Shown here: in pieces, positions 1 to 64,000 of the stretch | Numbering within the stretch: the first letter of the stretch is position 1 | How the letters are laid out: each line of letters opens with the position of its first letter | NCBI RefSeq assembly: GCF_021533215.1 | Contig: NZ_JAJNKA010000017.1 | Span: forward strand, 1-64,000 | Direction of reading: 5' to 3' | From: Portibacter lacus | GTDB taxonomy: Bacteria; Bacteroidota; Bacteroidia; Chitinophagales; Saprospiraceae | DNA length: 64,000 bases | Made by a program: the position numbers and the translations under genes | Notes under the pieces: model-generated | Databases searched by the model: none | Told to the model about the DNA's origin: nothing | The model's input: only the letters and a program-made list of their open reading frames with translations

Positions 1-1
1 A

Positions 2-94
2 ATGGTGAAAGGACTAGATGTAACAGGCGTAATGTACTACCAGATCAATGCTGGAGAGTATAGTGCAACTAAGAAAATGATAGTTATTGAGTAG
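2..94 (+). CDS. T9SS cargo protein, C-terminal end only (partial)
   Basis: The window opens inside a reading frame that runs from base 2 to a TAG at 92-94. The 30 visible residues (including GLDVTGVMYYQI, then a run ending in KKMIVIE) match the last strand of a type A T9SS sorting domain, whose usual form is L-x-x-G-x-Y-x-x-x-I followed by a basic, hydrophobic end. The protein is therefore probably secreted through the type IX system and attached to the surface. Its function is not visible because the rest lies outside the window. A strong terminator follows 20 bases after the stop. Confidence 0.7.
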   Translation: MVKGLDVTGVMYYQINAGEYSATKKMIVIE

Positions 95-114
95 TTTAGA
101 TATATAAAATTCAG

Positions 115-148
115 AAGCCCGGTTCATAATTTGAATCGGGCTTTTTTT
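115..148 (+). terminator. Intrinsic terminator after the T9SS cargo gene
   Basis: AAGCCCGGTTCA pairs with TTGAATCGGGCTT around a short loop and is followed by seven T residues. It lies 20 bases after the stop codon at 92-94. Confidence 0.9.
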
Positions 149-295
149 ATGAGGTCGTTTAGATCACCCTTCTGCTTTCATGAATGAATTAATAAGCTTG
201 TTCTAGATAAGCTAGCATATCGCCTCTAGTTGTTAATATCTATTTACTTCCATCCATTTTTCTAAACGCAAAAAATGATAACTTAAATAAGTAAC

Positions 296-955
296 CTATT
301 TTTTAGTCTTGAGACAATCTAGTGTTTCTTGGAATTGTTCAGCGTGCTTACGAGCGAGTTTTAATTTATATTCTTTAGACCGATTCTCGAAAGAAATTCC
401 GACAACTTCAGAAGTTGAAATTAAATCTAATTTATTCAATGCCTCCGTTGTTTCTAAAAAATTAACCGTCATTAATGATTCGCAATTCTCGATGTGTGAA
501 CTAGTGCAAGTAACAACCTTGCCTTGGAGAAGGTGAAAGGAAACAGCTACATCTTGATCTAAACACATTGCTTTTTTCGCTTTAAATGCAAGAGTGTATT
601 CTCCTTTCGTCTTAAACCAGATCAGATCAAAGGTGTTCTTATTTTTATAATCTAATAACTTAATCTTCTCTTTAGCAATGTACCGTTTGATGCCTGTGAT
701 TTTATCCACATATTTCTCGGTGTATTCAGCACAAATGATCGAGCGCTTCTTTTTCTCAACCTTGTAGTGAAAGGACATAGAGCAAATAATCAATATCAAA
801 AATCCTATTTTGTGTAAAAGTCTTGATTCCAAATTGGTTCTGTTTTGTACTGAAATCAATGCAAATAGAATACCAGATTCTAAATTATGCTCTCTTCTGT
901 CTAGTTGTTTTTCCGTTTTGAAGTAATAGATCATTTTAGAAATGAGCAACAGCAA
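296..955 (-). CDS. Hypothetical protein with an N-terminal membrane segment
   Basis: An open frame of 219 codons that I do not recognise. Residues about 48-60 (KIGFLILIICSMS) form one hydrophobic segment. The remainder is rich in Lys, Glu and Thr, with cysteines near residues 75, 132, 150 and 158. The long N-terminal extension before the hydrophobic segment is unusual, so the true start may be an internal TTG or ATG that makes this segment a signal peptide. It stands alone between two plus-strand transcription units, and no promoter or terminator could be assigned with confidence. The frame is long and has no competing frame, so it is probably real. Confidence 0.5.
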   Translation of the reverse strand: MLLLISKMIYYFKTEKQLDRREHNLESGILFALISVQNRTNLESRLLHKIGFLILIICSMSFHYKVEKKKRSIICAEYTEKYVDKITGIKRYIAKEKIKLLDYKNKNTFDLIWFKTKGEYTLAFKAKKAMCLDQDVAVSFHLLQGKVVTCTSSHIENCESLMTVNFLETTEALNKLDLISTSEVVGISFENRSKEYKLKLARKHAEQFQETLDCLKTKK

Positions 956-1122
956 CTATTATACATAGCTTTTCAAGTTTCACTGCATTAGTATAAAAAT
1001 GAAACGCCATACTAATAGGGACTCTAAAGGCTAATGAATGGTGGGGTAACGTTTAATAAGTACTTAATTATTTTTTTGATCCAATAATCGAACTTATTTT
1101 GTGACCAAATTAAAAATGAAGT

Positions 1123-1977
1123 ATGATGGAATTGATTCCGCTAATCGTAATGCCTGATTTTGGTAGCTCTGCTATATGGTTAAGTTTGATTACATTAACC
1201 TTTCTGGAAATAGTTTTAGGTGTAGATAATATCATTTTTATATCCATAACATCGAATAAACTAGAAGAAAAAGATAGAAAGAAAGCGACTAATATTGGAC
1301 TTCTAATTGCAATGGGATTGCGGATTGCTTTACTTTTCGGGATTTCTGTATTGATTGCAATGGAAAAACCATGGTTGAATTTCGACTTTCTAGGCATAAA
1401 AGGTGGGCTATCAGGACAAAGTCTTATCCTAATTATAGGTGGTGTTTTTCTTTTGTATAAAAGTGTAACAGAGATTCATCATAAACTAGAAGGTGAAGAA
1501 CATGAGGCTGGAGGAAAGACCAAAACAACTCTGCAGAATGCCATAATACAGATTGCAGGTATTAATTTAATATTCTCGATTGACTCAATATTGACCGCGG
1601 TAGGAATGACGAATGGCTTACAAGGTGCCTTAGTTTTAATGGTTATAGCTGTAGTGCTTTCCGTCCTCGTTATGATGTTGTTCGCTAATCCAGTGACTAA
1701 TTTTGTCAATAAACATCCGACGATCCAAATGCTAGGATTGTCATTTCTAATCTTAATTGGTTTTATGTTGATTATAGAAGGAGCTCATTTGGGACATATC
1801 ACCATTGCTGGTTCTGAAATCGGCGCAGTACCTAAAGGGTACTTGTACTTTGCAATTGCATTCGCACTTTTAGTAGAGGTGTTAAATATAAAACTTCGTA
1901 AAAAGCAAAAACCTATCCAGCTACATGGCTATGGAGAGGAAGCGACAGTAGAAGGCTTAATGGACGATCATAAATGA
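1123..1977 (+). CDS. TerC family integral membrane protein
   Basis: A 284-residue polytopic membrane protein of the TerC family. These proteins are linked to metal (mainly Mn2+) export, often for metalation of exported proteins, and to tellurite resistance in some hosts. Both family signature segments are present: EIVLGVDNIIFI at residues 29-40 and NLIFSIDSILTAVGM at 148-162, each with the conserved acidic residue in a membrane helix. About seven hydrophobic segments are visible, with a charged loop at 110-132 (HHKLEGEEHEAGG). Two consecutive ATGs are possible starts. The stop overlaps the panD start by ATGA, so the two genes are translationally coupled. Substrate is inferred from the family only. 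Confidence 0.9.
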   Translation: MMELIPLIVMPDFGSSAIWLSLITLTFLEIVLGVDNIIFISITSNKLEEKDRKKATNIGLLIAMGLRIALLFGISVLIAMEKPWLNFDFLGIKGGLSGQSLILIIGGVFLLYKSVTEIHHKLEGEEHEAGGKTKTTLQNAIIQIAGINLIFSIDSILTAVGMTNGLQGALVLMVIAVVLSVLVMMLFANPVTNFVNKHPTIQMLGLSFLILIGFMLIIEGAHLGHITIAGSEIGAVPKGYLYFAIAFALLVEVLNIKLRKKQKPIQLHGYGEEATVEGLMDDHK

Positions 1978-2366
1978 AAATAGAAGTACTAAAGTCGAAA
2001 TTACAACAAGTCAATGTAACGGAAGCAAATCTTGCATATAGAGGTAGCATTACCATAGATGAAGATCTAATGGATGAAGCAGATATGCATGAATGGGAAC
2101 TCGTGCATGTTAATAATGCAACGAATGGGACTCGATTGATAACGTATATTCTGAAAGGCAGAAGAGGAAGTGGGGAAATTCTAATGAATGGTGGAGCAGC
2201 ACTTCATGCGAAAAAGGGTGATAAAATTCATATTCTATCTTTTTGCAGCATAAAAAAGAGCAAAGCTAAATCGCACGAACCTATTATTATTTTAACGGAT
2301 GACTTTAATAAAGTTATTGGAAAAAAGAGACAAGTAAAAAATGAAAAGATCAGCATTAACAATTGA
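1974..2366 (+). CDS. panD: Aspartate 1-decarboxylase (PanD)
   Basis: Makes beta-alanine from L-aspartate for pantothenate and coenzyme A synthesis; a cytoplasmic pyruvoyl enzyme. All key positions of the E. coli enzyme are kept at the same numbers: Lys9, the self-cleavage site Gly24-Ser25 in YRGSIT (Ser25 becomes the pyruvoyl group), Arg54, Tyr58 and Asn72. The length (130 residues) is normal. The start overlaps the terC stop (ATGA), and the 3' end overlaps the DoxX gene by 26 bases, so the gene lies in a tightly packed operon. No other pantothenate gene is visible here. Confidence 0.96.
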   Translation: MKIEVLKSKLQQVNVTEANLAYRGSITIDEDLMDEADMHEWELVHVNNATNGTRLITYILKGRRGSGEILMNGGAALHAKKGDKIHILSFCSIKKSKAKSHEPIIILTDDFNKVIGKKRQVKNEKISINN

Positions 2367-2742
2367 TATAGCATCTCTTGCTTTAAGAGTCTGTTTTGGG
2401 GCAACAATGTTAGTAGGCCACGGTTGGGGCAAGTTTCTAAAATTAATCGATGGTGGGCCTATTAAGTGGGCGGACCCAATCGGGTTAGGACCAGAACTTA
2501 GTCTTGGCTTAGCTTCGTTTGCAGAAGTATTATGTGCAGGCTTTTTAGTCTTAGGTTTATTCACCAGGTTAGCTACTATTCCATTAATCATAACGATGTT
2601 AGTTGCTATTTTCGTAGTGCACCTTAATGACCCTTTCGGTAAGTTAGAATCACCATTGATGTACTTAACAGCTTACCTTGCCATTTTACTTTTAGGGGCT
2701 GGGAAGTTTTCATTAGATCATATCTTAAAGAGGAGAAAGTAA
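2341..2742 (+). CDS. DoxX family membrane protein
   Basis: A 133-residue protein with four hydrophobic segments typical of the DoxX/DoxD family, including the N-terminal GATMLVGHGWGKFLKL stretch and a later LVLGLFTRLATIPLIITML segment. Bacterial DoxX proteins are inner-membrane proteins linked to redox or quinone-related stress, but this member's role cannot be read from sequence. The ATG at 2341 lies inside the panD 3' end. A good ribosome-binding sequence (AGGAG) at its own 3' end serves the next gene. Confidence 0.85.
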   Translation: MKRSALTIDIASLALRVCFGATMLVGHGWGKFLKLIDGGPIKWADPIGLGPELSLGLASFAEVLCAGFLVLGLFTRLATIPLIITMLVAIFVVHLNDPFGKLESPLMYLTAYLAILLLGAGKFSLDHILKRRK

Positions 2743-3744
2743 TTGAGAAGTTATTTCCTAGTATTAAGTTTGCTGTTTTTAGGATCCTGCAAAGTGGAGA
2801 AGATTCCATTTGCAAAGATCAATGGCAGTACCATGGGTACTACTTATCATATTATTTTAGAATCGAATAATCCAGAGCAAATTAAGCGCGGAGTAGATTC
2901 CCTTTTAGTAGAAATTAATCAAGCTGTTTCTACTTACGAAAAAGGCTCGATCATTACCTTATTTAACCAAGACTACAATGCTTACCTCTCGAATGAGAAT
3001 GCTACATTGAACCAGTATTTCAATGAAAATTATCAGATTTCAAAGAAAATTAACCAAACTACATCTGGTGCTTTTGACCCGACGATTATGCCGATAGTAA
3101 ATTACTGGGGATTTGGTTATACTGGAAAGAATAAAGTTCAAGAAGTGGATACTGCAAATATTCTGAAATTAATGAGTTATGTAGGCTTTCATAAATTGAC
3201 CTTCAGTAATGAAAAAGTAAGGAAGGAAGACAGTCAGTTAGAAATTGATTTTTCTGGTGTGGCGAAAGGGTATGGAGTCGATAAAGTAGCTACATATTTA
3301 GAAAGTTTGGGGATTTCAAATTTTTATGTTGAGATTGGTGGAGAAGTTTTCACAAAAGGGCGTAATGCTAGTAATCAAGTCTGGAGAACAGGAATTTCTC
3401 TTCCATCAGAAAATGCAAGTCAAGATGAGTTTCAGCAAATTGTTGAAATTTCAGATAAAGGGATTGCAACCTCTGGAAATTATAGGATATACTATGAGTC
3501 TAAGGGGAATATATTTAGTCATACGATCAATCCGAAGACCGGTTTCCCAGAGCGAAGTAACTTGCTAAGTGCGACAATTCTAGCACCTTCGTGTGCCATT
3601 GCAGATGGATATGCCACAGCTTGTATGGTATTAGGACTAGAGAAGTCGATAGAATTGGTAAATTTGCAAGATGAAATCGAAGGAATTTTTGTTTACAGCG
3701 ATGAAAATGAAGAATTCCAAGTGTATGATTCTACTAAAAAATAA
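2743..3744 (+). CDS. apbE: FAD:protein FMN transferase (ApbE), lipoprotein
   Basis: Transfers FMN from FAD to Thr/Ser residues of target flavoproteins such as Nqr or Rnf subunits, outside the inner membrane. Visible motifs are NGSTMGTTYHI near residue 30, DFSGVAKGYGVDK near 170, VEIGGE near 192, and HTINPKTGFP near 260, which are the usual ApbE landmarks for FAD and Mg2+ binding. The N-terminus is a lipoprotein signal with lipobox LGSC (Cys16). Translation starts at TTG directly after the DoxX stop, supported by an AGGAG eight to ten bases upstream. Length (333) fits the family. Confidence 0.92.
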   Translation: MRSYFLVLSLLFLGSCKVEKIPFAKINGSTMGTTYHIILESNNPEQIKRGVDSLLVEINQAVSTYEKGSIITLFNQDYNAYLSNENATLNQYFNENYQISKKINQTTSGAFDPTIMPIVNYWGFGYTGKNKVQEVDTANILKLMSYVGFHKLTFSNEKVRKEDSQLEIDFSGVAKGYGVDKVATYLESLGISNFYVEIGGEVFTKGRNASNQVWRTGISLPSENASQDEFQQIVEISDKGIATSGNYRIYYESKGNIFSHTINPKTGFPERSNLLSATILAPSCAIADGYATACMVLGLEKSIELVNLQDEIEGIFVYSDENEEFQVYDSTKK

Positions 3745-3749
3745 AGCAA

Positions 3750-4574
3750 ATGCCTAAGTTTAATTTAAAGAAACCCCTCATATTTTTCGACATAGAGTCC
3801 ACTGGCTTGAATGTTATTCGTGATCGAATTGTACAGATTGCATTAATCAAGTTTAATCCTGGACAAGAAGAGCCTGAAGAAATGGAAATGTTGATCAATC
3901 CTGGAATTCCTATTTCTAAAGAGGCGATGGAAGTCCACGGTATTACTGCTGCAGATGTAGCAAATAAACCGACTTTTCATCAGGTTGCTAATAAATTAGA
4001 AGAATTTATAGGTGAAAGTGATCTAGCAGGTTATAATTCGAATCGTTTTGATATTCCGATGTTGATGGAAGAATTTGCGAGAGCAGGAATTGACTTTGAA
4101 ATAAACCATAGGAATACAATTGATGTTCAGCGTATTTTCTATAAAATGGAACCGAGGACATTAAAAGCAGCATTAAAATACTACTGTGGGAAGGAGCTTG
4201 AAAACGCTCATGACGCGCTTGCGGATGTGGTAGCGACCATAGATGTGCTAGAAGGTCAGATTAATAGGTATGAAGGCGTAGATTACGTGGATGGAGATGG
4301 TTTTACATTGGAAGCTCCGATTGTAAATGACATGGATAAGTTAAATGATTTTACAAATGATTTGAATATTGTTGATGTTACTCAACGATTGAAATACGAT
4401 GCAGACCAAAATATCGTTTTTAACTTTGGAAAGTACATGGGACAGGAAGTAGGTAAGACTTTATATAAAGACAGGCAGTACCTTAACTGGATTCTTGAAA
4501 AGGAGTTTACTCATCAAGTGAAAAAAATAGTAAAGCACGAAGTGAAAACATATGCGAAATTGCACAATTCTTAG
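3750..4574 (+). CDS. DEDDh 3'-5' exonuclease (DNA polymerase III epsilon-like)
   Basis: A 274-residue cytoplasmic exonuclease. The N-terminal RNase T / DnaQ domain shows exonuclease motif I (FFDIEST, Asp14 and Glu16), motif II around GYNSNRFDIPML and motif III HDALADV with the catalytic His and Asp. After about residue 205 a second small domain contains FNFGKYMGQEVG and YLNWILEKEF, as seen in many Bacteroidota DnaQ-like nucleases that are separate from the replicative proofreading subunit. It begins five bases after the apbE stop. Its 3' end overlaps the next gene by 23 bases. Confidence 0.9.
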   Translation: MPKFNLKKPLIFFDIESTGLNVIRDRIVQIALIKFNPGQEEPEEMEMLINPGIPISKEAMEVHGITAADVANKPTFHQVANKLEEFIGESDLAGYNSNRFDIPMLMEEFARAGIDFEINHRNTIDVQRIFYKMEPRTLKAALKYYCGKELENAHDALADVVATIDVLEGQINRYEGVDYVDGDGFTLEAPIVNDMDKLNDFTNDLNIVDVTQRLKYDADQNIVFNFGKYMGQEVGKTLYKDRQYLNWILEKEFTHQVKKIVKHEVKTYAKLHNS

Positions 4575-5328
4575 CCTTTTATTAAGTTTGATTTTTCTGG
4601 CTACCTCATGTTATGAAAAACAGGAAGGCTGCATAGATTTTCGTGCAAACAATTATGATTTTGGTGCGGATAAAACCTGTGAAGACTGTTGTACTTTTCC
4701 AGATATGAAAATTAAGGTTAATCATAATTGGGGAGATACGATCTTGTTTCATGACTCGATCTATACCGGTTTTATGAATCAACAAATTAGAATAGTTGAT
4801 GCTCAGTTTTTTATTTCCGAGGTTTATTTGACACAAGGTGATGATCGCGTCACGGTTTTAGAAACACTAGATATCGAGGATATTAATGGTAATATTTCTG
4901 AAATTCCCGATAATATTGCTTTTGTTCAGAGTTCAAGATTTACGTACGATATCGGAACTTTTAATCAACCGGATATCTATGATGGAATAGCTTTCAGACT
5001 AGGAATCAATGGGAATTTTAATAGTAGCGAAACCGAAGATTATCCTGGCTTTTTCGACGAGACTAATTACGAGTACACCAATTTTAGAATGAGGTATGTC
5101 CTAGAAAATATTTCAACTGATACGATAACCTTTGAATTAAATGGACCTGAAACGACTGTTTCGTTTGAACTTGATGCAAATTTTGAACTGCCAGTAGGTT
5201 TGGATTTCACCATTCCATTAAATGCTGCATATGGAAGATTGTTAAATAATGTGGATATGACTAAGCTTTCGTCCGGTGCAGAACAAAGTAAGATTATCTC
5301 TAATTTTAATGACTTTTTAAGTTTCTAA
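4552..5328 (+). CDS. MbnP-like lipoprotein, first copy
   Basis: A 258-residue lipoprotein (signal ending LIFLATSC, then YEKQEG) with a domain resembling MbnP, the partner of the diheme enzyme MbnH. The core pattern is visible from about residue 50: KIKVNHNWGDTI, then IRIVDAQFFISEVYL. Before it sits a Cys-rich stretch, GCIDFRANNYDFGAD followed by CEDCC, which resembles the GCTD-x-A-x-NYN repeats of Bacteroidota surface proteins. It lacks the Trp-rich YYW motif of the next gene and so may not be the modified substrate. It overlaps the exonuclease gene by 23 bases and is followed by a paralogue and a peroxidase. Confidence 0.75.
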   Translation: MRNCTILSLLLSLIFLATSCYEKQEGCIDFRANNYDFGADKTCEDCCTFPDMKIKVNHNWGDTILFHDSIYTGFMNQQIRIVDAQFFISEVYLTQGDDRVTVLETLDIEDINGNISEIPDNIAFVQSSRFTYDIGTFNQPDIYDGIAFRLGINGNFNSSETEDYPGFFDETNYEYTNFRMRYVLENISTDTITFELNGPETTVSFELDANFELPVGLDFTIPLNAAYGRLLNNVDMTKLSSGAEQSKIISNFNDFLSF

Positions 5329-5381
5329 AACTAAACTATATCTTCTGTTTTTCCGTTGTATTTAATATAAAAACAACTCAA

Positions 5382-6119
5382 ATGAAAAATATAATATTAT
5401 TAGCGATTGGAATAATTGTACTATCATCTTGTAAGCAAGAGGGAGATTTTAACCTGAATTTTAAGGGGCTTTTTAAAGATGATGCATTGGTTCTGAATCA
5501 AGCATACGAACTAGATGATATAAGTGTAAAGTTCGAAAACCTTGGTTTTCTATTAACGGATATATCTATAGTCAATGATGATAATGAGTCTGTAGAATTA
5601 GCAGACGCTGAATTTGTAGCATTGAATGGAGTTGATCAGGCTGGAGCAGAAGCAGGTCAAGTTTTAAGTTATAACAATATACCGACTGGTACTTATACTA
5701 AGCTGAAATTCACCATTGGCGTTCCTGAAGATTTAAATGCTACAGTTCCTGGAGACTACGCTATAACGGATCCTTTAGGTCGATCTGATTACTATTGGGA
5801 AGCATGGGGCTCTTACATTTTTTCGAAGACAGAAGGAAATGCTGATGTTAGTGGAGATGGAGTCTATGATCTTAAGTTCTTTTATCATACAGGAAGTGAT
5901 GCTTTGAAACGATCTTTCGAATTAGATAGGGAAATTGTCATTGACAAAAATTCAACGAGCACTTTAGAGCTATTTTTAGATTATAATGAGCTATTAAGAA
6001 ATGCGGACGGAACAGCGTTTGATATAGAAGCTTCTCCGAGAAATCACGATCCTAATAAATTAGAAATTGTAACACAGCTTGTTGATAATTATGCTCGAGC
6101 AATTAAAGTAAGATCATAA
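5382..6119 (+). CDS. MbnP-like lipoprotein, second copy
   Basis: A 245-residue lipoprotein (signal ending GIIVLSSC) with the MbnP fold pattern: FNLNFKGLF, LDDISVKFENLGFLLTDI, and the aromatic motif DYYWEAWGSYIFSKTEG near residue 135. In studied systems MbnH oxidises a Trp of MbnP to kynurenine, which then helps bind copper; the Trp residues in this motif are the natural candidates here (inference). The gene ends two bases before the peroxidase, which supports an enzyme-substrate pair. A 53-base gap separates it from the first copy. Confidence 0.78.
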   Translation: MKNIILLAIGIIVLSSCKQEGDFNLNFKGLFKDDALVLNQAYELDDISVKFENLGFLLTDISIVNDDNESVELADAEFVALNGVDQAGAEAGQVLSYNNIPTGTYTKLKFTIGVPEDLNATVPGDYAITDPLGRSDYYWEAWGSYIFSKTEGNADVSGDGVYDLKFFYHTGSDALKRSFELDREIVIDKNSTSTLELFLDYNELLRNADGTAFDIEASPRNHDPNKLEIVTQLVDNYARAIKVRS

Positions 6120-6120
6120 G

Positions 6121-7215
6121 ATGAATTGGAGAATCCTTTTCGTGTTAATACTAGTTCTTTTTTATTCATGTAAAAAAGATCCCGTGATGACGAACGGGGT
6201 AGATTTAACGGAAATAGATTATGCTCCTAAAACTTATCCTATAGCCATACCAGATCATTTTCCAACTTTTACTATTCCGGATGATAACCCGATTACAGAA
6301 GATGGAGTTCGCTTAGGCCAGCATCTTTTTTATGATCCGATCCTATCGTTAGACAGTACGGTTTCTTGTAGCAGTTGTCATTTGCCAGAAAAGGCATTTA
6401 CAGATGGTGTGGCAGTAAGCACGGGAGTAAATGGTAACGTAGGAAGAAGGTCTTCGATGTCTTTAATAAATATCGCGTATGCTTTTAATGGCTTGTTCTG
6501 GGATGGTAGATCGAACACACTAGAAGCTCAAGCAATAGAGCCTGTCCAGGATCCTCTGGAATTAATAGAGGACTGGGATAACGTAGAAGAAAAATTAAGA
6601 AGAAATGAAAGGTACCAAACGCTATATAGAAAAGCGTTTGGTATTTCCAACTCCGATGAAATCACTCGGGACCTTACTGTAAAAGCCATTTCACAGTTTG
6701 AAAGAATTCTGATTAGCGGGGATAGTAAGTACGATCGCGTAGAATATGGTACTAATGCTGCCTATACCAATGAAGAATTGAATGGGCGAGATATGTTTTT
6801 TGATGCGGATCCACTCACACCAGATGCAGAATGTGGTCATTGTCACAATGGACCGTTATTGACGACGCAGCAATATATTAACAATGGAATTCAGCAAGTG
6901 GAAGATTTGGCAAGTTTCCCAGATAAGGGGAGGGGAGAGGTCACAGGAATTATATTTGATAACGGAAAATTCAGGGCACCTACTTTAAGAAATATTGCAC
7001 TTACAGCTCCGTACATGCATGATGGTCGATTCGAAACACTGGAAGAGGTGATCGAACATTATAATTCTGGAGGACATTTTGCTGAAAATCTGGATGCATT
7101 AATTCAACCTTTAGGATTGACGGAAGAGCAAAAATCTGACTTATTAGCATTTCTACACACCATGACAGACACTTCCTATCTCACAAATCCATTTATTGTA
7201 AATCCATTTGACTAA
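6121..7215 (+). CDS. Diheme cytochrome c peroxidase, MbnH/MauG-like
   Basis: A 364-residue periplasmic lipoprotein-type enzyme (lipobox near FYSC17) with two c-type heme sites, CSSCH at residues 83-87 and CGHCH at 238-242, and the family stretches NGLFWDGR and RAPTLRNIALTAPYMHDGR. It belongs to the bacterial diheme peroxidase/MauG superfamily. The two MbnP-like genes directly upstream favour an MbnH role (oxidation of a partner protein) over simple H2O2 removal; this is inference from context. It is the last gene of the run, and the next terminator lies about 390 bases downstream. Confidence 0.88.
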   Translation: MNWRILFVLILVLFYSCKKDPVMTNGVDLTEIDYAPKTYPIAIPDHFPTFTIPDDNPITEDGVRLGQHLFYDPILSLDSTVSCSSCHLPEKAFTDGVAVSTGVNGNVGRRSSMSLINIAYAFNGLFWDGRSNTLEAQAIEPVQDPLELIEDWDNVEEKLRRNERYQTLYRKAFGISNSDEITRDLTVKAISQFERILISGDSKYDRVEYGTNAAYTNEELNGRDMFFDADPLTPDAECGHCHNGPLLTTQQYINNGIQQVEDLASFPDKGRGEVTGIIFDNGKFRAPTLRNIALTAPYMHDGRFETLEEVIEHYNSGGHFAENLDALIQPLGLTEEQKSDLLAFLHTMTDTSYLTNPFIVNPFD

Positions 7216-7816
7216 TTTATTTTTATTTAAATGCCTGATTTAGGTGTGATTATTTGAACAAAATGAAAAATCATTATTTTTCAATACTTTGATAACCAAT
7301 ATATTGCGTTAATATATTTATTATATTAAAGAAAATAATATATAACATTATGTTATTTTTGTACTTGCCGTAGCGGAAATAAATTAAGATCATTGTAATG
7401 TGATAAGAAGATAATCACTCTAAATCATAAGAAATTTAGAAAAGTTCATGAAGTAAAATTACTGAAATCAGTTGAGGTTTTAGATTTACAAAGATCATGA
7501 ATTTATAGTTTGAGATTGAGTTTTAGTTATTATATAACATTCTTGGTAGAATAAAAAAAGATTTATATCTACTTTGGATATGTTCATGGGATTATAATTT
7601 GCATAAGTTAGTCGTATCTGCTGCGACTAACTTTTTTTTTGCCTTTTTTTAACTCAATTATTTATTTTTCTCCAAGTATCACTTTACTTCCATAGATAAA
7701 TTCCTATATTTCGTATATTCTTTAAATTTTTACTTTTTAAGTTTAAATGTAAAATCAATACAAAATCATTTGTTGGTTGCTTACGCTAGCGCCCAATATT
7801 ATTAAATAGACAAAAT
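7216..7816 (+). other. Long intergenic region with a distal terminator
   Basis: This stretch of 601 bases has no convincing ORF. It is very AT-rich, with a TATTTTTG box at about 7354-7361 (a TAnnTTTG-type -7 element without a clear TTG partner) and a strong terminator at 7605-7640. It may be a long 3' UTR of the peroxidase transcript, or hold an unannotated non-coding RNA ending at that terminator, followed by the promoter region of the GMC operon. Confidence 0.4.
7605..7640 (+). terminator. Intrinsic terminator
   Basis: AAGTTAGTCG pairs perfectly with CGACTAACTT around a nine-base loop and is followed by a run of nine T residues. It lies about 390 bases after the nearest upstream stop codon. 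Confidence 0.88.
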
Positions 7817-9562
7817 ATGTATTTCAATTCTAAAGGTGACGAGGAAGTAACTTACGATGCGATTGTTGTAGGCTCTGGAATAAGTGGAGGATGGGCAGCA
7901 AAAGAACTTGCAGAGAAAGGACTTAAGACCATAGTTCTTGAGAGAGGACGTAAAGTAGAACACATCGTAGATTATACGACAGCTAGTATGGAAAAGTGGG
8001 ATTTTAAAGGGAATACTGAAAGACCTACTCAGGAGCAACTTAAGGATTATGAAGTGCAAGCAAGATCAGGTTATACAGTTAATCAAGGCCATAGCCATTG
8101 GTTTGTAAAAGATACAGAACACCCTTTCGTGGAAGTAAAACCTTTCAATTGGATGCGTGGATATCATCTAGGTGGACGATCGATCACTTGGGGTAGGCAA
8201 AGTTACCGACTTTCTGAAATGGATTTCGAAGCTAATGCTAAAGATGGAACAGCCGTAGACTGGCCTATCAGATATGCAGATATGAAACCATGGTACGATT
8301 ATGTAGAAACTCATATCGGTGTTTCTGGGCAAAATGAAGGATTAGCGCAATTGCCAGATGGGAAATACTTACCTCCTATGGAAATGAATTGCGTAGAGCA
8401 GAAGTTCAAAAAGGGAGTTGCTGGAAATTTTGGAGGAAGAATGGTTACGATGGGAAGAACTGCACACCTAACGGGCCAGCTTTCACATAATAAGACGTCT
8501 AAGAGAGGTCAATGTCAGTTTAGAAATAGATGTATGCGTGGTTGCCCATACGGAGCTTACTTTAGTAGTTTATCATCTACACTTCCAGTTGCAGAGCAAA
8601 CGGGAAATCTAACCATAGTCTGTAATTCTATAGTTGCTGGAGTAATTTATGATCCAGAAACCAATAAAGCAAAAGGTGTAAGAGTCATTGATGCATTGAC
8701 AAAGGAAACGAGAGAAGTTTATGCTAAAATCATATTTCTTAATGCCTCTGCCATTGCAACAGCATCTATTCTTTTAAATTCGAAATCAGAACGCTTCCCG
8801 AATGGTCTAGGAAATGACAGTGGTGAGCTAGGTCACAATATTATGGATCACCATTTAGGAGTAGGTGCAAGAGGCGAATTCGAAGGATTTCAAGATAAAT
8901 ATTATAAAGGAAGAAGACCTAACGGGGTCTATGTGCCGAGGTTCAGAAATATAGATAATGCCAGTATGCGAAAAGATTATATCCGTGGATTCGGATATCA
9001 AGGTGGCGCATCTAGGGAAGGATGGTATAAAGTAGTGAAAGAAATGAAATTAGGTAAGGAACTGATGGAATCACTTCAGACGCCAGGATACTGGACGATG
9101 GGGATTATGGGTTTCGGAGAATGCTTACCTGATCATAGAAATAAAATGTTCTTGGATGAAGATAACCTCGATCCATTCGGAATGCCGATGATTCATATCG
9201 ATGCGGAATGGCAGGAGAATGAATTAATTATGAGAAATGATATGGCAACATCCGCAGCAGAAATGTTAGAGGCAGCTGGTGCGAAAAATGTCAGTACCTA
9301 TGAAACCATTAACAATAACGATAAGAAGAATCGGGCAATGGGAATAGGAATTCATGAAATGGGAACAGCAAGAATGGGTAGAGATCCTAAGACTTCCGTG
9401 CTTAATAAATACAACCAGATTCACGCTTGCCAGAATGTGTATATCACTGACGGCGCAGCAATGACATCAGCGGGTTGTCAGAATCCATCACTTACTTATA
9501 TGGCATTAACAGCAAGAGCTGCTGATCATGCCGTTAGTGAACTTAAAAAAATGAACTTATGA
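7817..9562 (+). CDS. GMC family oxidoreductase
   Basis: A 581-residue FAD-dependent glucose-methanol-choline oxidoreductase. The N-terminal dinucleotide-binding motif is IVVGSGISGGWAAKEL near residues 15-30 with LERGR following. The C-terminal NVYITDGAAMTSAGCQNPS stretch is typical of family members that act with a gluconate 2-dehydrogenase subunit 3. A catalytic-type His is seen in GIGIHEMGTARMG. It likely oxidises a sugar or polyol. No signal peptide is seen; the TAT-signalled subunit 3 that follows by a four-base overlap could carry it out of the cytoplasm. A TIM-barrel isomerase completes the cluster. Confidence 0.92.
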   Translation: MYFNSKGDEEVTYDAIVVGSGISGGWAAKELAEKGLKTIVLERGRKVEHIVDYTTASMEKWDFKGNTERPTQEQLKDYEVQARSGYTVNQGHSHWFVKDTEHPFVEVKPFNWMRGYHLGGRSITWGRQSYRLSEMDFEANAKDGTAVDWPIRYADMKPWYDYVETHIGVSGQNEGLAQLPDGKYLPPMEMNCVEQKFKKGVAGNFGGRMVTMGRTAHLTGQLSHNKTSKRGQCQFRNRCMRGCPYGAYFSSLSSTLPVAEQTGNLTIVCNSIVAGVIYDPETNKAKGVRVIDALTKETREVYAKIIFLNASAIATASILLNSKSERFPNGLGNDSGELGHNIMDHHLGVGARGEFEGFQDKYYKGRRPNGVYVPRFRNIDNASMRKDYIRGFGYQGGASREGWYKVVKEMKLGKELMESLQTPGYWTMGIMGFGECLPDHRNKMFLDEDNLDPFGMPMIHIDAEWQENELIMRNDMATSAAEMLEAAGAKNVSTYETINNNDKKNRAMGIGIHEMGTARMGRDPKTSVLNKYNQIHACQNVYITDGAAMTSAGCQNPSLTYMALTARAADHAVSELKKMNL

Positions 9563-10092
9563 TGATGAATAGAAGAGATGTACTAAAGACCGCAGGACTC
9601 GTCTTGGGTTACACATTGACCGCTGGAACAGCAGCTGCAGTGTTAGGTGGGTGTAGCGCAGATGCAACACCAGGTTGGTCTCCAAGTTTCTTAACAGCAG
9701 ATCAGGCTAAAGTGATTAACGGAATGGCAGAAGTAATAATCCCTGGAACGGATAAAATGCCAGGTGCAAAAGATGTCAATATTGCCAAGTTTATCGATGA
9801 AACTTACATGTATTATAAAACGCCTGAGCAACAGCAGTCACTGAATGATGATTTCAAAGCATTTGCAGAGGAGCATGATTTCGGTGCAATGAAGGATGGT
9901 GAAAAGATGGCATTCATTAAAAGTGAGCTGGAAAAAGGCTCTAAATTTGTTAAAACAGTATACGAGCAAAGTGTGACAGGATTCTGTACTTCCGAGAAAG
10001 GAAGCAAGGAGGTATTGGTTTTTGATCCAATTCCTGGTTCACAGAAAGGTTGTATTCCTTTAGAAGAAGTAGGTGGCATATGGGCGATATAA
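9559..10092 (+). CDS. Gluconate 2-dehydrogenase subunit 3 family protein
   Basis: A 177-residue small partner of GMC oxidoreductases. It opens with a twin-arginine type signal (NRRDVLKTAGLVLG) ending near a lipobox-like LGGC, so it is probably exported folded with its FAD partner. The body contains LTADQAKVINGMAEVIIPGTDKM, typical of the family. Three ATGs in a row at 9559-9567 are possible starts; the first overlaps the GMC stop as ATGA. Its 3' end overlaps the following isomerase by 13 bases. Confidence 0.88.
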   Translation: MMMNRRDVLKTAGLVLGYTLTAGTAAAVLGGCSADATPGWSPSFLTADQAKVINGMAEVIIPGTDKMPGAKDVNIAKFIDETYMYYKTPEQQQSLNDDFKAFAEEHDFGAMKDGEKMAFIKSELEKGSKFVKTVYEQSVTGFCTSEKGSKEVLVFDPIPGSQKGCIPLEEVGGIWAI

Positions 10093-11057
10093 AGAAATCA
10101 AGAAGACAGTTTTTGCAACAATCCACATACGCTACGGGTGGAATTATTCTCGGCAGTTCACTACTGTACGCTTGCGGTGGAAATAAAGACGCTATTCCTA
10201 TGATCAATAAAGTAAAAGCTAGTACTCCAAAAGATATTAAAATTTCTTTGGCACAATGGTCATTGAATAAAGAGATCAAAGGTGGTGAATTAGATAATTT
10301 AGATTTTGCGAAAAAAGCGAAATCTATGGGATTCGAAGGAATAGAATATGTGAATCAATTTTTTCCGGATAAAGCGAAAGACGCTAGCTATCTGAAAGAG
10401 ATGAATGCAAGAGCATCAGGTGAAGGTGTGCAGCAACTGCTGATTATGATTGACCAAGAAGGTGGGCTAGCTCAGATTAATAATAATGATTTGGGACAAG
10501 CTATCGAAAATCATAAAAAATGGGTGGAAGCAGCGAAAACATTAGGTTGCCATTCTATCAGAGTAAATGCATATGGCGAAGGGAGCAGGGAAGATGTTGC
10601 TAAAGCAGCAGTAGAAGGATTAGGAGGATTAGCCACTTTTGCTAAGGATTTCGGAATCAATGTCATCGTAGAAAATCATGGAGGATATTCTTCCGACGGA
10701 AAGTGGCTCTCTGGCGTAATGGAAGAGATAGATATGCCTAATTGTGGGACTTTACCGGATTTCGGAAACTTTTGTATAACGAAAAATAGTGATGGTTCAT
10801 GCAAAGAAGAGTATGACAAATACTTGGGAGTTAAAGAGCTTATGCCATATGCTAAAGCTGTAAGTGCGAAGAGCTTTGAATTTGATGACGATGGATATGA
10901 TACAGAGATCGATTATGATAAAATGATGAAAATAGTCTTAGATGCTGGCTATAAAGGTTTTGTCGGAATTGAATATGAAGGTGCGAGAATGAGTGCGGAA
11001 GAAGGTATCATAGCTACCAGAGATTTAATTAAAAAAGTGTTGGCTAAGATGAGCTAA
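10080..11057 (+). CDS. Sugar phosphate isomerase/epimerase (xylose isomerase-like TIM barrel), TAT-exported
   Basis: A 325-residue TIM-barrel protein of the AP-endonuclease-2/xylose-isomerase-like fold. I place the start at ATG 10080, because MGDIKKSRRQFLQQS gives a proper twin-arginine signal followed by SSLLYACGG; the longer frame from 10050 adds ten residues of no value. Barrel and metal-site landmarks are KISLAQWSLNKEI, GFEGIEYVNQFF, INVIVENHGGYSS, LPDFGNF, and GFVGIEYEGAR, the last with the Glu expected at the metal site. It overlaps the subunit 3 gene and likely acts on the same periplasmic sugar. The substrate is unknown. Confidence 0.87.
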   Translation: MGDIKKSRRQFLQQSTYATGGIILGSSLLYACGGNKDAIPMINKVKASTPKDIKISLAQWSLNKEIKGGELDNLDFAKKAKSMGFEGIEYVNQFFPDKAKDASYLKEMNARASGEGVQQLLIMIDQEGGLAQINNNDLGQAIENHKKWVEAAKTLGCHSIRVNAYGEGSREDVAKAAVEGLGGLATFAKDFGINVIVENHGGYSSDGKWLSGVMEEIDMPNCGTLPDFGNFCITKNSDGSCKEEYDKYLGVKELMPYAKAVSAKSFEFDDDGYDTEIDYDKMMKIVLDAGYKGFVGIEYEGARMSAEEGIIATRDLIKKVLAKMS

Positions 11058-11097
11058 CTCTCTATACTCATTGGCTTATCACATACCATCATGAAAA

Positions 11098-11892
11098 ATG
11101 GGTATTAAATATTTTCAGGACAAAACGATATGGATCACTGGTGCATCAAGTGGCATAGGTGAAGGGTTTGCTAGAGCACTTTCTGAAGCTGGAGCATACG
11201 TCATCCTTTCCTCTAGACGCGAAAAAGTTCTGCAAGAAATTCAAAGTCAATTAGCTTTTCCTAATCGTAGTAAGGTGGTAACCATTGACATGGAAGATAA
11301 TAATTCCATAGATGCCGCATGTGAAATGATCAACAATGAATTCCAAATTGATATGGTAATTCTAAATGCAGGAATTTCTCAACGGTCTAGAATATTAGAC
11401 ACAGAATTTCAGACTGAGCAACGAATAATGCAAACCAATTTTATAGGTGCTGCACGATTAACTAAGCTGATCTTGCCCAAAATGGTAGAAAAGCAAAAGG
11501 GGCATTTTGTAGTATTAAGTAGTGTTACAGGCAAAATCGGCGTACCTACTCGGTCGATGTATTCGGCCTCGAAGCACGCTCTTCATGGTTATTTCGATAG
11601 TTTAAGAGCAGAATTAACAGACTCAGGAATCTTTGTTACCATACTCTGTCCTGGGTATGTTTATACGAACATTTCTAAAAATGCCGTGTTAGGAGATGGT
11701 GCCCCGCAGAATTCTATAGATGAAAATTCTAAAAACGGAATGTTAGTTGATACTTTTGTAGAGAAAGCACTGAAAGGAATTGCAAAAAAGAAACAAGAAA
11801 TGCTAATAGGTGGAAAAGAAACAATGGGCGTTGTTATCAAACGTTTTTTTCCAAGTCTATTAAACAACATCATTAAAAAAGTGAATGCATGA
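11098..11892 (+). CDS. Short-chain dehydrogenase/reductase
   Basis: A 264-residue NAD(P)-dependent SDR. The cofactor motif TGASSGIGEGFARAL is at residues 14-28, NAG near 91, the catalytic Ser in VVLSSVTGKIG, and YSASK with the catalytic Tyr and Lys near 158-162. The hydrophobic C-terminal VIKRFFPSLLNNIIKK resembles DHRS7-like SDRs that act on lipid substrates. It overlaps the next gene by ATGA. With an alpha-oxoamine-synthase-like enzyme next to it, reduction of a 3-keto product (as in sphinganine synthesis) is an attractive but unproven role. Confidence 0.88.
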   Translation: MGIKYFQDKTIWITGASSGIGEGFARALSEAGAYVILSSRREKVLQEIQSQLAFPNRSKVVTIDMEDNNSIDAACEMINNEFQIDMVILNAGISQRSRILDTEFQTEQRIMQTNFIGAARLTKLILPKMVEKQKGHFVVLSSVTGKIGVPTRSMYSASKHALHGYFDSLRAELTDSGIFVTILCPGYVYTNISKNAVLGDGAPQNSIDENSKNGMLVDTFVEKALKGIAKKKQEMLIGGKETMGVVIKRFFPSLLNNIIKKVNA

Positions 11893-13127
11893 TTAAAACG
11901 ATGGAAACTGACTTGTTCGCAAGAATGAGAGACGACATGGGTCCATTGGGAAAATACTCAGATGTAGCTGAAGGCTATTTTATTTTTCCCAGATTAGAAG
12001 GACCACTTTCTAATAGAATGAAATTTCAAGGAAGGGAAGTAATCAACTGGTCGATAAATGATTATCTAGGTCTGGGAAGGCAGCAAGAAGTCATAACGGA
12101 AGATCATAATAGTGCGGAAGAATTCGGGATGGCTTATCCGATGGGTTCTCGAATGATGTCAGGAGACACGAAGTGGCATGAACAATTAGAGAATGAGTTA
12201 TCTGAATTCGTGGACAAGGAATCTACCTTGTTGTTGAATTTTGGATATCAGGGAATCATGTCTGCGATAGATGCTTTATTAACGCGCAGAGATGTTGTGG
12301 TCTATGATGCGAATTGTCACGCATGTATCGTAGATGGTGTTCGACTACACAGTGGGAAACGATTTGCCTTCAAGCATAATGACATGGAAAGTCTTGAGAA
12401 ATATCTGGGCTTTGCCTCTAAGATTGTGAAGGAATCGGGAGGAGGAATTCTTGTAATTTCTGAAGGTGTATTCGGGATGCAAGGAGATCAAGGAAAATTA
12501 AAAGAAATTATCGACTTGAAAGCTAAGTATGATTTTAGGTTTTTAGTGGATGATGCACACGGTTTCGGCACGCTAGGTGAAACAGGCTCAGGTGCCGGAT
12601 CTTTTCAGAATGTGCAAGATGAAATAGACTTATACTTTTCTACATTTGCGAAATCAATGGGAAGTTTAGGCGCATTTATCTCTGGTGACAAAGCAATCAT
12701 TAAGTATTTAAAATATAATATACGGTCTCAGATATTCGCGAAGTCCTTACCATACGTGGTTGTGAAAGGTGCTTTGAAAAGGCTTGATATGATCAGAAGA
12801 GACAGAACCTTGATTAACAAGTTGTGGGCCAATGTTAACAAATTACAAGATGGACTAAAAGCAGCAGGTTTTAATCTGGGAAATTCTAATTCATGTGTAA
12901 CTCCTGTTATTCTAAATGGCTCAGTGGAAGAAGCGATGAATCTGGTGAAAGATTTACGTGAAAACCATGGCATATTTTGCAGTATCGTCGTTTATCCTGT
13001 CATTCCGAAAGGGATGATCCTACTAAGGTTGATTCCTACTGCTGAGCATACAACAGAAGATATTGAGGAAACGATAGCTGCATTTACATCAGTGAGTTCT
13101 AAATTGACTGCGGGTGGCTATGTATAA
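11889..13127 (+). CDS. PLP-dependent alpha-oxoamine synthase-like enzyme
   Basis: A 412-residue fold-type I PLP enzyme of the KBL / AONS / serine palmitoyltransferase / CqsA family, which condense an amino acid with an acyl-CoA. Landmarks are WSINDYLGLG near 54, the stacking His in ANCHACIVDG (His144), LVDDAHGFGTLG near 219-230, and the PLP lysine in STFAKSMGSLG (Lys255). The C-terminal VYPVIPKGMILLRLIPTAEHT is typical. Which acyl-CoA is used cannot be told. Serine palmitoyltransferase is possible since Bacteroidota make sphingolipids, but a biotin or signal-molecule role is not excluded. It overlaps the SDR upstream and the VOC gene downstream. Confidence 0.85.
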   Translation: MIKTMETDLFARMRDDMGPLGKYSDVAEGYFIFPRLEGPLSNRMKFQGREVINWSINDYLGLGRQQEVITEDHNSAEEFGMAYPMGSRMMSGDTKWHEQLENELSEFVDKESTLLLNFGYQGIMSAIDALLTRRDVVVYDANCHACIVDGVRLHSGKRFAFKHNDMESLEKYLGFASKIVKESGGGILVISEGVFGMQGDQGKLKEIIDLKAKYDFRFLVDDAHGFGTLGETGSGAGSFQNVQDEIDLYFSTFAKSMGSLGAFISGDKAIIKYLKYNIRSQIFAKSLPYVVVKGALKRLDMIRRDRTLINKLWANVNKLQDGLKAAGFNLGNSNSCVTPVILNGSVEEAMNLVKDLRENHGIFCSIVVYPVIPKGMILLRLIPTAEHTTEDIEETIAAFTSVSSKLTAGGYV

Positions 13128-14154
13128 TATTGGAAGTATCCAGCAGGTTGGATTAGGTTCTGAAAATGCTGATATAGTACATGCATGGTATCGAGAACAT
13201 TTAGGAATGAACGTTCAGGTGTTTAGTGAAGAAGCTGAAGCAGCGCTGATGACTAAGTATACTGGCGGTAAGGTTCATAGCAGAAAAGCGATTTTAGCGC
13301 TTAATAAATTTGGCGGAGGCGGAATTGAGTTTTGGCAGTTTAAGTCAAGGAAATCTGAAAAGGTATCCTTTGATATTCTTCCTGGTGATCTAGGAATTTC
13401 ATGTTTGAAAATGAAGGTCTCGAATATAGAAGAAGCATTCACTAGGATTCAGAAATTAGGAGTGAAAGTTTACACTAAAATCGGTGATGATATCATGACG
13501 CCGTCCTCTTTTCAATTCCAAGATCCTTTTGGTAATCGGTTACAGCTCGTTGAATCCTCTAATTGGTACAGCGATAAAGAAGGATCTTTGCAAGGTGGTG
13601 TACTTGGAGTTTCTATAGGGGTCTCAGATCTCGAAAAGTCCGTACAGTATTACGCGAAACTTTTCAATTTTGATACAGTAAAGGATTTGAAGGTAGAAAC
13701 GTATAAAGATCTAAATAAAATTACAGGAGGTAAGCATCTTTATAGAAGAGCTGTTCTTAGTCATTCTAAACCTAGAAAAGGACCATTTGCGAAGCTTTTA
13801 GGTGCCAATGAAATAGAATTGATTCAAGTTCTGGATAGAACACCGAATATCATTTTTAAAGATCGTTATTGGGGAGATCAAGGTTATATTCACTTGTGTT
13901 TTGATGTTCAGAATATGACTGAAATGGAGAAGCATTTTGAATTGACAGTGGATAGTGCGAATAGCTTTGATATGGGAAAGGCAGCAGGTAGGTTTTCCTA
14001 TACGGAGGATCCAGATGGCACTTTGATCGAGTTTGTAGAAACGCATAAAATTCCCATTCTACCTAAGATTGGATGGTATTACAAACTTTCCAAAAATAAG
14101 AAAGAGTATGTGCCGGATTGGTTAATAAAACTCATGTTTTTCGGGTCTAAGTGA
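13120..14154 (+). CDS. Two-domain VOC (glyoxalase/dioxygenase fold) protein
   Basis: About 344 residues with two tandem vicinal-oxygen-chelate domains. The first runs from IQQVGLGSENADIVHAWY to FQFQDPFGNRLQLVES (about residues 5-150), the second from VLGVSIGVSDLEKSVQYYAKLF to YTEDPDGTLIEFVETHKI (about 160-310). It resembles members of the glyoxalase/extradiol dioxygenase superfamily; the reaction is unknown. I prefer the ATG at 13120 over the GTG at 13114, and either overlaps the preceding gene. It is the last gene of the SDR / synthase / VOC set, so it may modify or transport their product. Confidence 0.82.
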   Translation: MYNIGSIQQVGLGSENADIVHAWYREHLGMNVQVFSEEAEAALMTKYTGGKVHSRKAILALNKFGGGGIEFWQFKSRKSEKVSFDILPGDLGISCLKMKVSNIEEAFTRIQKLGVKVYTKIGDDIMTPSSFQFQDPFGNRLQLVESSNWYSDKEGSLQGGVLGVSIGVSDLEKSVQYYAKLFNFDTVKDLKVETYKDLNKITGGKHLYRRAVLSHSKPRKGPFAKLLGANEIELIQVLDRTPNIIFKDRYWGDQGYIHLCFDVQNMTEMEKHFELTVDSANSFDMGKAAGRFSYTEDPDGTLIEFVETHKIPILPKIGWYYKLSKNKKEYVPDWLIKLMFFGSK

Positions 14155-14410
14155 TTTTGAATGATGATTTGCTAGCCTGACCTCGAGTCAGCCTATCAAT
14201 AATCATAGTTTGATTAGATCAATGCTTTTCTTGATATTCTTGAAATTGTTATTAACAAAGCATGGCTGCTGGTCTCACTGAATGTGAACCAATGAAATAG
14301 CTTCCCTTTCTAAACTTTAAACTTTATTTGTGGGATCTTCAGCATTAAAAAATATGATCTTAAATCCTTTGTAATCAATAGATTAAGTATTATCTTAATA
14401 CAAAAGAAAA

Positions 14411-14444
14411 CCCCGTTTTTTACGTTGGAAGCGGAAAAACGGGG
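14411..14444. other. Stem-loop upstream of the transposase remnant
   Basis: CCCCGTTTTT pairs perfectly with AAAAACGGGG around a 14-base loop. It lies 21 bases before the ATG of the decayed transposase. Such a hairpin often shields IS transposase genes from outside transcription. Read on the minus strand it is followed by TTTTCTTTT and could also terminate transcripts. The preceding 14155-14410 holds no gene that I can see. Confidence 0.6.
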
Positions 14445-14464
14445 TAATCTTAAAAACTATTAAG

Positions 14465-14941
14465 ATGAAAGTACGCCGAATTTCTGAATTTCAAGCAAGA
14501 ATTGACTTTCCAAATTTTGATTCACATTTTGAAAAGCATTTAGAGGGCTTTGAACAAAGTCCACTTGGACAAATTCACAAAGCTTTGCCGTGGCAAGAAT
14601 TAATCCGTGAATTTGATATCAAAGAATTCCGAAAAGGTCCAGACTGCATATTCTGTCCTTAGGGTAAATTAGCCTTGATGTTTCTAAAGAATTATTCCGG
14701 TCATTCTGATAAAAAGCTAATAGATTTTAAACCCAAAGGAAGACCAGGTAGACATAAGGAGCATAAAAGTCAACTTACCAAGATGATCACTAAAGAAAGA
14801 GCAAGTCGATTAGAAGGTAGTTTTGGAACAGATAAAGAGTACTATCTTCTGAATAAAATCAAAGCACGAAATAAGGAGACAGAAATCTTGTGGATTTTTA
14901 TAGGCATCCACAACTCCAATGCGCTAATTATTGGTCGTTGA
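14465..14941 (+). pseudogene. Decayed IS transposase with nonsense codon and internal deletion
   Basis: One reading frame holds both ends of a DDE transposase. The N-terminal part (SEFQARIDFPNF, LGQIHKALPWQEL, then GKLALMFLKNYSGHSDKKL) resembles the N-terminal domain of IS5/IS1182-like Bacteroidota transposases, and it is cut by an in-frame TAG at 14660-14662, where CAG (Gln) would be expected. Directly after the conserved SDKKLI the frame jumps to sequence typical of the C-terminus (ERASRLEGSFG, KARNKETEILWIFIGIH, NALIIGR), so the catalytic core of the transposase is missing. The element cannot be active on its own. Terminal inverted repeats could not be placed with confidence. Confidence 0.8.
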
Positions 14942-15217
14942 ATGGCGAAAGCAACTAAAATTGCAGCCTAACCAAGTTATTAACCTATATCATTTACTCT
15001 AAAATCCGCCTTGAAAGAAGGGCGTTAAGAAATTGATTCCCGAGTGTAAGCAAAAAGAGCAAATAACTGTCTGACGACCGAAGGAAGGAGTTTTATTTGC
15101 CGCGGGAGGCAGAAGCAATTTTAGACTTTCTCTCACAGCGGTGATCTTTTGTTTCTTTTGCATGGCTGGCAAAAGAAAGACGAGCTAAGTTACGCTTCTC
15201 CTGAATATCCCTATTTG
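14942..15217. repeat. Hairpin-rich intergenic sequence, possible dispersed repeat
   Basis: No gene is seen in these 276 bases. Two inverted repeats stand out: GCAAATAA / TTATTTGC spanning about 15058-15100, and a perfect ten-base stem TTTCTTTTGC / GCAAAAGAAA at 15152-15178 with a seven-base loop. The composition is less AT-rich than the other intergenic regions. It looks like the kind of intergenic element that recurs across Bacteroidota genomes, but only one copy lies in this window, so the repeat label is inference. The first part may include the right end of the IS remnant. Confidence 0.4.
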
Positions 15218-16657
15218 TTACGCAAGTATATCTTTCACCACTTTTCCATGAACATCCGTAAGCCTGAATCTTCGACCTTGTGATTTGAATGTGAAGCGCT
15301 CGTGGTCGATGCCCATGAGATGAAGTAAGGTTGCTTGGAAATCATGAACATGAACAGGGTCACGGACAATGTTGTATCCGAATTCATCTGTCTCTCCAAA
15401 GGTAAATCCCTTCTTCACTCCAGCACCAGCCATATAAATCGTAAAACATCTAGGATGATGATCTCGACCATAATATTCTTTAGTCAGTTTTCCTTGAGAA
15501 TAACAACCTCGCCCAAATTCTCCACCCCAAATAACCAGTGTATCTTCTAAAAGCCCTCTTTGCTTCAGATCCTTAATTAATGCCGCTGAAGGCTGATCGA
15601 TATTTTTCGACATCGTTGTTATCTGGTTAGGTAGATTGCCATGAAAATCCCAACCCATCTGATATAATTGAATAAATCGGACTCCGCTTTCTGCAAGTTT
15701 CCGAGCTTTAAGGCAATTGTTAGCATAGGTTCCAGGAATCCTAGAATCAGGACCATACATGTCATAAATATGATCAGGTTCCTTCGTTAGATCTAATGTC
15801 TCGGGCACTGACATTTGCATTCTGAATGCCATTTCGTACTGAGATATTTTTGATTGTAATGCTTCGTCCTTCGTTTTTTCATATTGATGACGATGTAGTT
15901 TTTCTAAGTGATTCAGCATGTTTCTTCTACTGTCCCTTGAGATTCCTTTAGGATCATTCAAGTAGAGGACTGGTTCATCGCCACTTCGAAACATGACCCC
16001 TTGGTGTTGTGATGGAAGAAATCCATTTCCCCATAACTTGGCATATAATGGCTGACCGCCAGGAACTCCACGTGATAGTAAGACTACGAAGTTAGGTAGA
16101 TTTTCATTCTCACTTCCGAGTCCATAACTTAACCATGAGCCAATACTCGGTCTTCCTGCTTGCTGTGATCCCGTCTGAATAAAAGTAACCGCAGGATCAT
16201 GGTTGATGGCTTCCGTATGCATCGTTTTAATAAAGCAAAGTTCATCAGCAATTTCTTGGTGGTAGGGTAGGAGGTTACTCATCCACGCACCACTTTCACC
16301 ATATTGATTAAAGGTGAAATTTCCCATGGCAAGTGGAAAACTCTTTTGGTTCGCGGTCATACCAGTAACCCGTTGCTGTCCTCTTACAGAAGCTGGTAAT
16401 TCCTGTCCGAACATCTCCTTCAACTTTGGTTTGTTGTCAAAAAGTTCGAGTTGAGAAGGTGCGCCACTTTGAAATAAATAGATAACTCTTTTTACTTTTG
16501 GTGAAAAATGAGGAAGCCCTAGATCATTCATGCCTAGACTGTTCAAGGCATTACCACCGAGCATCGTAGCTAGTGCTGTACCACCGATACTGTACATGCT
16601 ATTTTTCAGAAAAACCCTTCTGTTCATTGCTGACACTAATCTATCTACATTTTTCAT
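15218..16657 (-). CDS. DUF1501 domain protein (secreted, sulfatase-fold)
   Basis: A 479-residue protein with a twin-arginine signal (NRRVFLKNSMYSIGG) and the DUF1501 body: VIYLFQSGAPSQLELFDNKP near residue 60, GRPSIGSWLSYGLGSENENLP near 170, VRFIQLYQMGWDFH near 325, IWGGEFGRG near 378 and GRDHHPRCF near 397. DUF1501 proteins have an alkaline-phosphatase/sulfatase-like fold and nearly always sit beside a DUF1549/DUF1553 cytochrome, as here (three bases apart). Members are abundant in planctomycetes. The exact reaction is unknown; action on polysaccharides or sulfated compounds is only suggested by habitat. Confidence 0.9.
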   Translation of the reverse strand: MKNVDRLVSAMNRRVFLKNSMYSIGGTALATMLGGNALNSLGMNDLGLPHFSPKVKRVIYLFQSGAPSQLELFDNKPKLKEMFGQELPASVRGQQRVTGMTANQKSFPLAMGNFTFNQYGESGAWMSNLLPYHQEIADELCFIKTMHTEAINHDPAVTFIQTGSQQAGRPSIGSWLSYGLGSENENLPNFVVLLSRGVPGGQPLYAKLWGNGFLPSQHQGVMFRSGDEPVLYLNDPKGISRDSRRNMLNHLEKLHRHQYEKTKDEALQSKISQYEMAFRMQMSVPETLDLTKEPDHIYDMYGPDSRIPGTYANNCLKARKLAESGVRFIQLYQMGWDFHGNLPNQITTMSKNIDQPSAALIKDLKQRGLLEDTLVIWGGEFGRGCYSQGKLTKEYYGRDHHPRCFTIYMAGAGVKKGFTFGETDEFGYNIVRDPVHVHDFQATLLHLMGIDHERFTFKSQGRRFRLTDVHGKVVKDILA

Positions 16658-16660
16658 GAC

Positions 16661-19600
16661 TTATCTTTTTGTTATAAATTCATCATAATTCATTAACGTT
16701 GAAGCGACTACAGTTAATGCGGCCAATTCTGGTACAGAATCTCCTTTCTCAATTTTATAATCTCCAATGTCTAATAAAGCTTCCGCCTTAGAAACATCAC
16801 GGCTAAAAACGATGAGCTCATCCTGATATAAGTCTTCCATTACTTCTAATTCTAATGGATCGGCTGGCCTCGATATCAGCGACATAAACATATGATTGAT
16901 TTTCTCATTTAATGGCCCTATAATTTCAGCCAATGTAGATTCCGCTAGCACCTTAGACGCTTCGAGATATTGAGGATCATTCATTAAGACGAGCGACTGC
17001 AATGGAGTCGAGGTTTTCTGTCTATCCACTGTACAAATGTATCTATCCGGTGCATCGAAATTTAACATCGATGGAGGTGGAGCCGTTCTTTTCCAAATTG
17101 TATAAAGACTTCGTCGATATAAATCCTCTCCTTTCCCTTGATGATATACTGTTGCATTTCTAGTCGCTAAAGCCTTCCATATACCATCTGGCTGATATGG
17201 ATAAACACTTGGACCTCCTATTGAATCTGAAAGTAGACCTGAAGAAGCTAACGCGTGATCTCGAATGATTTCTGCGGAAAGTCTGTGAGATGGATAACGA
17301 CTATAGTAGTGATTTAATGGATCCGCTGCCAATGCATTTTCACTTGCTACAGATCCTTGCCTATACGTTGCAGACAAAAATATTTTTCTCATTAATCGTT
17401 TGGTATCCCATCCGTTTTTCATAAAATCAACAGCGAGATAATCTAGCAATTCGGGATGAGTAGGAAGTGATCCTTGATTTCCGAAATCCTCCTGGGTTAG
17501 AACCAATCCTCTTCCAAATATTGTATTCCATATCCGATTCACATGAACTCTAGCTGTAAAAGGATTCTTTTCGCTAATCGTCCATTTCGCTAGGTCTAGT
17601 CTGGATTGTACTTCCGATAAAGGCAGGTCGCCAAACTTTTCAGGAGTTCCTGGTTTTACTTCCGCTAATGGAGAATCATACATGCCACGGTCTAAGATGT
17701 ACGTCGGTCGAATCTTCCTTTTCTCATTCATGACCATTACTTCTATAACATCAGTGGCCACAAGATTTTCCTTAGCTCTGAGTTGTGTTAATGAATCCAG
17801 CAAAGCGTTGTACTGCTCATTTTTGCCACTGAGCAGATAGTACTCTAAAAGCTCTTGATTGTTTGGCTTTTCTGTAGTTTCTAATCTTGCTAATTTTTCA
17901 ACTTCTATCACCGATAGTTCTCGATCATAAACTTTGAATTCATCCATCATGACATTCTGAATAGACCGCTCCTTTTCCTTCCCGATGATTAATGGATAAT
18001 TTGACCAATTAGAGCCCTTTACACCATGCAGCAAACTTTTGCGTAGGTTATCTTGATGCAAGAATGACTTTGGCTCTTTGCCATTGACATAAAATCTAAG
18101 ACCTTCCGCTCTGCTACTTCCATCGTATGTCATCACGATATTCGTCCATTCATTGAGAGCAATAGGATCAGTCGTCTGGTAATCTATCGCGTTATCTGGC
18201 CACACATGATTAAGTTGAAAACTCAAAGTCCCATCTTCATTTAATTTGCAGATCCATCCTCGATATCCCTCGAAATCACCATTTGTATTATTGAAAATTG
18301 GACCTTTTTCTCCTTCTTTGAGTAACTTAATCCAGATGCTCACTGAAAATGGCTGGTTTCGATCATAGTCCATTCTTCTATTAAATCGAATACCGCAATC
18401 TCCTAAAAACTTTAAGCCGTTCCCATCTTTACCTTTATCTATCAACGGTTTACTATCTATGTCTCCAAAGATCGCAGCATCAGGAATACCTGTGACTTTA
18501 TCTAGATAACTGGTTGTTTTTCCACCACCTATTCCACCCCAACCGGCAGATTTATTATTATCAAGATTTAATGAATTTTTATCTACTTCGATCGCATCCT
18601 CGAAAGAAAAATCAGCTACTTTTCCTTCTTCTAGGTTTAGGTCAATGTTTTCTACACTTGCTAACCATTGTTCTAAGTCCGCGATATATTTATCTGATAT
18701 GATTTCCTCTTCGAGTAATCCAATTTCTCGATGCAGAGAATCTAATAATTTTTCTTCTTGAGGTGTCGGCAACATAATGGTAGGAGTTGCTTCTCCATTA
18801 TATGGGACAATTCCAGAATCATTATTGTTATTGAAAAATGCGGAAAGCGCGTAATAGTCCTTTTGTGAAATCGGATCATATTTGTGGTCATGACACCTAG
18901 CACATTCCATCGTTAATCCTAGAATTGCTTTTCCGTAAGTATTCGTTTTATCGGCGACGTATTCTACGCGATATTCTTCTTCTACGACTCCTCCTTCTTG
19001 AGTTTGGGGATGGTTTCTATTGAAACTGGTTGCTAGGATTTGTGAAGTTTTCGCATTAGGAAGCAGATCTCCAGCCAGTTGTTCGGTGATGAATTGATCA
19101 TATGGCATATTGTTGTTATAGGCATCGATAACCCACTTCCTCCATGGCCAACTTGTTCTTAAGCCATCGTCTTGATATCCATGAGTATCTGCATATCTGG
19201 CAGCATCTAACCAGATACTTGCCATCCGTTCACCATATTGAGGTCTTGCTAATAATTCATCTATTTTCTGTTCGTAAGCATTTTCCTGATCATTTTTCAA
19301 GAAGGATTCTATTTCTTCAACTGAAGGAGGAAGACCAGTAATATCTAAGGAAAGACGGCGTAACAATGTAGATTTCTTAGCTGCTTGTGTAGGTTCAAGT
19401 TTATTTTCCTGTAGTTTTGCAAGGATGAAGCGATCGATGTCTTGCCGAACCCATTCGTTATTTTCGATATTGGGGATGCTTGGTTTTTCAGGTGGCATAA
19501 ATGACCAATGCTCTTTAAACTTAGCTCCGTCTTCTATCCATTTTGCAAGAATCGCAATCTCCTCTTCTGTCATCGTGAGATTAGATTCAGGTGGTGGCAT

Positions 19601-19939
19601 CATGTAATTCTCATCATTAGATATGATTCTGAGGAATACCTCACTTTGCGCTGGTTTTCCTTTCGAGATGCTATGTTGGGCGATACTTTGCTCGCTTAAA
19701 ACTTTTGCAAGTGCATTTTCTTCAATATCAAGCCTAAAGCCAGCTTTACGTTTGTTCGCATCAGGGCCGTGGCATTTATAACAGCGATCGGAGAGGATGG
19801 GTTTGACATGAATATTATAGTCAATTTTATTAGGTAGTGCTTCCATAGCGTATTCTATTTCATCTGGAATAGAGGAAGAGCAAGAAAACATTTCTAGAAT
19901 CATGAAAAAAATGAAAAGCCGACTAATTATTCTATACAT
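16661..19939 (-). CDS. DUF1549/DUF1553 cytochrome with LamG-like domain (PSD1/PSCyt1 type)
   Basis: A 1092-residue exported protein (signal ending MFSCSS, a likely lipobox). An N-terminal cytochrome module binds one heme through CYKCHGPDANKRKAGFRLD near residue 53. DUF1549 follows (WVRQDIDRFILAKLQ, then ERMASIWLDAARYADTHGYQ), and a second heme-type motif CARCHDHKYDPI lies near 345. A LamG/concanavalin-like insert is at about 510-690 (KFLGDCGIRFNR to NVMMDEFKVYDREL). DUF1553 ends the protein (NRIWNTIFGRGLVLTQEDFG, HPELLDYLAVDFM). With the DUF1501 partner it forms a conserved two-gene unit on the cell envelope, of unknown substrate. Confidence 0.92.
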   Translation of the reverse strand: MYRIISRLFIFFMILEMFSCSSSIPDEIEYAMEALPNKIDYNIHVKPILSDRCYKCHGPDANKRKAGFRLDIEENALAKVLSEQSIAQHSISKGKPAQSEVFLRIISNDENYMMPPPESNLTMTEEEIAILAKWIEDGAKFKEHWSFMPPEKPSIPNIENNEWVRQDIDRFILAKLQENKLEPTQAAKKSTLLRRLSLDITGLPPSVEEIESFLKNDQENAYEQKIDELLARPQYGERMASIWLDAARYADTHGYQDDGLRTSWPWRKWVIDAYNNNMPYDQFITEQLAGDLLPNAKTSQILATSFNRNHPQTQEGGVVEEEYRVEYVADKTNTYGKAILGLTMECARCHDHKYDPISQKDYYALSAFFNNNNDSGIVPYNGEATPTIMLPTPQEEKLLDSLHREIGLLEEEIISDKYIADLEQWLASVENIDLNLEEGKVADFSFEDAIEVDKNSLNLDNNKSAGWGGIGGGKTTSYLDKVTGIPDAAIFGDIDSKPLIDKGKDGNGLKFLGDCGIRFNRRMDYDRNQPFSVSIWIKLLKEGEKGPIFNNTNGDFEGYRGWICKLNEDGTLSFQLNHVWPDNAIDYQTTDPIALNEWTNIVMTYDGSSRAEGLRFYVNGKEPKSFLHQDNLRKSLLHGVKGSNWSNYPLIIGKEKERSIQNVMMDEFKVYDRELSVIEVEKLARLETTEKPNNQELLEYYLLSGKNEQYNALLDSLTQLRAKENLVATDVIEVMVMNEKRKIRPTYILDRGMYDSPLAEVKPGTPEKFGDLPLSEVQSRLDLAKWTISEKNPFTARVHVNRIWNTIFGRGLVLTQEDFGNQGSLPTHPELLDYLAVDFMKNGWDTKRLMRKIFLSATYRQGSVASENALAADPLNHYYSRYPSHRLSAEIIRDHALASSGLLSDSIGGPSVYPYQPDGIWKALATRNATVYHQGKGEDLYRRSLYTIWKRTAPPPSMLNFDAPDRYICTVDRQKTSTPLQSLVLMNDPQYLEASKVLAESTLAEIIGPLNEKINHMFMSLISRPADPLELEVMEDLYQDELIVFSRDVSKAEALLDIGDYKIEKGDSVPELAALTVVASTLMNYDEFITKR

Positions 19940-20072
19940 TAAAGAAGATTAAATTCTTCTGTTAATATAGGGATTGTAAATTGTTTGTTAGGCAATTCAA
20001 TTTGAATAATTTAACATTTATTATAAACGCTAAATTCTTAAAGCCTTCCGGCTGCTATCCCTTTCATTGCTG

Positions 20073-20690
20073 CTATCGCTTTCCTTTGATGTTATCGCTT
20101 CCCGCGATGACATCAATTTACAGGTTCAGCATTTTCGAGTATACTTTAGCATAGTGAATATCTGCTGCTCGAAACCACATATGATAGCCTCAGCTGGATG
20201 TGAGACCATCAAGTGCTTTCCTGCTGATATCGCTTCCTTTGATGTTATCGCTTTCCGCGATGACATCAATTTACTGGTTCAGCATTTTCGATCATACTTT
20301 GCCATAGTGAATATTTTCTACTTGAAACCACATTGATAGCCTCAGCTGGATGTGAGACCATCAAGTGGTTTCCGTTTGTTATCGCTTCCTTTGATGTTAT
20401 CGCTTTCCGCGATGACATCAATTTACAGGTTCAGCATTTTCGAGTATACTTTAGCATAGTGAATATCTGCTGCTCGAAACCACATATGATAGCCTCAGCT
20501 GGATGTGAGACCATCAAGTGGTTTCTGCTCTTATCGCTTTCTTTGCTGTTATCGCTTTCCGCGATGACATCAATTTACTGGTTCAGCATTTTCGATCATA
20601 CTTTACCAGTGTTGAATAATTGCTACTCGAAACCACATATGATAGCCTCAGCTGGATGTGAGACCATGCACTGCTTACCAATAAAAAGAA
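20073..20690. repeat. Four tandem copies of a ~152-bp structured repeat
   Basis: Four direct repeats, with equivalent points at 20088, 20241, 20393 and 20545 (spacing 153, 152, 152). Each contains a stem-loop GATGTTATCGC / GCGATGACATC with a five-base loop (unit 4 has GCTG for GATG). Each also contains a long, stepped inverted repeat beginning GAAACCAC and ending GTGGTTTC in units 2 and 3, with inner arms TGAT/ATCA and CTCA/TGAG. Units 1 and 3 share one variant (CAGCATTTTCGAGTATAC) and units 2 and 4 another (CAGCATTTTCGATCATAC), so a two-unit block was probably duplicated. It fills the 780-base gap between two minus-strand genes and does not look coding. Confidence 0.9.
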
Positions 20691-20721
20691 ACGGGAGGTG
20701 CATTCTTCTCTAGCTAGAAGA

Positions 20722-23700
20722 CTAGTGCTGAATCATTACTTTCGAGTTACAGATTAAGTTATGGGTGAGATCAGTAAAAACAAGGAAGTACAGTCCATCA
20801 GTTAGGCCTTTGGCATCCAATGTAAAGGAATTCGAAACGCTCTTGATTTTATGACCGTGAAGGTTATATAATGCGATCGTGAATAACTTCGATGTGGTTT
20901 TAATTTTTATATATTCTGAAGCTGGATTAGGATAAAAGCTTACGATCTGAGCAGCTGTTTCCGACACACTGCTGGTCATATCTTCGCCATCACAGTCTTC
21001 ATCTATTCCATTATTCGGAATATCTTCTGCACCTGGAAATATACTAGCATTTCGATCATCGCAATCTGTAAAAATCTCTACGCCATCTTCATCAGCATCG
21101 AAACTTTCAAGCATAAGGTTAGAGGTGGTATTGGTTACTATGGCTGGGTTGCTATCAAATATGATATGCGCCGTGTTATTAATTTCTGCAAATTCACTTA
21201 TATCATCAAAAGGTCGGATGTAATAATATACGTAACCTTGACTGCCTTCATAATCAGAGGTGCTATCTGGAAGGTAAATATTAGTAAACTGAAAAGTGAC
21301 CATATTATTCTCGCGAATTCTTGTTGTCAGAACTTCTTCATGTGAACTGCTGATAAGCCTAAAACTTGAAGGATCTAAGAGGTCGGATAAAGTATCAATA
21401 ATAGTGATGTCATAAGCTTCTGCATTCCCCGTGTTTTGGAAGCGGATGGTGTACCTTAAAGGTTCTGAAATGAGTGTGTAATCATTCATTCTTGCAGGTT
21501 CTACTAACTTATCATTCGGATCATAGGCGCATTCAAGAAATTTTGTTGAAAATTGTGGTTCTAAAATATGCTCATCCATTTGATCTCGGAATTCAATGTC
21601 TGTTTGTATGGTTAACTCTGATTCAAGTGGTATTGTATCGATTCCAGGAATACGTAAGGTGAGATAAGATTTTATTTTTTCGTTGGGGCCAATTTCTGAG
21701 ATGAAAAATCCATATCTATTATCTTTATCTATGGTATCTACTTCGGTGACCAGACTAGAATAGGAAAGTAAGGAATCTAAAGTGATCCAAGCAATTCCAT
21801 GCGCTATGAAGGTATTTCCTGAATTAGTAAATACAAATTCAAGGGTTGATTCTTCACTGCATCTAAAATTTCCTGCAATTTCAACATTCATCTCTGGTTC
21901 ATAACCATCAGGAATAACTCCGAATGATGTTGTCTGAGCAATTGTGGATAACTCGATATCGATGATTGAATCAGTAGTGAGTTTCCACTTATTTTCTGAA
22001 TCACTTACATATGTAACTTGGTAATTGCCGAAAGGGAAATAAGCCGAACTCGCTACATCAGAAGTAGAATATAAGAGCCCCTCGTCAGGAGACACAAGAA
22101 TTTTTGTATCTGGTATGATGGGTTCATGATTATCAAACAATCCGTTTTCGTTTAAATCTATGTATGAAAAATAGCATAGCTTCGCTAGATCACACCGTTC
22201 TAATATTGCCATTTCTGAAGCGCAACTTTCACTATTCCCTGAAATTTGGGAATTACCGCTTTCTATTTGATTACAGATCCATGGATAATTACATATTGCA
22301 AGATTGGGATTGTCTTCGAGTACAAGCTTATCTACCACTGGAAATGAAAAACCACTAATGTCTGAGAGATAAATATTTCCTGAAATTTCCATATCAGAAC
22401 AGGATGATAGCGCCGAGAAACCTAGAGTGTTTTGCAATGTCTCATTATCTTCTATAAGTAGTGAGTTGACTACTTTTAGGTTTCGGAAGCCATCTATACT
22501 AGTTAATATTGGATTATGCGAGATTTCTAGAAAACGAAGATTTTCCAAGTAATTTAATGCGCTTAATTCAGCGAGACTGTCATTATATTGAATAGATAGT
22601 TTACTACCATTGCCACCAAGTGTGTCTATTGATTTCAGGTTTGAATTAAAAATAACATTGACGGCTCCATTGTATGATGGGAAACTTGAAATATTCGCAA
22701 ACTGATTATTGATCAAGGTTATCTCAGTTACAACTTGTAAAAGGTTCTCAAATATCGGGAGGATAGCAGGTCCATTTCTGGAATAAAAAAAGCTCAAGCT
22801 AATGATCCTAAGCTCTTGGAATGAGGTGAATTCTGCCAATTTAGGATTCCGTTCTATTCCTATGTATCTTAATTCTCGAAGACTATTTAGAATAGACAGT
22901 TTCTCAAGTTGTAGATTATCTTGGACATATAAATGGACTGCCTTAGTTAAAGACGAGAATCCAGAAATTACGGTAGCATCGGTTTCGGATAATGTAATTT
23001 GCTCTACAAATGTTAGCTTGTTAAGCGCATCACTCATTTCGCCGTTGAAGTTTTTTACATTGAGATTCCTATCAATCCGATCTAGGTTAAGAAAACTGCT
23101 GCTGAAATCAAGATTGGGATTTTTATCAATATTTAAGTCGAAACCTATTTTGAGAAGTGAGTTAAAGGCAGAGGAATTATTAAAATGCACATTATCCAGC
23201 GTAATAGAAGTATAAACTTGCTGCAAAGAGCCAAATGAATCATCAAAAAAGCAATTCTTAAGAAATATTCCTGCAATCCGTATGTTGTCTAGATTCTGAA
23301 AAACTGAAAGCTGGCCTTCTTCTGAGTCGATCGCCATATCAGTGATCGCGATATCATATGTTAACTCCTTGATAGAATTAAATCCCTTTATCAAACTCAA
23401 TGAATAATTATACCTGATGGAAATGTCTCCTCCCATGATCAATAAATGATCGAAACCCAGAATAGCTAAGCATTGACTATGCTCTATCGCTAGTCGACCA
23501 GTTAAGGTCTCAAGAGATGGAAAGTGATTTAAAGTATCTATTTCAAGATTGTTGAACTTAAGCTCACCATCGATAAATGTGACATTTGCAAAATCATAAT
23601 CCTCTGAGACATAACTAAAAGTTAATGAACCTATTAATGAATCGCAATTAGCATAGAGGTTGATAAACTCATCCAAGTCTGCTTGGTTAGTGATTTCCTG

Positions 23701-23790
23701 ATTTCCTATCTCACATTGTGCTGGGCTTTGAACGGTCCACAACATGCTAATAAGCAGTATGATGAAGTAAGTTTTTTCATTTATGCGCAT
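20722..23790 (-). CDS. Large T9SS-secreted protein with LRR-like, DUF7619-like and MopE-like regions
   Basis: A 1022-residue surface or secreted protein. After a signal peptide (ILLISMLWTVQSPAQ), residues about 30-500 carry irregular leucine-rich, receptor-L-domain-like repeats of the type SLETLTG, SIKELTY, NLRFLEISHNPIL. A middle region contains CAYDPNDKLVEPA and RYTIRFQNTGNAEAYDITI, typical of a DUF7619-like domain. Near residues 900-930 lies a metal-binding-type motif (DADEDGVEIFTDCDD, then PGAEDIPNNGIDEDCDG). The last 75 residues (VSFYPNPASEYIKI to the end) form a type A T9SS sorting domain. It is likely a binding or adhesion protein. The ~152-bp repeat block lies just downstream of its stop. 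Confidence 0.85.
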   Translation of the reverse strand: MRINEKTYFIILLISMLWTVQSPAQCEIGNQEITNQADLDEFINLYANCDSLIGSLTFSYVSEDYDFANVTFIDGELKFNNLEIDTLNHFPSLETLTGRLAIEHSQCLAILGFDHLLIMGGDISIRYNYSLSLIKGFNSIKELTYDIAITDMAIDSEEGQLSVFQNLDNIRIAGIFLKNCFFDDSFGSLQQVYTSITLDNVHFNNSSAFNSLLKIGFDLNIDKNPNLDFSSSFLNLDRIDRNLNVKNFNGEMSDALNKLTFVEQITLSETDATVISGFSSLTKAVHLYVQDNLQLEKLSILNSLRELRYIGIERNPKLAEFTSFQELRIISLSFFYSRNGPAILPIFENLLQVVTEITLINNQFANISSFPSYNGAVNVIFNSNLKSIDTLGGNGSKLSIQYNDSLAELSALNYLENLRFLEISHNPILTSIDGFRNLKVVNSLLIEDNETLQNTLGFSALSSCSDMEISGNIYLSDISGFSFPVVDKLVLEDNPNLAICNYPWICNQIESGNSQISGNSESCASEMAILERCDLAKLCYFSYIDLNENGLFDNHEPIIPDTKILVSPDEGLLYSTSDVASSAYFPFGNYQVTYVSDSENKWKLTTDSIIDIELSTIAQTTSFGVIPDGYEPEMNVEIAGNFRCSEESTLEFVFTNSGNTFIAHGIAWITLDSLLSYSSLVTEVDTIDKDNRYGFFISEIGPNEKIKSYLTLRIPGIDTIPLESELTIQTDIEFRDQMDEHILEPQFSTKFLECAYDPNDKLVEPARMNDYTLISEPLRYTIRFQNTGNAEAYDITIIDTLSDLLDPSSFRLISSSHEEVLTTRIRENNMVTFQFTNIYLPDSTSDYEGSQGYVYYYIRPFDDISEFAEINNTAHIIFDSNPAIVTNTTSNLMLESFDADEDGVEIFTDCDDRNASIFPGAEDIPNNGIDEDCDGEDMTSSVSETAAQIVSFYPNPASEYIKIKTTSKLFTIALYNLHGHKIKSVSNSFTLDAKGLTDGLYFLVFTDLTHNLICNSKVMIQH

Positions 23791-23878
23791 ACCACGAAAA
23801 TAAGTGAAATTATCTTCTCCATTGAAATAGCAAGATCATATTAATAACTTGTGTTAGAAATTGACATAAAAAGACACG

Positions 23879-25123
23879 CTACACCTTTTCCTTAGCCAAT
23901 ACCTTCACCAACTTACTAATCGTCAACCCTTGAATAAGTATAGAAAATACAACCACAACATAGGTGATGATTAGAAATAGATCCTTGTTCATCGCATCTG
24001 TAAGTGAAAGCGCTAAAGCGATGGATATTCCACCCCGCAAGCCACCCCAAGTCATAATCAGAGTCGTTTTCGGTACAAAATCTAAATAGTTATTAAAGAT
24101 GGCGACAGATGGTGCAAGTGATAGATACCTTGAGAAAAGAACAATCGGAACGATTAAAATTCCCAATAAAATATAATTGTAATCAAACGGTAGAATCAGA
24201 ATTTCTAACCCAATCAATACAAATAAAATAGCATTAAGGTATGTATCTATCAATTCCCAAAACTTATCAATATAATCTTCAGTCTGCTCTGACATCGAGG
24301 AAATCCTATATTTTTTTGTGCCGACGAGAAGTCCTGCTGCCACTACGGCTAGTGGGCCAGAAAGATGAAAGAAAACCGCAATCCAGTGGACACCTAATAC
24401 TAAGGCTATGGTTATCATGACCTCTACTTCCCAGTTGTCAATGGTCTTCATTAATTTCCAAGTTGCCCATCCCGCAATAAGTCCAAGAACTAAACCTCCA
24501 CCAACTTCTTGTAGGAAGAGTAGGGCGATTGATTGTTGGTGTTCACCGTGACTAGCACTAGCAATATTGAAAATGGTTAAAAAGACAACAACACCTACAC
24601 CATCGTTAAAAAGAGATTCTCCTACGATCTTGATTTCCAAGTTCTTAGGGACATTTGCTTTCTTAAGTATTCCTAGCACTGCAATCGGGTCTGTCGGTGA
24701 AATTAAGGCACCGAAGAGGAGGCAGTATATAAATGAAATATCGAGATTAAACAGTTTTAATAAAAGAAAAACTAGACCTCCAACTAGAAAGGTGGAAACC
24801 AAAACACCAAAAGTAGCAAAAGACAATATCGGCCAGCGGTATTCCCTGAGCTTTTCAAAATTCGTATGCAGCGCTCCTGCAAATAGTAGGAAACTCAACA
24901 TTACATCAAGCAATAGCGTTTTGAAATCGATCTTTCCTATCAGCTCTGTCACAGATTCCTGAAAGTCATGATTGAACGATCCTGCAAGAAATACTAACGC
25001 ACTGAAAATACAGGCGATAAGCATCATCCCGATGGTATGTGGTAACTTCAAATACCTTGTATTGATATACCCAAAACTCGCAGCTAGAATGGTTAGCAAA
25101 CTTAAAATACCGAATAATTCCAT
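23879..25123 (-). CDS. CPA1-type Na+(K+)/H+ antiporter
   Basis: A 414-residue inner-membrane cation/proton antiporter with about twelve hydrophobic segments. Family marks are the ion-site region [17 protein letters not shown] near residues 138-154, [15 protein letters not shown] near 168-182 with the conserved Asp, and [18 protein letters not shown] near 355-372. It probably exchanges Na+ or K+ for H+, in keeping with a marine host (inference). It is monocistronic, between two inverted-repeat-bearing gaps. Confidence 0.93.
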
Positions 25124-25150
25124 TGATTAAAGTTGAACGCTTTATGATGA

Positions 25151-25203
25151 TTGCATTGGTAAGGATTATAGAATTTTCTATTTTCTCGCCCTTACCAATG
25201 CAA
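25151..25203. repeat. Perfect 14-bp inverted repeat between antiporter and tricorn-like genes
   Basis: TTGCATTGGTAAGG pairs perfectly with CCTTACCAATGCAA across a 25-base spacer that itself contains ATAGAA/TTCTAT. No clean T-run follows on the minus strand, so it is not a standard terminator for the upstream protease gene. On the plus strand it is followed by TTTAATTTATTTTTT. It lies 28 bases before the antiporter start and could be a regulatory or transcript-end structure. Confidence 0.6.
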
Positions 25204-25283
25204 TTTAATTTATTTTTTCATTGAAAAGCTAAAGTTACATCATCTTAGCAAACCTCCTTTCATATTCCATCTTTTTATTAGGA

Positions 25284-28200
25284 CTACTGCTTTGCTGGAC
25301 TAGGATATGATGGAATTTTTATTTGAACTGGCTTTTCACGCTCTAATGTTTTTAGAAGTTCTGAGACTGCTCGTTCTAGCTGTGGATCTATACCATTGTT
25401 AAGCGACTTAGCATCTTGCCTAATTGCGATATCTGGAGCAATTCCGGTATTTTCTCCTATCCATTCTCCTTTTGCAGGATCGAAAACTGCATTATCAGGA
25501 GAAGTTAAAGCGCCACCATCTACTAAGCTGTAATGAACTGAGGATTTGACTAATCCACCCCAAGTGGTAGATCCGATCAGAGGACCTGCTTCTTGATGTC
25601 TGAAAACCCAAGGGAAGAAATCTCCACCAGATCCAGCCATTTCGTTGATAAGTAGAACTTTAGGTCCTAAAACACCAGTCGGCAATCGAAGTGGCTTCCC
25701 ATTAGGAACTTCATTCGTAATTGCTGCACGTAATTTCCTGGTCATTAAATCGACCATGTAATCATCTAGTAAGCCACCACCATTAAATCGCTCATCAATG
25801 ACTGCACCTTCTTTATCTTGTTGTGCAAATAGATATCTATTAAATGATACAAAGCCTGGTACACTAGTATTCGGAACCCAGATATAGGCTAATCTTCCAT
25901 TAGAAAGTTTGTCCACTAATCTACGGTTATCTTCTACCCAAGCTCTTTGTCTTAACGCGTTTTCACTTCGAATCGGAGAAACCGTCTCTTTCCATGAACC
26001 TTCGAATTTCGGTTCTGAATTGATATGGATAATGGTTTGGTTTCCTACAGTTCCGTCTAAAGAAAGGTACAGATCTGCTTCGCTTGTAATTTCTTTTCCA
26101 TTGATTCCGACAAGGTAATTTCCTTCTTCTACTTTGACATCGGGGCGATCTAGTGGACTCGATAAATCTGGATTCCAACTTTCAGAATTATAAATCTTTG
26201 TTATTTTCCAATAATTCTGGTCAGCTTCGAAATCAGCACCCAAAAGTCCAACTTTATCCGATTCTGTTTCTGGATAATCGCCACCAAATACGAAACTGTG
26301 GCCAACTGATAATTCTCCACTAACCTGATCTAAAACATAGGTAAGGTCAGCTCGATGTTTTATAAATGGCACCAATGGAGCATATCGTTCATAGACATCA
26401 TCCCAGTCTCTTCCATGCAAATTAGGATCGTAAAAATAATCACGCTCATATCTCCAGGCTTCATTGAAAATCTGCGTCCATTCCTGCGATCGGTCTAGTT
26501 TCATCTGCAAATCCATCTTAAGTGACTTCCCATCCTTTCCACTTGGTCCACCAGTACCGACAACTTTCCAGTCACCTCCAACTTGAGCGAGCATATTTTT
26601 TCCATCCGGAGTAGTTACTATTGAGTTCACTCCATCTAAGAATTCTTTTGCTTCTCTGTCTTTTAGTGAAAATTTGTGAATGGTTGCACCTCTAGAATTT
26701 GGTTTTCTCTCAGCGATAAATACATGCCCTTCAGGAGCAAGTGCAGTTCCGATATAATTCGCAACGTCCATTGGCAAAGCTATCGTCCGTCTTTCAAGAT
26801 TATCAAAATCTATCTTGATCAGTTTTTCTTCTTCTTTCTTATCCTCAGCGCCATCTTCGTGGTCTTTGTCAGAATCTTCGTCTTTGGACTTTTTCTTTTT
26901 CGGTTTTTTCTCTTCTTTCGGATCTGCCTCTGTTTTCTCGTCACTATCTTTCTCTTCGTCAGCTTTCACTTCTTCTTCATCGCTTAATGGAATGAATGGA
27001 CTCTCATCTTCTGCGTCAAGGTTGATCAAATATGCTGCATATTCTGGTCTTGCTGTCATCGCACTTGTATTCGCCCATCCAGAACCTAGCGCAAGATCCG
27101 TACTCGCTAAGAAATAAAGGTGTTTCTGATCCAAGTCCCAAGTTGGCGAAAACGCGTCCGCAAAGGAGTTTGTCAGTGGTTTGGCTATTTTACTTTCTAG
27201 AGCATAAGCCATGATCTGACGAAAACCATTATCGCCAGTTTTCGTGTATGCCAGCCATTTAGAATCTGGTGACCAGCTTAGCCCAGATCTTCCTCGCTCT
27301 AAGTTATTTCCTCCGATATCAGCAGTAGTAATCGTTTCACTTTCTAAGTCAATGTATTTTATTCTAACGTCATCATCCACATACGCGATGTACTTTCCAT
27401 CTGGTGACCAATTCGGTTCCCAGCCTAACTTTGATTCGCCTAGTGAAATCGTTTTATGTATCTCTAACCCATCTTGACTGGCGAGGATTAATTCATACCC
27501 GTTTCCATTTTTATCAGAGAACCAAGCCACTTGATCACCTTTCGGGGACCATATCGGTCGGCGATCCGCAGCGCCAGAGGATTGAGTAATGTTTCTTGAG
27601 TTTCCTTTTTCAACAGGGACTGTGAACAGTTCTCCTCTGGATTCGAAAATAGCTCTTTTTGCATTAGGTGAAATAGATGCATTGTCAGCACTTCGGCCCA
27701 CATTTTCCCACTTGGTTTCAGCCCACGGGAAGTCTCCTATTAGATTGATTTTTAATTTTTCCGATTGCTCAGTTGTTAAGTCGAATAGGTGAAGGTATCC
27801 ATTGCGTTCATACACTAATTTATGTCCATGTCCTGAAAGCCATTTGATATCAGCACCTTTCAATTTTGTGACCTGGCTTACTGCTTTTGTTGTTGGCTGA
27901 TATGACCAGATATTCATTGTTTTATCCCTGTCAGACAAGAAGTACACCATGTCTCCTAGCCAGACTGGCTTAATATCATAAGTTTTATCATGTGGAATTA
28001 AGGTCTCTTCATTAGTATTAAGATCAAGAATGATAAGAGGCGTATTCTGTCCTCCTCGGTATCCTCTCCATTCAGAATCCCATCTCCGAACCCTATCTAA
28101 AGCGAGGCGATTTCCGTCTGCTGAGTAAGTAGCATCATTTCCCCATTGTTGATTAATCATTTCAGATGGGCCGCCATCTTTAGAAACCGTCCATAGCCTA

Positions 28201-28598
28201 TTGTAACGCGATGGAGCTGTTTCTCGGGAAGAAGCATATAATATTTTTGTTCCATCTGGAGTCCAGTCTCTGACTTCATCAGTTGCAGGATAGTAGGTTA
28301 ATCTTTCTGGAGATCCTCCTTCTATAGAAACTGTGTAAACGGATGGCGCTCCTGATCTGTCAGACGTGAATGCGACCGTTTTTCCATCTGGAGAGATGCG
28401 AGGGTTAGTTTCGATCGCAGACGTACTTGTTAATCTTTTCGTAGTATTGTCAGAAAGGTCTAGTGTCCAGATATCTGAAGCATAAGTAAATACAACGTGA
28501 TGATCACTGAGGTCTGGTGATCTTAATAGTCGAGTTTCTTGTGCTGATAAATTTACGGTGAGGATTAATGCAAAAATGTGGTAAATGATTTGTTTCAT
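25284..28598 (-). CDS. Tricorn-like S41 peptidase
   Basis: A protein of about 1104 residues, exported (signal IIYHIFALILTVNLSAQ). I prefer the second Met (28598) as start, because it gives a better signal peptide than 28616. The order follows tricorn protease: WD40/beta-propeller repeats (NPRISPDGKTVAFTSD, then IWSPKGDQVAWFSD), a linker, a C1 helical region (AWRYERDYFYDPNLHGRDW), a PDZ domain (YLVGINGKEI), then the S41 catalytic domain with VIDERFNGGG and NEMAGSGGDFFPW, the Ser after GSG-type turn being the nucleophile. A long Lys/Asp/Glu-rich insert (about residues 550-605) separates the propeller parts. It probably degrades peptides in the periplasm. Confidence 0.92.
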   Translation of the reverse strand: MKQIIYHIFALILTVNLSAQETRLLRSPDLSDHHVVFTYASDIWTLDLSDNTTKRLTSTSAIETNPRISPDGKTVAFTSDRSGAPSVYTVSIEGGSPERLTYYPATDEVRDWTPDGTKILYASSRETAPSRYNRLWTVSKDGGPSEMINQQWGNDATYSADGNRLALDRVRRWDSEWRGYRGGQNTPLIILDLNTNEETLIPHDKTYDIKPVWLGDMVYFLSDRDKTMNIWSYQPTTKAVSQVTKLKGADIKWLSGHGHKLVYERNGYLHLFDLTTEQSEKLKINLIGDFPWAETKWENVGRSADNASISPNAKRAIFESRGELFTVPVEKGNSRNITQSSGAADRRPIWSPKGDQVAWFSDKNGNGYELILASQDGLEIHKTISLGESKLGWEPNWSPDGKYIAYVDDDVRIKYIDLESETITTADIGGNNLERGRSGLSWSPDSKWLAYTKTGDNGFRQIMAYALESKIAKPLTNSFADAFSPTWDLDQKHLYFLASTDLALGSGWANTSAMTARPEYAAYLINLDAEDESPFIPLSDEEEVKADEEKDSDEKTEADPKEEKKPKKKKSKDEDSDKDHEDGAEDKKEEEKLIKIDFDNLERRTIALPMDVANYIGTALAPEGHVFIAERKPNSRGATIHKFSLKDREAKEFLDGVNSIVTTPDGKNMLAQVGGDWKVVGTGGPSGKDGKSLKMDLQMKLDRSQEWTQIFNEAWRYERDYFYDPNLHGRDWDDVYERYAPLVPFIKHRADLTYVLDQVSGELSVGHSFVFGGDYPETESDKVGLLGADFEADQNYWKITKIYNSESWNPDLSSPLDRPDVKVEEGNYLVGINGKEITSEADLYLSLDGTVGNQTIIHINSEPKFEGSWKETVSPIRSENALRQRAWVEDNRRLVDKLSNGRLAYIWVPNTSVPGFVSFNRYLFAQQDKEGAVIDERFNGGGLLDDYMVDLMTRKLRAAITNEVPNGKPLRLPTGVLGPKVLLINEMAGSGGDFFPWVFRHQEAGPLIGSTTWGGLVKSSVHYSLVDGGALTSPDNAVFDPAKGEWIGENTGIAPDIAIRQDAKSLNNGIDPQLERAVSELLKTLEREKPVQIKIPSYPSPAKQ

Positions 28599-28862
28599 TC
28601 CTTGTTTGGTTTTCAATTAAAGTAGAAGAGTTAATTCAATTTAAATATTTGCTAAATATATTAAAAGATATGGGTGAAAGCCTATTAAATCGACAAAGTA
28701 AATTAATTCTTATACAGATTATATAGGGAGATAAGGAATGTACTTATGATCAGACTGAGGAATTTCGGTTTATAGATTGTGTATTTTTCACCTTTTTTTA
28801 TGTCAATTTTTTAATGCAAATCAAAAATTGATGAGACACTTTTACGGTTGCTAGCTGGCGGG

Positions 28863-28904
28863 TGGAAAGAGTAGTATTTTAAATGGAAAGAGTAGTATTT
28901 TAAA
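28863..28904. repeat. Exact 21-bp tandem duplication
   Basis: The 21-base unit beginning TGGAAAGAGTAGTATTTTAA occurs twice in a row without change, in the 442-base gap between two divergent genes. The rest of that gap (28599-29040) is AT-rich and holds no ORF. Confidence 0.85.
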
Positions 28905-28974
28905 TGTTAGATTTTTTCGATTTTATTATGTTCATAGATCTAGAAGTCTATTCTTCAACAGTTGGAAATTCAAA

Positions 28975-28991
28975 TTGGCACATGTCTTGTA
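28975..28991 (+). promoter_or_regulatory. Sigma-54-like -24/-12 element
   Basis: TTGGCACATGTCTTGTA matches the sigma-54 pattern TGGCAC-N5-TTGC except for T in place of the final C. The implied transcription start is about 40 bases before the metalloprotease ATG. The window also encodes a sigma-54 activator. A weak call because the -12 GC is not kept. Confidence 0.35.
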
Positions 28992-29040
28992 AAATTAAGA
29001 TAGAGTAAGTAGACTATTTACCTCAAAAAAAATCAAGCGT

Positions 29041-30642
29041 ATGTCACAAATTAAAATTTACATTTCACTTTTTTTATTAGTCCCAATTTTCTGTTTTTCT
29101 CAAGTGATAGACAAAGAGCAATTAATATATAAACAAATTAATTGTGAGATTCCTATTCAAAAAGTATTAAAGCCGAAATCGATTCCTTATGAATTCAAAG
29201 ATGTAAATAATAAAAGAGCGCTTAATTATAGCATTAATTTTATCGCTGATGGAACAGTGCTTGGAGGATTAAATTGTAGCGAGTGGCCAGCAGCAGCAAA
29301 AACGGCATTAGAATATGCAATGAGCGTCTGGAGTGATGCATTAGAAAATACGCAAAATATAGGAATTGATGCTTGTTGGACAGTAGATGTAGGCGGAAAT
29401 ACGCTTGCGCAAGCAGGAGCTTTTTATGTATATGCTTCTGGATATGGTGGAGTAGGAGGTACTTATTTTCCTACGGCTTTAATAGAACATATAGCTGACC
29501 AGCCAGTAAGTGGTGTAGATATTCAATCTTTCTTTAATGCGAATCGAACGGATTGGTATTATGGTTTAGATGCGAATACACCTTTTAATAAAATTGATTT
29601 TGTTTCAGTTTCGATACATGAATTAGGTCATGGACTGGGATTTTCTGGTTTTCATAACATCGATGACGGTGTCTTAGATGGTAATATGAATCATGAATGC
29701 GATGGGACATCAGGGAATGGGTGTATCGGTCTATTAAGGGAAGGATCTTATGTTCCATCTATGTATGATCGGTTTGTAGATATTGATAATGAAACAAAGA
29801 TTACATCTTTAGCAAATCCTAGTGTGGCGATTGCTACTAATATTACAGGTGGAAGCACAACAGGAGGAAGTGGAGGATTGGAATTTGATGGAACGAATGA
29901 AAATGTTGCCAGAGCCCCTGGTATACAACTGCATACACCAGCATCTTACACACCTGGTTCGAGTTATTCACATTTTGATGAAACCACTTTGCCAAATGAA
30001 CTTATGTCTCCTTCATTCACATTTGGCCAAGCAGTACATGATCCAGGAATGGCGCAAGTTGTTATGGAGGAAATGGGCTGGTCGTCTGTTATTGTTCCAG
30101 TTGAACTTACGGAATTTTCAGTACAGCAAAATAAGGATCAAGTACTATTAAATTGGTCAACAGCTTCTGAAATTAACAATGATTATTTTAGTATTGAAAA
30201 ATCAACTGACAATAAAGAATTTTATGTTATTGGAAAAGTGAATGGGAACGGAACCAACTCAAGCTTGAAAGAATACGATTTTGTCGATAGACAACCAGTT
30301 CAGGGAGAAAACTATTATAGATTAAAGCAAATAGACTTTAATGGTGATTTTGAGTATTCTGATGTGAAAGTGGTTGATTTCGAAAGGAATCATAGAGATG
30401 TTAAGGTAGTTCCTAATCCAGTATCTGATATATTGACGGTACACTTTGGAAAAAAATCGAGACAGAATGACACAGATGTTTTGATTTACACAATGAATGG
30501 GAAGTTCATTAAAATGGTCAGTGTAGATTATGATCAAGCATCAAAACAGATCAATATTCAAGATCTAGCGAGTGGTAATTATTACCTTAAAATAGTTGAT
30601 GGGCAGAACGTGATGACAAAGAATTTTGTAAAAATGGATTAA
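29041..30642 (+). CDS. T9SS-secreted zinc metalloprotease-like protein
   Basis: A 533-residue exported protein (signal ending PIFCFSQ) with a zincin motif HELGHGLGF at residues 193-201 and a further His205 in GFHN. The third zinc ligand is not at the standard metzincin position (HExxHxxGxxH), so the exact clan is unclear; similar HELGHGLGF proteins occur widely in bacteria. From about residue 350 an Ig-like/fibronectin-like segment follows (VELTEFSVQQNKDQVLLNWSTASE, in two parts), and the last 75 residues (VVPNPVSDILTV to the end) form a type A T9SS sorting domain. It likely digests extracellular protein. A sigma-54-like site lies upstream. Confidence 0.82.
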   Translation: MSQIKIYISLFLLVPIFCFSQVIDKEQLIYKQINCEIPIQKVLKPKSIPYEFKDVNNKRALNYSINFIADGTVLGGLNCSEWPAAAKTALEYAMSVWSDALENTQNIGIDACWTVDVGGNTLAQAGAFYVYASGYGGVGGTYFPTALIEHIADQPVSGVDIQSFFNANRTDWYYGLDANTPFNKIDFVSVSIHELGHGLGFSGFHNIDDGVLDGNMNHECDGTSGNGCIGLLREGSYVPSMYDRFVDIDNETKITSLANPSVAIATNITGGSTTGGSGGLEFDGTNENVARAPGIQLHTPASYTPGSSYSHFDETTLPNELMSPSFTFGQAVHDPGMAQVVMEEMGWSSVIVPVELTEFSVQQNKDQVLLNWSTASEINNDYFSIEKSTDNKEFYVIGKVNGNGTNSSLKEYDFVDRQPVQGENYYRLKQIDFNGDFEYSDVKVVDFERNHRDVKVVPNPVSDILTVHFGKKSRQNDTDVLIYTMNGKFIKMVSVDYDQASKQINIQDLASGNYYLKIVDGQNVMTKNFVKMD

Positions 30643-30781
30643 TACTTTTTCGGATGGTTGAAAGCGACCGGAAAGTGTAATATTTTTTTAGCTAAATTGT
30701 TTACATCTACAGATCATAAGTGGAATCTAAATCATAGTGGATTCAGGTCTTATCGCAAGTCTCATTTTATGAAGCTATTCA

Positions 30782-30817
30782 TAAAAAAAGCCCCCAAAAG
30801 TAAACTTTTGAGGGCTT
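30782..30817 (-). terminator. Intrinsic terminator of the groES-groEL operon
   Basis: Read on the minus strand, GCCCTCAAAAG pairs with CTTTTGGGGGC (one mismatch) around a four-base loop, then seven T residues follow. It lies 27 bases after the groEL stop. It may also end plus-strand transcripts. Confidence 0.88.
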
Positions 30818-30841
30818 CGTATTTTATCCGCGAATGCGATC

Positions 30842-32482
30842 TTACATCATTCCTGGCATTCCGCCTCCACCATGCATGTGACCTCCGCCACCTGCACCAG
30901 CTTCTTCAACTTTGTCATTGATCACACATTCAGTTGTTAAAATCATACCAGCAATAGAACCTGCATTTTCTAATGCAATTCTTGTTACTTTAGTAGGATC
31001 GATAACACCTGCTTTTTTCAAATCTTCGTAAATATCAGTTCTTGCATTGTAACCATAAGAACCTTTGTTGTCCATAACTTGTCTTAAAACAACAGAACCT
31101 TCTACACCTGCATTATCAGCGATAATTCTTAGTGGTGCTTCTAATGCTTTTCTTACGATAGCAATTCCGATGTTTTCATCTTCATTAACTCCTTTCAAAG
31201 AATCTAAAGAAGCAATTGCTCTTACTAAAGCAACTCCACCTCCAGCAACGATTCCTTCTTCTACAGCAGCTCTTGTTGCGTGAAGTGCATCATCAACTCT
31301 ATCTTTCTTCTCCTTCATTTCTACTTCCGTTGCAGCACCTACATAAAGTACAGCTACACCACCTGCTAATTTCGCAAGTCTTTCTTGAAGTTTCTCTCTG
31401 TCGTAGTCAGAAGTTGTTGTTTCAATCTGAGATTTAATCTGATTGATTCTTGCTTGGATTGCATCATTTCCACCAGCTCCATTAACAATTGTAGTATTGT
31501 CTTTGTCTACCGTGATTTTCTCTGCAGTTCCTAAATGCTCGATATCAGCATTTTCTAATTTGTAACCTTTCTCTTCAGAAATAACAGTACCTCCTGTAAG
31601 AATTGCGATGTCTTCTAACATTGCTTTTCTTCTGTCTCCGAAACCTGGAGCTTTTACTGCAACAATCTTAAGTTGTGCTCTAAGTCTATTCACTACTAAA
31701 ACACCTAAAGCTTGAGATTCGATATCTTCAGCGATGATTAATAATGGTCTATTTGCACCTACTGCTTTTTCAAGAATAGGTAAAATATCTTGCATGTTAG
31801 ATATCTTCTTATCATAAATAAGAACATATGGGTTTTCATATTCAGTAACCATTGATTCTGTATCCGTTACAAAATATGGAGATAAATAACCTCTATCAAA
31901 CTGCATTCCTAATACTTCATCTACATAAGTATCAGTTCCTTTAGATTCTTCTACTGTAATAACTCCGTCTTTAGAAACTCTTTTCATTGCATCAGCAATT
32001 AAAGATCCTATTTCGTTATCGTTATTAGCAGAGATAGATCCTACTTGTTTGATTTTTTCGAAGTCATCACCGATGATTTCCGTTTGCTCTTTAAGATCCG
32101 CGATAACAGATTTAACTGCTTTATCGATACCTCTTTTAAGATCCATTGGGTTAGCACCAGCAGTTACGTTTTTCATACCTGCAGTTACCATTGCTTGTGC
32201 AAGAACAGTTGCTGTAGTCGTTCCATCACCTGCAATATCAGCAGTTTTAGAAGCAACTTCTTTAACCATTTGTGCGCCCATGTTCTGTACTGGGTGTTCT
32301 AATTCAATTTCTTTAGCAACAGAAACTCCATCTTTAGTAATGTTCGGAGCTCCGAAACTTTTCTGAATAATTACGTTTCTTCCTTTAGGTCCTAATGTGA
32401 CCTTCACAGCATTTGCAAGCTGATCTATACCTGATTTTAGCTGTTCGCGTGCATCGGAATTAAAGCTAATCTCTTTAGACAT
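30842..32482 (-). CDS. groL: Chaperonin GroEL
   Basis: The 60-kDa chaperonin, 546 residues, forming the cytoplasmic folding chamber with GroES. Clear landmarks are [12 protein letters not shown] near residue 25, the ATP-site motif [13 protein letters not shown] near 86-98, KDNTTIV near 325, [18 protein letters not shown] near 404-421 (the family signature region), and the Gly-Met-rich tail [16 protein letters not shown]. It lies 60 bases after groES in the usual groES-groEL order and is followed by an intrinsic terminator. Confidence 0.99.
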
Positions 32483-32542
32483 GTTTAAATGTTTTTTTAC
32501 GTTTAATAAATAATTGGTTTAAAAAATAGGTTCGAATCGCAC

Positions 32543-32806
32543 TTACAGTACAACAAGAATATCATCTTCTCTCATGATCAGATAATCTTCACCTTCGAAA
32601 TTCAATTCTTGCCCAGCGTATTTTCCATAAAGAACAATATCTCCCGCAGCAACAGTCATTAAATTCCCATCTTTTCCCGGACCAACAGCAATAACTTCAC
32701 CTCTTTGAGGTTTTTCCTTAGCTGTATCTGGGATAATAATTCCACCTTTTGTTTTCTCCTCAGCCGGAGCTGGTTTAACAACCACTCTATCGTTGATTGG
32801 CTTCAT
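32543..32806 (-). CDS. groS: Co-chaperonin GroES
   Basis: An 87-residue GroES, slightly shorter than the E. coli protein as usual in Bacteroidota. It starts with the family signature [20 protein letters not shown], continues with the mobile-loop region [14 protein letters not shown], and ends [13 protein letters not shown]. It is the first gene of the groESL operon. A sigma-54-like TTGGCAC element lies about 50 bases upstream. Confidence 0.98.
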
Positions 32807-32853
32807 GTTTTTATTATGTTTTTAGTTTGATAATTCAATTAACATATAGTATA

Positions 32854-32871
32854 TATCAGTTCTTGTGCCAA
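32854..32871 (-). promoter_or_regulatory. Possible sigma-54-like promoter of groES
   Basis: On the minus strand TTGGCACAAGAACTGATA has a perfect -24 half (TGGCAC) and a partial -12 half (CTGA instead of TTGC). Spacing to the groES ATG (about 50 bases) is nearly the same as for the element upstream of the gene at 29041. The TTG could instead be the -33 box of a housekeeping promoter with TATATGTT as a poor -7. Confidence 0.3.
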
Positions 32872-32965
32872 TACATTTTTTCTGACATATTAGCAGATAT
32901 CATATTCTAAGCTGAATTTCATCCTGCCAAAAACTGAAGTATTTTCAATGCTTTGCCAAATTGGC

Positions 32966-32993
32966 AAAAAAAAAGCCACGATTTTCGTGGCTT
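32966..32993 (-). terminator. Intrinsic terminator after secG
   Basis: Minus-strand AAGCCACG pairs with CGTGGCTT around AAAAT and is followed by nine T residues. It begins nine bases after the secG stop. Confidence 0.92.
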
Positions 32994-33001
32994 ATTATTT
33001 T

Positions 33002-33283
33002 TTATCCTTGTTGGGATCTTATAGGAGGTCCTCCTCCATCTAAGCCCACGGATTGTCCATTTACTACTAATACTGTAACAATACACATTGCGAACAATGC
33101 AACTGCTAATCCCCAAGTCAGTTTCTCAATGAAGTCAGATGATTTTGCTGCTCCAAACATCTGATTAGCACCTTGACCTCCAAACGTAGAATCAACTCCT
33201 CCTCCCTTAGGATTCTGGATTAAAACTACTAACATTAAAAGGACGCAAATTAATGCTATTACAACGGTTAGAAAATTTACCAT
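33002..33283 (-). CDS. secG: Preprotein translocase subunit SecG
   Basis: A 93-residue inner-membrane part of the SecYEG channel. It has two membrane segments, VVIALICVLLMLVVLIQ at about 6-22 and WGLAVALFAMCIVTVLVV at about 56-73, joined by the family loop NPKGGGVDSTFGG with the usual QNPKG turn and FGAAKSSDFIEKLTW. The Gly-rich C-terminus (DGGGPP) is normal for Bacteroidota. It lies one base after the stop of the TPR-like gene and is the last gene before a terminator. Confidence 0.95.
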   Translation of the reverse strand: MVNFLTVVIALICVLLMLVVLIQNPKGGGVDSTFGGQGANQMFGAAKSSDFIEKLTWGLAVALFAMCIVTVLVVNGQSVGLDGGGPPIRSQQG

Positions 33284-33284
33284 T

Positions 33285-34004
33285 TTATTTCGAATTAATT
33301 ATTTTTTCAATTTGAAGTGCAAAGAAACTACTTTTTTCTGGAAATATCAAACTTAACTTTTCATACATTAATTTTGCCTTCTCTATATGACCCTGTTGAG
33401 CCAGTATTTGGGCTAATGGTTCTGATATTATTTCATCCTTTTTGATAACACTCGCTTCTATTTTTTGAGCTAGTTTACTTTGCTTCTTTTTTTTCTTTTT
33501 CTTCTTTTTCTTGATCTGGTTGCTTTCTGAGCTCTCACTTGACTGGTCTCCTAAACTATTAATCCATGACGCAAAGTCAGACAGGGTTTCCGTATCGTCT
33601 ACATTTTCACTTTCGTCTGTATCTCCTATAGGAATAGCAACCTCTTCATTTTCTTCTTCTACGATAATATTTTCCGAATCAGAAGTTGCAACCTCTACAA
33701 CCTCTTCTATTTCTTCTACTTCCTCTTCTAAGATATCTTCAGCTTCCTCTACCAAACTTCCTAACTCCGTTTCTGACCGAGTCATTCGCTCTTGTAGAAA
33801 AGTTCTATCTACCGCATAGAATGAGGCCTTATGATAAATGTCCATGTCATCGATGAATCCTTCTAGCTGATGTTTCTTAGCCATTAAGAAATGAACAGCT
33901 TGAGCATATGGGAATTTTTCCTTCCATTCACCAAGTTTTTCAAAACTCAAATTGTGAACTCGGTTTAAATCTTCCAGATAATATGCCATGTTTTTCTCTT
34001 CCAT
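33285..34004 (-). CDS. Conserved TPR-like protein between lptE and secG
   Basis: A 239-residue protein with no signal peptide. The N-terminal part (YYLEDLNRVHNLSFEKLGEW, in which a FPYAQAVHFLMAKKH helix pair follows) and the C-terminal part (PLAQILAQQGHIEKAKLMYEKL, then FPEKSSFFALQIEKI) look like helical TPR-type units. Between them lies a strongly acidic region with many Glu/Val and a Lys-only run (nine Lys at about residue 168-177). A protein of this layout is often found between LptE and SecG genes in Bacteroidota; its function is unknown. It starts three bases after the lptE stop. Confidence 0.8.
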   Translation of the reverse strand: MEEKNMAYYLEDLNRVHNLSFEKLGEWKEKFPYAQAVHFLMAKKHQLEGFIDDMDIYHKASFYAVDRTFLQERMTRSETELGSLVEEAEDILEEEVEEIEEVVEVATSDSENIIVEEENEEVAIPIGDTDESENVDDTETLSDFASWINSLGDQSSESSESNQIKKKKKKKKKKQSKLAQKIEASVIKKDEIISEPLAQILAQQGHIEKAKLMYEKLSLIFPEKSSFFALQIEKIINSK

Positions 34005-34007
34005 ATG

Positions 34008-34517
34008 TTACCAGTCTGCAAAAGATTTATTGAAAATTTGTTCTATTATTTGTTCATATATATCGTCGATCGCTTGATCTTGAATACTTAGTAGATCTTG
34101 ATCTGGAGAGAAATCATAGTTCTGAGAAAATGTTTGCTTCCAACTTAGATCATTGTTTTTATTATTTATATACTCGACGGAAATGGAAACCTTAAGCCTG
34201 TTAAGGGAACTCTCCTCACTCCGAGTTGGTGCCAGCTGTTCTAGGTCATATCTTGAAATCTCACCTTTGAATTCCACATCTGGCTCTGTATCATTAGCAA
34301 CGAGTTTGGTTTGCTGATTAATCTTGTTTTTCAGATCTTCAGTAAATATCTGATTAATTAATGGAGGAGCATTTCTAGCCTTTAGGTCAAAGTTATCTAC
34401 ATAATAACTGGTAACATTATCTGGAATACTGATTCCATTCAGCGTATAACAACTGCTTATCGTAAATAATGTGATGATATATAAAATAGTTTTTGCCAAA
34501 TTTTCAATTTTTATCAA
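34008..34517 (-). CDS. lptE: LptE-like LPS assembly lipoprotein
   Basis: A 169-residue outer-membrane lipoprotein (lipobox ISSC22 followed by YTLNG). The body has the LptE pattern of Bacteroidota: VTSYYVDNFDLKARNAPPL near residue 35, IFTEDLKNKINQQTKL, then VEFKGEISRYDLEQLAP. LptE plugs the LptD barrel and helps insert lipopolysaccharide in the outer leaflet. Upstream lies a heptamer repeat region and then the sigma-54 activator, an arrangement that is conserved apart from the repeat. Confidence 0.85.
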   Translation of the reverse strand: MIKIENLAKTILYIITLFTISSCYTLNGISIPDNVTSYYVDNFDLKARNAPPLINQIFTEDLKNKINQQTKLVANDTEPDVEFKGEISRYDLEQLAPTRSEESSLNRLKVSISVEYINNKNNDLSWKQTFSQNYDFSPDQDLLSIQDQAIDDIYEQIIEQIFNKSFADW

Positions 34518-34571
34518 TCTAAAAGATTTTCAATTTTCGTAATTAAAGTATAAAGTCTTATTACTCGTAAA

Positions 34572-34657
34572 ACTCTCAAGACTCAAGACTCAAGACTTCC
34601 CGACTCAAGACTTCCGACTCCCGACTCCAGACTCCCCACTCCCGACTCCCGACTCAA
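34572..34657. repeat. Degenerate heptamer microsatellite (GACTCAA/GACTCCC)
   Basis: About eleven seven-base units in a row, of the forms ACTCAAG, ACTTCCG, ACTCCCG and ACTCCAG, with a few eight-base units. The array fills almost the whole gap between the sigma-54 regulator and lptE. Its last unit supplies the TGA stop of the regulator (bases 34654-34656 on the plus strand read TCA). Confidence 0.88.
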
Positions 34658-35892
34658 ATCTCATACTCCTTTATCTTCCTATATAACGTTCTTTCCGAGA
34701 TTCCGAGTTCATCGGCAGCATCTTTTCTTCTCCCTCCATGTTTTTTTAACGCTTTCTTAATCCACTCCTTCTGCATTTCATCAAGCGATAGATTTTCTTC
34801 TACAATTTCTGAATCTTGGTAATTTGGCTTAGAATGATCGATCAATATCGGCTGATGGTCCTCCTTGTAATTTTCATGTGATTCCTCGCCATGCGTCTGA
34901 TAATCTGAAAATGATTCAGGTAATTGACTCACTTTTTGAAACGAATTCATTTGCGGAAATTTCAGGTTATTGGTTTGAATTAATTCAAAAACCAACGACT
35001 TTAGATCATTTAAGTCACTTTTCATCTCGAAAAGTAGCTTGTACAAAATTTCTCTTTCCTCGAAAGATTGATCTCTACCACCTGAAATGCTCGGTAGATT
35101 TCGCTTAGTTATATTCGGTATCAATGTGACTAATTGTTCCGCTGAAATCTGAGCGTCATCACTTAACACCGAAAGTTGTTCCACTACGTTTTTAAGCTCC
35201 CGAATATTTCCAGGCCAATTGTAGTTCTCTATTAATAATCTTGCTTGTTCATCAAGTCTAATGATTTGCGTATTGTACTTATCTGAAAAGTCTACAGCAA
35301 ACCTTCTAAACAAAACAAAGATGTCTTCTCGTCTTTCCCTTAAGGAAGGAATTTCTATAGGCACCGTATTAAGACGATAATACAAATCTTCTCGAAATTT
35401 CCCATTTTTAACCCTTTCTAATAAATTGACATTCGTCGCTGCAATCACCCGAACGTCGGTTTTGTGAACAACGGACGAACCTACTTTCACATATTCGCCA
35501 TTTTCTAAAACCCGCAACAAATAGGCCTGTGTGTCCAATGGCATTTCACCTATTTCATCTAGAAATATGGTTCCCTTATCTGCGGTTTCAAAGTAACCTT
35601 TTCGATCGCTAGTTGCCCCAGTAAATGAACCTTTCTCATGCCCGAAAAGCTCTGAGTTAATCGTACCTTCTGGAATTGCTCCACAGTTGATAGCAATAAG
35701 TTGGTTATGCTTTCGCGGACTCAGATGGTGAATTACTTTAGAAAAAACTTCTTTTCCCACACCACTTTCTCCGGAGATTAAGACCGTAAGATCCGTACTA
35801 GATACTCGAGAAGCAGTCTGTAATGCATGCTCTAAGGCAGGAGACTTTCCTACAATTCCGAATCGTTGTTTGATAGCTTGCAAACTGCTCAT
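34654..35892 (-). CDS. Sigma-54-dependent transcriptional activator (AAA+, Fis-type HTH)
   Basis: A 412-residue enhancer-binding protein that begins directly with the AAA+ domain: no receiver or other sensor domain is present. Walker A is GESGVGKE at residues 41-48, the sigma-54 contact loop is GSFTGA at 88-93 (Ser in place of the common Ala), and Walker B is GTIFLDEIGEMP. The arginine region EDLYYRLNTVPIEIPSLRER follows. After a variable linker the Fis-type helix-turn-helix at 380-412 contains RKDAADELGISERTLYRKIKEYEI. It lies in the lptE-secG gene line and overlaps the zinc-ribbon gene upstream by ATGA, so it may respond to envelope state (inference). Confidence 0.93.
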   Translation of the reverse strand: MSSLQAIKQRFGIVGKSPALEHALQTASRVSSTDLTVLISGESGVGKEVFSKVIHHLSPRKHNQLIAINCGAIPEGTINSELFGHEKGSFTGATSDRKGYFETADKGTIFLDEIGEMPLDTQAYLLRVLENGEYVKVGSSVVHKTDVRVIAATNVNLLERVKNGKFREDLYYRLNTVPIEIPSLRERREDIFVLFRRFAVDFSDKYNTQIIRLDEQARLLIENYNWPGNIRELKNVVEQLSVLSDDAQISAEQLVTLIPNITKRNLPSISGGRDQSFEEREILYKLLFEMKSDLNDLKSLVFELIQTNNLKFPQMNSFQKVSQLPESFSDYQTHGEESHENYKEDHQPILIDHSKPNYQDSEIVEENLSLDEMQKEWIKKALKKHGGRRKDAADELGISERTLYRKIKEYEI

Positions 35893-36257
35893 GATGTTCT
35901 TGTTCTTGAGATTTCACTGAGATTAAACAAATCCACAGATTTTTGTGAGTTGCTTTTTAACTGAATATAGACATAAGCTGGTACAATTAAAGTGACTGAC
36001 CATATTAATCCTAATCTAAAAAAGTAGATGGTAGAAACAAGAAATAATACAATTCCTAGCGTGAGATAAATCACGAGATTAGATCGACCGATTTCGGATT
36101 TTACCTCATTAACATGGTACTCTTTTTCTATATGACAATGGTTACACTTAGCATAAAAATAGCGCCCTTTCTCATCTTCTAGTTCATGACGAGAATTTGC
36201 TGAAGATTTGATTTCAAATGCTTCCTTACAATTTTTACAGGTAACTTTTCTAATCAT
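35889..36257 (-). CDS. Zinc-ribbon membrane protein, hypothetical
   Basis: A 122-residue protein with an N-terminal zinc ribbon (CKNCKEAFEIK at residues 7-17 and CNHCH at 38-42, two CxxC knuckles) and two membrane segments (VIYLTLGIVLFLVSTIYFF and LIWSVTLIVPAYVYIQL). It has no assigned function. It overlaps the sigma-54 activator by four bases, which suggests a shared transcript and perhaps a sensory or chaperone role for that activator. Confidence 0.72.
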   Translation of the reverse strand: MIRKVTCKNCKEAFEIKSSANSRHELEDEKGRYFYAKCNHCHIEKEYHVNEVKSEIGRSNLVIYLTLGIVLFLVSTIYFFRLGLIWSVTLIVPAYVYIQLKSNSQKSVDLFNLSEISRTRTS

Positions 36258-36328
36258 AAATTTCCGTGTATTTGGAATTTCTTATTTTCTCTAGGTCAAT
36301 GTTAAAGTGTGAATCTTCAAAAAAATGC

Positions 36329-37771
36329 TTAATTCAATGGCATTTCTACAATATCTCCCATCAAAGTCGCACTCGTACTTGCTTTCACTTTCACGTAAGT
36401 ATAGTCACCTGGCTTTAATCCAGCTTTTTTAGGGAAAACGATTTGTTTATTTTGAGAATTTCTACCTTTGAAATCAAGGTCTGATTTTTTAGAATCACCT
36501 TCTATCAATACTTCGAATGTCTTACCGATATCTTTTGCATTTAGTTCGTGAGAGATTTGATTCTGTAATCTAATGACTTCAGTCAATCTTCTCTTCTTCA
36601 CTTCTAATGGAATATCATCTTCATATTTTCTGGCTGCCAATGTTCCTGGCCGCTCACTGTAGAAAAACATATAAGACATAGAATATTGAGCATATTCTAC
36701 CATACTTAAGGTGTCTTGGTGCTCTTCTTCTGTTTCTGTACAAAATCCAGTAATGACGTCTGACGATATTGCACAATCAGGCATGATTTCATAGATTCGA
36801 TCGATCTTACTTTTATACCAAGGTCGATCATATGTTCTGTTCATTAGTTCTAGCACTCGGCTATTTCCAGACTGAACCGGAAGGTGGATATACTTGCAAA
36901 TGTTTTTGTACTTCGCCATCGTAAATAAAACCTCATCGGTGATATCTTTAGGATGAGAAGTACTAAATCTTATTCTTAACAATGGACTAACATGTGCAAC
37001 CATCTCTAGTAACTTAGCAAATGTAGTTAACTCCTTAGTTTCAGGATTTTCCCACTTGAAAGAATCTACATTCTGTCCAAGTAAGGTTACTTCTCTATAT
37101 CCGCGATCAAAAAGATCTTGTGCTTCAGCAACTATGGTAAATGGATTTCTAGAACGTTCTCTACCTCTTGTAAATGGAACCACACAGAATGAGCACATGT
37201 TATCACATCCTCTCATAATGGAAATAAATCCACTCACACCATTAGAATCTAATCTCAATGGCGAGATATCCGCATAAGTCTCTTCTCTACTTAATAATAC
37301 ATTAACTCCCTTGTCTCCATCTTCTGCACCTGCGATCAATTTCGGTAAATCTCTATACGCATCTGGTCCTACAACGATGTCTACTAATTTTTCCTCGTCT
37401 AAGAACTTTGCCTTGAGCCTTTCTGCCATACACCCAAGCACACCTACGAGCATTCCAGGGTTTTGTTTTTTCAACTTATCAAAGATTCTCAACCTTTTCC
37501 TTACCGTATCTTCCGCTTTTTCTCTTATCGAGCAAGTGTTGATTAGGATTAAGTCAGCAACTTCCATGTTCCGAGTTGCTCCGAAACCTTCTTCTGCCAA
37601 AATGGAAGCAACAATCTCAGAATCTGAAAAATTCATCTGGCAACCGTAACTCTCAATATAGAATTTCTTACCGTTATCGTTAATCGGAACAACACCTGTA
37701 ATAGCCTCACCTTGTTTGGATTCGTCTATATTTTTGTTGAGATTTAATAAGGTTGGATTATCATTATACAT
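36329..37771 (-). CDS. miaB: tRNA-2-methylthio-N6-dimethylallyladenosine synthase (MiaB)
   Basis: A 480-residue radical-SAM methylthiotransferase that adds the 2-methylthio group to i6A37 of tRNAs. The N-terminal UPF0004 domain holds the three cluster cysteines ([11 protein letters not shown] near residue 40, [17 protein letters not shown] near 88, and [10 protein letters not shown] near 122). The radical-SAM motif is [22 protein letters not shown], read as C-x3-C-x2-C, near 190. A C-terminal TRAM domain follows (about 405-478). It lies 71 bases upstream of the zinc-ribbon gene. Confidence 0.97.
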
Positions 37772-37802
37772 GTCCTATCATTTGCTATATTAAAAAGGAA
37801 TG

Positions 37803-37810
37803 CAAAATTA
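37803..37810 (-). promoter_or_regulatory. -7 box of the miaB promoter
   Basis: The minus strand reads TAATTTTG, matching the Bacteroidota -7 consensus TAnnTTTG, 31 bases before the miaB ATG. A TTG lies 22 bases further upstream, slightly more than the usual spacing. Confidence 0.4.
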
Positions 37811-38029
37811 GGTAAAAAGTTTGAGATTATGACAAAATGACAGAAATGGATTTTGTAAAAGAATTAGCTATTCATTGGGAATTTAACCCTTTGAATTTTC
37901 AATCTATTGATATAAAAGTTTGTATTTTAAACTCAACATTTTCCCAAGTAACCAAAATTGACATAGAAAAAAACTAAGCAGCAATGAAAGAAATTTCATC
38001 GTTTAGGCTTACGAACAATCAATAGAACC

Positions 38030-38647
38030 ATGAAAAATATATTGACCGTTATTATGTTTTTAGCATTAGGAACCATCTCTAGTAATGCTCAAAAGGTGGA
38101 TCTAAGATTGGACTCAGGCCTTAACGACGCTTTCATCATAAGTACCAATTCAACATTAACTGGAAGTAGAATTAATTTCAAACCTGGACTAGGTATCGGT
38201 TATATGTCTTTTATGAAGAAGTCTAACATGAAGACTCTTGTCGAATATAGTCAGTGGTCACAAGCGAAAGGTGAATACAATATTAATGAATTCAGATTTA
38301 ATTTCAGATATGAGTTCGATCGGTATATAAATAATTGGTTTAGTATAGGAGCATTTGCATCGCCAGAGTTCAGATATTCTGATAATTTTTATCCGAACAA
38401 TGATACTAGAAACTTTTCTGAAGTAGATTACGCATTAAGTTTAGGATTAAGTCCGAAAATTTACCGCCTAAGCAATAGATATTACTTCTCATTAGGACTA
38501 GACCTACCAATTATAGAAGCTGGATATTTTCAAGGAGATGGGCCAGATCCAGAGATAGGCGAAAATAATACTTTAAGAGAAGGATTAGGCTTGAAAGTGT
38601 TTCAAAAAAATATTAGAGCAGTAGCGACATTCGGATATAGATTCTAA
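38030..38647 (+). CDS. Outer-membrane beta-barrel protein
   Basis: A 205-residue exported protein (signal ILTVIMFLALGTISSNAQ) with alternating polar/aromatic strands and a terminal aromatic residue (ATFGYRF), typical of a small porin-like or OmpW/PF13568-type barrel of Bacteroidota. Strand-like parts include INEFRFNFRYEFDRY and YYFSLGLDLPIIEAG. Its C-terminal 22 codons reappear as a fragment about 3.5 kb downstream (42063-42131). No function can be given beyond an outer-membrane location. It appears to be monocistronic. Confidence 0.78.
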   Translation: MKNILTVIMFLALGTISSNAQKVDLRLDSGLNDAFIISTNSTLTGSRINFKPGLGIGYMSFMKKSNMKTLVEYSQWSQAKGEYNINEFRFNFRYEFDRYINNWFSIGAFASPEFRYSDNFYPNNDTRNFSEVDYALSLGLSPKIYRLSNRYYFSLGLDLPIIEAGYFQGDGPDPEIGENNTLREGLGLKVFQKNIRAVATFGYRF

Positions 38648-38975
38648 AAGTTTCATAGTTATAGCATTCATTTTTATTGGTTTAGTGCAATTGACTTCAT
38701 AGTTCTCAAATTCTAAGAAGATGGACTATTCATGAGGGTTAATTGTGAATAATAAAGGATGGAATAATTCGAATTAGACTGGGATTTGTATTAGAATTAC
38801 ATCAGATCATAGAAATTCTTTGCGTTTAACTTTCACAATATTTAAATTTTTTATGCCTTTAAAACCAACACTAATGCATTTATCCAACTCTATTCATACT
38901 TTTTTCAACCCCTATATTTAGGGATTTGCATTAATAAAAATCTTTCTTTGAAGCATTATTAATTCTAAATAAAAA
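38648..38975. other. Intergenic region without visible gene
   Basis: These 328 AT-rich bases contain no supportable ORF or terminator. The only local structure is CCCTA/TAGGG around 38920-38935, close to the start of the next gene. Confidence 0.5.
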
Positions 38976-39572
38976 ATGATGAAAAATCTAAGTTTTTTAA
39001 TTCTGTGCTTTATGGTAGTAAATACTACATTCGCTCAATCCAATCAGATAATTTTTAACAATGAGAGCTCTGTAAAAGAAATACCATTTACCGTTTCTAG
39101 CGAGAAAGAAATTGCATTTTCCATTAATAGTAACATTAAATCAGGGGGGCTAGAAGTATCTATCATAGATCCTAATGGAAAAAGGGAAGGCAATTTTCTA
39201 TTAGAGGCCATGATAGATAACGGAAAATCTTATAATAACATAAATATAAAAAGCAAGAGTAAAAATAAGAATAGCAATAAAAACAGTAATCAAAATAGCT
39301 CCACAATTAATATTTCGTCAGGAACTGGTATTAATTCTAATTCAAGTACAAGTACTATATCGGTTCAAGGTTCTGAAAACGGCGATTCTGTAATTGCTAT
39401 AAGTTCAAGTAAGAATATATCCAGTGGCCAAACGATTACTTCTAGTGATGACTCAGGAGCAAATGGCACCATGGTAAAATCAATGGAAAATCCGATTCCG
39501 GGTAAATGGATATTAAAGATTGCATCAAAAGATGTGACTGGAGTGCTTAACTATTCAATTGACAAAGACTAA
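38976..39572 (+). CDS. Secreted Asn/Ser-rich protein, hypothetical
   Basis: A 198-residue exported protein (signal NLSFLILCFMVVNTTFAQ). Residues about 20-80 and 165-198 look like two halves of a beta-sandwich related to pre-peptidase C-terminal domains (GGLEVSIIDPNGKREG; IPGKWILKIASKDVTG). They are separated by about 75 residues of low-complexity Lys/Asn/Ser sequence (KSKSKNKNSNKNSNQN, then many Ser/Thr). The gene ends 12 bases before a membrane-anchored LuxR regulator, so the two are probably cotranscribed and may act together. No recognised function. Confidence 0.7.
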   Translation: MMKNLSFLILCFMVVNTTFAQSNQIIFNNESSVKEIPFTVSSEKEIAFSINSNIKSGGLEVSIIDPNGKREGNFLLEAMIDNGKSYNNINIKSKSKNKNSNKNSNQNSSTINISSGTGINSNSSTSTISVQGSENGDSVIAISSSKNISSGQTITSSDDSGANGTMVKSMENPIPGKWILKIASKDVTGVLNYSIDKD

Positions 39573-39584
39573 TTCTTTAAACTG

Positions 39585-40538
39585 ATGGTGAGGTCTTTAT
39601 TTATAATTTTCTATTTCTATTGTGCTTTTGCAAATGCGCAAACGACAGTTCGTGGTAACATTATAGTTGATTCTACTTGGGAAGAAAGAATTTATTTTAG
39701 CAGGATAAGTTCCATGGATGATATGTATCGCTGTAATCCATACATGATTATAGGGGACGCAGAAATCGTCAATGGAAGCTTTTCATATATATTCGAAGAA
39801 CCCTTAGATTTTGAATTGATCAGATTGCATGTGATTAAAAAAGGAGCGCCGGTTGCCAATCTTATCATAGGAGGTGATGAGGAGAATTTTGGATTCTATG
39901 GAATTATGGATGATACAGTATTGGAAATTCCGAGGGCACCAAATCTCTTCCAAAGTTTCACCCCTGATGATTTATTGAACAGGGAACTGCTCGAGATTTG
40001 GAAGACGATGAATGAATATCAAGATTCGTATGCTGATGCCACAGATCCAGAAAGCAAGGTGAATATAAGTCAAACGTTTAGAGAAAAGATGTTTGCTTAT
40101 GCCGATACATGCAAACTGGCGGTTCCATGTATTCTCGCCATAAACGAGGCTGGTTTGTCGGGCTTTGACGATAGAACAGGCAAAAACTGGGATAAACTAT
40201 ATCGTCGATTTGGAAGTAATTCTTATTTGCCATCAGGCTTGAATAAAAGGCGATACTTTAATCCCATTTGGTTATTGGTTCTGATCTTTATTTTAGCCGG
40301 TCTGATATATTATTACTTCAGATCTATAATCAGACCGAAAAATAAGTTGAATCAGTTATCAATTCAAGAACGAAAAGTAGCAGAATTGATCAATAAAGGG
40401 TTGACCAATAAAATGATCGCTCAGGAACTCAATGTAGAAGTCAGTACTGTTAAAAGTCATGTCTATAAAATTTTTAATAAACTGGATATTAGATCGAGGA
40501 ACGAGCTTATTGTTTTTCAGAAGTGGATGACTTCATAG
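39585..40538 (+). CDS. Membrane-anchored LuxR-type regulator with a periplasmic sensor
   Basis: A 317-residue one-component regulator. It has a signal peptide (residues 1-19, ending FANAQ), a periplasmic domain at 20-222 that starts like DUF4369 (TTVRGNIIVDSTWEERIYF), a membrane helix at about 226-245 (NPIWLLVLIFILAGLIYYYF) and a cytoplasmic LuxR helix-turn-helix at 258-313 (LSIQERKVAELINKGLTNKM, with VSTVKSHVYKIFNKL). Four Cys residues lie in the periplasmic part (two near 176 and 182). The layout suggests that an envelope signal is passed directly to a tethered DNA-binding domain. The secreted protein gene 12 bases upstream is a natural partner. Confidence 0.83.
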   Translation: MVRSLFIIFYFYCAFANAQTTVRGNIIVDSTWEERIYFSRISSMDDMYRCNPYMIIGDAEIVNGSFSYIFEEPLDFELIRLHVIKKGAPVANLIIGGDEENFGFYGIMDDTVLEIPRAPNLFQSFTPDDLLNRELLEIWKTMNEYQDSYADATDPESKVNISQTFREKMFAYADTCKLAVPCILAINEAGLSGFDDRTGKNWDKLYRRFGSNSYLPSGLNKRRYFNPIWLLVLIFILAGLIYYYFRSIIRPKNKLNQLSIQERKVAELINKGLTNKMIAQELNVEVSTVKSHVYKIFNKLDIRSRNELIVFQKWMTS

Positions 40539-40770
40539 TATGGAGTCAACAAAATGCTAACCTGTTGTATATCGACTTGTTTGGTTTAATGAACTTGACA
40601 AAAACAGCAATATTCCTGGGCACGGAATGATGACAATAGATAAGTAATTACTTTCTTAATTGAAAATTGATTTGAAGTCAAAGTCTTATTTCTAAGCTAT
40701 TAATTCAATATATCCTACTATAATTTTTTACTAACATTTTCAGAAATCAGAAAATAAATATCCCTATAGA

Positions 40771-41874
40771 ATGAATCAAAACGTATTCCTAATCTTAAGC
40801 TTTTTAATTTCTTTTTCTTCGTGTACTTGCAGTCACAACGATTTACTAAGTCAATCAAAGAAGAAAATATCTAGTAGTCAGAGCGTTAAATATCGTCAGA
40901 GTGCTCACTACCCAAACCCAATGGGTGATATTGATACATCGGTTGCTCTCATTCATTTTAATAAATCCGATTCCAGCATAATTGGTAATGATTTTATTTA
41001 TGAATCCTAAATTTTGGACGAGATTTATATTGATGGTAAGTTCAAACGTGTGAATAATCATGATAAAGTGATTACCATCTACACAGAGCTAGACACTCAG
41101 GCTTTTAAGGATGGAATTATGAACAGTAATTACATAAAGTATTCACCTTTATCCTTGCTAAACTTAACAGATTGGGTATTTGTCAACGACACATTGATGG
41201 AAGACGAAAGCTTTAGTAATTTTAAGAAAGTAGAAGCTGATACTATTGTAAATGGGAATAAAATCTATACGGAACTGCATATTTTTATCAATATTTCATC
41301 AAAACAACTGCTAAGATTTGAACGAAGAAACTATTTTAATGATAATCCAGCTCAAATTGTCTCATATGAATATACAGCGTACGATTACGATAAAACAGAA
41401 TCAAAACTTGCATATACTGATCCATTGGATTTCAGTTCAGTAGCTTATGGCCAATCGAATAGTAAAGTTTCACTATCAGTAGGACAGAAAGCCCCAGAGT
41501 TTTTAGCTGGTGACCTAAATGGAAACATCATAGACCTGAAAAAAAATCTAGGGAAAAAGGTGCTACTAAATTTTTCCATTATAAACTGTGGATATTGTAA
41601 AACTGCACTCAATCATTTTAATCAAGAAAACTTTATTTTATCAAATAATATTACAGCAGTTTACATTAATCCTATTGATGAAATAAAAAAAGTTAAGGAT
41701 TACGCTACCAAATTTAATGTCCCGTTTCCAGTAATAGCAAATGCCAATGAAATTGGAGTAAAGTATGGCATAAATGCATACCCCACTTTTGTTTTAATAA
41801 ATGAAGAAGGATTTATTGAAGACATCATTATTGGATACGAAGAAGATTTCATAGAAGGATTAAATAAGTCCTGA
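40771..41874 (+). pseudogene. TlpA-like thiol-disulfide oxidoreductase gene split by an in-frame TAA
   Basis: Two ORFs in the same frame (40771-41010 and 41014-41874) are parted only by TAA at 41008-41010. Together they read as one lipoprotein (signal ILSFLISFSSC, then TCSHN) whose N-terminal domain runs straight through the stop (GNDFIYES, stop, ILDEIYIDGKFKRV). It ends in a thioredoxin-fold TlpA/AhpC-TSA domain with VGQKAPEFLAGDLNG and the redox motif NCGYC near residue 275. The intact form would be a periplasmic thiol-disulfide oxidoreductase of 367 codons. A TTG three codons after the stop might restart translation, but without the export signal. It could also be a sequencing error. Confidence 0.8.
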
Positions 41875-42062
41875 TACTTAATATAATAAGCCAAAGGATA
41901 ATGATTAACTTCGAAGAAATAATTGGGAAATAATATCCGAAACAATGATGATAAGTTGATATTAATAATCACAAACTAAATCGAGAAGGAGTCATGTCAC
42001 TTGTAGTTTTTTTAGCTTGTTTTAATTAGATGATGTGAACGCAAATAATCATAATAGTTAAA

Positions 42063-42131
42063 GATGGATTAGGCGTGAAAATATTTCATGAAAATATAAG
42101 AGCAGTAGCGACCTTCGGGCATTGGTTTTAA
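42063..42131 (+). pseudogene. Fragment of a beta-barrel gene (duplicate of the 38030-38647 C-terminus)
   Basis: The frame reads DGLGVKIFHENIRAVATFGH then WF and a stop. It matches the last 22 codons of the barrel gene at 38582-38647 (EGLGLKVFQKNIRAVATFGY, then RF), with most DNA bases identical. No upstream barrel sequence is present in the 190 bases before it. This is the remnant of a second barrel gene, perhaps once a tandem copy. Confidence 0.85.
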
Positions 42132-42170
42132 GTATATGCGTAGTACTATAAAGCATTTCCGCTTAGGGAT

Positions 42171-42935
42171 TTAATTTAACCAATCCTTGAATCCTGAGAT
42201 TTTTTCAGCTGGTACGAAAACTTGGAAGCCTGGATCTGTCTTTAGAATCACCTTAAGCTTACTCCTTGAATAGGCTAGAACTTCTACGAGACTATTGATT
42301 CTAATAATCACTTTTCGATTCACCCTGAAAAAATGCTGTGGATCAAGAAGGCTCTCTAATTCTGCCAGCGTATGATTCACATAGTAGCGCTTCCCATTTT
42401 CTGTGATCAAGTAAGTGGTTTTGTTTTCAGCATAGAAGTAATGAATTTCAGACGCATCTACCGTCCTGATCTTATCTGCAATCTGAACCATAAACCTTTG
42501 TTTAAAAGGAGACTTTGCGTGGTTTATCGCATTGGCTAATGCTTGATAGTCTGGGAGTTGTTGACTTTTATTGGTGAAATGCGTTTGGTATTTGCTTAAG
42601 CTCTGGACAAGGTCATCTTTCTGAATAGGTTTTAAAAGATAATCCACGCTATTTTGCTTGAATGCCTCGATGGCATATTGATCATAGGCAGTGGTAAAGA
42701 TGATAGGAATATCGGTTTCAACTTGTTCGAAAATCTTAAAACTTAGTCCATCCGTTAGGTGCACGTCCAGAAATATCAAGTCAAATTCCTCCTCTTTAAG
42801 TATTTTAACGGATTCCGAAATAGACTGGCAGCGATGGCTGATTAGGTATTCGCCATTGCGATCACTTTCCTTAATCAGTCTTTCCAGCCTTCGTGCTGCA
42901 AGATCTTCATCTTCTATAATAAGGCATTTTATCAT
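42171..42935 (-). CDS. LytTR-family response regulator
   Basis: A 254-residue regulator. The receiver domain at 1-120 has the acidic pocket (IIEDED), phosphoacceptor Asp in LIFLDVHL near residue 56, Thr in FTTAYD and the Lys of YLLKPIQK. A LytTR DNA-binding domain occupies about 150-254 (FMVQIADKIRTVDASEIHYF, YYVNHTLAELESLLD, FFRVNRKVIIRI). It overlaps the start of the histidine kinase gene by four bases. The pair is divergent from the TonB receptor gene at 44161, which may be a target (inference). Confidence 0.93.
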   Translation of the reverse strand: MIKCLIIEDEDLAARRLERLIKESDRNGEYLISHRCQSISESVKILKEEEFDLIFLDVHLTDGLSFKIFEQVETDIPIIFTTAYDQYAIEAFKQNSVDYLLKPIQKDDLVQSLSKYQTHFTNKSQQLPDYQALANAINHAKSPFKQRFMVQIADKIRTVDASEIHYFYAENKTTYLITENGKRYYVNHTLAELESLLDPQHFFRVNRKVIIRINSLVEVLAYSRSKLKVILKTDPGFQVFVPAEKISGFKDWLN

Positions 42936-43978
42936 GGTAACTTTTCTAAGATTGGAAGCATAGCAATATATTCATTTTCACTCTGGATAAATTGGGGTTG
43001 AAGACCAGAGAAGAAAGAGTAGGTCGACTTTAGGTTGCTGTGTCCTACGCCCGTAGAATTGTTTACGTCGTCTCTGAGTTGAATGTTATTTTTAACAATT
43101 AAATATTTTTCGTCATTCGTAATATTGACCACCAGTGGGCTTTTCTTGGTTGCTTGGTTATGTTTGATTGCATTTTCGAGTAAAAGTTGAAAAGCAAGTG
43201 GTGGTGCATATGTATTAAGGACTTTTGGGCTTAGGTCAATGTTTACTATTAATTTATCACCGAATCTTATTTTTTGCAAGAATAAGTAAGACTCCAAGAA
43301 TTCAACTTCTTTTTTAAGACTAACAAAGGACTGATCATTAATGTCTAAAACGTAGCGGTAGACCTTTGAAAATTGATTGATGAACTCGTTCGCTTTTTCC
43401 GTGTCCTCATACATCAGTTCTGACAGAACATTTAAGCTGTTGAATAGGAAGTGAGGGTTAAGTTTCTGTTGTAAAGAACTAAGTTGTAAGGCTAATTTAT
43501 CTTTTTCAGAAGAAGCCAAAGATATGGTTAGCTTTTGGTTGTCTTCAAGAACAGTCCATATTTCATAAACCATGAAAATTAGAACACCCATCGAAATATT
43601 GAACATCGCAAAAGCGGTGATGGTGTTATTGGTGTCAAAAATCGAGTTCACATGATGATCAGGCTGAAATTTAGATTTTAAAACACTGATCACTGTTACC
43701 GTGAAAATTAAAACCAAAAGCTCAATAGCCCATCTTTTCCAAGAGTCTCTCTCGAAGGAATACTTATTTAATAAGGATATCGTATAAGAAGCTATTGCTG
43801 AGAAAATGGTAATGCCAGCAAATAGTTTAAAAAAGATAATGTGAATCTTCGGCTGCACAACTTCCAAGAATTCCTTAGAGCCAACTAAGAAAATAGCTAT
43901 AAACATCATAAGCACCATACCTATGGTGATGGCTAAGGCAATCTTAATTTTCGACCCTAATTTTGTGGAATCTAGCAC
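42932..43978 (-). CDS. LytS/YehU-type sensor histidine kinase
   Basis: A 348-residue membrane kinase that starts at GTG. Four hydrophobic segments lie in the first 150 residues (IKIALAITIGMVLMMFIAIF; IIFFKLFAGITIFSAIASYT; LLVLIFTVTVISVL; NISMGVLIFMVYEIW), followed by the His_kinase domain with the phosphoacceptor in LQQKLNPHFLFNSLNVLSE, the ATP-site Asn in LLLENAIKHN, and a final GVGHSNLKSTY G-box. No extracytoplasmic sensor domain is present, so the membrane part may be the sensor. It precedes its response regulator by a four-base overlap. Confidence 0.92.
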   Translation of the reverse strand: MLDSTKLGSKIKIALAITIGMVLMMFIAIFLVGSKEFLEVVQPKIHIIFFKLFAGITIFSAIASYTISLLNKYSFERDSWKRWAIELLVLIFTVTVISVLKSKFQPDHHVNSIFDTNNTITAFAMFNISMGVLIFMVYEIWTVLEDNQKLTISLASSEKDKLALQLSSLQQKLNPHFLFNSLNVLSELMYEDTEKANEFINQFSKVYRYVLDINDQSFVSLKKEVEFLESYLFLQKIRFGDKLIVNIDLSPKVLNTYAPPLAFQLLLENAIKHNQATKKSPLVVNITNDEKYLIVKNNIQLRDDVNNSTGVGHSNLKSTYSFFSGLQPQFIQSENEYIAMLPILEKLP

Positions 43979-44017
43979 GGTGTATATTTAATAATCATTT
44001 CAGAATCTCTTTCGATG

Positions 44018-44025
44018 CAAAGATA
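44018..44025 (-). promoter_or_regulatory. -7 box of the LytS/LytTR promoter
   Basis: The minus strand reads TATCTTTG (TAnnTTTG), 39 bases before the GTG start of the kinase gene. No TTG -33 box is seen at the normal distance. Confidence 0.35.
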
Positions 44026-44133
44026 CGGAATAGTCACCATGGCTAGTTAACCTTCGAAGAATGTAATTACATGATTCACTCCCTCTTTTACACGATTCAC
44101 TCTTCTTTTGATTTTTCAAGGCTCGAGTACACC

Positions 44134-44141
44134 TATTTTTG
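44134..44141 (+). promoter_or_regulatory. -7 box upstream of the TonB receptor
   Basis: TATTTTTG matches TAnnTTTG, 19 bases before the receptor ATG. A TTG lies 23 bases upstream, a little further than the standard spacing. Confidence 0.4.
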
Positions 44142-44160
44142 AGGCAAGAAATAAAATAAA

Positions 44161-46446
44161 ATGAAAAAAATATTATTGCTAGCCCTTTTCTTTTCATCGG
44201 TAATTGCAGTGAGCGCTCAGAGTTTCACTTTAAGCGGTTATATGAAAGACCAAGATACTGGAGAGGACCTGATGTATGCAACTGTTAGTGTCGATGGCTC
44301 TGGCGAGGGAGTTACAACCAATCTTTATGGTTTTTATTCACTTACGTTACCTGAAGGGGATTATGTAATTGCTTATTCCTATGTGGGTTTTGAGACGCAA
44401 AGAATTGAAATCAAACTAGATAAGGATCAAGAATTGACCATAGAACTAGGAAGTGGAGCCAATGAATTAGATGAAGTGACCATTACGGCTGAAAGGGCTG
44501 ATGATAATGTGACGAGCACAGAAGTAGGTGTTGTTACACTTGATGTAAAGGAGACCATGAAAATTCCAGTCTTGATGGGCGAACAGAATATCATGAAAAC
44601 ATTCCAGTTAATGCCTGGAGTCGCGAGTAGTTCTGAAGGGGGAAGTGGATTCTTTGTAAGAGGAGGCGCTGCTGATCAAAATTTGATTCTTCTAGATGAA
44701 GCTCCAGTTTATAATGCAAGTCACCTGTTAGGGTTTTTCTCTGTTTTTAATTCGGATGCCTTGAAAGATGTGAAACTTTACAAAGGAGGTATTCCAGCGG
44801 AATATGGTGGTAGAGCTTCTTCTGTAATGGATGTAAGAATGAAAGAAGGAAACCTGAAGGAGTGGGGAGCTTCTGGCGGAATAGGCGTAATATCTTCTCG
44901 ATTAACGGTAGAAGGTCCTTTCGATAAAGATAAGGGTTCTATTATTGTGTCAGGGAGAAGAACTTATGCAGATGTGGTCGCAAGAACTTTTACAGATGAT
45001 TTCGATGGCGTTTCATTGTATTTTTATGATCTGAATGCTAAGGCAAACTACAAAATAGGTAGTAAGGATCGGATTTACCTTTCTGGTTATCTAGGGAGAG
45101 ATGCATTTGGTGTAGATGATCTTGGTTTTGACTGGGGGAATACCACTTTTACTGGGCGATGGAATCACACCTTTAACAACAAGTTGTTTTCGAATACTTC
45201 CCTCGTTTATTCAGATTATAATTATGGATTTGGACTGAACGTAGGTGATATCGATGTGGATCTTTCTTCAGGGATTTATGACTATTTGCTGAAACAAGAT
45301 TATAATTACTTCTTGAATCCTAATAATACCATGAAATTTGGCTGGCAATCTAATTTCCATGAATTCAGACCGAATGAATTCTCTTTTGACAATGAAGTTG
45401 AAACAGCACTTCCTAGTAGTAGACTGGCACTAGAAAATGCGCTCTATTGGTCAAATGAACAGAAGTTAAGCGATAGATTTACCGCTAATTATGGACTGAG
45501 ACTAAGCAGTTTTAGTAACATTGGAAATTTAAGTGAAAGCGAAATTGAAGAAGGTGGAAATGCGGAATATGAGAATGGAGAGTTTTATAATACTTTCTTG
45601 GGTGTCGAACCTCGAGTAAGTGCAACTTATTTATTAGATGCTAAGAGCTCAATTAAAGCTTCTTATAATAGAAATTATCAGTACTTGCATCTCTTATCAA
45701 ATTCAAATTCTGGAACGCCTACAGATATTTGGCTACCAAGTTCTCCAGTAGTTCTGCCAACGATCGCAGATCAGGTTGCGCTTGGATATTTTAGAAATTT
45801 CAAGTCTAATACTTATAAGTTTAGTACAGAAGTCTATTATAAATGGCTGCAAAATACCGTGGATTATAAAGATGGAGCGGAAACTTTCGGGAATAATGAT
45901 GTGGAATCTCAGTTGGTGTTCGGAGAAGGTAGAACTTATGGGGCAGAATTCTTGCTTGAAAAAACCAAAGGTAGATTAACGGGTTGGCTAGGGTATACCT
46001 TGAGTTCTTCGGAACTTCGAAGTGATGACATTAACCAAGGGAATTGGTATTCAGCAAGACAGGACAGAACACATGATCTATCGTTGGTGGCAATATATGA
46101 ACTTACGAAAAAACTAAGTTTGTCTGCTACTTGGGTCTATTATACAGGCGATGCGGTCACCTTTCCAGCAGGGAAATACTACATAGATGGCTCATTAATC
46201 AATCTCTATTCTGCTAGAAATGCGGATAGAATGCCTACCTATCATCGCTTAGATGCAGGACTTACTTGGACGATAAAGGATACGGACAAGTTTTCTAACA
46301 GTCTGAACTTTTCAGCTTACAATGTTTACAATAGGAAAAATGCATATTCGATTACTTTTCAAGAAGGGGAGAGTGGAAATACAGAAGCTTCTCGACTTGC
46401 CTTATTCGGAATCATCCCTTCTGTGACATGGAATTTTAGTTTTTAA
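44161..46446 (+). CDS. TonB-dependent receptor with carboxypeptidase-like domain
   Basis: A 761-residue outer-membrane receptor. After the signal (LLALFFSSVIAVSAQ), a CarboxypepD_reg-like domain occupies about 20-110 (FTLSGYMKDQDTGEDLMYAT). The plug follows (MKIPVLMGEQNIMKTFQLMP; GSGFFVRGGAADQNLILLDE), and the barrel ends with the aromatic residue of VTWNFSF. It imports an unknown substrate using TonB energy. The next gene encodes DUF4249, a common partner of this receptor subfamily. A LytTR two-component pair lies in the opposite direction. Confidence 0.93.
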   Translation: MKKILLLALFFSSVIAVSAQSFTLSGYMKDQDTGEDLMYATVSVDGSGEGVTTNLYGFYSLTLPEGDYVIAYSYVGFETQRIEIKLDKDQELTIELGSGANELDEVTITAERADDNVTSTEVGVVTLDVKETMKIPVLMGEQNIMKTFQLMPGVASSSEGGSGFFVRGGAADQNLILLDEAPVYNASHLLGFFSVFNSDALKDVKLYKGGIPAEYGGRASSVMDVRMKEGNLKEWGASGGIGVISSRLTVEGPFDKDKGSIIVSGRRTYADVVARTFTDDFDGVSLYFYDLNAKANYKIGSKDRIYLSGYLGRDAFGVDDLGFDWGNTTFTGRWNHTFNNKLFSNTSLVYSDYNYGFGLNVGDIDVDLSSGIYDYLLKQDYNYFLNPNNTMKFGWQSNFHEFRPNEFSFDNEVETALPSSRLALENALYWSNEQKLSDRFTANYGLRLSSFSNIGNLSESEIEEGGNAEYENGEFYNTFLGVEPRVSATYLLDAKSSIKASYNRNYQYLHLLSNSNSGTPTDIWLPSSPVVLPTIADQVALGYFRNFKSNTYKFSTEVYYKWLQNTVDYKDGAETFGNNDVESQLVFGEGRTYGAEFLLEKTKGRLTGWLGYTLSSSELRSDDINQGNWYSARQDRTHDLSLVAIYELTKKLSLSATWVYYTGDAVTFPAGKYYIDGSLINLYSARNADRMPTYHRLDAGLTWTIKDTDKFSNSLNFSAYNVYNRKNAYSITFQEGESGNTEASRLALFGIIPSVTWNFSF

Positions 46447-46461
46447 ATTTTTAATTTATAT

Positions 46462-47259
46462 ATGATGAAAATATTTAATATAATAATAGCTAGTTTAAGC
46501 ATCTTTCTTGTTACAGGATGCGAAGATATTATAGATCTTGAGCTAGACAATACAACACCAAGGATTGTGATCGAAGCCAACTTAGATGCTACCCATCAGC
46601 AAATTGCTGTAATAGTATCAAAGTCGAACGACTTCTACGAGGCTGCAGAACAGGTGAAGGTTATGAATGCGGTGGTGGAATTGAAAGGTGAGAACGGAGA
46701 AACAATTAGTCTTAACAGAAACGATTCAGGAATTTATGAAGGAATGGATCTTAGTGTTCAGCAAGGAGAGGAGGTAACCTTAAGTGTTGATGTAGATGGC
46801 GTTAATTATACCGCCATTGCAAAAATGCCTTCGGAAATAAACTTAATGACCGTGGATACTATGAAATTCAATCTGCCTTTCGGGCCTGCAGCGAGTGAAG
46901 AATCATTTCAGATGACTACTTCTTGGGATGATGTTCTAGGAGAAAAGAATTACTACCGCTTGAAGTCTTACAGAGACGATGTCTACGATAGTGGAAACTT
47001 TTCTGTGATCAATGATGAAGGATTAGATGGGAATAAAATAACCCAACCGATTCGATCTAGGTTTGAAAAAGGGAGTAAGGTAACCATTGAATTACTAAGT
47101 ACTGATCAAGCATATTATGATTACTTCTTAGACTTAGATGGTTCTCAGAGTGAAGGATTGAGTAGTTCTATTCCCTATAATGCGAAAGGTAATTTTAGTA
47201 ATAACGCGCTTGGATATTTTGGAGCTTATTACACTTCAGCTATAACAATTCAGTTATAA
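46462..47259 (+). CDS. DUF4249 lipoprotein, TonB receptor partner
   Basis: A 265-residue lipoprotein (signal IFLVTGC24, then EDIIDLELDN) with the DUF4249 pattern: TPRIVIEANLD near residue 33, KVMNAVVELKGENGETISL, and a later GEKNYYRLKSYRDD. DUF4249 genes occur in Bacteroidota directly after a TonB receptor of the same type, and are thought to act at the cell surface in substrate capture. It begins 16 bases after the receptor stop and is closed by a strong terminator. Confidence 0.88.
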   Translation: MMKIFNIIIASLSIFLVTGCEDIIDLELDNTTPRIVIEANLDATHQQIAVIVSKSNDFYEAAEQVKVMNAVVELKGENGETISLNRNDSGIYEGMDLSVQQGEEVTLSVDVDGVNYTAIAKMPSEINLMTVDTMKFNLPFGPAASEESFQMTTSWDDVLGEKNYYRLKSYRDDVYDSGNFSVINDEGLDGNKITQPIRSRFEKGSKVTIELLSTDQAYYDYFLDLDGSQSEGLSSSIPYNAKGNFSNNALGYFGAYYTSAITIQL

Positions 47260-47266
47260 AAATAAA

Positions 47267-47302
47267 AGCAGCCTACATTTAGAATGTGGGCTGCTCTTAT
47301 TT
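47267..47302. terminator. Terminator after DUF4249, between convergent genes
   Basis: AGCAGCCTACATT pairs over all 13 bases with AATGTGGGCTGCT (one T-G pair) around a TAG loop and is followed by CTTATTT. On the minus strand AAAAT-type flank gives TTTTATTTT, so it can serve both the receptor operon and the thiolase gene. Confidence 0.8.
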
Positions 47303-47407
47303 GGTCAATTTCTATTTCGAAATTTCATTGCTCAGTTTTCGAGCTGAGATTTATGAGAAAAGCGATGATTGCTATTTCTCTTTTCTTTTTCTGAAATCTC
47401 CCTGTAA

Positions 47408-48586
47408 TTACAATCGTTCTACAATAATGGCACTGGCGCCTCCACCTCCATTACAAAGCGTTGCACATCCATATTTTCCTTTCTGTTCTCCTAAAGAATG
47501 AATTAATGTTGTTGTAATTCTTGATCCAGATGAACCTAGTGGATGTCCAAGTGCAACTGCACCACCATTAATATTTACTTTTGTTGGGTCAATTTCTAAT
47601 TCTTTATTGAATGCCATCGTTACTACCGCGAAAGCTTCATTAACTTCGTAAAGATCCATGTCGTTTTTGGTCAAGCCAGCTCTTTTTAAAGCTTTTGGCG
47701 CTGCCAATGTAGGAGCGGTTGTAAACCAAGTTGGTTCATGAGAAGCATCTGCATAAGAAACAATTCTTGCAATTGGTTTCAGACCAAATTTCTTAACTGC
47801 TTCTTCGCTAGCCAGTATTAGTGCTGATGCTCCATCATTAATTGTACTTGAGTTCGCAGCGGTCACGGTACCATCTTTACTGAAAGCTGGTCTCAAAGAT
47901 GGGATTTTTTCAAAACGCACATTTTTATATTCTTCGTCTTCTGTCATGATTACAGGATCACCTTTTCTCTGCGGAATACTAACCGGCGCTATTTCTTCAG
48001 CAAACTTTCCAGCTTCTGTACTTGCTGCAGCTTTTTTATAAGAGTTTATTGCAAATTCATCTTGCTCTTCTCTTGTAAAGCTGTATTTTTTGGCGGTGTT
48101 ATCTGCGCTAATTCCCATGGCTTGGTGATCATAAGCGTCAGATAAGCCGTCTTTCTGTAATCCGTCTACCATTTCTGCAGAGCCGAACTTAAGCCCCCAT
48201 CTAACTTTAGGCAAGTAGTAAGGAATATTACTCATGCTTTCCATTCCGCCTGCAACTACAATTTCAGCTTGTCCTAACTGGATAGACTGCGCAGCGAACA
48301 TAATCGACTTCATTCCTGATGAGCATACCTTATTTACAGAGGTGGCAGGCACTGTATTTGGTATTCCAGCTCCTAGACTAGCTTGTTTTGCTGGAGCTTG
48401 TCCCAAATTAGCAGAACATACATTGCCCATAAATACTTCATCTACATAATTAGCGTCAACATTGGCTTTCTTTAATGCTGCTTTTATTGCTGTAGCTCCT
48501 AAACTCGGTGCACTAAGGCTTGATAACATTCCGCCGAAACTTCCCATTGGGGTTCTTTGGGCGGAAACAATATATACTTCTTTCAT
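47408..48586 (-). CDS. Acetyl-CoA C-acyltransferase (thiolase)
   Basis: A 392-residue thiolase. The nucleophile is Cys88 in NKVCSSGMKS, the second site contains GGAVALGHPLGSSG with its His, and the third GCATLCNGGGGASA with the acid/base Cys near residue 378. It either condenses two acetyl-CoA or cleaves 3-ketoacyl-CoA; the sequence is closest in style to acetoacetyl-CoA thiolases (AtoB/PhaA type). It is monocistronic, and the long small-RNA array begins upstream of it on the other strand. Confidence 0.94.
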   Translation of the reverse strand: MKEVYIVSAQRTPMGSFGGMLSSLSAPSLGATAIKAALKKANVDANYVDEVFMGNVCSANLGQAPAKQASLGAGIPNTVPATSVNKVCSSGMKSIMFAAQSIQLGQAEIVVAGGMESMSNIPYYLPKVRWGLKFGSAEMVDGLQKDGLSDAYDHQAMGISADNTAKKYSFTREEQDEFAINSYKKAAASTEAGKFAEEIAPVSIPQRKGDPVIMTEDEEYKNVRFEKIPSLRPAFSKDGTVTAANSSTINDGASALILASEEAVKKFGLKPIARIVSYADASHEPTWFTTAPTLAAPKALKRAGLTKNDMDLYEVNEAFAVVTMAFNKELEIDPTKVNINGGAVALGHPLGSSGSRITTTLIHSLGEQKGKYGCATLCNGGGGASAIIVERL

Positions 48587-48845
48587 TGATTAATTTTGCG
48601 ATAAAGATAATCGAATCCTAGGTACATATGAAATTAAATCAAATTCGATTTTAGTGTAAATGAAATGATATGTTGTCTGATTTAGAAATTGAACTACATC
48701 TCCTACTAAGTTGTATTTTTATTTAGTTGACTTTTAGTCAATTTTTAAAAACAGATGAAAATGGAGTTGCGTTTAGATTATTAGTAATTTATATATGTGG
48801 TAAAAATAATATATAAATATATTTGTAATATTTATTTAAATCAGT

Positions 48846-48874
48846 GTAGGGGAGGGCTGTAAATCATGCGTCTA
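48846..48874 (+). promoter_or_regulatory. ECF-like promoter motif of sRNA copy 1
   Basis: GTAGGGG, then 16 bases, then CGTCTA, ending six bases before the conserved CAAAGGG start of the RNA. The same pair with the same spacing occurs before copies 4 and 7. Confidence 0.55.
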
Positions 48875-48879
48875 TTATT

Positions 48880-48951
48880 CAAAGGGTGTTTTATAAAAAT
48901 TAGTTTAGGGTAATAAGCGCGTCAAGGTGAGGATCTTGGGCGCTTTTTTTT
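48880..48951 (+). ncRNA. Small RNA candidate, copy 1 (long-promoter class)
   Basis: A 72-nt element with the consensus sequence. Terminator: AAGCGC / GCGCTT outer stem and TCAAGGT / ATCTTGG inner stem (with G-T pairs) around GAGG, followed by eight T. The likely 5' end lies at CAAAGGG. A weak hairpin with T-run at 48727-48746 may close any transcript arriving from upstream. Confidence 0.72.
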
Positions 48952-49161
48952 ACATGGATTTTTCCGATGCCTAAAATATCACAATTGAAATTCCTTCTTC
49001 TCATCACTTCATAATGCTCATATTCTCTTGCATTTTTCGATGTTAACAAATTTTTAACAAAAAGGTTCTAATTTTTTTTCATATTAAATTAAATACAATA
49101 TAAAGATTTTTAATATGTTACATATGATGAATAAATACATATTATATTTTGCAACTCAAGG

Positions 49162-49191
49162 CATGGGGGATGTTTAATTTTGAATCGTCTA
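49162..49191 (+). promoter_or_regulatory. ECF-like promoter motif of sRNA copy 2
   Basis: CATGGGG, 17 bases, then CGTCTA. A diverged version of the motif at copies 1, 4 and 7: one base more in the spacer and two changes in the -35 half, but the CGTCTA half is intact. Confidence 0.45.
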
Positions 49192-49197
49192 GGTATT

Positions 49198-49266
49198 CAA
49201 AGGGTGTTTTATAAAATTAGTTTAGGTTAAAAGCGCATCAAGGTGAGGATCTTGGGCGCTTTTTTT
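49198..49266 (+). ncRNA. Small RNA candidate, copy 2 (long-promoter class)
   Basis: A 69-nt copy, somewhat diverged in its middle (TTTAGGTTAAAAGCGCATC). The hairpin AAGCGC / GCGCTT with inner TCAAGGT / ATCTTGG is kept and followed by seven T. Confidence 0.68.
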
Positions 49267-49298
49267 ATTATATGTGAAAAAAATATAATGTGTTTCTT

Positions 49299-49327
49299 TT
49301 GCATTTCCATCAATTGTGTTACATTTG
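49299..49327 (+). promoter_or_regulatory. Housekeeping promoter of sRNA copy 3
   Basis: TTG, 18 bases, TACATTTG: the Bacteroidota -33/-7 consensus TTG-N19-TAnnTTTG, ending three bases before AAAGGG. Confidence 0.65.
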
Positions 49328-49329
49328 TT

Positions 49330-49400
49330 GAAAGGGTGTTTTATTAAAATTAGTTTAGGGTAATAAGCGCGTCAAGATGGGGATCTTGGGCGCTTTTTTT
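49330..49400 (+). ncRNA. Small RNA candidate, copy 3 (housekeeping-promoter class)
   Basis: A 71-nt copy. Its inner stem is TCAAGAT / ATCTTGG, so the G-U pair of the consensus (TCAAGGT) has become A-U, a compensatory change that keeps the hairpin. Loop GGGG instead of GAGG. Seven T follow. Confidence 0.74.
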
Positions 49401-49616
49401 ATGCTCCATTATTCACTATGTATTAAGCTATATAAATACCTTTCTCTTGGACTGGGAGAATCAGGTTTTTCCTCCCCATCATCCATTTTTATTTTGATCT
49501 CTTCATCTTCCTATAAATTAAAATTTTTTCAAAGAATATAATATATAGCTATTGTGTTTTATACGAGAAATTTACATATGATGAAAAAATAAATGTAAAA
49601 ATTATATTATATATGA

Positions 49617-49645
49617 GTAGGGGAGGTGTATTTACAAAGCGTCTA
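49617..49645 (+). promoter_or_regulatory. ECF-like promoter motif of sRNA copy 4
   Basis: GTAGGGG, 16 bases, CGTCTA, ending six bases before CAAAGGG; the same as copies 1 and 7. Confidence 0.55.
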
Positions 49646-49650
49646 CTAGT

Positions 49651-49724
49651 CAAAGGGTGTTTTATAAAAATTAGTTTAGGGTAATAAGCGCGTCAAGGTG
49701 AGGATCTTGGGCGCTTTTTTTTTT
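49651..49724 (+). ncRNA. Small RNA candidate, copy 4 (long-promoter class)
   Basis: A 74-nt copy, nearly identical to copy 1 from CAAAGGG to the terminator, which is followed by ten T. Confidence 0.74.
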
Positions 49725-49890
49725 CTAGCATTTTTATGACCTATCTAAGCATCTGTTCTCAAGCCATTCCTTACTTTATTATATTAGTATTTTCACCGTG
49801 TATAGACCATGATTAAAAGGGTCCTGAAGATAATTTTCAATCATTACATTACTTTTTTAACATATATAAATAATATTTAAAGTGTTTTGC

Positions 49891-49920
49891 TTGTCTTTTC
49901 GTTTTGATTTATTACATTTG
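49891..49920 (+). promoter_or_regulatory. Housekeeping promoter of sRNA copy 5
   Basis: TTG, exactly 19 bases, TACATTTG: full agreement with the Bacteroidota promoter consensus. Confidence 0.68.
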
Positions 49921-49923
49921 GAT

Positions 49924-49990
49924 TAAGGGTTTTAAAACAATTAGTTTAGGTAATAAGCGCGTCAAGGTGAGGATCTTGTGCGCTTTCTTT
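49924..49990 (+). ncRNA. Small RNA candidate, copy 5 (housekeeping-promoter class)
   Basis: A shorter, 67-nt copy with a changed 5' part (AAGGGTTTTAAAACAATTAG). The hairpin is kept (AAGCGC, TCAAGGT, ATCTTGT, GCGC) with one T-T mismatch. The T-run is broken by a C, so termination may be weaker. Confidence 0.62.
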
Positions 49991-50172
49991 GTTTAGTAGA
50001 ATATTACTCTTATAGAATCTCCGGCTGCTGCTTCAGGGATGATGTCTCATTCTTCTTATTTTCTATGCATGTTTTATGTAGATATTGAATTCAATTCACA
50101 ACGAAATGTCAATCTGACATAGAGCTAAAACTACTTACTTTACAAAAATGGTTTTTTTATTCAAAGTACTTT

Positions 50173-50202
50173 TTGAAATTACCTTTCGAATTGTTACATT
50201 TG
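50173..50202 (+). promoter_or_regulatory. Housekeeping promoter of sRNA copy 6
   Basis: TTG, exactly 19 bases, TACATTTG, directly followed by AA and the conserved CAAAGGG. Confidence 0.7.
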
Positions 50203-50204
50203 AA

Positions 50205-50274
50205 CAAAGGGTGTTTTATAAGTACTACCTAGGGTACTAAGCGCGCCAAGGTGAGGACCTTGGGCGCTTTTTTT
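50205..50274 (+). ncRNA. Small RNA candidate, copy 6 (housekeeping-promoter class, most diverged)
   Basis: A 70-nt copy with many changes that hold or improve pairing. The inner stem is CCAAGGT / ACCTTGG, so two G-U pairs of the consensus became C-G and G-C. In the middle part TACC can pair with GGTA where the consensus has only G-U pairs. Outer stem GCGC / GCGC. Seven T follow. Confidence 0.72.
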
Positions 50275-50555
50275 GTTTTATATGGACCCATAACTTTTCA
50301 GAACTTATAATTTGTTTTCATGGATAGTATAGAACCATGTTTTAGTTTAGTTCATTTATTTTGTAAGCATATTTTTACTTCCCATGAATGATCGAAATGT
50401 AGATGGCATATTGATAATCAACTTTAAATGCATTGACATTAAAATTTATCTAAAAAAAAATAAAATTTTAATCAAAAAAATATTGCTCTTAGTATTAGAA
50501 TTTTAGCTTTTTATATATTATATAAATAGATATGTTTAAAAACTTATTAATTAAA

Positions 50556-50584
50556 GTAGGGGTACTTTGGTTTCTAAGCGTCTA
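50556..50584 (+). promoter_or_regulatory. ECF-like promoter motif of sRNA copy 7
   Basis: GTAGGGG, 16 bases, CGTCTA, six bases before CAAAGGG. Confidence 0.55.
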
Positions 50585-50589
50585 TTAGT

Positions 50590-50662
50590 CAAAGGGTGTT
50601 TTATAAAAATTAGTTTAGGGTAATAAGCGCGTCAAGGTGAGGATCTTGTGCGCTTTTTTTTT
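50590..50662 (+). ncRNA. Small RNA candidate, copy 7 (long-promoter class)
   Basis: A 73-nt copy, nearly identical to copies 1 and 4, with ATCTTGT in the hairpin as in copy 5 and nine T after it. It lies 116 bases upstream of the next protein gene on the same strand. Confidence 0.73.
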
Positions 50663-50777
50663 GCACCAATTTATAATATTTTCACATCTCATAATGTTAA
50701 AGGTAATTTAAGGTTGTATTGAATTGAAACCGAAAATTGTATGTTTTCGTCTTATCTTTACAATAAATAATGTAGAT

Positions 50778-51893
50778 ATGAAAATCCTCACTTTAATAAT
50801 AACACTATTCACAATGCTAAGTATACCAGTTCTACTGGATGCGCAATCTGTGGAAGAAGAAACTGGATTCAAATACGTTAAAGGGAACTACTTGTTCGAT
50901 AGCGGAAGATATGATGAAGCCATTCAAGTTTACAACGATATCATCAAAGGAAATGCTTCCTATGAAGAGGCTCTTGTTTACAGAGCTCGAGCGAAATATG
51001 CATTAGGTGCATATAAAGGAGCAAAGAGGGATGGATTAGCCTATATCGAACTGAATGGATTAAGTGAAGGTGTGTGTCTAGTAATGGGAAGAGCTGAGTT
51101 AGGTCTTGGGAATCCATTGGTAGCTATTAGTTACTTAGATTATGCAGTTTTAAAAAATAGCACCAATACAGATGCTTTATTAGCAAGAGGAGATGCTTTT
51201 TTTGAAATAGACGATGATGTTTCCGCTTGTACAGATTGGCATAAAGCGAAAAGGTTAGGTTCGGATAAAGCAGCCCAGCAAGCTGATGCATATTGTAAAA
51301 GAGTTGCGATACCGATAGATGATGAACCTAGAAAGCAGCCTGAGGTGATAGCAGAAGATAATGGCGATGATATTCTAGATGATGATGAAGTGCTGTCTAC
51401 AGGTTCTCAGTCCACTGATGAAGATGAAGGAGATGAGGATGTGTTATCTGGTGACGAAGTATTGTCCACAGAAACAGCATCAAATGATGATGTCGTTAAT
51501 AGCTCTGAAGATGATTATATATTTGATTCAAGTGACGATGAGGATGAATTCCCAGAGGAAGACCCAGTATTTGATGATGAGCCTCTAGATATTGTTGTAG
51601 AATTAATAGAAATAGATGAAGATCTTGATATAAAAATATACGATGGAGTAGGGAGTAGACAAGTTCGTGAAGTTCCTGATATTATCATCTTATCTGATAA
51701 TGCAGGGCAAGTTGTCGTAGATGTTTGTATCGATCGAAGTGGCAATGTATCCAGTGCTACCTTGAATAGAAAAAAATCAACTATCGGATCAGCAGGTCTA
51801 GTCTCTTTAGCGTTGCGTAAGTCAAGAGAGTTTAAGTTTGAGAGAACGAAGCAGGATGAACAGTGCGGTAAGATTGCCTTTTTATTGAAATAG
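50778..51893 (+). CDS. TPR protein with acidic linker and TonB-C-like domain
   Basis: A 371-residue exported protein. I set the start at ATG 50778, where MKILTLIITLFTMLSIPVLL and DAQS form a proper signal peptide; the frame opens 54 bases earlier. Residues about 28-180 hold TPR-like repeats (NYLFDSGRYDEAIQVYNDII; EEALVYRARAKYALGAYKGA). A 110-residue Asp/Glu/Ser-rich linker follows (DDDEVLSTGSQS and similar repeats). The last 95 residues (GQVVVDVCIDRSGNVSSATL to the end) resemble the TonB C-terminal/energy-transducer fold. It probably works in the periplasm as a scaffold. No clear partner. Confidence 0.8.
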   Translation: MKILTLIITLFTMLSIPVLLDAQSVEEETGFKYVKGNYLFDSGRYDEAIQVYNDIIKGNASYEEALVYRARAKYALGAYKGAKRDGLAYIELNGLSEGVCLVMGRAELGLGNPLVAISYLDYAVLKNSTNTDALLARGDAFFEIDDDVSACTDWHKAKRLGSDKAAQQADAYCKRVAIPIDDEPRKQPEVIAEDNGDDILDDDEVLSTGSQSTDEDEGDEDVLSGDEVLSTETASNDDVVNSSEDDYIFDSSDDEDEFPEEDPVFDDEPLDIVVELIEIDEDLDIKIYDGVGSRQVREVPDIIILSDNAGQVVVDVCIDRSGNVSSATLNRKKSTIGSAGLVSLALRKSREFKFERTKQDEQCGKIAFLLK

Positions 51894-51996
51894 TTGGTAG
51901 CAGCCGTAAGACTTCATTTGAAAAAGTAGAGGTTAGTATTGTTCTGATAAGGCATTCATATTAACGACTCGAATTGCAGGTAATAACCTAGATAGA

Positions 51997-52359
51997 TTAT
52001 GTTTCCATTTCAAGTGATATGGCTTCCTCGAAGACTGTTATGATTTGCTCAAGGTCTGCGTCATTAATTGTAGTTAATTTAATGCCAGCGACCATTTTTC
52101 GCCCTTTACTCTTTAAGAATGGAAAAGTTTCTTGAAGTATTTTACCCTTTAGAAATACGAGTTCTGCGCCCGCTTCTTTTTTCAGTGGGTTCAGATAACA
52201 AATCCAAGTTTTGTAATCGTAAAAAGGAATTCCGAACCTAATTTTAATACCGACATTGGGATAGGATAGAAAAAGATCATGCAACAGAAGTGCACTTTCA
52301 GCTATTTCTTCAGGCTGACTACTTAGAAAGTGATCGAAGGTTAGAATTTTATGCTGTTC
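51997..52359 (-). CDS. DUF1801 (YdhG-like) protein
   Basis: About 120 residues with the DUF1801 pattern: LLHDLFLSYPNVGIKIRFGI, FYDYKTWICYLNPLKK, ELVFLKGKIL and FLKSKGRKMVAGIKL. The family is small, cytoplasmic and of unknown function. The ORF opens at ATG 52410, 62 bases inside the M50 peptidase gene; I prefer the GTG at 52359, which leaves an 11-base overlap and starts close to the conserved part (VEQHKILTFDHFL). This choice is uncertain. Confidence 0.68.
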   Translation of the reverse strand, partial: EQHKILTFDHFLSSQPEEIAESALLLHDLFLSYPNVGIKIRFGIPFYDYKTWICYLNPLKKEAGAELVFLKGKILQETFPFLKSKGRKMVAGIKLTTINDADLEQIITVFEEAISLEMET

Positions 52360-53005
52360 CACTTGTTCGAAAGATTGCTCGGATATTGAAAACGAAAAGC
52401 AATACAACAATTCCTAGCCAGATGTATTTCCATACTGTTGCTGGAAGAATAACCATTGTTTCTGCATAAGCAGCGAGGTCAGAGCTTGGTCCAACATTGA
52501 AATCCTGAATGATGTAGATTATGCTCGCTAATCCAATAAACATTAATACTTCTCGACCAAATTTTGTTTTTAAACCAATAAATCCGAGAACCAAAGCGAA
52601 TAGAATTAAGATACTTGTAGTAAACATTGAATTAAACCAGAAAAATGCGGTGAAGACCATCGCAGCGGATAACAAATATAGCATCGGCTTAATTAGCTTT
52701 TGAGATTTTGTGCCAATGTAAAATAGCAAGTTCCCAAGAATGGCTGAACCAATATAACCGCCCATGATGATAATCGGCCTTACACCTCCTCGCGAGACCG
52801 TGTATCCACTTCCGTCGGCATTAATCTGAACTTGGTCCACGGAACCTCCTGTTAATACAGCTCCTAATGCATGTCCGAATTCATGTAGGAAGGTAACGAG
52901 TAAGGTAACTGGATAGAGAATCTTAGCGCCAATACTCCCTCCGAAATATTTCAACCCTAGGTATAAACCTAGTATTAATAAAACTCTTCCGATCACATTT
53001 TTCAT
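52349..53005 (-). CDS. M50-type membrane metallopeptidase-like protein
   Basis: A 218-residue polytopic membrane protein with the zinc-binding HEFGHALGAVLTGG at residues 41-54, typical of M50B-like proteins (a fold related to SpoIVFB/RseP). The helix pattern continues with IIIMGGYIGSAILGNLLF near 80-97 and four more hydrophobic stretches. Such proteins can cleave membrane-bound substrates, but many members are of unknown role. It overlaps the DUF1801 gene. Confidence 0.82.
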   Translation of the reverse strand: MKNVIGRVLLILGLYLGLKYFGGSIGAKILYPVTLLVTFLHEFGHALGAVLTGGSVDQVQINADGSGYTVSRGGVRPIIIMGGYIGSAILGNLLFYIGTKSQKLIKPMLYLLSAAMVFTAFFWFNSMFTTSILILFALVLGFIGLKTKFGREVLMFIGLASIIYIIQDFNVGPSSDLAAYAETMVILPATVWKYIWLGIVVLLFVFNIRAIFRTSGTA

Positions 53006-53079
53006 ATCTAAGTATTTGCATTTATAATGAACAAATTAAGAATATCGTTCCCAATTTCATATTCTTCTAGATACATTGA

Positions 53080-53087
53080 TATATTTG
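53080..53087 (+). promoter_or_regulatory. -7 box upstream of the M14 peptidase
   Basis: TATATTTG matches TAnnTTTG, 18 bases before the ATG at 53106. No TTG is visible at the usual -33 distance. Confidence 0.4.
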
Positions 53088-53105
53088 TCAGATAAAATTA
53101 AAGAA

Positions 53106-54308
53106 ATGAGATTTATTCTATTGCTATTTGTTATCACATTAACTTCTTGTGTTAGTAAGAAATTGATGAATTATGATTTTCCAAAACCGATCGACACTTC
53201 TAGTAAGCCGATCGATGTGCAAGAAAAAGGAACTTGGACAGAAGGTGGAATCTCCATTTCTAATGAATTCGAAGGTGCAAGAATGAATGGATTTTCTCAA
53301 GAAAATGATTCTACATTTAGAGTAAAAATTACGCCAGAAAATGCACCGATCAACGCAAGTCCGTGGTATGCATTTCGCTTGCAATCTGATACAGAAAGAA
53401 CGATCAAAATCATCATGGATTATGGAACCTACCAGCACCGATACTGGCCTAAATTGAGTACAGACTTAGTTAACTGGGAGCGATTGGATTCAGTAGATTC
53501 TAATTTCGAAGGTGGTCATGCTGTTTTTAGAGTTGATGTTTCTGCGACTCCTTTATATTTCTGTGGACAGGAATTAAGTAATTCAGAGATGGTAGAATCA
53601 TGGTTTGATCAAGTGGTGAAAGATGCGAATCTTCAGAAATTCGAAGTCGGTGAATCTAAATTGGGTCGAAAATTATTCGGGGCGGTTTCAGAACCTGAAG
53701 ATCCAAAAGCAGAAACAATTGTCTTTTTAAGTCGCCAGCATCCACCGGAAGTTTCAGGTTATAAAGCTTTGCAAAGTTACTTAGATGAAGTGTTGAATGA
53801 TACGAAACTTTCTACGGCATTCAGAAAAAAATATAGGATCTTAGTTTATCCACTTTTAAATCCTGATGGTGTGGATATGGGACACTGGAGGCATAATGCA
53901 GGTGGGATAGATCTGAACAGAGACTGGCAGTATTATAGACAACCGGAACCGAATCAGATCGCGAATCATATCGTGAACTATGTGAACAAAAAGAAATCAG
54001 ATGTGATTTTAGGAATTGATTTTCATTCTACACAAGAGGATGTTTATTATACTTATCCAGATGAGCATGAACATCTTATGAATTTTCGGAATTATTGGGT
54101 AGAATCGATAGAGCAAATTCTAGGTGAAGGAAAAGCTTACGAAGATCCAGATCCATTAGAAAGTCCAGTTTCTAAGGGCTGGTTTATTGTTCAATTTGGT
54201 GCGGAGGCAGTGACTTATGAAGTAGGAGATGAAACGCCACGAGATTTCATAGATCTAAAAGCGAGAGTATCTGCTAGAGAAATGATGAAGTTGTTGATTA
54301 TGCGTTAG
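53106..54308 (+). CDS. M14-family zinc carboxypeptidase, lipoprotein
   Basis: A 400-residue exported enzyme. I set the start at ATG 53106 because the first residues MRFILLLFVITLTSC are a lipoprotein signal; the frame begins 30 bases upstream. An N-terminal beta domain (about 30-165) precedes the M14 fold. The first zinc ligands are His and Glu in SRQHPPEVSGYKAL near 222, substrate-binding NPDGVDMGHWRHNAGGIDLN with the NR pair, the third His in GIDFHSTQEDVYYTYP, and the catalytic Glu in VTYEVGDETP. It probably trims peptides or peptidoglycan at the cell surface. Confidence 0.9.
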   Translation: MRFILLLFVITLTSCVSKKLMNYDFPKPIDTSSKPIDVQEKGTWTEGGISISNEFEGARMNGFSQENDSTFRVKITPENAPINASPWYAFRLQSDTERTIKIIMDYGTYQHRYWPKLSTDLVNWERLDSVDSNFEGGHAVFRVDVSATPLYFCGQELSNSEMVESWFDQVVKDANLQKFEVGESKLGRKLFGAVSEPEDPKAETIVFLSRQHPPEVSGYKALQSYLDEVLNDTKLSTAFRKKYRILVYPLLNPDGVDMGHWRHNAGGIDLNRDWQYYRQPEPNQIANHIVNYVNKKKSDVILGIDFHSTQEDVYYTYPDEHEHLMNFRNYWVESIEQILGEGKAYEDPDPLESPVSKGWFIVQFGAEAVTYEVGDETPRDFIDLKARVSAREMMKLLIMR

Positions 54309-54344
54309 TAGGTCAATTTTAAAATGGTCATTAGAACTCATTGC

Positions 54345-55604
54345 TTATCGGAGGATAGAGATATTGCCGGATTTAGAATATTTTTGGACACCGGATTTTT
54401 CCGCTACTTCACAGTACACATAATACAGGAAATCACCAGAAAGAAATTGATGATTAGAATGTTCTCCTTTCCACCTGTCATTAATATCGTTGCTGCGAAA
54501 TACTCGATTTCCCCATCGATCAAAGACCTCTAATTTGTATTCAAGGATTGGCTTATCGGCAGGAATGAAAACTTCGAACTCATCATTAATTCCATCGTTA
54601 TTAGGTGAAAAAACATTGGGAATGAAAAATGGAAACTCCTTATTCTCAGCAATAACTTCCAGTAAAATCATTATCGATCCGCAATCAAAAATCGCTTCTA
54701 TGGTATAATCGCCTGGTTCAGCAATGGATCTTCTGGAACCTATATATCCATCTTCCCATTGCATGGTTGCATTATTAATGATCGGTAATTCAATTTCTTC
54801 AGGTAGGTAAATATCGAGTTTCTGTCCGTTTGCTAAGTATTTAATTACTTCTATTTCACTTGCTAGGGTATCCACGATGATATCATCGAATTCATAATAG
54901 TATGAATAAAAAGTGCCTTTAGTATCGTCGGCCGCGCATTCTGGAAATGTCCCAAAATTACCCAGAGGCATAATGACTGCTAAGTAAGAAGCCTCATCCA
55001 CGGGCGTGAAACAGGTGCCAACGACAAACCAATCATCCGAAACCTTATCGCTTTGGAGTAATGGAGACTCTACAATATTAGCTAAAGTGCCGTTAGCACT
55101 AGCTGAGCCATTAGAGAAATTATTGTCAATCTTAATAGAATCAGTATGGGTATAGATTTCAATTTTCTTTTCTGGAGTCAATGGGCAGTCAATGGTAGAA
55201 TTAGGGAAGCCTTGGTAGAATCCTTTATTTCTTACGTTCATCGAAATGTAATAAGTCTTTTGCGGATCTAGTGAATGTGCGAGTTTAGAGGCAACACCTT
55301 CGCTAATGTAGGATTGGTTAGAATTCACTCTGCATCTTAATCCAATAAAGTTTTGGCCATCTGATGCTTTTGCGTTTTTACTCCAAAATATTTCCTCGAA
55401 TTCTGGGAGATTACAATTGTTACTAAATAAATCAGGAGTCCCTTGAATGGTGTACCATAAGACGGATTCATTGAATCCAAGTTCAGGACTGACACAGGAA
55501 GAATTATTGATTAATTCAAAACTGCCATCGGACAGTAAGTTTTGAGCATAGATTGAGGTAGAGATGATAGTGCAGCATAATGATATTATAATCTGTTTTA
55601 TCAA
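54345..55604 (-). CDS. T9SS type B sorting-domain protein (gliding-motility C-terminal domain)
   Basis: A 419-residue exported protein (signal IISLCCTIISTSIYAQ) that starts at TTG directly after the stop of the CRTAC1 gene. Residues about 20-240 form a domain common in Bacteroidota surface proteins (LLSDGSFELINNSSCVSPEL, then YYISMNVRNKGFYQG), probably carbohydrate-binding-like. The last 90 residues are the CHU_C/gliding-motility sorting domain (IPNVFSPNNDGINDEFEVF; VFDRWGNRVFRS), which directs export by T9SS. It closes the SusC/D-led gene line. Confidence 0.88.
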   Translation of the reverse strand: MIKQIIISLCCTIISTSIYAQNLLSDGSFELINNSSCVSPELGFNESVLWYTIQGTPDLFSNNCNLPEFEEIFWSKNAKASDGQNFIGLRCRVNSNQSYISEGVASKLAHSLDPQKTYYISMNVRNKGFYQGFPNSTIDCPLTPEKKIEIYTHTDSIKIDNNFSNGSASANGTLANIVESPLLQSDKVSDDWFVVGTCFTPVDEASYLAVIMPLGNFGTFPECAADDTKGTFYSYYYEFDDIIVDTLASEIEVIKYLANGQKLDIYLPEEIELPIINNATMQWEDGYIGSRRSIAEPGDYTIEAIFDCGSIMILLEVIAENKEFPFFIPNVFSPNNDGINDEFEVFIPADKPILEYKLEVFDRWGNRVFRSNDINDRWKGEHSNHQFLSGDFLYYVYCEVAEKSGVQKYSKSGNISILR

Positions 55605-57503
55605 TTATATCTTTACTGTTTTTTGAGTTATAATTTCACCTGCACCGCTAAGTCTGAAAAAGTAAACTCCGCTTGGTAAGTTCTGAGAGATCCGTTTAGA
55701 AAGGATACCTACACTACCTTGTTCTTCATCCATTAAAGTTTCTATCAGCATGCCTTGTGCATTAAACAATTCTATTTTGGCAGGACCTGATGCTGGTAAT
55801 TCATATTCTATAACGACCTCCTCGGAAAATGCTCCTGGCGTAACAAGCAAGTTAAGTGCAGTTTCCAAATTGTTTTCATCAACTTCTTCTTTTATCACGA
55901 TACGTTGGTTCGCTGCTACATTGGTAAGCGTCTGACTTTTGCCACCAAGCCAATGAACCGTTACATTAGAAATATTTTCTAAGTCACCTAATCCGAAATG
56001 AGCTATGGTTGTGTTTTGTGATAAATGACTAGCTCCGCCTTCTATTTCTCTTATTAAAATGAGATCATCCGCAACGATTTCAATTTTCGAACCTAGACCA
56101 TTCAGCTCTGACTTAACACCTTCTAACTCAATTTGTAACCAATTGCCATTAGAGGCATCATTTCTGAACAATAAACACCTAGCTTCGGGAAGTGTGCCAT
56201 TAAGATCTGTATTTTGCCTAGGCGCTTGATTGACTACAAATAAGTCTAGATCGCCGTCATTATCATAATCGAAAACAACAGAACCTCTACCGATTCTTAC
56301 GTCGAAGAGATTCATTTCTTGTGCTACTTCTTTAAATTTGCCATTATCATTTCTGAAAAACAGATTTGGATTTAAGCGGATTGTTGGATTCAAAGCTCCA
56401 TTACAAACGAAAAGATCCACATCCATATCATGATCGAAGTCGAAAAAGTTAGCTCCCCAGCTTATCGGTGGTCCGGTATAGGATTCGTGAAATATGGTTG
56501 GAATTGCTACACCAGCAGAAACGGTCTTATCATCGAAGCCGTCGCCATTTTTTCTATTGTATACGAGGACACTAGTGGATAAATTAGTAATGAAGTAGTC
56601 CATCCAGCCATCCATATTGACATCAGCGCCTGTGATGCCCATGGCGTTCATCCCGTAATTTAGCTGAAGATTAAGACTCCTTTCTTTGAAACGATTCTTA
56701 GGATAATCATTTCGATAGAGTCGGTTCGGTGTTTTTTTGAAACCGAAATCATTCACAATGTGTAAGTCTAGATCTTTATCATTGTCATAGTCAGAAAATA
56801 GACCTTGAAAACCGAAAGCATAATGATTCATGTTGTAAACCTCAGAGACTTCGATAAATTTTCCTCCTCCATTATTTAAAAAAAGGTAGTCATTAGAAGG
56901 TACAAAAGAATTCGTGATGGTTGATTCATTGTAGATCGAAATCCCGATCGGAGATGATGAAAAATAATTAGCGATAAACAAATCAGGGTAGCCATCTAAG
57001 TTAATATCTCCGAATGTCGCTCCAGTACTATTATTTCTAAATTTATCTAATCCCCATTCTTTCGTTTCGTCCTTGAATGTACCATCCTGTTGATTAATAA
57101 AGAGCAGATTAGGTGCAGATTTTCTGTCTTCCGACATATAGTTAAAGGTAGTAATTAATAAATCTTTGTACCCATCTCTGTTAACATCTGCTGCGGAAAC
57201 TCCCTGCGTATTAGTCCCAATTGTGGAATCGAACCCGCTATTGCTAAAGACATTGGTGAAAGTCCCGTCACCGTTATTTCTGAATAACGCATCTTCGGCA
57301 GCACCACCAGTAATATAAATATCTTCATAACCGTCTTTGTCAAAATCGATAACCGCTGCTCCACCTCCGAAAGTTGCTTGGTCAATGATAAAAGCATGGT
57401 TAATCCCAGCTTCTTCTGAAACTTCTGTAAAAACTTTTTGAGCATGAGTAGTTACTTGCAGAAAACACACAACTGTTAAGCATATATATTTAAGCTGTTT
57501 CAT
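55605..57503 (-). CDS. CRTAC1-like protein: FG-GAP repeats, ASPIC/UnbV domain, T9SS domain
   Basis: About 632 residues. I favour ATG 57503 (MKQLKYICLTVVCFLQVTTH, then AQ, a good signal) over 57518. Seven or more FG-GAP/VCBS repeats with Ca2+-loop motifs (DFDKDGYEDIYITGG; DVNRDGYKDLLITTF; DYDNDKDLDLHIVND) build a beta-propeller. An ASPIC/UnbV domain follows (GVKSELNGLGSKIEI, then HFGLGDLENISNVTVHWLGG), and the last 75 residues form a type A T9SS sorting domain (VVIEYELPASGPAKIELFNA). Such proteins are often encoded beside SusC/SusD and bind or adhere to substrates. Confidence 0.92.
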   Translation of the reverse strand: MKQLKYICLTVVCFLQVTTHAQKVFTEVSEEAGINHAFIIDQATFGGGAAVIDFDKDGYEDIYITGGAAEDALFRNNGDGTFTNVFSNSGFDSTIGTNTQGVSAADVNRDGYKDLLITTFNYMSEDRKSAPNLLFINQQDGTFKDETKEWGLDKFRNNSTGATFGDINLDGYPDLFIANYFSSSPIGISIYNESTITNSFVPSNDYLFLNNGGGKFIEVSEVYNMNHYAFGFQGLFSDYDNDKDLDLHIVNDFGFKKTPNRLYRNDYPKNRFKERSLNLQLNYGMNAMGITGADVNMDGWMDYFITNLSTSVLVYNRKNGDGFDDKTVSAGVAIPTIFHESYTGPPISWGANFFDFDHDMDVDLFVCNGALNPTIRLNPNLFFRNDNGKFKEVAQEMNLFDVRIGRGSVVFDYDNDGDLDLFVVNQAPRQNTDLNGTLPEARCLLFRNDASNGNWLQIELEGVKSELNGLGSKIEIVADDLILIREIEGGASHLSQNTTIAHFGLGDLENISNVTVHWLGGKSQTLTNVAANQRIVIKEEVDENNLETALNLLVTPGAFSEEVVIEYELPASGPAKIELFNAQGMLIETLMDEEQGSVGILSKRISQNLPSGVYFFRLSGAGEIITQKTVKI

Positions 57504-57508
57504 ATTTT

Positions 57509-58876
57509 TTATTTGCATCCAAGATCTATCATGGATTGTTCATCACTATTAGGAAAACAATTTCCAGAGGGTAGGTTTTCGGGGCTGTACCTCATTAAAT
57601 TGGGATCGTGTAGACTTTCTTCAATAAAGTCAGCGATGAGATTAATTTCATCTGTTGTTAATCCTTTGGGTTGAAAGCCTGGATAAATATGTTCTTTAGG
57701 GACAACAGGATTTTCAACTATTCCATTGTTTTTATAGGTAATAATGTCCTTAATACTTTCAAAGCTCCCTCCATGCCCATAAAAAGGTGAATCCTTTAAG
57801 TTGTAGAGTTGTGGTACTTTGAACTTATATAAATCTTCAGTTTTTCCTGTGAATCCTCCTCTGCCTTCAGCAGAAGTAAAGAAGTCTTGGGCTACGGTTT
57901 GCGCAACATCATCTCCCTTAAGATCATGCATTCCTAAAGCATAGAATTCCATAGTGTTGAGTGCCGGACCTGTATGGCATTTCACACAATTAGCTTTTCC
58001 GAAAAATAAGATAGCACCCTTTTTTTGATCTTCCGTCATGGCATTTTGATCTCCTTTGAGCCAAGATTGAAACGGTGCCTGATCAGCTAATACAACTCTT
58101 TCATAGGCAGCGATTGCTAGTCCAGTGATTGTATCATTATATCTATTTTTAGGGTCAATGTCAGGGAAAGCTTCGTCGAATAATTCCTTATATCCAAGAT
58201 TTTCTATTAATTCTTTTGAGACGTGCATTCTATGAATTTTTAATCCTGCGATGGCTTGAGATTCTAACCCTTCAAATCCTAGGAAGTTTATTTCTTTCGG
58301 GCTTCGTAAAGCCCATGCATCTTCTGTACCTTTGTTTACTCCAGTTCCACCGAACTGACCATTCCATATGATCGCTTCCTGATATCCAGAATTTACGATC
58401 GACATCGTTCGGATAGGTTGAATATCAAGAAAGTCAAATCCATATTCTGTGTCGATAACCCTAGCTTCTCCATTTTGACCGAACCCAATTCCGCCTTCTC
58501 CGATAGATTGTTTGATTCCTGCCTGAAAGCCTGCTCTGACATGATGACAACTTGCGCATGAATAGGATTGTCTATTAATTTGATTCTTGGGATTCGTACC
58601 AAGACCAGTTTCGTGAAAAAGAAATTTGCCAAGTTCTATCTTAGAGGGAGTTAGTTTGTTCTTAGGATCTTCTGGAATTGCATTTAAGTCTTGACTGTTT
58701 GGTAGTTCGAAGTAAGAAAGGCCTTCGTTATTGGCAGCAGTTAAGAGTAGATCAGTTAATTCTTCATCTGGAGTGCTATAGAATTTCGGTTCTTCTTCAA
58801 TGCTTATCGGTGATTTGTCACATGAGAATAGAATCAAAGTAAATGCAAAGAGGAAAATTATTTTGCTATGTTTCAT
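57509..58876 (-). CDS. Diheme cytochrome c peroxidase-like lipoprotein
   Basis: About 455 residues from the preferred start at 58876 (a good lipoprotein signal, IIFLFAFTLILFSC, then DKS). Two heme sites are visible: CASCHHVRAGFQAG near residue 107 and CVKCHTGPALNTMEF near 290. It is longer than standard cytochrome c peroxidases, mostly from a long segment between the hemes (FGFDFLDIQPIRTMSIV-type region). It is a second diheme enzyme in this window. It lies between the SusC/D terminator and the CRTAC1 gene and may oxidise a partner protein rather than H2O2 (inference). Confidence 0.85.
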   Translation of the reverse strand: MKHSKIIFLFAFTLILFSCDKSPISIEEEPKFYSTPDEELTDLLLTAANNEGLSYFELPNSQDLNAIPEDPKNKLTPSKIELGKFLFHETGLGTNPKNQINRQSYSCASCHHVRAGFQAGIKQSIGEGGIGFGQNGEARVIDTEYGFDFLDIQPIRTMSIVNSGYQEAIIWNGQFGGTGVNKGTEDAWALRSPKEINFLGFEGLESQAIAGLKIHRMHVSKELIENLGYKELFDEAFPDIDPKNRYNDTITGLAIAAYERVVLADQAPFQSWLKGDQNAMTEDQKKGAILFFGKANCVKCHTGPALNTMEFYALGMHDLKGDDVAQTVAQDFFTSAEGRGGFTGKTEDLYKFKVPQLYNLKDSPFYGHGGSFESIKDIITYKNNGIVENPVVPKEHIYPGFQPKGLTTDEINLIADFIEESLHDPNLMRYSPENLPSGNCFPNSDEQSMIDLGCK

Positions 58877-58911
58877 ACTTAAATAATACTTCATTCTTAT
58901 AAAGAAAAATA

Positions 58912-58941
58912 GTAGAACACTCCAGTTAAGGAGTGCTCTAC
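58912..58941 (-). terminator. Terminator after susD
   Basis: On the minus strand GTAGAGCACTCC pairs with GGAGTGTTCTAC (one G-T) around six bases, followed by TATTTTTC. It separates susCD from the peroxidase gene, so expression of the downstream genes needs read-through or another promoter. Confidence 0.88.
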
Positions 58942-58963
58942 TTCAAATTGTTTACTTATTTTT

Positions 58964-60532
58964 TTAGTATCCTGGGTTTTGCGTTAAGTTAGGATTCAGG
59001 TCTAATTCTTTTTGCGGAATTGGCCATAAAGTATGTTTTGCTGGATCAAATACTCTATCATCTAAAGATTCTCCGAATAGCGTAACGATAGGGATAATAT
59101 CAGCAGCTTTTCCCCATCTAATTAGATCAAAATATCTTGTTCCTTCCCATGGAAATTCAACATGACGTTCATGGTGAATTACTTCTCTCATTTCATCTTT
59201 GCTTAATCCAGATTCTATTGCTGGTAATCCTGCTCTTGTGACTACCTGATTAAGAGCAGCATAAACGTCTTCTGTTGGGCCATTTAATTCATTCATAGAT
59301 TCTGCATAGATCATTAAGATATCTGCATATCTGTAAAGAATAAGATTAGTTTCATTGCAAGAACATCCATCTTCTCCGATGGTTGCTGCAGGATCTACCC
59401 ATTTTCTAATTGCGAAGAAAGGACTGAATCCAGATAATGCAGAATCAAATACCTTACCTCTCCACATCGATACTCCTGGTATTAGTAGATTAGCATATAA
59501 TCTTTCTTCTCTGTTTTCATAAGGATTATCAGCATCGAATAATGGAGATTCATCTGAAGGAAGTCCATCTTTCATATAGAAGGCATTTGCTAATTGGTCA
59601 GTAGGTGTGTTGGAACCCCAGCCACTTCCAGGTGTTCCTTCAGGTCCTGGTGCAAGTGCAACTTGTAAGTAGTTTCCTTCTCCTTGTGTACCTCCTGTAA
59701 ATTGTACATCAAATAAAACTTCTTTATTGTTTTCATTAGTAGGGCTGAAAACATCCGCATAATTATCTACTAAGCCAATAAGGTCAGGGTTAGCAGCAGA
59801 CATATCCATAATCTTTTTAGCTTCTGCAGCAGCGCCAGCCCAATCTTTATTGTACATTTTTAGTCTTGCTTTTACTGCAATTGCTGACTGTTTAGTCGGC
59901 CGGCCAATGTCCCCATTTGTAGGAGTTGTGCCTAAATTAGCTTCCGCGAAATCTAAGTCACTATAGATTTGTGCGAGTACTTCAGATTTAGGAGTTCTAG
60001 TTGCTGCTAGTCCTTCTTCTCTAGTTAATACTTTAAGAACTAAAGGTACGTCACCGAATAAATTGACCATTTCTTGGTAAATTAATGACCTCAGAAATCT
60101 TACTTCAGCAATGTAAAGTGTTTCAGTTGCTGGGTCTAAATTGACATTACCAATATTTTCAAGAACTGAATTTGCTCTGAAAATGCCTTCGTAACCGAAA
60201 TCCCACTTATTATTGATGATTCCACCTGTTCCGGCATTATGTGTTCCTTCCGCTATGGTCGAAAATTGACCTTCCCATGGACAGCAGCCTACACCATTAT
60301 CTGTCAGGATGTCAAAATTGTGGTTGTACCAATAGAAAGCTCCTCCCCAGATATCTCCTTGAAAAACGTCGTAGATCCCATTAATGGCTCTTACCACATC
60401 CTCAGATGTCTCGAAAAAACCTTCTACACTACCTTGATCTAAAGGTGTTTTCTGAAGAAAATCTTTATCGCATGATGAAAAACTGAGCATTAATACCGCA
60501 CAAAAAATACTGATTTTATATATATATTTCAT
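58964..60532 (-). CDS. SusD/RagB family outer-membrane lipoprotein
   Basis: A 522-residue surface lipoprotein (signal FCAVLMLSFSSC, then DKDFLQKTPLDQGSVEGFF). TPR-like helices of the SusD fold are seen (EDVVRAINGIYDVFQG; ETLYIAEVRFLRSLIYQEMV; NLFGDVPLVLK), and the C-terminal RagB part holds ILYRYADILMIYAESMNELN and EFPWEGTRYFDLIRWGK. It forms the lid that captures glycans or peptides for SusC. No glycoside hydrolase is encoded nearby. Confidence 0.96.
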   Translation of the reverse strand: MKYIYKISIFCAVLMLSFSSCDKDFLQKTPLDQGSVEGFFETSEDVVRAINGIYDVFQGDIWGGAFYWYNHNFDILTDNGVGCCPWEGQFSTIAEGTHNAGTGGIINNKWDFGYEGIFRANSVLENIGNVNLDPATETLYIAEVRFLRSLIYQEMVNLFGDVPLVLKVLTREEGLAATRTPKSEVLAQIYSDLDFAEANLGTTPTNGDIGRPTKQSAIAVKARLKMYNKDWAGAAAEAKKIMDMSAANPDLIGLVDNYADVFSPTNENNKEVLFDVQFTGGTQGEGNYLQVALAPGPEGTPGSGWGSNTPTDQLANAFYMKDGLPSDESPLFDADNPYENREERLYANLLIPGVSMWRGKVFDSALSGFSPFFAIRKWVDPAATIGEDGCSCNETNLILYRYADILMIYAESMNELNGPTEDVYAALNQVVTRAGLPAIESGLSKDEMREVIHHERHVEFPWEGTRYFDLIRWGKAADIIPIVTLFGESLDDRVFDPAKHTLWPIPQKELDLNPNLTQNPGY

Positions 60533-60571
60533 TGTCTTTTCTTTATTATTATTTAATGATAGAAGCGTTTC

Positions 60572-63500
60572 CTAGAATCTTACATTCACACCACCAGTTA
60601 TTATTCTTAGCTGTGGATAAACTGCTGTACCGTTCGTATTTCTTGCTTCTTGTTCTGGATCAAATCCTATAAAGTTAGTCCAAGTTAATAGATTAGTTGC
60701 ATTCACATATATCCTTAGGCTATTTACGAAGCTTTTTTCAACTAAATTTTTTGGAAGCTTATAACCTATCTGTAAATTTTTAAGTCTGAAATAACTTCTA
60801 TCGTTCATAAACCATGAGTGATTTACGTTATTGTTAATTCCACCTTGTGCTATTCTTATTTTAGGAAGGCTAGCATCTGTATTTTCCGGCGTCCAACTAT
60901 CTCTCCAGATTGTCGAAGCACCTCCACTATTTGCAAACGGAGCATAAAATCTAGCCGTTTCAAATGTTTGTGCGTCAGCGATTCCTTGGAAGATTGCAGC
61001 TATATCAAAGTTGCCGACATCTATTCCCATATTAATACCGTATAACCATGTTGGATTATCTTGACCCAGTACATGTCTATCTTCTTCTGTGATTTTTCCA
61101 TCATTATTGTAATCCTCATATTGTAGATCTCCTGGAGTCGGAGTTCCGTATATAGATTGATCAGGTGCGTTTTCGATGTCAGCAGCAGTTTGGAAAATGC
61201 CAATTGCATTTAAACCGTAAAGCGCATTAATCGGTTGCCCTCTTTGTATAATGAAAGCACCATCGATTACCCGATCATTTTCACCAGCTAAACTCGGATC
61301 AATGCTTAATACTTCACTTTTCACATGAGTAACATTCCCACCGATACTAAATCCAACTTTACCAAATTGTTCTCTATAGTTAAGAGAACCTTCCCATCCT
61401 GTATTTCTAACTTCTGCAATGTTTACCGTAGTAGGTGTTCGAACCCCTGTAACACCAGGATTGCTTTGATCGTATAGAATGTCAGAAGCATTTCTAATGA
61501 AGTAGTCACCTTCTAGACTTATTTTACCATTTAACAAAGATAAGTTAACTCCTATGTCAGTTTGTGTTGTGGTTTCCCATTTAATATCTGGATTTCCAAG
61601 TGACGTCTGAGCTGCTGCTCCAACAATAGTACCACCGAAGTTATAAGCAGGACTGAAAGAAACAGAAGATGCAAACGGATAGTTTCCGATGTTTTGATTC
61701 CCAAGTTGGCCCCAAGAAGCTCTTATTTTAAAGAAGTCGATCACGTTTGAGTTGAAGAAATCCTCTTCTGATATCACCCAACCAGCAGAGAAAGATGGAA
61801 ATGTAGCCCATCTGTTATTTGCTCCGAATCTTGATGAGCCGTCTCTTCTGACATTCATTTCCAGCAAGTATTTGTTTTTGAAATCATAGTTAATTCTTCC
61901 GAAAAGCGACCTGATGGCCCATTGACCAGCAAAATCACTGTTAGTAGATGATTCTGGATTACCTGTAACCAATGCAGGTAAAGAATTACTTGGAAGTTCA
62001 CTTCTTGTTGCTGAAAATCCTTTATCGTCAAAGCTTTCTTGATTCGCTCCTAGGATAAATTTCATATTGTTATTGCCGAATGATTTTTCATAGGTTGCTT
62101 GTAACCAAGAAGTGAGCTGAAGGCGTTCTCTGAACGATAAATTTAGTTCTCTATTTTCTAACCAAACCAATCCTAATTCTCCAGTTTCATGATCAAATGT
62201 TTCTACTCTACTATTAAAATTCTGATCGTTATTTTGTCTGAAATTAGCGGCAAAAGTTCCACGAATTTTAAGGTTGTCTATTGGTTCGTATTCTGCGTAA
62301 AAATTTCCTAAAAAGAAATTTTCTTTTAATAATCTGTTTAATGCTTGAACTTCAGCTAAGATATTAGGTGTAGATAATTCAATTGCATCAATGTCTCTTG
62401 CTCTATCAGCAATTCTTCCTTGACTATCATAGGCTGGAAAATTAGGTCCTAATCTGGTAGTTCTTGCGAGTACACCACCATCTTGGCCTACGTTATCGAG
62501 GTCGGAAACTTGTCTGCTAACATAAAAGCTTCCTCCCATCCCAAATCTGCTAGTCACTTTTGTATCCAGATTTAATCTCGCATTATATCGCTGAGTTCCT
62601 TGAACGCCAGTAACAACGCCTTGGTTTTCTAAGTAGCCTAATGATATATTAAAGTTAGTCTTATCACTTCCTCCACTTGCAGATAAACTATGCTGCTGTA
62701 TTCTTCCTGGCTTTAGAATTGCCTCAAACCAGTTTGTGTTAGGTGCTCCTGATCCAGAATATTTGTTAATGATATCAGCAGGATATAATTCCTGATTTCC
62801 AGAATTTACATCTGCTCTATTTCTTAACTTCATAAATTCTTCCGAATTCCAGATATAATCTGGAGTTGAGTTTACTTCAGTGCTACCCGCATAACCTGTG
62901 TAGTTAAAAGTCGGCTTACTATTTAGCTTACCTCTTTTAGTTGTGACTAGTACAACACCGTTCGCAGCCCTAGACCCATAAATAGCTGCTGATGCAGCAT
63001 CTTTAAGAACGGTAATGGAAGCAATATCATTCGGATCTACGCTATCAAAAGGAGCTTCGATTCCATCCACAAGGATAAGTGGATTAGGATTGTTCAATGT
63101 ACCGATACCCCGAATTCTTATAGAAGCACCATCTTGTCCCGGTTCTCCTGAATTCTGATTAATCCACACACCACTGACTTGACCTTGTAATGCCTGTGAT
63201 GCACTCGTAATAGGTCTTGCTTCTAAGGTCTCAGCATTTACAACACCGACAGAACCTGTTAGATTTGATTTTTTCTGACTACCATATCCAGTGACGACGA
63301 CTTCGGCAAGCTGGGCGGCATCCAGAGAAAGTAAGGCATTTATTTCAGTCTGACCATTTACTGGTATTTCTTGATCTCTAAATCCAACATAACTGAATAC
63401 AAGCGTTGCGTCTTCTTCAACATTAATATTATAAGATCCATCAATATCGGTTATGGTACCATTGTTTGTGCCTTTTTCCAAGACCGTAGCACCGATTAAC

Positions 63501-63637
63501 GCTTCACCAGCATCGTCTGTTACTATTCCTTTAACGGATATTTTATCCAATTCAACTGAATTAGCGGATATAATACTAGTTAAGGAAAAAGAGTAGAATA
63601 AGAGAAAGATGAATTTTAAGTGTTTAATTCTTAACAT
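60572..63637 (-). CDS. SusC/RagA family TonB-linked outer-membrane protein
   Basis: A 1021-residue importer. The signal peptide (FIFLLFYSFSLTSIISANS) is followed by a CarboxypepD_reg-like domain (VKGIVTDDAGEALIGATVLE), the plug with the SusC motifs VVVTGYGSQKKSNLTGSVG and IRIRGIGTLNNPNPLILVDG, and ITVLKDAASAAIYGSRAANG typical of the family. The barrel ends VYPQLRIITGGVNVRF. With SusD it takes up an unknown polymer in TonB-dependent fashion. The susD start lies 39 bases after its stop. Confidence 0.97.
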   Translation of the reverse strand: MLRIKHLKFIFLLFYSFSLTSIISANSVELDKISVKGIVTDDAGEALIGATVLEKGTNNGTITDIDGSYNINVEEDATLVFSYVGFRDQEIPVNGQTEINALLSLDAAQLAEVVVTGYGSQKKSNLTGSVGVVNAETLEARPITSASQALQGQVSGVWINQNSGEPGQDGASIRIRGIGTLNNPNPLILVDGIEAPFDSVDPNDIASITVLKDAASAAIYGSRAANGVVLVTTKRGKLNSKPTFNYTGYAGSTEVNSTPDYIWNSEEFMKLRNRADVNSGNQELYPADIINKYSGSGAPNTNWFEAILKPGRIQQHSLSASGGSDKTNFNISLGYLENQGVVTGVQGTQRYNARLNLDTKVTSRFGMGGSFYVSRQVSDLDNVGQDGGVLARTTRLGPNFPAYDSQGRIADRARDIDAIELSTPNILAEVQALNRLLKENFFLGNFYAEYEPIDNLKIRGTFAANFRQNNDQNFNSRVETFDHETGELGLVWLENRELNLSFRERLQLTSWLQATYEKSFGNNNMKFILGANQESFDDKGFSATRSELPSNSLPALVTGNPESSTNSDFAGQWAIRSLFGRINYDFKNKYLLEMNVRRDGSSRFGANNRWATFPSFSAGWVISEEDFFNSNVIDFFKIRASWGQLGNQNIGNYPFASSVSFSPAYNFGGTIVGAAAQTSLGNPDIKWETTTQTDIGVNLSLLNGKISLEGDYFIRNASDILYDQSNPGVTGVRTPTTVNIAEVRNTGWEGSLNYREQFGKVGFSIGGNVTHVKSEVLSIDPSLAGENDRVIDGAFIIQRGQPINALYGLNAIGIFQTAADIENAPDQSIYGTPTPGDLQYEDYNNDGKITEEDRHVLGQDNPTWLYGINMGIDVGNFDIAAIFQGIADAQTFETARFYAPFANSGGASTIWRDSWTPENTDASLPKIRIAQGGINNNVNHSWFMNDRSYFRLKNLQIGYKLPKNLVEKSFVNSLRIYVNATNLLTWTNFIGFDPEQEARNTNGTAVYPQLRIITGGVNVRF

Positions 63638-63829
63638 ATTTAGTTAATATTTAAGTAGTTAGAAATTTCGTAAAACATTTTAGCTCTCTAGGTTATAGGC
63701 AAATAGAATTTGGCACATAGAGCTTCTTAGTGTGATTATAATTCTAAATTAACTTAAATATTAAAATTAAAGGCATGAATAAATGAAAATGTTAAAATAT
63801 GTTATAAAAATGGTAATATTGGATATAAA

Positions 63830-63858
63830 AGAGGAAGCCACTACCCATGACTTCCTCT
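63830..63858 (-). terminator. Terminator of the partial gene at the window end
   Basis: On the minus strand AGAGGAAG pairs with CTTCCTCT around 13 bases and is followed by TTTATA. It lies 24 bases after the stop at 63883-63885. The rest of 63638-63882 is the AT-rich promoter region of susC. Confidence 0.78.
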
Positions 63859-63882
63859 GAAAAATGACATCGTTATATTAAA

Positions 63883-64000
63883 TTATTCTTTAATAAACTT
63901 CAAAACCTTCGTTTTTTGGTCCATTTTAAATGCTAATAAATAGATACCACTTTTATATCTTTCTACAGGTATAGAATTACTTTGATTTTTTATTTCTCCA
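63883..64000 (-). CDS. T9SS cargo protein, C-terminal end only (partial)
   Basis: A minus-strand frame enters from the window edge and ends at TAA 63883-63885. The visible 39 residues (SIPVERYKSGIYLLAFKMDQ, then a KVLKFIKE end) match the last part of a type A T9SS sorting domain. The rest of the protein is outside the window. Confidence 0.75.
   Translation of the reverse strand, partial: GEIKNQSNSIPVERYKSGIYLLAFKMDQKTKVLKFIKE

Follow-up and report, generated by a model that had tools for sequence, protein, structure and literature searches.

The window analysed here, a stretch of 64,000 nucleotides from Portibacter lacus, contains an intergenic gap of 2,191 bases, which is flanked by a thiolase gene (47408-48586, minus strand) and a TPR-like gene (plus strand, ATG at 50778). 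Within this gap, seven copies of an element of about 70 nt were identified, all on the plus strand and each with a terminator hairpin (Table 1), while the open reading frames, the frame of the TPR-like gene excepted, do not exceed 54 amino acids. When up to three mismatches were allowed, the 31-base terminator block AGCGCGTCAAGGTGAGGATCTTGGGCGCTTT was found seven times in the window and not once in 100 shuffles. An earlier note on this DNA had described seven related plus-strand elements with terminators in a gap devoid of protein genes, and the coordinates, the shuffles and the list of reading frames all agree with this description. The array probably encodes one short RNA in seven copies, with a regulatory role.

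Table 1. Predicted features of the array, with positions in the window
Feature	Positions	Strand	Basis or remark
ECF-type promoter, copy 1	48847..48874	+	TAGGGG-N17-GTCTA
sRNA copy 1	48880..48951	+	5' block to end of terminator T-run; RNA model 103.9 bits
ECF-type promoter, copy 2	49166..49191	+	GGGG-N17-GTCTA, preceded by TG, not TA
sRNA copy 2	49198..49266	+	alignment, fold, RNA model 90.6 bits
Housekeeping (sigma-ABfr-type) -7 box TACATTTG, copy 3	49320..49327	+	TTTG 18 nt further upstream
sRNA copy 3	49330..49400	+	alignment, fold, RNA model 98.2 bits
ECF-type promoter, copy 4	49618..49645	+	TAGGGG-N17-GTCTA
sRNA copy 4	49651..49724	+	alignment, fold, RNA model 103.9 bits
Housekeeping -7 box TACATTTG, copy 5	49913..49920	+	TTG 19 nt further upstream
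sRNA copy 5	49922..49990	+	RNA model 85.5 bits, lowest of the array; altered 5' block
Housekeeping -7 box TACATTTG, copy 6	50195..50202	+	TTTG 19 nt further upstream
sRNA copy 6	50205..50274	+	RNA model 88.8 bits; intact 5' block, hairpin replaces middle block
ECF-type promoter, copy 7	50557..50584	+	TAGGGG-N17-GTCTA
sRNA copy 7	50590..50662	+	alignment, fold, RNA model 102.8 bits

The mean column identity of the seven copies, taken as 69-71 nt, is 93%. The 5' block, which had been considered common to all copies, is present exactly as CAAAGGGTGTTTTATAA in five of the seven (copies 1, 2, 4, 6 and 7), but deviates in copy 3 (GAAAGGGTGTTTTATTAA) and in copy 5 (ATTAAGGGTTTTAAAAC). Also the spacers, noted before as unalike, contain two upstream blocks, one common to copies 1, 2, 4 and 7 and a different one common to copies 3, 5 and 6. 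The terminator hairpin was predicted for all seven copies, with a 5' half that is predicted to be unpaired in copies 1, 2, 3, 4 and 7, while a weak 5' hairpin was predicted for copy 5 and a hairpin in the middle block for copy 6.

Upstream of copies 1, 2, 4 and 7, and of an eighth copy located elsewhere in the genome, the sequence GGGG-N17-GTCTA was identified. In copies 3, 5 and 6 its place is taken by the housekeeping -7 box TACATTTG, located in each case 4 nt upstream of AAGGG; no such box is present at the corresponding place in the other five. The constant distance between this box and AAGGG in the three copies implied that AAGGG is likely the 5' end of the RNA. Thus, two promoter classes were identified among the eight copies, ECF-type (5/8) and sigma-ABfr-type housekeeping (3/8). 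By sequence, the elements have what is expected of trans-acting sRNA genes, namely an own promoter, an intrinsic terminator and no long open reading frame. Separate transcription units had been proposed in the earlier note, and in silico this is borne out by the presence of both promoter and terminator at every copy and by conservation of the RNA across genera; the two promoter classes would likewise fit the condition-specific paralogues suggested there. The dose control that the note also suggested is conjectural.

An RNA model of the copies gave eight matches in the 6.3 Mb source genome, seven of them in the array and the eighth on another contig. With an RNA-only model, from which the promoter was left out, six further copies were identified: copy 8, three copies in G031 and two in G176. 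The search for further copies that had been recommended therefore led to one elsewhere in the genome and to others in two relatives. All six also match the pattern GGGGN{13,20}TCTWN{3,8}AAAGGGTGTT, which is present in 22 of 398 family genomes, with a maximum of 14 matches per genome; the reversed control gave 5 matches, spread over 3 genomes. Three genera account for 18 of these 22 genomes (g1, 2/3; g98, 6/6; g110, 10/14). A tighter pattern of promoter and 5' block CAAAGGGTGTT identified 47 stretches in the genomes of 84,980 species, 45 of which are Saprospiraceae or Portibacter marinus by label. When three mismatches were allowed in 30 chosen genomes, CAAAGGGTGTT was intact at 26 of 28 places (reversed control, 3 matches). 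Some matches were rejected: weak RNA-model matches in G178 and G158 seem to be no more than terminator hairpins, and single pattern matches in G466, G450, G093, Marinobacter and a Pseudomonadales record are followed by unrelated sequence and were treated as chance. A match in G346 lies at a contig end with letters identical to a unit of G435, and may belong to a misbinned contig.

Between genera, the 10-nt 5' block is kept while the remainder of the RNA changes; within each genus, most of the next 15-25 nt are also kept, and the terminator stems vary by compensatory changes. An ECF-type promoter was identified for 63 of 69 units, which is not an unbiased count, since most of the relatives' loci were retrieved by patterns demanding this promoter and the exact 5' block; array copy 6 escaped the pattern used for this count. 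The other six are array copies 3 and 5, one N-masked unit, two units with one promoter base changed, and one promoterless remnant. In the G031 copies, TCTT is present in place of GTCTA, which was counted against the main reading. For g98, a weak GU-rich hairpin was predicted over GGGUG, so that the 5' block would not be unpaired there.

The divergence of copies 5 and 6, and the target searches described below, which found none, would be expected if the copies were functionless leftovers, either duplicated terminators or a mobile-element repeat. Such an origin is highly improbable in view of a promoter for every copy at near-fixed spacing, of the compensatory stem changes and of the 5' block kept across genera. 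Moreover, the copies are concentrated in the array and not scattered, and because the flanking genes are divergent, they are not the 3' ends of these genes.

The element TAGGGG-N17-GTCT was also identified between the gene for an ECF sigma factor and that for a FecR-type anti-sigma factor, followed by a TonB-dependent receptor, in the source genome and in two other genera. In the source genome, the sigma gene (G000:C7) is of the TIGR02985 type and adjoins genes for FecR and for a receptor with STN and Plug domains, and DUF4249 and Crp domains were found as well. In the relatives, FecR_C scored above the cut-off in nine of nine proteins tested, as did DUF4249, Plug and Crp in the proteins tested. 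Neither PF04773 nor STN scored above the cut-off in the tested proteins of g98 and g110, which was counted against the main reading; the gene order in both genera is that of the source genome, and FecR_C and Plug pass.

Of 17 loci parsed from the three genera, 15 have the promoter between sigma and fecR. In 12 chosen genomes, TAGGGG-N16-18-GTCTA was found at 58 sites. By comparison of positions, 21 of these precede the 5' block, 7 are immediately upstream of a FecR-type gene and 2 upstream of the Crp-like gene, while the other 28 are about as many as in the reversed control (31). As a sequence element, an autoregulatory promoter thus appears to be common to the putative regulon members. A sigma profile, based on proteins from 8 of the 39 genomes to which it was applied, showed that four g110 genomes and G304 have kept the sigma factor but have no sRNA unit by pattern, which implied that the system can do without the RNA. 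The earlier note did not recognise the alternative promoter, its link to an operon of ECF sigma and FecR genes, or the distribution across Saprospiraceae.

The best reading of these sequences is that the elements form a new multicopy sRNA family. This family would be the principal recognisable regulon of a sigma factor of the FecI/FecR type, three of the copies here having moved to housekeeping promoters. At a probability of about two in three, the locus consists of tandemly arranged trans-acting sRNA genes of about 70 nt, driven by ECF or housekeeping sigma factors and repressing mRNAs via the 5' end. Each gene would be its own transcription unit, consisting of a promoter, an RNA that starts from or near AAAGGGUGUU, a 5' region that is largely unpaired, and an intrinsic terminator. 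The TIGR02985-type sigma factor would transcribe copies 1, 2, 4, 7 and 8, and would also activate its own fecR-receptor-DUF4249 operon and the gene for the Crp-like regulator. It would be held by the FecR-type anti-sigma factor and presumably freed by the STN-domain TonB-dependent receptor when the latter meets its ligand, while the housekeeping-driven copies 3, 5 and 6 would need no signal for their synthesis. The invariant 5' end most likely pairs with mRNAs and leads to their repression, by which the receptor signal would give rise to a rapid RNA output graded by dose; by analogy, outer-membrane or receptor mRNAs might be the targets.

Candidate targets were searched around 857 ORF starts (first ATGs of uncurated ORFs of at least 120 amino acids, with susC genes pooled with all others) in 1.3 Mb, about one-fifth of the source genome. 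Near these starts, complements of the 5' block were not enriched: 8-mer complements in three registers within AAAGGGTGTT were found 0 times each (0.9-1.4 expected), and 7-mer complements 7, 0, 1 and 0 times (5.1, 3.2, 2.1 and 2.2 expected). After exclusion of the sRNA copies, the 10-mer complement was counted 16 times in G000, 17 times in G031 and 9 times in G304 (reversed control, 19, 14 and 18 times), and 24 retrieved stretches contain only scattered complements of 7-8 bases. A duplex scan of the 857 starts was slightly above shuffled RNAs (mean -12.50 versus -11.98, sd 0.32), with 102 starts at -16 or lower (shuffles, mean 77, maximum 103); the outlier, at -26.1 kcal/mol, lies on a transporter-like ORF whose start is possibly misplaced. 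The sequence ATTACCCT, which complements part of the middle block, was found seven times in sense near starts (1.3 expected) and three times in antisense; three of the seven sites lie in apparent signal-peptide codons for I-T-L, and these sites were therefore not counted as evidence. In one genome (L147), the leader of the sigma mRNA contains a complement, which was rejected because the other genomes examined lack it.

The lack of an enriched mRNA complement near ORF starts would also be expected if the RNAs served as a sponge, in which the fixed 5' sequence titrates a protein and pairs with no mRNA. A candidate is encoded in the source genome, an RRM_1 protein whose tail is rich in Gly, and between genera it is the 10-nt block that is conserved. 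In Bacteroides thetaiotaomicron, the RRM protein RbpB was described to bind the multicopy FopS sRNAs (PMC11697453). However, RRM proteins also accompany base-pairing sRNAs, and the 15-25 nt mostly kept in each genus beyond the 5' block suit a pairing region at least equally, so that titration without pairing is unlikely. Less probable still is an action on ribosomes. AAAGG and GUGUU complement the two halves of AACACCUCCUUU, which we take to be the anti-Shine-Dalgarno tail of 16S rRNA; a 16S match was not found in the source assembly. Of permuted 10-mers, 3.2% attained this duplex energy, as did 4.8% of random 10-mers and 7.6% of permuted tails, and the pairing was dismissed as not striking after the fact; it deserves almost no credence. 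A bolder form of the sigma-driven sRNA family, with chances somewhat short of even, is that in some Saprospiraceae a sigma factor of the FecI/FecR type has as its principal output a tandem sRNA battery and not a protein operon. The Portibacter copies would be partly rewired to the housekeeping sigma factor, making the RNA both constant and signal-induced, and the binding partner of the invariant 10-nt 5' end may be a protein instead of mRNAs.

No Rfam family was identified for the array copies at the gathering score, and the earlier note did not recognise the family; relaxed thresholds gave sub-threshold matches only, among them JA04 (25.6 bits, gathering score 81), which was rejected. FopS (RF04319) reached 22.7 bits at best, far under its gathering score of 56. 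FopS comprises 14 paralogous sRNAs of B. thetaiotaomicron that pair at the start codons of susC-type mRNAs (PMC11697453). Like FopS, the array RNAs are multicopy and end in terminators, three of the eight copies have putative housekeeping promoters of the FopS kind (the other five belonging to the ECF-type class), and the weak match is colinear over the whole model (GUGUUUU..AUUAG..UUUAGGUUAA..terminator), so that true homology to this family repressing SusC-type receptors has to be considered. Nevertheless, unrelated places in the source genome reach 21.4 bits (best of 150 scored among 1228 candidates, with the array copies outside this set). Alignment to the FopS consensus was not significant, being equalled under two scoring schemes by 54-180 of 2000 shuffles for the Portibacter copies, by 295-364 for g110 and by 1510-1965 for g98. 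The invariant AAAGG before GTGTT is not present in six FopS loci examined, and of the conserved FopS 5' sequence GUGUUUUUCAUGG, GUGUU(UU) alone is in common. Homology to FopS is therefore very unlikely. As a type, the array RNAs resemble FopS, being multicopy Bacteroidota sRNAs of about 70 nt with a single-stranded 5' part and a terminator, in a genome with an RRM protein. The split between a non-housekeeping promoter for GibS and housekeeping sigma-ABfr promoters for FopS, described in PMC11697453, resembles the two classes of the array. The array RNAs differ from FopS in their 5' end, AAAGGGUGUU, in the ECF-type promoter of most Portibacter copies, which is tied to a FecR system, and in the location of many copies in tandem arrays.

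In enterobacteria, the envelope-signal sigma factor sigma-E drives the sRNAs RybB and MicA, which contain a 5' seed. A similar step from a surface-signal sigma factor to sRNAs is proposed for the array, but RybB and MicA are single genes, are under RseA instead of FecR, and have known targets. In FecI/FecR/FecA cell-surface signalling, sigma factor, FecR and an STN-domain TonB-dependent receptor are clustered, and the known outputs are transport operons. The source-genome cluster contains the same parts and a common promoter element, whereas most recognisable sites here head small RNA genes. To our knowledge, little is known of Bacteroidota sRNAs outside Bacteroides and Flavobacterium, and a literature search for Saprospiraceae and small RNA gave nothing on the subject, as judged by titles and abstract openings. 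Sibling sRNAs from several genes, such as Qrr, OmrA/B, LhrC1-7 and the csRNAs (PMC11697453), belong to other organisms and other regulators, and were compared in sequence via Rfam only.

The sequences suggest a complete, testable circuit of sensor, anti-sigma factor, sigma factor, promoter and RNA, which would link ECF/FecR-type signalling to control by RNA. The exchange of promoters inside one array also offers a natural experiment on the reasons for which bacteria maintain an sRNA in many copies. A further Bacteroidota ECF-type promoter with an RNA among its apparent targets is SM6 of Flavobacterium psychrophilum, which has a CGT -10 box. In the accessible text of PMC9723704, its apparent gene list holds one RNA, Rfp11, and differs from the putative regulon described here in that Type IX secretion genes are prominent and no array is mentioned.

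The gap between a thiolase gene and a TPR-like gene (see the table) comprises 2,191 bases and contains seven related plus-strand elements of about 70 nt, as the earlier note had described. Their mean column identity is 93%; a scan of the window gave seven terminator blocks, versus none in 100 shuffles. The TPR-like frame excepted, open reading frames in the gap do not exceed 54 aa. By folding, the proposed terminator hairpin with T-run was obtained for all seven copies, the T-run of copy 5 being interrupted by a C, and the 5' half was unpaired in five of the seven. The claim of a common 5' block, CAAAGGGTGTTTTATAA, holds exactly for five copies; copies 3 and 5 deviate.

A covariance model built from the seven copies was searched at E 0.01 over 149 genomes of the order. 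The genome-wide search suggested in the earlier note yielded eight matches in the genome of P. lacus (G000), namely the array and one extra copy on another contig (copy 8), and three in a relative, G031, with zero in the other 147 genomes. In G031, too, the copies are flanked by counterparts of the TPR-like and thiolase genes; two of them precede a serine-hydrolase-like gene and one follows it, with a 572-aa gene coming next, ahead of the thiolase gene. In 41 family genomes searched at E 1, two tandem copies (35.6 and 31.1 bits) were identified in G176. Single weak matches in G178 and G158 appear to be terminators only.

Alignment of the upstream regions of copies 1-8 from AAGGG revealed two promoter classes. 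In copies 1, 2, 4, 7 and 8 the element GGGG-N17-GTCTA is present, and 6-8 nt separate its end from AAGGG. It is absent from copies 3, 5 and 6, which instead contain TACATTTG, always with exactly 4 nt between its end and AAGGG; 18-19 nt further upstream, copies 3 and 6 have TTTG and copy 5 has TTG. TACATTTG conforms at every defined position to the housekeeping -7 box of Bacteroidota (TAnnTTTG; PMC7366714). Since this box is placed at -12 to -5 in PMC9723704, +1 would be the first A of AAGGG, and both promoter classes thus point to the same start of the conserved RNA. Copies 5 and 6, two of the three with the housekeeping promoter, are the lowest-scoring RNAs; copy 5 has a change in the 5' block, and in copy 6 the middle block has gained a hairpin.

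Coordinates of the array, the sigma/FecR cluster of P. lacus (G000:C7, stretch L152) and further features
Feature	Location	Strand	Remark
Thiolase gene	window 47408-48586	minus	one flank of the array gap
TPR-like gene	window, ATG at 50778	plus	other flank of the array gap
Copy 5	window 49922-49990	plus	
Copy 6	window 50205-50274	plus	
Copy 8	G000:C11:424286-424356		54.8 bits, covariance model
ECF sigma gene	L152 12415-12972	minus	
Promoter TAGGGG-N17-GTCTT	L152 12374-12401	minus	between sigma and FecR genes
FecR gene	L152 11326-12351	minus	
STN/Plug TonB-dependent receptor gene	L152 8555-11200	minus	
Two DUF4249 protein genes	L152, after receptor	minus	
Second promoter	L152 6278-6305	minus	overlaps upstream end of Crp-like reading frame
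Lipoprotein-like gene	L152 13293-14001		divergent from sigma gene
TonB-dependent receptor/DUF4249 pair	window 44161-47259		1.6 kb from array
Response regulator/histidine kinase pair	window 42171-43978		putative; regulator of LytTR type

A promoter of the first class is also present in a sigma/FecR cluster of P. lacus. The gene upstream of fecR encodes an ECF sigma factor with Sigma70 r2/r4 domains, scoring 156.9 bits for TIGR02985 (cut-off 126.4), and the other cluster proteins contain FecR, FecR_C, STN, Plug, DUF4249, cNMP-binding and Crp HTH domains (Pfam, NCBIfam). Among the relatives' proteins tested, FecR_C passed in nine of nine, PF04773 only in the two from g1 (the genus with Portibacter), Plug in four of four receptors, STN only in the g1 receptor, and the DUF4249 and Crp domains in every protein. 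A profile made from eight cluster sigma factors, from eight of the genomes then searched, gave 264.8-310.9 bits in 19 of 23 searched genomes of g1 and two further Saprospiraceae genera, g98 and g110 (the exceptions, G435, G454, G489 and G493, are 67-89% complete), and at most 238.7 bits in 16 searched genomes outside them. A promoter-like site lies between sigma gene and fecR in 15 of 17 script-parsed loci of the three genera and in two of five outside; seven of 29 loci were unparsed, including that of G304, where the site is present on full reading. G304 and four g110 genomes retain the sigma factor, and no sRNA unit was found there by pattern; the RNAs thus form a variable component of the regulon. 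These genomes retain the promoter-like site as well, G484 in a variant form. A TAGGGG-type site likewise follows the best-matching sigma gene in G105 and G017 (L278, L281), from genera lacking the sRNA pattern, so that the promoter may predate the RNAs. In g1 and g110, a lipoprotein-like gene (about 260-270 aa) is oriented divergently to the sigma gene (L152 and also L149, L150, L154, L159, L315 and L316; similar by eye) and may belong to the signalling system.

In 12 chosen genomes, TAGGGG-N16-18-GTCTA, searched with no requirement for the 5' block, gave 58 sites versus 31 for the reversed pattern. By comparison of positions, 21 stand at the head of the sRNA 5' block, seven directly 5' of a FecR-type gene (G259, G164, G331, G467, G176, G413, G476) and two upstream of a Crp-like gene (G000, G304), which leaves 28 sites, about as many as in the control. 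Three extra TAGGGG-N17-GTCTA sites in g110, within control numbers, are possible regulon members: L160 3571-3598 and L156 1190-1217, about 110 and 330 nt upstream of very long reading frames, and L155 5093-5120, at a contig end.

The joint promoter/5'-block pattern was identified in 22 of 398 family genomes (two of three in g1, six of six in g98, ten of 14 in g110), versus five matches in three genomes for the reversed control. The G346 match stands at a contig end, and three single-genome matches look like chance. A tighter pattern in genome_contigs gave 47 stretches, 45 of them labelled Saprospiraceae or Portibacter marinus; the Marinobacter and Pseudomonadales records are unrelated in sequence. 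Copy number is highest in G331, with 14 pattern matches (10 among the matches listed). Arrays are present in several genomes, for example five copies in G331 with steps of about 220 bp and four in G376 with steps of 360-386 bp. When up to three mismatches were allowed in 30 chosen genomes, 28 places were found in eight genomes, 26 with CAAAGGGTGTT intact (reversed control, three matches). In G176, a promoter is followed by GCGAACGGCGTTAATAACCGTTC (C3:13185-13228, in L157), apparently a variant unit whose 5' block is altered. Downstream of the 5' block the RNA is nearly constant within a genus and different between genera, with TTATAAAAATTAGTTTAGGGTAATAA in Portibacter, GAAAATTATTCAAAAA in g98 and ATTAAAGGTATT in most of g110. 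Terminator stem pairing is kept through two-sided changes across 26 distinct units of g98 and 19 of g110, for example GC/CG/TA at one g110 pair and GT/GC/AT/TG/TA at one g98 pair; within the seven window copies none occurs.

The array is thus read, with a probability of about two in three, as an sRNA family under ECF sigma/FecR control. Probably, a receptor signal would release the sigma factor from FecR; beyond the promoter, we infer that the freed factor would transcribe its own operon, the Crp-like regulator gene and the sRNA genes, and that the kept 5' end of the short RNAs would base-pair with mRNA targets. Tandem copies would raise the RNA dose, and the three housekeeping-promoter copies of P. 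lacus would supply a base level. Complements of the 5' block were not enriched near 857 ORF starts in 1.3 Mb of sequence, or roughly one fifth of the genome, a duplex scan for mRNA targets gave a slight excess at most, and a 10-mer complement gave no clear excess in three genomes. The main rival, considerably less probable, is that the RNAs bind a protein or act as a sponge, perhaps with the RRM protein encoded at G000:C40. A weak GU-rich hairpin is predicted over the 5' block in g98 and none in g110; because of this predicted pairing, and of STN and PF04773 falling below cut-off outside Portibacter, the main reading becomes slightly less and a sponge slightly more likely.

The earlier note recognised no family, and Rfam gave nothing at gathering score over the window, array elements included. 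At a relaxed limit, JA04 reached 25.6 bits (gathering score 81) and FopS (RF04319) 22.7 bits (56), the FopS alignment being colinear. True membership is improbable: the FopS model scores up to 21.4 bits elsewhere in the genome, and 54 to 180 of 2000 shuffles equalled the alignment of the Portibacter copies to its consensus, and more did so for g98 and g110 copies. The RNAs are therefore named FopS-like, not FopS, and FopS is the nearest known thing in kind. Sigma-driven and multicopy sRNAs are already known. PMC11697453 describes FopS as a 14-member family of Bacteroides thetaiotaomicron and names LhrC, csRNAs, Qrr and OmrA/B as multicopy examples. In a literature search of titles and abstract starts, mostly outside subscription journals, no description was found of sRNAs in Saprospiraceae or of an sRNA array linked to a FecR-type sigma factor.

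The G000 assembly, rated 100% complete, gave zero 16S rRNA matches. Close to the array lies a TonB-dependent receptor/DUF4249 pair, the same protein kinds as in the sigma/FecR operon; no such pair was found in 19 kb of sequence surrounding the array of G031. The response regulator and sensor histidine kinase pair was recognised by the look of the translations.
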